Below are positions 1 to 21,055 of a stretch of 21,055 bases of DNA, piece after piece. Below the pieces are notes generated by a model. It worked only from the letters and a program-made list of their open reading frames with translations, was not told the origin of the DNA and made no database searches. The stretch is from a virus: positions 1-21,055 of IMG/VR virus record IMGVR_UViG_3300025327_000951; one strand, 5' to 3'. A program made the translations under genes and the position numbers. Every line of letters starts with the position of its first letter. The stretch's first letter is position 1.

Positions 1-33
1 TACTACGTGGTCGCCACGTGGGAGGAACAGTGA
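1..33 (+). CDS. C-terminal end of an unidentified virion-region gene (partial)
   Basis: Frame 1 reads YYVVATWEEQ and then a TGA stop at 31-33. Only ten residues are in the window, so the family cannot be judged. The stop overlaps a GTG start at 30-32 (GTGA overlap), which is the usual junction style of this phage and supports this being the end of a real gene. By position before the tail genes it probably belongs to the head or capsid cluster, which is inference only. Confidence 0.5.
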   Translation, partial: YYVVATWEEQ

Positions 34-228
34 GCGTCGACACGAGGGACAAGCGTTTCTCCATGTTGGCGTTGGCGACGATGCCCCCCGGCCGACCGCT
101 GCCCAACCCCGATGGCACCTTCAATGGAGGCAGATCGCATCCACCTGCTGTATCTCTACCGGGGCATCCTGCCATCAGGCGCCGTGGAAGAAGAGGCGAT
201 GGTCCCCCGGTATCGGTGGACCAGGTAA
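30..228 (+). pseudogene. Small conserved phage virion-region protein, apparently split by a +1 frameshift
   Basis: A GTG start at 30 gives VSVDTRDKRFSML...LPNPDGTFN, but the frame then continues into an Arg/Pro-rich, non-protein-like sequence. From 124 a second frame (ATG at 124-126, stop TAA 226-228) reads MEADRIHLLYLYRGILPSG and ends in a plausible way. Together the halves resemble a small phage protein pattern of the form 'TRxKRxSxL ... LPxPDG ... aDRxxLLxLYrGI', which I recall from memory and could not check. The likely explanation is one gene with a one-base change near 123-130. Alternatives are two coupled genes, with reinitiation at ATG 124, or a sequencing error. No slippery heptamer is visible, so programmed frameshifting is not favoured. 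Function is unknown; the position suggests a head-gene neighbour. Confidence 0.55.
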
Positions 229-241
229 GGAGACGAAGATC

Positions 242-334
242 ATGCCCATGCACAAGGACCACAAGGGCGGCAAGATGCCCAAGGACATGGAGAAGATGAT
301 GAAGGGCGGCAAGAAGGGCAAGAAGGGCAAGTAA
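242..334 (+). CDS. Tiny lysine-rich basic protein (30 aa)
   Basis: ATG at 242 follows an AAGGAG ribosome site about 10 bases upstream. The product starts MPMHKDHKGGKMPKD and ends in repeated GGKKGKKGK-type steps, so nearly half the residues are Lys or Gly. It is too short for the usual gene-finder limits. It sits between the small protein at 30-228 and another basic protein at 337, all with short gaps. Such strongly basic micro-proteins near capsid genes may bind DNA or the inner capsid surface, but this is inference. An alternative start is the ATG at 248, which would drop two residues. Confidence 0.6.
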   Translation: MPMHKDHKGGKMPKDMEKMMKGGKKGKKGK

Positions 335-336
335 AG

Positions 337-471
337 ATGCCCCTGAACAAGAAGGGCTCCAAGATCAAGCGGGCGATGGAGGAGCAGTACGGCAAGAAGA
401 AGGGCTCGCAGGTCTTCTATGCCAGCGAGAACGTCGGCAAGATCAAAGGAGTGAAAAGGAAGGGCAAGTGA
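337..471 (+). CDS. Small basic phage protein, 'KKGSKIKRAMEEQYG' type (44 aa)
   Basis: The ATG at 337 lies 2 bases after the previous stop. The sequence MPLNKKGSKIKRAMEEQYG ... QVFYASENVGKIKGV is a pattern I recognise as a small basic protein commonly found among structural genes of tailed phages, where it has no assigned function. The stop TGA (469-471) overlaps the next GTG start (468). Basic residues are spread over the whole length, with a short aromatic core (VFYASEN). Confidence that it is a real gene is good; its role is unknown. Confidence 0.7.
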   Translation: MPLNKKGSKIKRAMEEQYGKKKGSQVFYASENVGKIKGVKRKGK

Positions 472-644
472 CGGTAACGGTCAAGATCGTGGATCGAGAG
501 CCAGGCTTTGCCCGGTACTTCGTCTACGACGAGCACGGCATCGAGATTCGCCAGGTCCATCGCGACGTGACGAAGGAGCTGGCCCGCGCCGTGCGCCAGC
601 ACCGTTCTCTTACCCAGGTCCTCGAAGAGGAAGAGGGTGCCTAG
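468..644 (+). CDS. Small hypothetical protein (58 aa)
   Basis: GTG at 468 overlaps the preceding stop in the GTGA manner and is preceded by an AAAAGGAAGG purine stretch. The product begins MTVTVKIVDREPGFARYFVY and ends RSLTQVLEEEEGA. It looks like a small beta-strand unit followed by a charged helix. I do not recognise a family. Its stop (642-644) overlaps the start of the next gene at 637 by eight bases, which suggests translational coupling within the structural operon. Confidence 0.6.
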   Translation: MTVTVKIVDREPGFARYFVYDEHGIEIRQVHRDVTKELARAVRQHRSLTQVLEEEEGA

Positions 645-1896
645 CCGTGTCACGATCCGGCAAGAGGCCCTCCGCCTACTCGGCGGATGGGTTGGCGTGG
701 CCAACAGCGTGGCTGCGGGCGCCGTCACCGATACAGACCTTCAGAACAGCCGCCATCCTTCCGAGACCCACCGCGACGCCTACATCTACCGCCCAGACGT
801 AGCCGCGGCGGACCAAGTCCGCACGGTCTCGGGGTTCACCAACACGACCGGCGCCTTAGCTCACGGCGGGGCCAACTACTCGGACACGGCGGACCTGGAC
901 TACGAACTGCACTATAACCTGCATCCCGACGAGCTGAACCGCTGCATCGATCGGGCGCTGCGCAGGATCAGGCGGCGCCTCAACTACCCCCTGTCTCTGC
1001 TCGCGGACTCGGACATGGAGGCCTCGGGGACCACGAGTTGGACGGCTGTGACTGCTACGCTGGCCAAGAGCACCGCTGGCAACACTTACCGAGGCGCACA
1101 ATCCATGACGGTTACTGCGACATCGGCGGGCGGGTATGGGTACCAGACGATCAGTGTTCACGAAGGGCATGGTTACTCCGTTCAGGGGGTGGTGCTGGCC
1201 TCCGGCGGGACGAGCACGGCCCGTCTGCGCATATGGGATGCGACGAATGGCGCGGAGATTTCTGCCGTGGACAGCACGCAAAGGAGAAACCAGTTCGTGC
1301 GCTCGGACTTCGTCGCTCCATCAGGCTGTGTGCAGGTGCAGGTTCGCCTCATGGCCGTGGGGAACGGCGACGTGAGCCTGTGGGATGATGTCATCATGCT
1401 GGAGGACGGCCGGACGCGCTATCCGTTGCCCACGTGGATCAGCCACAAGGCGCAGATCGAAGAAGTGATGGAAGTTACAGAGCGAGGGACGAGCTACGCC
1501 ACGAACCGCGAGATGCCCGACGCCCCCGATCAAGACGTGTGGGCCTGGTGGGACGTGAGCGGTGACGAGGCTGGCCTGAGCCTGTCTACGCAGCTCTCCG
1601 GCCTGTTTCTGCTGCTTGACCCACCGACGCGTCAGAACTGGCGGACCCCATGGGTCAAGGCGTTCCGCGCTGGGGAGGCGCTGAGCGCTGACACCAGCGT
1701 CACCTGGGCCGACCTGGATTGGGTAGTGGCCGGCACCCTGCGGTATGCGCTGCCGATCATCGCCAACCAGGCGCCGCCGGAAGAGAAGGCCGAGTACACC
1801 CGCCAGGCCAACGAATGGAAGAGGACCTGGACGAGCATGTGCGCCAGGTTCCAGCCGCGCGCCAGGCGACGCATGCTCCCCGGGCGCCTGGACTAA
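637..1896 (+). CDS. Phage structural (connector/neck-like) protein with an inserted jelly-roll domain (419 aa)
   Basis: The start is GTG 637, overlapping the previous gene. Residues 1-122 are helical (RQEALRLLGGWVG; LHPDELNRCIDRALRRIRRR), as in phage head-tail joining proteins. Residues about 123-255 form a beta-rich segment that begins DSDMEASGTTSWT and closes with GDVSLWDDV. This is the typical shape of a CBM_4_9-like carbohydrate-binding jelly roll. Residues 260-419 return to a mixed structural protein with many Trp (DQDVWAWWDVSG) and a basic C-terminus. It precedes a small gene and a large tail protein, so a neck, tail-completion or virion-decoration role is likely. Binding of host surface glycans by the inserted domain is inference. 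Confidence 0.7.
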   Translation: MPSRVTIRQEALRLLGGWVGVANSVAAGAVTDTDLQNSRHPSETHRDAYIYRPDVAAADQVRTVSGFTNTTGALAHGGANYSDTADLDYELHYNLHPDELNRCIDRALRRIRRRLNYPLSLLADSDMEASGTTSWTAVTATLAKSTAGNTYRGAQSMTVTATSAGGYGYQTISVHEGHGYSVQGVVLASGGTSTARLRIWDATNGAEISAVDSTQRRNQFVRSDFVAPSGCVQVQVRLMAVGNGDVSLWDDVIMLEDGRTRYPLPTWISHKAQIEEVMEVTERGTSYATNREMPDAPDQDVWAWWDVSGDEAGLSLSTQLSGLFLLLDPPTRQNWRTPWVKAFRAGEALSADTSVTWADLDWVVAGTLRYALPIIANQAPPEEKAEYTRQANEWKRTWTSMCARFQPRARRRMLPGRLD

Positions 1897-1901
1897 GCGA
1901 A

Positions 1902-2189
1902 ATGGTCCGCATCGTGCCGGCTGACCGGCCACCGCCGGCCTCCTACGCGGGCATCGAGGTGGTCGTGGAGCAGGAGGAGGAGAGGGAGGGCCTCCTGCTC
2001 GTCAGCGTCTACTGCCCCCAGCTAGAGCGGCGAGACCAGTTGAGCTTCTCGTGGGGCCCTCGGCGCAAGGCCCAGCAGCGGCCCACAGACCAAGAGGTCG
2101 AGGACTACATCCAAGAAGAGTACATCCCCAGTTTGGGGTGGGTGACACGGGCTGGGATGAAGGGGAAACGGCTCCGTGCCCGATCCTAG
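1902..2189 (+). CDS. Hypothetical structural-operon protein (95 aa)
   Basis: The in-frame ATG at 1902, just after the stop of the previous gene, is chosen; longer upstream extensions in this frame only shadow that gene. The product starts MVRIVPADRPPPASYAGIEV, has an acidic stretch (EQEEEREG), then a beta-like segment and a basic C-terminus (GMKGKRLRARS). I recognise no family. It overlaps the next gene (GTG 2176) by 14 bases, which fits a co-translated partner, perhaps a tail-assembly component. Confidence 0.6.
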   Translation: MVRIVPADRPPPASYAGIEVVVEQEEEREGLLLVSVYCPQLERRDQLSFSWGPRRKAQQRPTDQEVEDYIQEEYIPSLGWVTRAGMKGKRLRARS

Positions 2190-4629
2190 GCCCTGGGATG
2201 TCCTGCTCGTCAACGGGGCTACCCGCATACCGATCACCCTGGCGACGGACACAGGAGGCCGCTTGGCCTACCAGGTGGACGACGAGACCCAGGGGGAGAA
2301 GGAACGCCTGCTCTGGGAACAGGGAGAGTTCACGGGCGGGCTCGGGCAGCAGTTCGTGCGGGATCCCACGCGGTATCTCATGGCGAACAACGTCGATGCC
2401 GCGCGCGACCAGGGGTTCCGGCTGTCCCCGTTGATCACCTACACCGATCAGGGGGCCAGCCCCTACACCGTGCGCGCGGGGACGCCGGAGATTCGCAGCG
2501 GCGAGTGCCGGCCAATAGCGTTCGACGAAGACACCGTCATCAGCGTCAGCTCTGGGGACGCCAGTGTGCAGGTTGGGGCCCGGATCAGGGTCGAGGTCGG
2601 GACAGGACATGGCATCGTCCTGCGACTCAGTGATGCTTCCAACTACTGGTCGGTCAGGCTGAACCAGGCCTCCAGCGGGTCAGCCAATGCCCTGCAGTTG
2701 GAGAAACTTGTCGCCGGGTCCCCCACCGTGGTAGCAACGGCCAACATCACCGTGACGGCAGGGACGACGTATTTGCTCCAGGCCACGTGCAGCGGCGACG
2801 TCTTCAACGTCTACGTCGACGGGACGTTGAGGATCGGGCCAACGACGGATGCGTTCAACAACACCGCCACGCATCATGGCCTTCGTTTTAATATCCAGAC
2901 CGGGACGATGCCGGGTGTTGGTGACTGGTGGGTCGAGGGCTTCCTGTACGACGGTTTCGACGGCAGCGCCAACGGCACGGCGTTAACGAGCCACAGGCCG
3001 ACGTTCAACGGCGGCATGGTCAACATGCGGGTGTTCGGTGGCAGCCTGTACCTCTGCGATGGCCTGAGCGTGTATCGTTTCAGCGCCGCCACAGGGAATT
3101 GGCTCCACCGCTTCATAGGAACACGCCCAACCGAAACACTAAAGACCCTTTTTGACATGGCGGTGTACGGAGCCAACCTGTACGTCTCCAGGGGAAGCAG
3201 TAGTTATTGGTACAGCGCAGATGGTGACACGTGGACCGAAAGCACGTTCGCCCTATCGTGGTGGCCCTACGCTTTCACTATGCTGAGAGACACTTTCTTC
3301 GGTGTGTCTGCGGAGAATCAAATGCGTAGCTCCACAACCCCTACGAATGGCGGCTCCTGGTCATCCGTTATTGCGTCTCTGGGGGACTCTTCAGTCGATA
3401 CCAACGATGCGGAGACATGGGCCGATTTGGTCGTTGTGGGCAAAGATGACGGAGTGTGGACGACGGACATCACCGGGCTGATCTATCATATGACGCCGGC
3501 CTTGCGGACCCAGGCCAACGATGCCAACGCGCGGGGGCTGCTGGCCGGCTTCGATGGGTCGCTGCTGGTGCCGCTGGCACACCGCGGGCTCTGGCAGTTA
3601 GACCTTGACGGCCAGTACGAGGACATCAGCCTGCGTCGCGTTGCTCCGTCTCTGATGACGGGGGTAGGCGCCCTGAATAGTTTGCAGGCAAACTTTGGCG
3701 ATGTCCGGCTCGTCGAAGATGCCCAATGGCTCTACGCGGCGATGAGCGGCTATGTGCTGCGCGGCCGGAAGGCTGGTCGAGGCTGGGTCTGGCAAGGTTT
3801 CTTGACCCTCTTCGACCCCAGTTCTCTAGGGGCTGATGACGTGGACGTAGTTCAGCCCTTCGTGACTACCGTGCCCTACCTCGACGCCCCCCTCCTCTGG
3901 TTCCAAGAACCCAACTCCAGCATGGGTTCCGGCAAGTCCTACCGCATTGGGTGGGTGGTACTGGGGACTGAGAATCGCTTCGCCGCCCCCAGCGCCGCCA
4001 CCCAGCAGCACTCGATGATCACCTCCGGCTGGGACGGCGGCCCCGGCCGGCGGCACCTGGGCAAGGGCCTCCACCGGGTGGGCGTCTTCGCGCGCAACCT
4101 GGCTGCCGCACGGCCTCTGCGCGTGGACTACGCCACGGATGTCTACAACGGCGTGCCCTCCTCATGGACGCAGTGCCAGAATTCCAGCGGCAGCGCCACC
4201 ACGATCACGGCGGACGGCTACAGCGAGGTCTATTTCGCTGCCAACACCAGCGGTCGCAACGTCTTCCTGCGGTTCACCTTCGTGAACAACACATCGGCTC
4301 TGACCCCCGAAGTCCTGTGGTTCACGCTCTACGGGCGCGTCCAGCAGGACGAACGGCGCCAGTGGGTCATGACGGCTCGGCTCAGTCGCGGCGCTCGGGG
4401 AGGGCGCCAGAGCGGGGGGATGGCTGACCCTGGTGGCATCCTGTCGAATCTCAGGACCGCGCGCAACACCGCGACACCGTCAACGCTGACGGACCTTGAC
4501 GGCACCACGACCTACCGGGTCGATGTCGTCAGCGTCAGGGTGCTCTCGACGGCGGAGAGCACGAGGTTATCAGCCAGCGGCCAGGACCGCTTCGTCCAGA
4601 TCGTGTGCGCTGAGGCGGTGGCCAACTAG
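2176..4629 (+). CDS. Large tail protein with LamG-like and propeller-like regions (817 aa)
   Basis: The start is GTG 2176. Residues 1-110 are a virion-type N-terminal region that includes GLGQQFVRDPTRYLMANNVD. Residues about 115-258 resemble a concanavalin/LamG-like beta sandwich (IVLRLSDASNYWSVRL; TYLLQATCSGDVFNVYVDG). Residues about 270-600 contain repeated short beta blades with aromatic turns (NMRVFGGSLYLCDGLSVYRF; MAVYGANLYVSRGSSSYWY), consistent with a beta propeller. The C-terminal 200 residues are again beta-rich. Its size and place just before a tail-fibre gene suggest a tail tip, baseplate or adhesion protein. No enzymatic motif is visible. The blade count cannot be fixed by eye. 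Confidence 0.7.
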   Translation: MPDPRPWDVLLVNGATRIPITLATDTGGRLAYQVDDETQGEKERLLWEQGEFTGGLGQQFVRDPTRYLMANNVDAARDQGFRLSPLITYTDQGASPYTVRAGTPEIRSGECRPIAFDEDTVISVSSGDASVQVGARIRVEVGTGHGIVLRLSDASNYWSVRLNQASSGSANALQLEKLVAGSPTVVATANITVTAGTTYLLQATCSGDVFNVYVDGTLRIGPTTDAFNNTATHHGLRFNIQTGTMPGVGDWWVEGFLYDGFDGSANGTALTSHRPTFNGGMVNMRVFGGSLYLCDGLSVYRFSAATGNWLHRFIGTRPTETLKTLFDMAVYGANLYVSRGSSSYWYSADGDTWTESTFALSWWPYAFTMLRDTFFGVSAENQMRSSTTPTNGGSWSSVIASLGDSSVDTNDAETWADLVVVGKDDGVWTTDITGLIYHMTPALRTQANDANARGLLAGFDGSLLVPLAHRGLWQLDLDGQYEDISLRRVAPSLMTGVGALNSLQANFGDVRLVEDAQWLYAAMSGYVLRGRKAGRGWVWQGFLTLFDPSSLGADDVDVVQPFVTTVPYLDAPLLWFQEPNSSMGSGKSYRIGWVVLGTENRFAAPSAATQQHSMITSGWDGGPGRRHLGKGLHRVGVFARNLAAARPLRVDYATDVYNGVPSSWTQCQNSSGSATTITADGYSEVYFAANTSGRNVFLRFTFVNNTSALTPEVLWFTLYGRVQQDERRQWVMTARLSRGARGGRQSGGMADPGGILSNLRTARNTATPSTLTDLDGTTTYRVDVVSVRVLSTAESTRLSASGQDRFVQIVCAEAVAN

Positions 4630-5010
4630 ATGCCGGCGTTGCCAAGGCCCGCCCGGTTCACCAGGTTGGGTCAGCTCCCGCTGACCTACTACCTCAACGA
4701 GATCGTGAGCAGGTTGAGGGCGGCGGCCTTCACGGCCGGATCGATCGTGTTCATGGACTCGTCGGGGAACACGAGCGAAGACAACGCGAACCTGTTCTGG
4801 GACGACACCAACAACCGCTTGGGGGTGCGTACCGCCACACCAGCGGCGTCCACGGCCATCGACATCGGAGGTACGACGGGGGCGTTGCTCCTGCCGCGGC
4901 TGACGACGGGTGAGCGGGACGCGCTGACCCCGGCGAACGGCATGATCATCTACAACACGACCACGGCCGCTATCGAGGGCTACGAGGCCGGCGCCTGGGT
5001 GAACCTGTGA
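4630..5010 (+). CDS. Short tail-fibre/adhesin-type protein (126 aa)
   Basis: ATG 4630 directly follows the preceding TAG. The N-terminal 30 residues (LTYYLNEIVSRLRAA) look like an attachment helix. The rest carries a pattern common in phage tail fibres: GSIVFMDSSGNTSEDNANLF, then WDDTNNRLGVRTATP, then TGALLLPRLTTGERDALTP, then NGMIIYNTTTAAIEGYEAG. In other phages this motif often precedes a receptor-binding or S74 chaperone domain; here the protein ends right after it. It may be a minimal trimeric fibre tip or a collar piece. The stop overlaps the next start (5007). Confidence 0.8.
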   Translation: MPALPRPARFTRLGQLPLTYYLNEIVSRLRAAAFTAGSIVFMDSSGNTSEDNANLFWDDTNNRLGVRTATPAASTAIDIGGTTGALLLPRLTTGERDALTPANGMIIYNTTTAAIEGYEAGAWVNL

Positions 5011-5351
5011 CCGAGCTGCTGACGGCGGTGATCCTCGGGCTCCTGGGGGGCCTGGGCATCGGCGGCAAGCTCGTGCTCGATGCCATCCTGTCTGAGCGAC
5101 GCCAATTCGTCGAGACGCTGCAGCAGATGTTGACCGAGGAGCGAGCCGAGCGGGTGGCGACGCGGGCGGCCGCCGAAGTGGAACGGGACCGTCACATGGC
5201 CATCCTCGACGCCCACACGGCCGAGTCAAAGGGCCTCTACCACATGCTGTCGCTGGATCGCGAGCGGGCGCACGAAAGCCGTGACGGCATGCGGCGAGCG
5301 CTGGAGGAATTGACCGTCGTGGTGCGGGCGATCAACGGGCAGCCATCGTGA
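5007..5351 (+). CDS. Membrane-anchored coiled-coil protein (114 aa)
   Basis: GTG 5007 overlaps the previous stop. Residues 3-25 are a hydrophobic, glycine-rich membrane segment (LTAVILGLLGGLGIGGKLVL). The remainder is highly charged and helical with many Glu/Arg heptad positions, so a coiled coil is likely (LTEERAERVATRAAAEVERD). A single N-terminal membrane anchor with an extended coiled coil, followed by small membrane proteins, resembles accessory lysis proteins (spanin- or holin-associated). No lipobox is visible. Function remains inferred. Confidence 0.7.
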   Translation: MTELLTAVILGLLGGLGIGGKLVLDAILSERRQFVETLQQMLTEERAERVATRAAAEVERDRHMAILDAHTAESKGLYHMLSLDRERAHESRDGMRRALEELTVVVRAINGQPS

Positions 5352-5461
5352 CGTGCTGGAGCGCCTTCGTCATTGGCGCGCTAGCCGGCAGCCTCGGAGC
5401 TGTGCTGGTGATCGGGCTGGTGCTGCTCGGCGTTGCCTGGGCGCTTAGCCGTGGGGACTGA
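5348..5461 (+). CDS. Single-span membrane peptide (37 aa)
   Basis: GTG 5348 overlaps the preceding TGA (GTGA), and its own TGA (5459-5461) overlaps the ATG of the next gene. The sequence MTCWSAFVIGALAGSL... is almost entirely one transmembrane helix ending in a short charged tail (ALSRGD). The gene is too small for standard cut-offs, but both junctions are coupled. It may be a lysis-accessory or superinfection peptide; no family is recognised. Confidence 0.6.
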   Translation: MTCWSAFVIGALAGSLGAVLVIGLVLLGVAWALSRGD

Positions 5462-5682
5462 TGAACGACTCAGCGCGGCGGGCGGGCACGCGGCTGGGGT
5501 ACTACCTGCTGCGAGCTCCAGCGCTGGTTGGACCGGCTGAGGCTGCCGAGGGGTTGACGCGGGCGGAGGCGGAGACGCTGCTGAACCGTGAACTTGAGGC
5601 GGGCGAGACGCCGCACCTGCTGGTCGTGTACGGGCGCCGCGTCACGGTGCGGCTGCGGGCTATAATCGAGGAGGTGCCATGA
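5461..5682 (+). CDS. Small hypothetical protein (73 aa)
   Basis: ATG 5461 overlaps the TGA of the preceding membrane peptide. The product starts MNDSARRAGTRLGYYLLRAP, has an acidic helix (LTRAEAETLLNRELEAGE) and ends with a beta-like segment (PHLLVVYGRRVTVRLRAIIE). No Cys pairs or membrane spans are visible, and I do not recognise it. It lies inside a run of small membrane proteins. The stop TGA (5680-5682) overlaps the start of the holin-like gene. Confidence 0.6.
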   Translation: MNDSARRAGTRLGYYLLRAPALVGPAEAAEGLTRAEAETLLNRELEAGETPHLLVVYGRRVTVRLRAIIEEVP

Positions 5683-5888
5683 CACCGGAACGAGTACGAG
5701 AGGCAGTCGGGGCACTGATGGCGCTGGCCTCGACGGCTGCCGTCGTCTACCTGGCCGTGCTGGCGAGCAGCGAGCCCGCGTTGGGGGCTCTCGTAGCGAT
5801 CAGCGCCGCCAGCGTCGGCTACTATCTGCGGGGCCGCGTCCAAGCACCAGATCAGAAACGTTCTGAGCCGCCACAAGGACCTCTTTGA
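5679..5888 (+). CDS. Holin-like small membrane protein with a foreign C-terminal tail (69 aa)
   Basis: ATG 5679 has a strong GAGGAGG ribosome site. Two hydrophobic spans are visible, about residues 11-29 (ALMALASTAAVVYLAVLAS) and 35-51 (LGALVAISAASVGYYLRG), separated by a short turn. This is the layout of class II-type holins. The last 14 codons (from 5847) are a 41-bp sequence nearly identical to part of the ATPase gene at 14495-14535, read here in another frame as PDQKRSEPPQGPL. The C-terminus therefore seems to have been replaced by recombination. The TGA (5886-5888) overlaps the next ATG. The holin role is inferred from size, spans and context. Confidence 0.6.
   Translation: MTPERVREAVGALMALASTAAVVYLAVLASSEPALGALVAISAASVGYYLRGRVQAPDQKRSEPPQGPL
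5847..5887 (+). repeat. 41-bp repeat, copy at the end of the holin-like gene
   Basis: It matches 14495-14535 with a single mismatch. Here it is read in a different frame and supplies the C-terminus and most of the stop codon of the holin-like gene, and it ends at the start of the next gene. The pattern suggests insertion or recombination of a helicase-gene fragment between distant parts of the genome. Confidence 0.95.
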
Positions 5889-6091
5889 TGAGTAGGAAGC
5901 CAGTGGGGCTCGACGCCAACAAGACCAGCCTCTCGGGCATAACGTTCACGTCCGGGAGCGGAGGACTTATCTGTACGGACCACCGCCGGGTCGGCTGCGA
6001 GCACACATGGGGCTGCCCCAACTGTGGCTCTGGGCAGACGACCATACCTGACCCGTGCTGGGACAAGGAGGCGCGGCCATGGTCATCGTAG
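5888..6091 (+). CDS. Small cysteine-rich protein (67 aa)
   Basis: ATG 5888 overlaps the stop of the holin-like gene (TGATG). A TTG three bases earlier is possible but less likely. The middle carries VGCEHTWGCPNCGSG, so C-x6-C-x2-C with a neighbouring His, plus CWDKE near the end; zinc binding is plausible. The start lies exactly at the edge of the 41-bp repeated segment, so the upstream part of an older gene may have been lost. Its stop lies inside the next gene's first codons (overlap 6079-6091). Confidence 0.5.
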   Translation: MSRKPVGLDANKTSLSGITFTSGSGGLICTDHRRVGCEHTWGCPNCGSGQTTIPDPCWDKEARPWSS

Positions 6092-6255
6092 TGCATCGGA
6101 GCGGCCCGTTCACGACCGTCGACTGCACCTGCCCGTGCCACCGCCCGGAGAGGCCCATGCCGTCCATCTGGCGGTCATCGGGCACGGCGGCTTGCCCTCA
6201 CTGCCTCCCGCTGCCGGTGGGCACGGGTGGCCTTCCTCGTCTGACGATCTGGTAG
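6079..6255 (+). CDS. Small zinc-finger-like protein (58 aa)
   Basis: ATG 6079 is preceded by AAGGAGG at 6065-6071, a strong ribosome site that decides this start. The product MVIVVHRSGPFTTVDCTCPC... has a CTCPCH cluster and a later CPHC, which could form a zinc site. It ends GGLPRLTIW. No family is recognised. The stop codon TAG (6253-6255) is part of the first extended -10 element of the RNA locus that follows. Confidence 0.5.
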   Translation: MVIVVHRSGPFTTVDCTCPCHRPERPMPSIWRSSGTAACPHCLPLPVGTGGLPRLTIW

Positions 6256-6258
6256 AAT
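6250..6258 (+). promoter_or_regulatory. Extended -10 promoter element P1
   Basis: TGGTAGAAT matches TGnTATAAT with one -10 mismatch. No good -35 is visible 17 bp upstream. It is the first of three TGGTA elements within 225 bp and lies at the edge of a non-coding region. Transcription would start near 6265, just before a strong hairpin. Confidence 0.4.
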
Positions 6259-6267
6259 AGCAGCAAT

Positions 6268-6325
6268 CGCCCCTGGCTGGACCAAGCAGCAGCAGGGGCG
6301 GAGTGGGACAGCAGGTACGCTGTCC
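6268..6325 (+). ncRNA. Tandem stable hairpins, possible structured RNA
   Basis: CGCCCCTG (6268-6275) pairs with CAGGGGCG (6293-6300), and inside it GCTG can pair with CAGC. A second hairpin is GGACAGC (6306-6312) with GCTGTCC (6319-6325) around a six-base loop. The stretch has no convincing reading frame. It follows P1 directly, so it may be the 5' part of a non-coding transcript or an attenuator. No known RNA family is recognised. Confidence 0.35.
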
Positions 6326-6365
6326 GGCGCCCCACCTTTCGCATGGGTGAGGCGCTTTGCCTTTG

Positions 6366-6374
6366 TGGTAAACT
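6366..6374 (+). promoter_or_regulatory. Extended -10 promoter element P2
   Basis: TGGTAAACT (TG-n-TAAACT) fits an extended -10. Transcription would begin near 6381 and meet a terminator at 6401-6451, giving an RNA of about 70 bases. The -35 region is weak. Confidence 0.4.
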
Positions 6375-6380
6375 CTGCCT

Positions 6381-6451
6381 GCCTCAGCCAAGGGCTCGTG
6401 ACTGGACCGGAGTGCGGGGCAATGCCCGTTGGCTCCGGTCCAGTTGTTTTT
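6381..6451 (+). ncRNA. Candidate ~70-nt small RNA between P2 and a terminator
   Basis: The span from the predicted start of P2 to the end of the U-tract contains no coding frame with a ribosome site. It consists of about 20 unpaired bases followed by a long GC-rich hairpin with a T-tract. This promoter, short leader and intrinsic terminator arrangement is that of a phage small RNA. The boundaries are inferred from promoter geometry. Confidence 0.35.
6401..6451 (+). terminator. Strong rho-independent terminator
   Basis: A perfect 12-bp stem, ACTGGACCGGAG (6401-6412) with CTCCGGTCCAGT (6433-6444), is followed by TTGTTTTT (6444-6451). Inside the loop GGGC and GCCC form a second small stem. It is the clearest terminator in the window and separates the left structural/lysis genes from the tRNA and downstream genes. 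Confidence 0.8.
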
Positions 6452-6466
6452 CTCTGCATCTATCTA

Positions 6467-6475
6467 TGGTATTCT
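6467..6475 (+). promoter_or_regulatory. Extended -10 promoter element P3, upstream of tRNA-Asp
   Basis: TGGTATTCT fits TG-n-TATTCT. It lies just after the terminator and about 190 bases before the tRNA gene, with no convincing gene between, so it probably drives the tRNA or an RNA precursor. The 6482-6665 stretch has several possible stems (for example GCTCCAC with GTGGAGC) but no recognised RNA. Confidence 0.4.
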
Positions 6476-6665
6476 GACGTGGGCACTGGCTCCACGCGAA
6501 CCCAGCCGGGCGATGAGTGGAGCGCGGGGGCCGGTGGCCCGAGACAACTACCGATGTGTTGGAGTCCCCGCCTTTCCGGGCGAGCAGGTCGATGGGGGCT
6601 GCCAAAGTGGGCCTGGCCGGATAACCCAGGCAGCATGCGGCAGGAGTCGCCCGCCTGACTCTTCA

Positions 6666-6742
6666 GGTGCGTTCGTCCAGTGGCCCAGGACACCTCCCTG
6701 TCAAGGAGGAGATCGCCGGTTCGAGTCCGGTACGCACCGCCA
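6666..6742 (+). tRNA. tRNA-Asp, anticodon GUC
   Basis: A full cloverleaf can be drawn. The acceptor stem is GGTGCGT (6666-6672) with ACGCACC (6732-6738). The D stem is GTCC/GGAC. The anticodon stem CCTCC/GGAGG holds the loop CTGTCAA with anticodon GTC at 6700-6702. The T stem GCCGG/CCGGT holds the loop TTCGAGT. The discriminator is G and CCA is encoded at 6740-6742. GAC is a common codon in this GC-rich phage, so the tRNA may supplement host supply. No integrase or flanking repeat was seen to mark it as an attachment site. Confidence 0.93.
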
Positions 6743-6785
6743 CCAGTGCTCCGGTGCCCGCAACACAACCCCCGCCACCGGCCCC

Positions 6786-6815
6786 TTGCGAAGCGATGGC
6801 GCTTTGTGTTACTGT
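6786..6815 (+). promoter_or_regulatory. Probable promoter for a leaderless gene at 6822
   Basis: TTGCGA (6786-6791), an 18-bp spacer and TACTGT (6810-6815) form a fair -35/-10 pair. The predicted start point is at or next to the GTG at 6822, six bases after the -10. No ribosome site precedes that GTG, so translation would be leaderless. Confidence 0.45.
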
Positions 6816-6821
6816 GTTGCC

Positions 6822-7079
6822 GTGGGTGCGAGCAGGGCAACCCCTACGCCAGCCGCTCGGCAAGCGGCGGAAGCCCCTGTGGCCCCATCTCTGGAGGAGG
6901 AGAGGCAAGGGCGTGCCCCCTCTCCTCCCCAGTGCCCCGTCTGCCACGTGCCGTTGCCGCGCCGCAAGCGGGTGCATGGATCGCCGCAGGTTTACTGCGG
7001 CGCGCCTCATCGGCGCGAGTGGCACCGCCGCCTAGCACGCGCCGCTGCGGCGTTTGTCGAGATCCTCGCGGGAGAGTAG
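6822..7079 (+). CDS. Small zinc-ribbon protein (85 aa)
   Basis: The C-terminal half is convincing: CPVCHVPLPRRKRVHGS, then YCGAPHRREWHRR. This is the pattern of a small treble-clef/zinc-ribbon protein of the 'CxxC ... YCs..hR..W.rR' type. The first 35 residues are Ala/Pro-rich and low in complexity. The open frame extends upstream through the tRNA gene, so an internal start is needed. GTG 6822 is chosen because a -10 element lies six bases before it. The role is unknown; nucleic-acid binding is likely. Confidence 0.6.
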   Translation: MGASRATPTPAARQAAEAPVAPSLEEERQGRAPSPPQCPVCHVPLPRRKRVHGSPQVYCGAPHRREWHRRLARAAAAFVEILAGE

Positions 7080-7084
7080 AAGGC

Positions 7085-7342
7085 ATGACGAGTGAGTCTG
7101 ACATCTGCTCCCGGTGCTGGCGTCGGGTAGCTGGTCGGCAGCCGCCGGAGCAGTTCATCTTTCTGACCGTCGGCCGTCGCCGGCACGCAGTACTGTCACT
7201 CCTCTCGTCCGTCGCGGACGACACGATTGTGTGGACGATCTGCGGCCTGTATCGGCGAGCATCATACTGGCGCGCCGAGATGATGGTGTCGGGCCCGGCT
7301 TCGCAGCGCAGTTCTCGTAGGAGGAGGACATGGAAGAATTAA
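7085..7342 (+). CDS. Small hypothetical protein with one CxxC (85 aa)
   Basis: ATG 7085 lies five bases after the previous stop, with AGAAGG before it. The product begins MTSESDICSRCWRRVAGRQ, continues through a hydrophobic core (HAVLSLLSSVADDTIVWTIC) and ends in an Arg-rich tail. One CxxC pair plus a later Cys could bind metal. The final 13 bases overlap the next gene (ATG 7330), whose ribosome site GGAGGAGG lies in this gene's end. No family is recognised. Confidence 0.5.
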   Translation: MTSESDICSRCWRRVAGRQPPEQFIFLTVGRRRHAVLSLLSSVADDTIVWTICGLYRRASYWRAEMMVSGPASQRSSRRRRTWKN

Positions 7343-7638
7343 TCCAGGCGCATTATCTCGCGGGGGTGGGCATGGTGCAGTGGGTGCCGTTCCTGGCAGC
7401 CCTGGCAGCCATCAGCGGCTTTGCTGCGGCGGCGGCCATCTGGGCCCACCACTCCGTCTCGTCTGATGGCAGTTTCTTGATCGTGGGCTGCGTGTTCATT
7501 GCGCTCGCCATCGGGTTGGCGGCCTGGGCGTTGAACAACTCGATCGAGGGCAACCTGCGGCAGCAGGCACCGGCGATCTACGCTGAGCAAGCTATCCAGA
7601 AGGCCGACGGCGCGCGCATGAAGGCGGTGTGGCCATGA
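7330..7638 (+). CDS. Two-span membrane protein (102 aa)
   Basis: ATG 7330 follows a GGAGGAGG ribosome site. Two hydrophobic segments are visible: residues about 18-40 (WVPFLAALAAISGFAAAAAI) and 50-70 (FLIVGCVFIALAIGLAAWAL), with His and charged residues between and a helical, charged C-terminal tail (YAEQAIQKADGARMKAV). It could be a second holin-like or antiholin protein; it sits 600 bases before the lysin genes. Topology and function are inferred. Its TGA overlaps the next ATG (ATGA). Confidence 0.65.
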   Translation: MEELIQAHYLAGVGMVQWVPFLAALAAISGFAAAAAIWAHHSVSSDGSFLIVGCVFIALAIGLAAWALNNSIEGNLRQQAPAIYAEQAIQKADGARMKAVWP

Positions 7639-7859
7639 ACGCCGATGACGTAGCGCGCATCCTGGCAGGTGCGGACCTGGAGGGAGGGTCGGCTCCGGGG
7701 CAGCTCTGCACGTCCTGCCACGTGCCGATGCAGGCGACGACCGGCAAGCGGGTCTACCTCTACTGCCCGCACTGCGGTTGTAGCCCGGAGCGTGGCGTCA
7801 TGGCGGGGATCGCCTGCGACTGCCCGCCGCATCCGGTCGAGGGGGTGGTCTGCTCATGA
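7635..7859 (+). CDS. Small zinc-ribbon protein (74 aa)
   Basis: ATG 7635 (ATGA overlap with the previous stop) is preferred over GTG 7629. The product has CTSCHVPMQATTGKRVYLY followed by CPHCGCSPERG, a classic CxxC-x15-CxxC zinc ribbon. A further CDC and a final Cys follow near the end. The short linker rich in aromatic residues is typical of nucleic-acid-binding ribbons. The partner is unknown. It is coupled to the coiled-coil gene at 7856. Confidence 0.65.
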   Translation: MNADDVARILAGADLEGGSAPGQLCTSCHVPMQATTGKRVYLYCPHCGCSPERGVMAGIACDCPPHPVEGVVCS

Positions 7860-7999
7860 GCGATCAGCTTCAGGCCAGCACAGAGGAACTGGCAAAGGCG
7901 AGCATCAAACGGCTGCAGGAACGCGTAGACGACTTGGAGTTACGGCACGCGGAGCTGTATGACCGAGTATTACTCCTAGAGCAAGGAAGGCTGCCATGA
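7856..7999 (+). CDS. Short coiled-coil protein (47 aa)
   Basis: ATG 7856 overlaps the previous TGA, and its TGA (7997-7999) overlaps ATG 7996. The sequence MSDQLQASTEELAKAS, then IKRLQERVDDLELRHAEL, then YDRVLLLEQGRLP has Leu/Ile/Val at heptad positions nearly throughout, so a dimeric coiled coil is expected. No family is recognised. Coupling on both sides supports it as a real gene. Confidence 0.6.
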   Translation: MSDQLQASTEELAKASIKRLQERVDDLELRHAELYDRVLLLEQGRLP

Positions 8000-8244
8000 G
8001 CAAGTGGCGCAAGCGCCCGGTAGAGGTGGAGGCGCTCCAGTGGTTAGGTACGAATCGGCACGAGGTGCTGGAGTTCATTGGACCGGGTGGACAATGGGAT
8101 CCTGACGAGGGGCTGATAATTGGGACCCGTGAGGGAATGATGCTAGCCGATGAGGGTGACTGGATTATTCGGGGTATCATGGGTGAGCATTACCCCTGCA
8201 AGCCCGACATCTTCGCGGCCACCTATGAGGCGGTGGACGGGTGA
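7996..8244 (+). CDS. Conserved small phage protein, 'KWRKRPVEVEALQW' type (82 aa)
   Basis: I recognise the pattern: an N-terminal MSKWRKRPVEVEALQW, then LIIGTREGMMLADEGDWIIR, and a C-terminal YPCKPDIFAATYEAV. It occurs in many phages and prophages as a small protein of unknown function, often near lysis or early genes. The length of about 80 residues is normal for it. The GDWIIxG and PCKPDIF blocks are both intact. ATG 7996 overlaps the previous stop. Confidence 0.8.
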   Translation: MSKWRKRPVEVEALQWLGTNRHEVLEFIGPGGQWDPDEGLIIGTREGMMLADEGDWIIRGIMGEHYPCKPDIFAATYEAVDG

Positions 8245-8254
8245 AGGTGCAATC

Positions 8255-9646
8255 ATGAGGCCTGTTCATCCAGATAGGCGCCTCGTGGGCATGGCTCGAA
8301 TAATCCACGTGGGTTCACAGTCGCAATCCCGCTGGGATGAGCGTTTCTTCGAGTACGCTCATTTCCGCTCCTGGGAGTCCGGCGTTGAGGATGAGATTCT
8401 GCGGCGCAATCCCAACGCGTGGATACAACACAGAGCGAACGTGGGATCGAGCCCCAACGACCTCACCACCTGTCGGCCGCAGGACGTGGATGCGCTGGCC
8501 TACGAGTGGGGCAAGGAGCAGGGCCGGATGTGGCTCGCGGTGCGCAGCGATGGCCGCTCGGTCCATGACCGAAGCCGTCACGCGGTGCTGGCCAACGAAG
8601 TCAATATCGAGGGGGTCTTTTCTCCGTGGGGCTACCGTGGCGGCGGGCTCTGGACGGACGACGAGCACCAAGCCATCGCCTTCATGTTCGCGCACTCGCG
8701 CGTATTCGCCGCCCTGGGATTCAACGAGGTCGTGCTGAGTGCGATGGATTGGATCGACGCATTGAGCCCCAACGGCTACATCGCCGACGGTCTCGGCCCA
8801 CATGGCTCCTGGCGCCCCGAGCTGAGCATCTGGCATGCGTTCGGTCAGCCGGACCTGCGGCGCAAGATCGAGGAGCTGAACGCCGGCCCCGTGAAGCGCC
8901 TCGGCACGGCGCTCCACACTTACGGCGAGCCGATCCGGCCGGGCAATCCGGCCTACCTGGACACGGCGGTACGGCTGCTCTGCCCGCCCGAGTTGCAGCG
9001 CGAAGGCGGCGCTTACGGTGGGAGCCGGATTGAGCATGCGCTCCAGGCTATGAGCCAGTACGGCTTGCTGGAGTTGCTGCCGGTGATGGTAGGCGAATGG
9101 AACCGCCAGGTCGTGCAGGTGGCGGGGCCAGAGGCCATCGTCCAGGTGCCGCCAGATTGGCCAAGCTACGTCGCCCTAGTCAAGCGATATGCGCCAAGCT
9201 GCCCATTCACTTCCACGCAGACCACCTTCAGCGACCGCGAGTTGGCGCGGTGGGAGTACGAGGCGCTGGTCCGCCGCACCATCGGACAGTTCCCCGAGGC
9301 AGACTGGGGGCCCTGGTTGCTGTTCGGGCACCTGTTCGAGGACGAGCGGTTTGGGGTGCTCCAGATGGCCAACGTGCCGCCGGTGCTGGAGCTGAAGCGG
9401 GTTGTAGTCGAAGTCGAGGAGGAGGAGACACCAATGCCAACCTTTATCGGAGCGATGGCCGTTCTGGCCGGCAAGCTGCGTGCTGCCGGCTATGTGGTCG
9501 AGGCGCTGAAGAACGAGACCGCTATTGGCGGCGGTCTGATCCGACAGGTGGCGACCATCAACGGCGAGCCTCGCGTCCTGGAGTACCAGGACGGCGCGGG
9601 TGACGCTTGGGTCGTCGCCCGATCCCCCATAGTCCCAAAAGGGTGA
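8255..9646 (+). CDS. Probable TIM-barrel glycoside hydrolase, lysin-type (463 aa)
   Basis: ATG 8255 has AAGGTG upstream; ATG 8291 is an alternative. The order of motifs suggests a clan GH-A barrel: Asn-Glu in LANEVNIEG (E115) as possible acid/base, His/Tyr in LHTYGEPI (about 221-223), and Glu in LLPVMVGEWN (E281) as possible nucleophile, with FGHLFEDERFG near residue 358-367 as the last strand. Residues about 394-460 are a separate small C-terminal domain (FIGAMAVLAGKLRAAGYVVE). The gene overlaps an amidase gene, so it may cleave cell-wall glycan for lysis or entry. The family is inferred from motif order, not from a search. It could instead be a virion glycosidase. Confidence 0.55.
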   Translation: MRPVHPDRRLVGMARIIHVGSQSQSRWDERFFEYAHFRSWESGVEDEILRRNPNAWIQHRANVGSSPNDLTTCRPQDVDALAYEWGKEQGRMWLAVRSDGRSVHDRSRHAVLANEVNIEGVFSPWGYRGGGLWTDDEHQAIAFMFAHSRVFAALGFNEVVLSAMDWIDALSPNGYIADGLGPHGSWRPELSIWHAFGQPDLRRKIEELNAGPVKRLGTALHTYGEPIRPGNPAYLDTAVRLLCPPELQREGGAYGGSRIEHALQAMSQYGLLELLPVMVGEWNRQVVQVAGPEAIVQVPPDWPSYVALVKRYAPSCPFTSTQTTFSDRELARWEYEALVRRTIGQFPEADWGPWLLFGHLFEDERFGVLQMANVPPVLELKRVVVEVEEEETPMPTFIGAMAVLAGKLRAAGYVVEALKNETAIGGGLIRQVATINGEPRVLEYQDGAGDAWVVARSPIVPKG

Positions 9647-10209
9647 GCCGTCAGCCGTGGATCGTCGCGCTGAGCCCAAACCACAGCGGGCCGCGCGCTC
9701 AGGCGGCGGACGGGGTCGTGGTGCATTCGACCCGTGGCGGCGCGGCCTACGGCGTCGAGTTCGACGCGACCCTGCGCTGGTTCTCCAACCCGGCCAGCCA
9801 GGTGAGCGCGCACGTGGTGATCGGGCGCGATGGGCGGCGGGCTCAATGCGTCCCGGATGAGTGGATCGCCTGGCACGCGAAGGCATGGAACGCCACGCAT
9901 CTAGGGGTCGAGCTGGAGCAGCCGACGGCGGACGACGACTACACTGACGCCCAGTATTACCTCCTGGCCGAGTGGATTCTGGGGATGCGGCAGCGGTATG
10001 GGTTTGGGTTGGATCGGGAGCACTCGCTGGTTGGGCACGAGGAGATCGACTCGGTCAAGAGCGATCCTGGAGAGTTCGATTGGGGTCGGCTGATGGGGTT
10101 GCTAAGGTCCCGCGCAGAGATGAGCGAGGCGGTCGCCGAGGTCAAGCGCCTGGAGGAGAGCAGGATGGCGCAGAGGCGTAGCTACCGTGACCAGCACCCC
10201 GACGGTTAG
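9643..10209 (+). CDS. N-acetylmuramoyl-L-alanine amidase (endolysin, Amidase_2 fold, 188 aa)
   Basis: GTG 9643 overlaps the previous TGA, and an AAAAGG site lies upstream; a TTG at 9607 would add 12 residues. Zinc ligands of the PGRP/Amidase_2 fold are visible: His28 in GVVVHST, His132 in VGHEEID, and Asp141 in KSDPGEFDW. Lys139 sits at the usual assisting position. SAHVVIGRDG and THLGVELEQP are also typical. It cuts the amide bond between N-acetylmuramic acid and L-alanine in peptidoglycan. The C-terminal 40 residues are charged and helical. There is no signal peptide, so release would need a holin. Confidence 0.88.
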   Translation: MSRQPWIVALSPNHSGPRAQAADGVVVHSTRGGAAYGVEFDATLRWFSNPASQVSAHVVIGRDGRRAQCVPDEWIAWHAKAWNATHLGVELEQPTADDDYTDAQYYLLAEWILGMRQRYGFGLDREHSLVGHEEIDSVKSDPGEFDWGRLMGLLRSRAEMSEAVAEVKRLEESRMAQRRSYRDQHPDG

Positions 10210-10271
10210 GAGGCGGTGGCATGACCCTGAAGAGCAGGGACCATTGATAATCGGAGAGGAGGCGCCGCCCA

Positions 10272-10697
10272 ATGGATCAGGTGAGGCTGGCCCGCATCGC
10301 CATCGGGCACGAGAACTGTCCCACGTGCTCGGACGACCGGAGGTGGCTCATAGAGACCCTGCGCGAGGCGTGGGCCGCGAACGACACCCTGCGGCTGACG
10401 CACGAGAACGCGATGCCCCCGGTGTCAGTCGGTCAAGTGGAGGGGGCAATGACGAACGGACAGAAGTGGATCGCATGGCGCAGAGAAGACGCAGCATGGA
10501 CGCGGCACCATCTGATCCGAACAGGTGATCGCCGGGCAGCCTGTGGCGCCCGACTGCCTCAGGAGTATCATCGTGAGCGGCGCGACTACGACCCACACGA
10601 CCCGGGGCAGGGCCTCTGCTACCGCTGCCGGCGCTCTGCGGCGTACGCGGCTACGGCTGGGCCGGGAATCAATGTCGTGGTGGAGGTGATTCGATGA
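10272..10697 (+). CDS. Cysteine-pair (zinc-binding) protein, possibly two fused units (141 aa)
   Basis: ATG 10272 follows GAGAGGAGG. Residues 1-45 (IGHENCPTCSDDRRWL, then IETLREAWAANDTLRL) look like one small unit with a CxxC pair. Residues 60-141 carry a later RAACGARL and LCYRCRRSAAY, giving a second possible zinc site. The internal ATG 10449 could start a separate protein of 82 residues, so this may be two old genes joined in frame. No family is recognised. Its stop overlaps the next start at 10694. Confidence 0.6.
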   Translation: MDQVRLARIAIGHENCPTCSDDRRWLIETLREAWAANDTLRLTHENAMPPVSVGQVEGAMTNGQKWIAWRREDAAWTRHHLIRTGDRRAACGARLPQEYHRERRDYDPHDPGQGLCYRCRRSAAYAATAGPGINVVVEVIR

Positions 10698-11023
10698 GCG
10701 GCTGGAACTACCCGCCCGGCGTATCGGGCAACGAGCCCGAGATCGCCGGGCCGCCGGACCACGACACCCGGTGTCCCCAGAGAGAGGACCGGTTGATCGG
10801 CTGCTGCGTGGACCAGTGCGGCGCCCTCCTGACGTGGCCCTGGCCCACCGGGGTCGGACCCAACAGCAGGACCTTCGGTGCCATCGTCTGCGCCGAACAC
10901 GCCACGGACGAGCACTGCCCGCAGCTGGGCATCGCGCCCGTGCTGGTGCTGCCCGAGGCGGGGATATGCGAGCGGTGCGACGACCTGGCGGAGGGCGACC
11001 ACATGCCGGCGGCGCTGCCATGA
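10694..11023 (+). CDS. Conserved phage cysteine-rich protein, 'GNEPEIAG' type (109 aa)
   Basis: ATG 10694 overlaps the previous TGA. The start MSGWNYPPGVSGNEPEIAGP is a pattern I know from small phage proteins of unknown role in early regions. Several Cys follow: GCCVDQCGALL, AIVCAEHATDEHC and GICERCDD, enough for two zinc sites. The fold looks like a small metal-stabilised domain. The stop overlaps ATG 11020. Confidence 0.7.
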   Translation: MSGWNYPPGVSGNEPEIAGPPDHDTRCPQREDRLIGCCVDQCGALLTWPWPTGVGPNSRTFGAIVCAEHATDEHCPQLGIAPVLVLPEAGICERCDDLAEGDHMPAALP

Positions 11024-11361
11024 GCACCTCCTACTACAGATTACGCTCGCCGGTTACGTCGGTGCAGCTCGATGAAGGTCCGGGGCATGACCGGCTGAGG
11101 GTCTACGTCAACGGGGTGTATGTGGGCGAGCTGACCCTGGCGTTGGGCGAGGGGTGTGAGGTCGCCCGTCTACTGGCGGAGTCCGACCCCACCATGCACG
11201 TCTCCTACGGCGGCGATGCACGAGGCTGTGTCGTGCAGGAGTTCCAGGCCGACCTGCGCGAATGGGATACCCTCATCGACGAGTCCAGCAAGGTCGTCAC
11301 GGTGCGCGATGTACGCGCATTTGCAGGGCAAGGCAAGGAGAGGAGGGGTAACGAGCGATGA
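11020..11361 (+). CDS. Small beta-rich hypothetical protein (113 aa)
   Basis: ATG 11020 overlaps the previous stop (ATGA); in-frame sequence further upstream is shadow. The product starts MSTSYYRLRSPVTSVQLDEG, continues DRLRVYVNGVYVGELTL, and ends with a charged stretch (FAGQGKERRGNER). The middle has alternating hydrophobic strands and an acidic region (LREWDTLIDESSKVV). I do not recognise it. It lies directly upstream of and overlaps the recombination gene, whose ribosome site lies in its final codons. Confidence 0.65.
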   Translation: MSTSYYRLRSPVTSVQLDEGPGHDRLRVYVNGVYVGELTLALGEGCEVARLLAESDPTMHVSYGGDARGCVVQEFQADLREWDTLIDESSKVVTVRDVRAFAGQGKERRGNER

Positions 11362-12872
11362 GGACGCCGACAGGAGTACGGCGTCGCGGTGTCAGCAACC
11401 CTGTGCGGCGCGCTCTAGCCGAGATCGATCTCACGCAACGGGACGCCGCACGGCACGCAGCCATGACGGACGACGAGCTGCGTGAGGACCTGCGCGCCGC
11501 TGAGGCCATGATGCGTGGTGCCTTCGGGCAACGCGAGGGGGGCTACTACGGAGACCCGTCGCCGGCGTCCTGGCGAGCGGGAAAACTCCAGTTCGACGAA
11601 ATGAAAATCCGCGACCTGAAGCGGTTCGCGGAAGGAGAGGTTGGCGTGGAACCAATCACGGACGCCACGGTCTGGCACCCCGACCGGATGCTGGAGCGCA
11701 TCAAGGCAGGGGAGGCCGGTCGGCTCATCAAGTTCGAGCGTGACCTGACGGTAGAACAACGGCGCCTCCTGGCAGAGATCGCGGTCGAGTTGCACCTCGA
11801 CCCCCTGTTCCGGGAGCTGACGATCTATCAGGGCCAGTTGTACGTAGAGATCGACGGGTGGCGCCGAGTGCGCGACCTGAGCGAGAACCCCGTCTTCGAC
11901 GGCATGCGCAAAATCTGGACCGTCCCGGCTGCTGTTCTCTCGGCCTATGAAATCCAGCCCGGGGACGTGATCGTCGGCCTGGAAGGCTACGTGAAGGGCC
12001 GCAGGGTCCCCCACGAGGCGTACGGAGTCGTCCGGGCCGCTGAGAGACAACGCCAGGCGACACGGGCCGGCGGTACCTACGAGCCAGTGACGCAGAAGTA
12101 CTTCACGGCCATGGCGCTCAAGCGCGCGGAGGTAACTCTCTACCGAGAGATGGGCTTCAGGGTCAGGGGCTTGGCCCCGAAACTCATGGACGACCTACCG
12201 CCGGAGGTATGGGACGCCGAGGGCCAGGTCGTAGACGAGGAGTTGCCCGGCGCTGCTGCTGCTCGCTGCGCCGTGTGCAACCTGCCGGTGGTAGCGCCGG
12301 AGGGTTGGGCAGGGGAGGTGCTCCACCATGACGACTGCCGGCCCGCAGCACAGCCGAGCGAAGAAAAGCCCGCCCAGGGCCAGCCCGAGGCGGCACCATT
12401 GCCGGCGTCTGATCCCGGCCCCCATGCCCCCGAGGCGTGGATGGCCGGCCTGCGGGCCGAGATCGCGCGGGCACCCGGCTCCGCCCTCTCCGGCCTAGCG
12501 ACGCGCGTGCAGAATACACCCATGGCAGAGGACCAGCGGGCGGAGCTGGTAGCGCTCGGACGTCAGCGGCGGCAGGAACTGGAGTCCTCGCCGGCAGGGG
12601 CGCCAGTCAATCCCGGTCCGCCGGGGCCGGCGCCCGTCCCAGTCCACAGGGCGGCTGAAGTGCCGCCATCAAACAGCGTGATGCCCGAAGAGGTGGCTCA
12701 GCACTACGCCCAGCAGATCGCAGCGGCAACCGATGTTGATATCGTGCAGCTACAAGCAGCTATGGAGGGCGACCTGTTCCTCCGGCCCGCCGACCTGAAG
12801 GCGCTGAGGCTGAAGCTGGCTGAGCGCACGGCGGACCTGCGGCGCGCGGCAGCGGGAGCGATGCCATCATGA
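11358..12872 (+). CDS. RecT/Bet-like single-strand annealing protein with C-terminal extension (504 aa)
   Basis: ATG 11358 follows AGGAGAGGAGGGG. The block LTVEQRRLLAEIAVELHLDP, then LFRELTIYQGQLYVEIDGWR (about 130-170), matches the core of phage RecT/Bet annealing proteins. It is followed by a beta region and the helix YFTAMALKRAEVTLYREMGF (248-267), equivalent to their 'kRA...ALR..F' helix. In such families the protein coats single-stranded DNA and anneals it during recombination and replication. A possible zinc site follows (C304, C307, H323/H324, C327). The last 170 residues are Pro/Ala-rich and probably disordered. The exonuclease partner is not obvious; the nuclease at 15859 is a candidate. 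The superfamily call is moderately sure. Confidence 0.65.
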   Translation: MRTPTGVRRRGVSNPVRRALAEIDLTQRDAARHAAMTDDELREDLRAAEAMMRGAFGQREGGYYGDPSPASWRAGKLQFDEMKIRDLKRFAEGEVGVEPITDATVWHPDRMLERIKAGEAGRLIKFERDLTVEQRRLLAEIAVELHLDPLFRELTIYQGQLYVEIDGWRRVRDLSENPVFDGMRKIWTVPAAVLSAYEIQPGDVIVGLEGYVKGRRVPHEAYGVVRAAERQRQATRAGGTYEPVTQKYFTAMALKRAEVTLYREMGFRVRGLAPKLMDDLPPEVWDAEGQVVDEELPGAAAARCAVCNLPVVAPEGWAGEVLHHDDCRPAAQPSEEKPAQGQPEAAPLPASDPGPHAPEAWMAGLRAEIARAPGSALSGLATRVQNTPMAEDQRAELVALGRQRRQELESSPAGAPVNPGPPGPAPVPVHRAAEVPPSNSVMPEEVAQHYAQQIAAATDVDIVQLQAAMEGDLFLRPADLKALRLKLAERTADLRRAAAGAMPS

Positions 12873-13129
12873 GCCTCCGGCGTGATCTCCTCCGGCAGAT
12901 CACCGCGCCCGTGAAAGCACAGCTACCCGAGTGCCAGCGGTGCCTGGCCCTCCGGGTGCTGGACCTAAAGCGGCGTAGCGGGGACCCCACGCCCGGCAAC
13001 TGGTGCAAGCTGCCGGGGAAGCGGCGCCTACATCTGATGCCGCTGGCTGGCGTTACGCCTACGTCCTCCTGTGGGATATGGGCCCGCCGGAGCTGGTTGG
13101 CGATCCAGTACCCCGAGGAGGTGCCATGA
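12869..13129 (+). CDS. Small basic protein with Cys pair (86 aa)
   Basis: ATG 12869 overlaps the stop of the recombination gene. The sequence includes LPECQRCLALRVLDLKRRSG and NWCKLPGKRRLHL, with a later SSCGIW, so four Cys may bind zinc. It is strongly basic, which fits nucleic-acid binding. No family is recognised. It lies between the annealing protein and the ATPase, so a role in DNA metabolism is likely but unproven. Confidence 0.55.
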   Translation: MSLRRDLLRQITAPVKAQLPECQRCLALRVLDLKRRSGDPTPGNWCKLPGKRRLHLMPLAGVTPTSSCGIWARRSWLAIQYPEEVP

Positions 13130-13130
13130 C

Positions 13131-13355
13131 ATGGACGACGTATTCATCGCAACCCTGTTATCCACGCTGCGGGAGCTAGCTCGGTCGCCGGGGCTGCAGG
13201 GCACCCAGGAGCGCCTGGAGCTGGAGCGTATGCTCGCGGCCTGCCTTCTGGAGGAGGCGCTTGTCGCGCTGCATCCCCTGGAGCGGGTAAGCGCGCTGGC
13301 TGTGACGGCGGTGGAGCTGGTGCGGGAGGCGAGGCTGCTGGTGGCACGGCTGTAA
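13131..13355 (+). CDS. Small helical protein (74 aa)
   Basis: ATG 13131 lies two bases after the previous stop, with GAGGAGG at 13115-13121 as a ribosome site. The product MDDVFIATLLSTLRELARSP is almost wholly alpha-helical and rich in Leu, Ala and Glu (LELERMLAACLLEEALVAL), so it may be a small helical-bundle or adaptor protein. I recognise no family. It sits just upstream of the ATPase gene, with a three-base gap. Confidence 0.55.
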   Translation: MDDVFIATLLSTLRELARSPGLQGTQERLELERMLAACLLEEALVALHPLERVSALAVTAVELVREARLLVARL

Positions 13356-13358
13356 CCC

Positions 13359-14600
13359 GTGGACCCGCCAGAGATCAGGCGCGAGGGGCCCGACTACATC
13401 GCCAGTTGGCCAGGGGCCATGTTCCGCTTCTCCCGGCTTCATGACTCGCGGGAGGACCTGGTCGCACTGCTCAACATCTCTCTGGATGGCTTCCCCGGCC
13501 GACCTGACGGGGAGCTGTATGAGGGCAAGATCGTACTCACAGGAAGCCGCTCGAAATCAGATGCTGTCAAGGCGTGCAAAGATCGCGTAGGCGAAACCGA
13601 CTGGTACCCGCTACTGGAGAAGGCATGTCGGACCGTGCGATTGGCGTTCGAGGAAGGAGCACCACCGACACTGCTCCAACCCAGGAAACCGAGCGAGTCT
13701 CCTGGGTACATGATGACTCCCCTGATACGCGAGAAGGATCACACCATGTGGTACGCCCGCGGCGGCTCTGGCAAGAGTCTCCTCGCGTTGGCCACCTGCG
13801 TAGCGGTAACTACCGGGGTTGAGCACTTGGGACTGCCAACGCTCACCAGTGGCGGGGCCGCGCTGTACCTCGATTTCGAGGACGAGAACGACATCCACGA
13901 GGAGCGCCTGGAGCTAATCTGTTCGGGACACCAGCATGAGCCGGCGCGCGTGATCCACAAGGCGGCCGATGCCCCTCTCACGAGTATTGCTGATTCCGTC
14001 GCCCGCTTAGCGTCGAAGGAAGACATCCGGTTCCTGGTCGTAGACTCGGCCGCCCTCGCCTGCGGGGGCGACCCCGAGAAGGCAGACACGGCTACGGCGT
14101 ACTACAGGGCTCTACGCACGACAGGGATACCTACCACCCTCACCCTGGCCCACCATGCCAAGAAGGACGACGAATGGCCATTCGGGTCGATCTTCTGGTG
14201 GAATACCATGCGTAGCCTCTGGTTCCTGAAGGCCGGAGAGAGAGAGGACGAATCTATCATTGATCTGGGCATCATTCACCGGAAGGTTAACCGGGGGAAG
14301 CTCCAGAGGACCTTTGGCCTGCGCGTCCAATTCGATGAGGAGTCCGTCCGCATCGGCTATCACGACCCCGGCCGAATCTACGAGATGAGAAAGCACCTGA
14401 CCCATAGAGACGCTTTGATTGCCTGCCTCAGGGATGCCCCTGGGGCTCGCCTCAGCAGGTTGGCTGCCCAGGAGGCATCTAAGCTGAACGCTGCCCAGAT
14501 CAGAAACGTTCTAAGCCGCCACAAGGACCTCTTTGGCACCGAGCCCGGCCGTGAGGAGGGCGATGTTTGGCTCGTGCCTTCCTGGGCCAGAGATGGGTAG
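13359..14600 (+). CDS. RepA-like AAA_25/RecA-fold ATPase, probable replicative helicase (413 aa)
   Basis: GTG 13359 has no clear ribosome site. Walker A is WYARGGSGKSLLAL (K139, S140), with the preceding HTM typical of RepA-like proteins. An acidic ALYLDFEDEND strand follows at 168-177. Walker B is RFLVVDSAA (D229). The sensor-type strand LTLAHHAKKD (261-270) precedes PFGSIFWWNTMRSLWFL, a hallmark of the RepA/AAA_25 hexameric helicase family. Residues about 345-411 look like a winged-helix DNA-binding tail (ALIACLRDAPGARLSRLA, then QIRNVLSRHKDLF). It likely unwinds DNA with the adjacent primase. A 41-bp part of the tail (14495-14535) is repeated at 5847-5887. Confidence 0.82.
   Translation: MDPPEIRREGPDYIASWPGAMFRFSRLHDSREDLVALLNISLDGFPGRPDGELYEGKIVLTGSRSKSDAVKACKDRVGETDWYPLLEKACRTVRLAFEEGAPPTLLQPRKPSESPGYMMTPLIREKDHTMWYARGGSGKSLLALATCVAVTTGVEHLGLPTLTSGGAALYLDFEDENDIHEERLELICSGHQHEPARVIHKAADAPLTSIADSVARLASKEDIRFLVVDSAALACGGDPEKADTATAYYRALRTTGIPTTLTLAHHAKKDDEWPFGSIFWWNTMRSLWFLKAGEREDESIIDLGIIHRKVNRGKLQRTFGLRVQFDEESVRIGYHDPGRIYEMRKHLTHRDALIACLRDAPGARLSRLAAQEASKLNAAQIRNVLSRHKDLFGTEPGREEGDVWLVPSWARDG
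14495..14535 (+). repeat. 41-bp repeat, copy in the ATPase gene
   Basis: The segment starting CCAGATCAGAAACGTTCTAA and ending CCTCTTTG matches 5847-5887 at 40 of 41 positions (A here, G there). Here it encodes part of the winged-helix tail (QIRNVLSRHKDLF), so this is the likely original copy. Weaker similarity continues upstream (GCATCTAAGC at 14475-14484 against GCGTCCAAGC at 5836-5845). Confidence 0.95.
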
Positions 14601-14691
14601 GCGTTGCAAGTTGCAACGCCTGCGACGTTGCTGCGACGGGCGTCGCAAACAGGCGTTGCAACGCGCCCCCCTTTATAGGGGCGTGCGACGC
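14601..14691 (+). promoter_or_regulatory. Dyad-rich intergenic region, possible replication origin or operator cluster
   Basis: The 117-base gap between the ATPase and primase genes is filled with related dyads. GCGTTGCAA-g-TTGCAACGC (14601-14619) is a perfect inverted repeat. TGCGAC-gggc-GTCGCA (14632-14647) is a second. GCGTTGCAACGC (14653-14664) is a 12-bp palindrome, and single GCGACG(C) boxes lie at 14622 and 14685. CGCCCC/GGGGCG flank an A/T-rich CTTTATA (14671-14677), the only A/T-rich patch. Iterated boxes beside replication genes fit an origin or an autoregulatory operator; which one cannot be decided here. Confidence 0.6.
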
Positions 14692-14717
14692 TAAGGAGGT
14701 ATGGGTAGGGAACGGGC

Positions 14718-15503
14718 ATGGGTGATACGCCGATGGACCTTAGGGAGTGTGCCGCGATATTGGTACAACGTGGCTGGTGCCCCATGCCCTTGACCCTGGA
14801 CCTGGCCGGCTTCCCGAAGCGCCCCATCGTGGCGAACTGGACTCACCTGGTAGCGACGGAAGAGGCCGTTGCGGCGTTACCGTGGGAGGGAGCCTCCGGC
14901 CTGGGCATTGTACTGGGACACACCAGCGGCGGCCTAGCCGCTATCGATATCGACGACGTGGGCCTCGGCGGCAAAGTGCTGTCGGCGCTAGGGAGGGATG
15001 GCCCGCGATCTGTCCGCACGATCCGCAAGCGGTGCCACGTCTACGTCCAGGAGGTGGCGCAGCTCTCGCCGTCGCGGGCCTTCACGATTCAATGGGAGGG
15101 CCGGACGGTCCAGGTCGAGCTGAAGGCCGAGGGCACGCAGGTAGCGGCGCCACCGACGCCAGGCTACGAGCTGGTGGGCCGTGGCCCGCCCTATCCATCG
15201 CCCTCACTGGCCCTGGCCTGGAAGTGGCTCTGCGACAAAGTGGGGATCAAGGATGAGAGCAGCGTTGCATCGGCCGGCTTCCCGTCCCCATGGCGTCCGG
15301 AGGTGCCCATCGAGGAGCGGAACAAGAGCGCCTACGTCGAGGCCCACATGCTCCGGCAGGCCCAGATGCCGCTCGACATGGCCTTACGGTACATGGCGCT
15401 GCGCTGGGAGCGAGACTACGCCCAGGGTGCCCAGGACTGGCGCGAGGTGGAGCGGACGATTCGGTCGGCCTACCGTAAGGGCCTGGGGCCCGGGGCGTTC
15501 TGA
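14718..15503 (+). CDS. Prim-pol type DNA primase/polymerase (261 aa)
   Basis: ATG 14718 lies 17 bases after AAGGAGGT; ATG 14733 is an alternative. The N-terminal half fits the bifunctional primase/polymerase domain (PF09250 type): LVQRGWCPMPL at 15-25, KRPIVANWTHL at 34-44, and GLGIVLGHTSGG then LAAIDIDD with catalytic Asp77 and Asp79. A later VELKAEGTQVAAPPTPGY (133-150) matches the conserved third region. The C-terminal 80 residues are helical. It would make primers for phage DNA synthesis, working with the ATPase encoded upstream. Its length is normal for stand-alone phage versions. No separate replicative DNA polymerase is seen in the window. Confidence 0.8.
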   Translation: MGDTPMDLRECAAILVQRGWCPMPLTLDLAGFPKRPIVANWTHLVATEEAVAALPWEGASGLGIVLGHTSGGLAAIDIDDVGLGGKVLSALGRDGPRSVRTIRKRCHVYVQEVAQLSPSRAFTIQWEGRTVQVELKAEGTQVAAPPTPGYELVGRGPPYPSPSLALAWKWLCDKVGIKDESSVASAGFPSPWRPEVPIEERNKSAYVEAHMLRQAQMPLDMALRYMALRWERDYAQGAQDWREVERTIRSAYRKGLGPGAF

Positions 15504-15862
15504 TGGCTGAGTCGTATCCGATGCGCCAGGCTTGCCCTGCCTGTGGCGGCTGGGAGGGCCGAATTGAGCCGAAGGCTGGGCAGCAATGTGTCTATTGCGG
15601 GGCCTGCGGCCGATGGGTCTACAACGCACCGAAGGACGAGACGGACGCGGCGAGGGCTGCGCGGCGGCGCCATCTGGATAGGATGCGGTTCTACAAGCTG
15701 TCTGCGGCCTTCGTCAGCGGCTGGGTCCCGCCCGAGCAGCGTGAGCCATGGCGCTGCGGCATCTGTGGCGGCAGCGTGTACTGGGAGCGCCTGCCGCCGT
15801 GGCCAGCAGAGCGGGTGTGTCAGCGCTGCCACGGAAAACCGGGAGAGGAGAAGCGAGCATGA
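15503..15862 (+). CDS. Double zinc-ribbon protein (119 aa)
   Basis: ATG 15503 overlaps the primase stop (TGATG). The first ribbon is ACPACGGWEGR ... CVYCGACGRWVYNAPK (C11, C14, C29, C32 with C35). 'CGRWVYNAPKDET' resembles the zinc-ribbon part that in other phages is fused to HNH nucleases; the nuclease part is absent here. The second ribbon is WRCGICGGSVYWERL ... RVCQRCHGK (C85, C88, C106, C109). It likely binds DNA or a replication protein. The stop overlaps ATG 15859. Confidence 0.7.
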   Translation: MAESYPMRQACPACGGWEGRIEPKAGQQCVYCGACGRWVYNAPKDETDAARAARRRHLDRMRFYKLSAAFVSGWVPPEQREPWRCGICGGSVYWERLPPWPAERVCQRCHGKPGEEKRA

Positions 15863-16173
15863 CTGAGGCGGAGCTGCTGGCGGCCATCCTGGAGTTAGCG
15901 GCCGCGCGAGGCTGGCGGACCATGCACCAGCGTCCTGCGATGACCGAGCGGGGATGGCGTACCGCCGTGCAGGGCGATGGTGTCGGTTTCCCCGATCTGG
16001 TGCTGGCTGGGCGCCAACGCGTCGAGTTCTGGGAACTGAAGGGCAACCGCGGCCGGCTGACGCTGGAGCAGGAGTGGTGGCGGGATGCGCTGAGCGGGAA
16101 TGTGGGCTATACGTGGAGATGCGTCAGACCGGACGACTGGACCTCGGGCCGCGTCGAGGAGTGGCTGGCGTGA
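15859..16173 (+). CDS. VRR-NUC family nuclease (104 aa)
   Basis: ATG 15859 overlaps the previous stop. The catalytic PD-(D/E)XK layout is clear: GFPDLVLAG with Asp46, then VEFWELKGNRGRLT with Glu59 and Lys61, and QEWWRDAL with Gln71 after it. This is the short stand-alone VRR-NUC form common in phages, related to junction- or flap-processing nucleases. It may process recombination intermediates together with the RecT-like protein. The last codons (EEWLA) are part of a 17-bp motif repeated at two further gene junctions. Confidence 0.85.
   Translation: MTEAELLAAILELAAARGWRTMHQRPAMTERGWRTAVQGDGVGFPDLVLAGRQRVEFWELKGNRGRLTLEQEWWRDALSGNVGYTWRCVRPDDWTSGRVEEWLA
16156..16172 (+). repeat. Junction motif, copy 1 (GAGGAGTGGCTGGCGTG)
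   Basis: This 17-bp motif ends the nuclease gene (encoding EEWLA) and carries a GAGGAG ribosome site with a GTG (16170-16172) eight bases later, which is in frame with the next gene. It differs by one base from the copies at 16535 and 16738. Confidence 0.85.
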
Positions 16174-16496
16174 TGACTCGACACGATGCTGCCGTTCTCC
16201 TGGGGCGCCTCGGCGGGCTGAAGGGCGGTCCGGCCAGGGCGGCGGCGCTCGCCCCGATGGAACGGAGCGAGATCGCCCAACGTGGGGGCAACGCGAGATG
16301 GGGAAAGGCTGACCTGGACGTGGATGACGTTTGCGGCGATATCGTCGAGCACCTCTCAGAATCTAAGGGGGTATCTATGACGGAGTTGCTGGCGGTAACG
16401 AGCCGGAAGCGCCGAGTGCTCGCATATCATCTGCGTGCACACTTGCTGCCTGATGTCGTCCGGGTGGTAGACGGCAGCTATTGGCTCGTGTGGTGA
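16170..16496 (+). CDS. Predicted DNA-binding protein with GGxxGG motif and C-terminal winged helix (108 aa)
   Basis: GTG 16170 has a GAGGAG site eight bases upstream, and ATG 16173 is the next codon; either could start translation. Residues 8-45 (LLGRLGGLKGGPARAAALAP, then MERSEIAQRGGNARWGK) are a small motif seen in phage and plasmid proteins. The C-terminal 50 residues (VSMTELLAVTSRKRRVLAYH, then LRAHLLPDVVRVVDG) look like a winged helix-turn-helix. A regulatory role is likely. The stop overlaps GTG 16493. Confidence 0.65.
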   Translation: MMTRHDAAVLLGRLGGLKGGPARAAALAPMERSEIAQRGGNARWGKADLDVDDVCGDIVEHLSESKGVSMTELLAVTSRKRRVLAYHLRAHLLPDVVRVVDGSYWLVW

Positions 16497-16552
16497 GCGT
16501 GCGTGGTCCGGCAGCGGTGGTGCTGGACGTGTTCGAGGGGTGGCTGGCGTGA
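16493..16552 (+). CDS. 19-residue mini-ORF coupled on both sides
   Basis: GTG 16493 overlaps the preceding TGA, and its TGA (16550-16552) overlaps GTG 16549. The peptide starts MSVRGPAAVVLD and ends FEGWLA, matching the end of the nuclease (EEWLA) because both are encoded by the repeated 17-bp motif. It may be a leader or coupling peptide, or a remnant of a duplicated gene. No ribosome site of its own is evident. Confidence 0.35.
   Translation: MSVRGPAAVVLDVFEGWLA
16535..16551 (+). repeat. Junction motif, copy 2 (GAGGGGTGGCTGGCGTG)
   Basis: It is identical to copy 3 (16738-16754) and differs by one base from copy 1. It holds a GAGGGG ribosome site and, eight bases later, the GTG at 16549 that starts the next gene. 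Confidence 0.85.
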
Positions 16553-16761
16553 TCACGAAGCTGTCGATGGTCATCCTCGGTGGCCACCGGCTGCGGGGCC
16601 CGTCGCGCCGCGCCGATGTCTGCGCTCGCCGCCGCAAGATCGCGCGGTGGCTGTATTTCGAGCGGCAGTGGACGCAGGAGCGGATCGGGCGGCTCTTCGG
16701 CCGCGACCGGAGCACCGTGGCGCGGTGGCTCTGGCATGAGGGGTGGCTGGCGTGCTCGTGA
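16549..16761 (+). CDS. Small helix-turn-helix protein (70 aa)
   Basis: GTG 16549 is chosen because GAGGGG lies eight bases upstream and it overlaps the mini-ORF stop; GTG 16540 is possible. The segment RRKIARWLYFERQWTQERIG, then RLFGRDRSTVARWLWHEGWL, contains a clear helix-turn-helix (WTQERIGRLFGRDRSTVARW) like those in sigma-70 region 4 and Crp-type proteins. It probably binds DNA as a phage regulator. The end (HEGWLACS) again lies in the repeated 17-bp motif. Confidence 0.65.
   Translation: MITKLSMVILGGHRLRGPSRRADVCARRRKIARWLYFERQWTQERIGRLFGRDRSTVARWLWHEGWLACS
16738..16754 (+). repeat. Junction motif, copy 3 (GAGGGGTGGCTGGCGTG)
   Basis: It is identical to copy 2. It encodes the end of the HTH gene (EGWL) and places a GTG (16752-16754) eight bases after GAGGGG, in frame with the methyltransferase. 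Confidence 0.85.
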
Positions 16762-18011
16762 GCCATGACTTGCCCGGCGGCGTGATCTACGAGGGGCACG
16801 TCCTGGACGCGCTGGCGCAGATGCCGGACGAGTCGGTTCACTGCGTGGTGACGAGCCCGCCGTACTGGGGGCTTCGTGATTATGGGATCGAGGCGCAGGT
16901 CTGGGGCGGGGAGCCGGTATGCGCGCACGAATGGAGTGAGGAGCGGGAGGTTCAGGCGAAGGACCATGAGGGATGGGTCTGGTCTGATGGCGGCGCCCAC
17001 GGCGGGCGGCAAAGCCACTCATGGAACGTGGGCATCGGGACTGCTTGCTCCCGCTGCAGTGCATGGCGCGGCTCGCTCGGCCTGGAACCTACGATTGAGC
17101 TGTATGTCGAGCACATCGTCGAGGTCTTCCGCCAAGTGCGTCGCGTGCTGCGCAAGGATGGGACTCTGTGGCTGAACAAGGGCGACTGCTACGCGGCTGG
17201 GAAGTCTGGGCGTGACGACAACGATGCTGTGAGTCGTGCAAAGTTTGATGCTTATGGCCATGGTGGTGGCATCAAGCCCCAGGCAGCCGGGAATACAGGG
17301 GTCGCCCGCAAGCCACCCAGTGGCCTCAAGCCCAAGGACCTGGTGGGCATGCCATGGCGGGTGGCCTTCGCGCTCCAGGCCGATGGCTGGTACCTGCGCT
17401 CGGACATCATTTGGTGCAAGCCGGCGCCTATGCCGGAGTCGGTAAGAGATCGCCCAACAAAGGCGCACGAGTACTTATTTCTGCTCAGCAAGAGCGAGCG
17501 CTACCACTACGACGCGGAAGCGATCCGGGAGCCGTTTAAAGGGGCGAACAAGCGCTCTGTCTGGACCATTCCTACCGAGCCCTTCCCGAGCGCGCACTTC
17601 GCAACTTTCCCTCAGGTCCTCGTCGAGCCGTGTGTCCTGGCCGGCACCAGCGAGCGGGGCTGCTGCCCGAGCTGCGGTGCGCCGTGGGTGCGGGTAGTGG
17701 AGAGGGAGCATCGGGGAGACCGGGGCAGGCATGTGCCGACCTATGAGGCTGTTGGCGTACTCAACAGACGCATGCATCCCGGCAGCCACCCGACAGCGTG
17801 GAGCGAGACCACCGGCTGGCGCCCATCCTGCCGCTGTGATGCGGGCGAGCCGGTTCTGTGTGTTGTCCTCGACCCCTTCCTGGGCAGTGGTACAACGGCC
17901 TACGTTGCCCACCGGCTCGGCCGACGCTATGTAGGCATAGAGATCAAGGCCGACTACGTGGAGATGGCGAAGAAGCGCCTGGAGGCGCTGCCTGTTGGCA
18001 CGCTCCTGTGA
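16752..18011 (+). CDS. DNA methyltransferase, N6-adenine or N4-cytosine type (419 aa)
   Basis: GTG 16752 is preferred from the conserved junction motif; GTG 16743 or 16758 are also possible. Catalytic motif IV is VTSPPYWGLRDYG (TSPPYW at 34-39) near the N-terminus. The cofactor motif VLDPFLGSGTTAYVAHRLG lies near residue 372, followed by RYVGIEIKADYVEMAKKRLE. Catalytic motif first and cofactor motif last is the beta-class order. A long insert holds the Cys groups CCPSCGAPW and SCRCD, likely a zinc site, as often seen in phage members. No restriction enzyme is adjacent, so it is probably an orphan enzyme protecting phage DNA or marking it. The target site cannot be told. Confidence 0.9.
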   Translation: MLVSHDLPGGVIYEGHVLDALAQMPDESVHCVVTSPPYWGLRDYGIEAQVWGGEPVCAHEWSEEREVQAKDHEGWVWSDGGAHGGRQSHSWNVGIGTACSRCSAWRGSLGLEPTIELYVEHIVEVFRQVRRVLRKDGTLWLNKGDCYAAGKSGRDDNDAVSRAKFDAYGHGGGIKPQAAGNTGVARKPPSGLKPKDLVGMPWRVAFALQADGWYLRSDIIWCKPAPMPESVRDRPTKAHEYLFLLSKSERYHYDAEAIREPFKGANKRSVWTIPTEPFPSAHFATFPQVLVEPCVLAGTSERGCCPSCGAPWVRVVEREHRGDRGRHVPTYEAVGVLNRRMHPGSHPTAWSETTGWRPSCRCDAGEPVLCVVLDPFLGSGTTAYVAHRLGRRYVGIEIKADYVEMAKKRLEALPVGTLL

Positions 18012-18047
18012 TACTCCTTGCGGATGATCCGGGCGATGTGGGGCAGG

Positions 18048-18266
18048 TCATCGGGGCACCACCTGCTGCGGGGCACGCTTTCGGGCGAGTTGCTCAACCT
18101 CGGCCCGGCTCACGAGCACCCTGGCCGGCGTGCGCCAGCCCTGGAGCTCGCCGCGCGCGATCAGCTCGTGGACCCACGTGCGGGATCTCAGGCCCAGGAT
18201 GACCTTGGCCACGCTCACCGTGACCAGGTCGCCGGGCGGTCCGCTCAGGACAGGCATGCCGGTCAT
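18048..18266 (-). CDS. Excisionase/MerR-like helix-turn-helix protein (72 aa)
   Basis: It is read on the - strand from ATG 18266, directly after the stop of the membrane peptide gene. The core LVTVSVAKVILGLRSRTWVH, then ELIARGELQGWRTPARVLVS, then RAEVEQLARKR has the form of a HTH_17/MerR-type winged helix: helix-turn-helix, a GWRTPxRVLVS wing, and a final charged helix. Such proteins act as excisionases or small repressors. As the last gene of the leftward operon it may act on the divergent control region at 19160-19347. No integrase is in the window to pair with it. Confidence 0.65.
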   Translation of the reverse strand: MTGMPVLSGPPGDLVTVSVAKVILGLRSRTWVHELIARGELQGWRTPARVLVSRAEVEQLARKRAPQQVVPR

Positions 18267-18347
18267 CTACCCTCCCCTGACCAACAGCGCCATGAGCAGC
18301 ACGCCGCCCAGGCCCACCAGGAGCGTGAACGTGTCCAGTGCCTTCAT
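18267..18347 (-). CDS. Single-span membrane peptide (26 aa)
   Basis: On the - strand ATG 18347 follows a very strong AAAGGAGGAGAG ribosome site. The product MKALDTFTLLVGLG..., ending MALLVRGG, is one transmembrane helix with charged ends. It stops immediately before the ATG of the HTH gene, so the two are coupled. Longer in-frame extension is possible but the ribosome site decides this start. The role is unknown. Confidence 0.6.
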   Translation of the reverse strand: MKALDTFTLLVGLGGVLLMALLVRGG

Positions 18348-18378
18348 CTTCTCTCCTCCTTTCGAATGGGCGGGGTGA

Positions 18379-18501
18379 TTACTCGCATCCCCCATGCTTG
18401 CCCCAGCAGCCGGCGCAGTACCGCCGCCGGCAGCCCGAGCAGGTATACTCAGATTGGGCCGGGCACCGCTCGCACGTCTCGGGCCGGGTATTCTCAACCA
18501 T
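18379..18501 (-). CDS. Micro zinc-binding protein (40 aa)
   Basis: ATG 18501 (- strand) has GAGGGGAGAGG just upstream. The sequence MVENTRPETCERCPAQSEYT continues as CSGCRRRYCAGCWGKHGGCE, with Cys pairs CxxC, CxxC and CxxC plus a final Cys. This resembles a B-box or MYND-like zinc knuckle cut to minimal size. The same frame is open further upstream, so a fusion with the preceding zinc protein is an alternative, but the strong ribosome site favours a separate gene. Confidence 0.6.
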   Translation of the reverse strand: MVENTRPETCERCPAQSEYTCSGCRRRYCAGCWGKHGGCE

Positions 18502-18514
18502 CGCCTCTCCCCTC

Positions 18515-18624
18515 TTAGCTCCTCTGGAACCACGCGCACCGCCGGCACCACAGCCGGCGGCCAGCTCGTGCATGGCGCCGCCGCATACCCGGCAGCGCGC
18601 CATCGTGGTCCACCCGGTGCTCAC
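18515..18624 (-). pseudogene. Small zinc-ribbon gene with apparent frameshift
   Basis: On the - strand GTG 18624 overlaps the previous stop, and ATG 18603 is an inner option. The frame reads MARCRVCGGAMHELAAG with one CxxC. A one-base shift then gives LWCRRCAWFQRS and a TAA at 18515-18517, completing a CxxC...WCxxCxW ribbon of about 29 residues that ends just before the next ribosome site. Without the shift the frame runs Gly/Arg-rich into the next gene. I infer a one-base indel, either real or a sequencing error. The alternative is a genuine longer fusion protein. Confidence 0.5.
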
Positions 18625-18803
18625 GAGAGTACCAGCCCGCAGCCGCAGACCTCCGGCAGCCCGTCGGGCGTGCCATCCGGCACGTAGTGCGTTCGGCCGT
18701 CAGGGCCTGACTGGGTGCGGCTCGCAATCTCCAGGTGGCTCACCGCCCAGGCGTAGCACGCGGCGCAGTCGTCATGCGCTAACTCGTCCCGCTGCTGTAC
18801 CAC
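18621..18803 (-). CDS. Small cysteine-containing protein (60 aa)
   Basis: On the - strand GTG 18803 follows GAGAGGAGAGAG. The product starts MVQQRDELAHDDCAACYAWA and ends LPEVCGCGLVLS, with a CxxC at the front and CGC at the back, enough for one zinc site. The middle (SHLEIASRTQSGPDGRTHYV) is a charged linker. No family is recognised. The stop overlaps the next start (GTGA), which fits operon membership. Confidence 0.6.
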   Translation of the reverse strand: MVQQRDELAHDDCAACYAWAVSHLEIASRTQSGPDGRTHYVPDGTPDGLPEVCGCGLVLS

Positions 18804-18844
18804 TGGCTCTCTCCTCTCGGTCGGTCTTCCTACCGTGCCGACTG

Positions 18845-18863
18845 CCGGCCCGCTCGGGGCCGG
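18845..18863 (-). other. Intercistronic hairpin in the leftward operon
   Basis: CCGGCCC (18845-18851), a five-base loop and GGGCCGG (18857-18863) form a perfect seven-bp stem, 12 bases beyond the stop of the 53-residue gene. No T-tract follows in the leftward direction, so it is more likely an attenuator or RNA-stability hairpin than a full terminator. Confidence 0.5.
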
Positions 18864-18875
18864 TGTGTCGGAACG

Positions 18876-19037
18876 TTAGGCGAGCACCAGCCGGGGCCGT
18901 TGCGGCCAAGCTGTCTCTTCGGTCCAGTCCCATGGCGCGTCGTCGTAGCCCGGCAGGGCGCCGATCGCGGCGGCCACGAGCGCGTCGCAGAACCCGGGTG
19001 GCCAGTAGTAGTCGTCCAGATAGTCCAACTCGGCCAT
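18876..19037 (-). CDS. Acidic, aromatic-rich small protein (53 aa)
   Basis: On the - strand ATG 19037 overlaps the previous TGA and follows GGGAGGTGG. The product MAELDYLDDYYWPPGFCDAL, then VAAAIGALPGYDDAPWDWTE, is very rich in Asp, Tyr and Trp. Such small acidic proteins in phage early operons sometimes act as inhibitors or DNA mimics, but nothing here proves that. No family is recognised. It is separated from the next gene by a hairpin. Confidence 0.6.
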   Translation of the reverse strand: MAELDYLDDYYWPPGFCDALVAAAIGALPGYDDAPWDWTEETAWPQRPRLVLA

Positions 19038-19159
19038 CACGCCACCTCCCCGCGAGTCTGCGTCCACCGGTCGCACCGACAGCAACGCCACCCGGCGCGC
19101 CGCGGCGTGACCACCGAATGCCAGCAACACGGCTGCCCGTTGATCCCCATCTCGCACAT
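19037..19159 (-). CDS. Micro zinc-ribbon protein, first gene of the leftward operon (40 aa)
   Basis: On the - strand ATG 19159 has GGGAGACAGGGGG upstream and lies about 55 bases after the promoter start point. The product MCEMGINGQPCCWHSVVTPR, then RAGWRCCRCDRWTQT, has CC..H and CCRC groups for one zinc site. The upstream in-frame region would include the promoter, so this shorter start is chosen. Its role is unknown. Confidence 0.6.
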   Translation of the reverse strand: MCEMGINGQPCCWHSVVTPRRAGWRCCRCDRWTQTRGEVA

Positions 19160-19219
19160 CCCCCTGTCTCCCTTGACGCGGCGCCTTCTCGCGCCTGCCG
19201 TCCCTCTGTTCACATGTCC

Positions 19220-19248
19220 ACTATGACACAGCCCGTCCACCCTGTCAA
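19220..19248 (-). promoter_or_regulatory. Strong leftward promoter (TTGACA-17-CATAGT)
   Basis: On the - strand a perfect TTGACA (complement of 19243-19248) is followed by exactly 17 bp and CATAGT (complement of 19220-19225). Transcription would start near 19213 and cover the whole leftward operon down to 18048. It is the best sigma-70-type promoter in the window. Confidence 0.75.
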
Positions 19249-19298
19249 TAGAACATCGTAGAACACCAGATGAGGATTGCATGAGCGTTTCATGAGCG
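19249..19298 (+). promoter_or_regulatory. Phased short repeats, candidate operators between divergent promoters
   Basis: TAGAACA occurs at 19249 and 19259 (10-bp step). ATGAG occurs at 19270, 19281 and 19292 (11-bp steps); the last two copies are extended to CATGAGCG. All would lie on roughly one face of the helix, starting next to the -35 of the leftward promoter. This is the arrangement expected for cooperative repressor binding. Confidence 0.5.
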
Positions 19299-19332
19299 CG
19301 AACCCTTGCCCACGACCTTATGTCCCCATACG

Positions 19333-19341
19333 TGCTACCAT
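19333..19341 (+). promoter_or_regulatory. Rightward extended -10 (TGCTACCAT), possible leaderless transcript
   Basis: TG-C-TACCAT fits an extended -10. The predicted start point coincides with ATG 19348, six bases after the -10, and no ribosome site precedes that ATG. The geometry is the same as at 6810-6822. Confidence 0.45.
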
Positions 19342-19347
19342 ATGCCC

Positions 19348-19638
19348 ATGCCACGCTACATCTCCCCCGCAGAGCGCCTACGGCTGGCCCAGCGCCGCAG
19401 CCCCCTGGGGTGGACCTACTCGTGGACAGTGCGCCATCGTGCGGCCGCTAGGCGGCTCTGGCGTCACAATAGCCTGAAGTACCGGATGGGGTCCAGCCGC
19501 ATGCTCGCGACGCCTCGGGTCGCGCTCCTGCTGGCCGTAATGCTCCCGAAATCCATTGTCTGCGCACGCTGCGGCGGTGGTCCCGGGGCCTGCTACTGCT
19601 ACCGCGGCCGCTGGGCTGCTACCCCGTGGCCAGCCTGA
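19348..19638 (+). CDS. Small basic protein with hydrophobic segment and Cys-rich tail (96 aa)
   Basis: ATG 19348 fits a leaderless start; ATG 19342 would add two residues but overlaps the -10 edge. The product begins MPRYISPAERLRLAQRRSPL, is Arg-rich in the middle (VRHRAAARRLWRHNSLKYR), then has a hydrophobic stretch (RVALLLAVMLPKSIV) and a CARCGGGPGACYCYRG tail that may bind metal. It is the first rightward gene after the control region, so it could be an early regulator. No family is recognised. Confidence 0.5.
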   Translation: MPRYISPAERLRLAQRRSPLGWTYSWTVRHRAAARRLWRHNSLKYRMGSSRMLATPRVALLLAVMLPKSIVCARCGGGPGACYCYRGRWAATPWPA

Positions 19639-19714
19639 GCCCCAGCTCTACATAAGTACTCTAGTGCGAACCAGACAGGCGTTCTGGCGCCCCCTTACCA
19701 GCCGTAACAGGCCG

Positions 19715-19834
19715 GGGGTAGGCCGGGGTAGGAGTCCCACGGGGCTCGCGCATTGGTGGCTCTCCGGATGCTATGTGGGTTGTGGGGGTAGGACTGGGAT
19801 GTCTGGTGTAGGGGGTATGGGTTCACGGGGTAGG
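19715..19834 (+). repeat. Four GGGGTAGG direct repeats
   Basis: Exact copies start at 19715, 19725, 19785 and 19827, with a near copy GGGGTATG at 19812. All are on the same strand within 120 bp. They may be terminase recognition boxes or G-rich structure-forming sites. Confidence 0.65.
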
Positions 19835-20078
19835 TCCGGGGGTGGCAGGGCTTTCGACCTGCGACGCGCGTTTCTGGTTCGGTGCGTTGTGGTGAGCTGG
19901 TCAGGGCTTGGTGCTGTACCCATGGGGCAGCAGCGAGTGCGGCTTCGTTTCCGTTGCATGCTGGCGGTGGTTCGGTCCGTGGTCCACCGTACGGCCGGCT
20001 GGTGTATCCCCTTCGAGCCGGTGCCCGCCCGAGCGAGGGGGATCAGGTCGGGTTCATGGGGTTCCCTGGGTTCATGGG
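19819..20078 (+). repeat. GGGTTCAyGGG repeats
   Basis: GGGTTCATGGG occurs at 20050-20060 and 20068-20078 (18-bp step), and GGGTTCACGGG at 19819-19829. The two tight copies lie about 60-90 bases before the small terminase start. Confidence 0.6.
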
Positions 20079-20139
20079 ATTACTTTTACTCTGGCGGTTT
20101 GCCGTTTGTCAAGGGGGGGATGTAGGATGGGGGGGTTGG

Positions 20140-20496
20140 ATGGCATCGAGGTTAGATCGTCGGGGGTGGGAGGAGGAGGCGCACGCGTTATTTCGGGAGC
20201 GGGTGACGCCTGTGCGGTTTCGGGCGGTGGTGGATCGGCTATTGAAGTCGGCGGAGGAGGGGGAGCCGTGGGCGTGTCAGTTGGTTTTGGGGTATGTGAT
20301 GGGGAAGCCGGTGGAGAGGCAGGAGCATGGTGTTGACGCTGCCTTCCTGGGCTTCCTCGCGGAGTTACGGGGGTACCGGGCCGAGCTGGGGGCTGCGCCG
20401 GTTCATCTGGTCGAAGGTCGGGTACGTGCCGTTACCGGGGGGGCAGGAGGCGTTTCACCGGAGCGAGGCGAGGGAGAGGTTGGTAGCGGGGGGTGA
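20140..20496 (+). CDS. Terminase small-subunit-like protein (118 aa)
   Basis: ATG 20140 starts MASRLDRRGWEEEAHALFRE. The helical block RVTPVRFRAVVDRLLKSAEE, then GEPWACQLVLGYVMGKPVER, resembles the 'rfrxxvxxLlxxAeeGdxxAxkxlLdyvlGkP' pattern of small terminase or terminase-associated proteins. It would recognise phage DNA for packaging. The C-terminal third is Gly/Arg-rich, because the DNA there also encodes the start of the large terminase in another frame. The true C-terminus could be functionally unimportant. No ribosome site is obvious apart from a G-run. Confidence 0.6.
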   Translation: MASRLDRRGWEEEAHALFRERVTPVRFRAVVDRLLKSAEEGEPWACQLVLGYVMGKPVERQEHGVDAAFLGFLAELRGYRAELGAAPVHLVEGRVRAVTGGAGGVSPERGEGEVGSGG

Positions 20497-21055
20497 GGGG
20501 GCGGGGAAGTCGTTGATTGGGGCGATGGAGTTGGTGGCCCGGCTGTTTTGGGGGGAGCGGTTCTGGGTCATTGGGCCGGACTACTGGCATTGCCGGCAGG
20601 AGTTCGAGTACGTACACGAGGCGGCGAAGGTCCTGGGGGCCGTGCAGGCGGTGAGCATGCCGGTCGAGGGGCAGTGTCGGCTGACGCTGAAGGGTGGCGT
20701 CGTGGTCGAGACCATGAGCTCGCAGGACGAGCGGCGTCTGGCGATGCAGGGGGTTGATGGGGCCCTGATGGTGGAGGCGGCGCAGCAGACGCTGGAGGCG
20801 TACTACCGGGCGCGGGGGCGGGTGGCCAGGACGCGGGGGTGGTTGGTCATGACGGGGGTGTTCGAGGGGTCATTGGGCTGGTACCCCGAGATGTTCCAGG
20901 CGTGGCAGAGCCCGGATGCCGCGGGGCGGAGCTTCTCGCTCCCTACCTGGGAGAACAGCCACCTGTATCCGGGCGGGCGGGGGGACCCGGAGATCCTGAA
21001 GCTTGAAGGCAGCATGACGCGGGAGCGGTTCATGGAGCGTCATGCTGGCGAGCCG
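20327..21055 (+). CDS. Terminase large subunit, N-terminal ATPase part (partial, runs off the window)
   Basis: The frame is open to the window end (243 codons, no stop). ATG 20327 lies near AGGAG, but the first convincing residues are RRFIWSKVGYVPLPGGQEAF (24-43). Walker A is RLVAGGEGAGKSLIGAMEL (K61, S62). GERFWVIGPDYWHCRQEFEY follows, and a Walker B-like GALMVEAAQ (Glu150). RTRGWLVMTGVFEGSLGWYP and SFSLPTWENSHLYPGG are typical of one phage terminase group. The enzyme is the ATP-driven DNA packaging motor; the nuclease domain would lie past the window. It overlaps the small subunit gene by 170 bases. Confidence 0.85.
   Translation, partial: MVLTLPSWASSRSYGGTGPSWGLRRFIWSKVGYVPLPGGQEAFHRSEARERLVAGGEGAGKSLIGAMELVARLFWGERFWVIGPDYWHCRQEFEYVHEAAKVLGAVQAVSMPVEGQCRLTLKGGVVVETMSSQDERRLAMQGVDGALMVEAAQQTLEAYYRARGRVARTRGWLVMTGVFEGSLGWYPEMFQAWQSPDAAGRSFSLPTWENSHLYPGGRGDPEILKLEGSMTRERFMERHAGEP

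Follow-up and report, generated by a model that had tools for sequence, protein, structure and literature searches.

The alpha protein of satellite phage P4 is a single TOPRIM-primase/helicase protein acting at the ori iterons. In SaPIs the origin immediately follows rep and is recognised by the C-terminus of Rep, and Cch2 of SCCmec binds repeats behind its own gene, in a region regarded as a putative origin, according to the passages of PMC7581432 devoted to these elements. In pRN1 a stem-loop immediately past the 3' end of a rep gene serves as the origin, and the rep product has a C-terminal winged helix; the IncQ plasmid RSF1010 relies on the helicase RepA, the iteron binder RepC and the primase RepB' with the ssiA/ssiB stem-loops (PMC4234260).

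The DNA analysed here is a stretch of 21,055 nt (the window), positions 1–21,055 of IMG/VR virus record IMGVR_UViG_3300025327_000951, in which word boxes and a palindrome follow a helicase gene. The element resembles the SaPI and Cch2 sites in its location directly downstream of a predicted initiator-helicase gene, its origin role being a proposed one, and in its short repeats, which the C-terminal domain of the helicase (a predicted winged helix in the window) would read; inverted repeats occur in the Cch2 region too (PMC7581432, in the part concerned with Cch2). The SaPI Rep/Cch helicases, however, are DUF927 or D5/Primase_Cterm proteins, whereas the window ATPase and its relatives have only AAA_25 (RecA-like), and the conserved CCCCT-W-AGGGG palindrome is not among the SaPI or Cch2 features described in those passages of PMC7581432.

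With RSF1010 the locus shares a sequence-related helicase of the RepA family, RSF1010 RepA (1g8y) being the best PDB sequence match of the seven-sequence ATPase family profile (E 1.7e-5), as well as the combination of iterons, stem-loops and a dedicated primase. RSF1010 has a separate RepC, whereas box reading in the window is attributed to the predicted winged-helix tail of the helicase itself; no RepC-like Pfam match was found among the window proteins scanned, with several small ORFs outside the scan. Unlike in RSF1010, the site is placed at the 3' end of the helicase gene. The palindrome, the window's counterpart in a comparison with ssi, persists with different primase families. As in pRN1, the site immediately follows the 3' end of a gene for a replication protein with a C-terminal winged helix (predicted in the window), a prim-pol is the partner, and the sequence diverges between relatives while the structure is kept. 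In contrast to pRN1, whose origin is a single 100-b stem-loop lacking iterons and whose SF3 helicase is fused to the prim-pol, the window has word arrays around a short palindrome, an AAA_25 helicase and a separate Prim-Pol, and it does not qualify as a pRN1-type origin. The locus is also reminiscent of P4, where a single phage module supplies primase, helicase and iteron binding, all acting at iterons. The layout of the P4 ori differs from that of the window element; P4 also serves as a contrast in PMC4234260.

Boxes and palindrome between the helicase and Prim-Pol genes

The gene upstream of the element (13359–14600, + strand) encodes a RepA-like helicase/ATPase of 413 aa (Pfam AAA_25, 1.2e-21), the predicted initiator helicase, and the gene downstream of it (14718–15503, + strand) encodes a Prim-Pol (AEP primase-polymerase) of 261 aa (Pfam Prim-Pol, 8.7e-12), proposed to prime at the opened origin. 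The location between a RepA-like ATPase and a prim-pol gene, given in the original prediction, was thus confirmed. Because the AlphaFold2 model of the ATPase obtained from a single sequence was poor (pLDDT 37.8), it was dropped and a seven-sequence alignment was used instead (pLDDT 80.6, pTM 0.74). In this model residues 349–407 follow the order helix-helix-helix-strand-strand (H-H-H-E-E) of a winged helix. The winged-helix tail previously suggested for the ATPase is therefore borne out as a structural prediction; it spans residues 349–411 (14403–14591, + strand) and is the proposed reader of the boxes.

Several other features were noticed in the window. A near-identical 41-bp repeat (97.6%), absent from the relative G003, is present at 5847–5887, as the end of a small membrane-protein-like ORF, and, in a different frame, at 14495–14535, where it codes for the part of the ATPase tail predicted to hold the recognition helix (QIRNVLSRHKDLF). 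A Shine-Dalgarno-like AAGGAGG (14693–14699) is close to an out-of-frame ATG at 14701 and has an unusual spacing to the Prim-Pol start at 14718, so a leader ORF or another true Prim-Pol start is possible. A tRNA-Asp gene (anticodon GTC) was identified at 6666–6742 and a CcrM-like N6_N4_Mtase DNA methylase, far under the equivalog cut-off, at 16743–18011.

The whole element, the proposed origin core (14599–14691), has its left edge inside the ATPase stop codon. Its words are best written as eight TGCRACG boxes, five on the + and three on the − strand, seven of them left and one right of the central palindrome, i.e., multiple repeats around a central segment. The leftmost dyad, AGGCGTTGCAA-G-TTGCAACGCCT (14599–14621), has 11-bp arms with boxes at 14602–14608 (−) and 14612–14618 (+). 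It is followed by a TGCGACG box at 14621–14627 (+), the dyad TGCGACG-GG-CGTCGCA at 14632–14647 (boxes 14632–14638 (+) and 14641–14647 (−)) and the palindrome GCGTTGCAACGC at 14653–14664 (boxes 14654–14660 (−) and 14657–14663 (+)). Right of the central palindrome, the box TGCGACGC (14684–14691, +) is the inverted partner of GCGTCGCA at 14640–14647. All the perfect dyads of related words claimed originally are present where they were placed, and the exact word GCGTTGCAA has four copies in the window, all within the 64 bases 14601–14664.

The central palindrome CGCCCCCCTTTATAGGGGCG (14664–14683) has the layout CGCCCC-CCTTTATA-GGGGCG, with the arms CGCCCC at 14664–14669 and GGGGCG at 14678–14683; its core is CCCCTTTATAGGGG (14668–14681), present a single time in the known 34.8 kb of the phage, and within the element it is the palindrome that lineages have in common. 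An A/T-rich patch framed by CGCCCC/GGGGCG had been described here; the frame was found, and the patch shrinks to TTTATA, the palindrome centre.

In the 170 bases from the ATPase stop, 23 pairs of 7-mers are complementary, compared with a mean of 2.6 after shuffling. Neither the 1000 shuffles nor the 1022 other segments of 170 bases include one that scores as high. The element folds as single-stranded DNA with z = −5.8 and is the most self-complementary 120-b stretch in 34.8 kb (the window and the overlapping contig G001). The equivalent stretch of G003 also ranks top among 120-b stretches.

Counterparts in uncultured and cultured phages

The nearest relative, G003 (locus L008), shows 87% identity to the window in Prim-Pol and 62% in the ATPase, and between the two genes it carries an element of nine GTTGCG/CGCAAC words and CCCCCCTATTATAGGGGGG. 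The DNA identity between the window and L008 is 0.81–0.89 at the ATPase gene start, 0.5–0.7 in the ATPase core, 0.39–0.54 over the winged-helix tail and the element and 0.7–0.9 in Prim-Pol, the tail and element being the most diverged stretch with better conserved flanks (0.8–0.9). Such low identity indicates that both diverged together while the layout was kept, as would be expected of an initiator and its site changing together. The much better conservation of the ATPase gene start (81–89% DNA in window 13281–13640) than of the ATPase core suggests a mosaic exchange. The G003 contig appears circularly permuted, as the matches to window 14761–15823 and 15865–16173 (L019–L021) are at its opposite ends, and a tandem GCCGCCGCCAGGG-type repeat was noticed at 40180–40300 of its reverse complement.

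More distant relatives were mostly identified by protein alone, and the helicase-stop and element layout was found in six uncultured lineages. A blind DNA-pattern scan of viral contigs gave 33 loci, most of which were chance matches with no helicase; a helicase was present only in L039 and three known contigs. The AAA_25 homologue of L039 (27.5% identity, 4e-32) ends just before the motif. Its contig, G004, has two copies of the helicase (77% alike), and behind each copy arrays of CGTAGC words surround CCCCTATAAGGGG or CCCCTATAGGGG. An AEP-TOTE primase-like gene precedes the helicase, and the element is followed by a small ORF with no Pfam match. The two loci of this 131-kb viral contig (L066 and L067, at 24–26 kb and 99–102 kb) are about 75 kb apart and form two diverged copies of one block, in which the primase and helicase genes are followed by the origin-like element and further genes; G004 possibly carries two origins.

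A protein-only scan added L072/L073, L074 and L076 (identity 27–34%), in which a C-rich/G-rich palindrome is located right behind the helicase stop. CGCAACC words are clear in L074. L072 and L076 have weak word arrays that, taken alone, are not significant. The first box is a few bases from the helicase stop in the window, L008, L066, L067 and L074. No significant relative emerged when window or G004 proteins were compared with annotated phages and plasmids, and scans of genome contigs likewise gave none.

A tblastn search with the helicases of L074, L072 and then Kc237 led to 21 cultured-phage loci, picked by us for host diversity, so that the positive fraction is no census. The full layout was detected in phages of Roseobacter, Burkholderia and Kosakonia, with variants in those of Escherichia, Alteromonas, Bacillus and Streptococcus. 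The phages with this full layout are CRP-811 (ACTACAAA words, CCCTTTAGGG), BcepGomr (AAAATAA words, CCCCTTTAGGGG) and Kc237 (GGTAAC words, CCCCTAAAGGGG). In IME_EC2 and XX1924 the word arrays come with CTCT-W-AGAG palindromes, and BCJA1c, Javan470 and Javan59 have word arrays with other palindromes, so that the layout fits but the CCCCT-AGGGG core does not. The element was not seen in 13 of the 21 loci (Squash, RubyRalph, Polewnik, PSKM, ATCEA85, Feastonyeet, Soto, 19E33.1, KcrB, phi674, MakoManhole, Serendipitous and C130_2). A second, longer palindrome, CCCCCCCTCTAAAGAGGGGGGG, was observed past the first in Kc237 (L084), at +165 after the helicase stop.

All ten helicases checked, including those of CRP-811, BcepGomr, Kc237, IME_EC2, XX1924 and BCJA1c, match AAA_25. 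The primase types are not shared (Prim-Pol in the window and L008, AEP-TOTE in G004, a TOPRIM fusion in XX1924 and PriCT_2 in BCJA1c), and hence the site goes with the helicase. YGYRRC was considered as a core common to all words; it fits the window, L008, G004 and L074 and fails in XX1924, and for this reason a universal word core is not claimed.

The palindrome core (CCCCT-W-AGGGG) is common to the lineages, while the words differ; the central TATA is not kept (TTTA, TAAA or TAC in relatives). Since the first examples had already been seen when the motif was refined, its counts are descriptive and not pre-registered: C3+T[AT]1-6AG3+ occurs once in each of the genomes tested (34.8 kb of the window phage, 44.9 kb and 32.6 kb) and is absent from 156,553 b of background. 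In 9 of 28 loci it lies within 200 b after the helicase stop, and it has no other occurrence in the 28 loci. Five of the nine motif-positive loci (L074, L076, CRP-811, BcepGomr and Kc237) were reached by protein alone. In every locus with the strict motif the palindrome starts 35–126 bases past the helicase stop. In nine whole records CCCCTN{1,5}AGGGG was found in nine places, eight of them at an element, and seven of the nine records have it at an element. An inverted pair of words nested about the palindrome stands clearly above background in only about half of the loci. Relatives that carry the element share its layout and not its words.

Alternative roles of the element

An operator of the primase promoter had been put forward as an equal alternative. 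A repressor or activator would then bind the boxes, with TTTATA as the -10 sequence; clustered dyads are typical of operators, and the element is directly upstream of Prim-Pol, with a Shine-Dalgarno-like AAGGAGG. However, the element keeps to the 3' end of the helicase gene even where another gene lies downstream or the primase is of another family, which makes such a role unlikely. In G004 it does not stay upstream of the primase gene; it remains behind the helicase, with the primase upstream and no recognised primase as the next gene. In the contigs of L072, L074 and L076, with no detectable PF09250 Prim-Pol, it is still located behind the helicase. Moreover, no sigma-70-like promoter was found in 14300–15000, and it is the central TATA that varies in relatives and the palindrome that is kept.

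The location directly 3' of a gene, the strong folding (its z-score as DNA) and the T residues after the BcepGomr hairpin would also suit a transcription terminator or an RNA hairpin closing the helicase operon. Such a role is scarcely probable, as no T-run is present past the window palindrome, a terminator scan of 14300–15000 was empty, no Rfam family was found at the element, and the arrays of lineage-specific words would be left unexplained. The comparative data link the element to the helicase and not to replication itself, so the helicase tail might use the site for partition, copy-number control or recombination rather than for the start of replication. This is very unlikely considering that the neighbours are replication proteins, that none of the proteins scanned was recognisable as a partition ATPase, and that the studied analogues with the same geometry are origins or putative origins (PMC4234260 and the relevant passages of PMC7581432).

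The element as a proposed origin of replication

Taken as a replication origin, which it probably is, the element would most likely have the helicase encoded directly upstream as its initiator. The C-terminal winged helix of this helicase would read the TGCRACG boxes, and one or two helicase rings would assemble around the CCCCT-TTAT-AGGGG palindrome, which would open or extrude a hairpin. The helicase would then load onto the exposed strand, where the first primer would be made by Prim-Pol. If the studied analogues are a guide, the helicase would dock at the boxes, and the part of the palindrome would be in opening, loading or priming. The boxes, the palindrome, their position, the gene families and the recurrence in distant phages are read from the sequences themselves, and the winged helix is predicted by the model; from these we infer box binding, opening, loading, priming and origin activity. 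The findings would best be explained by an origin next to its Rep gene that is bound by the tail of the helicase itself and works like SaPI rep/ori, except that the helicase is of another family and a palindrome is added.

The suggestion of an origin with tail-bound boxes gains comparative support from the recurrence of the layout behind AAA_25 genes in very distant phages and from the predicted winged helix. A skew minimum had been named as a further sign of an origin and was not found at the element in near-complete G003 or in three cultured relatives; in the cultured relatives the minimum falls at the gene-strand switch. GC skew follows gene orientation and is therefore uninformative for the element.

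The helicase family, the site at the helicase 3' end, the inverted word arrays and the palindrome are constant, and the words, the downstream gene and the primase family vary. We tentatively suggest, at slightly less than an even chance, a distinct class of phage origins on AAA_25/RepA-like helicases, in which lineage-specific inverted arrays, read by the helicase tail, would surround the conserved CCCCT-W-AGGGG palindrome as a common helicase-loading/melting structure across very different hosts and primase families. No description of this layout with AAA_25 helicases was found in the open-access literature, which weakly supports its novelty.

The shared palindrome raises the question of what reads it when the primases differ, and the diverged tail/word pairs are a natural set for learning how a winged helix chooses its boxes. 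Few phage origins have been mapped, and GC skew fails where phage genes mostly run one way. The signature of an AAA_25 helicase stop, an inverted word array and a CCCCT-W-AGGGG palindrome would allow origins to be predicted from sequence in cultured as well as uncultured phages.
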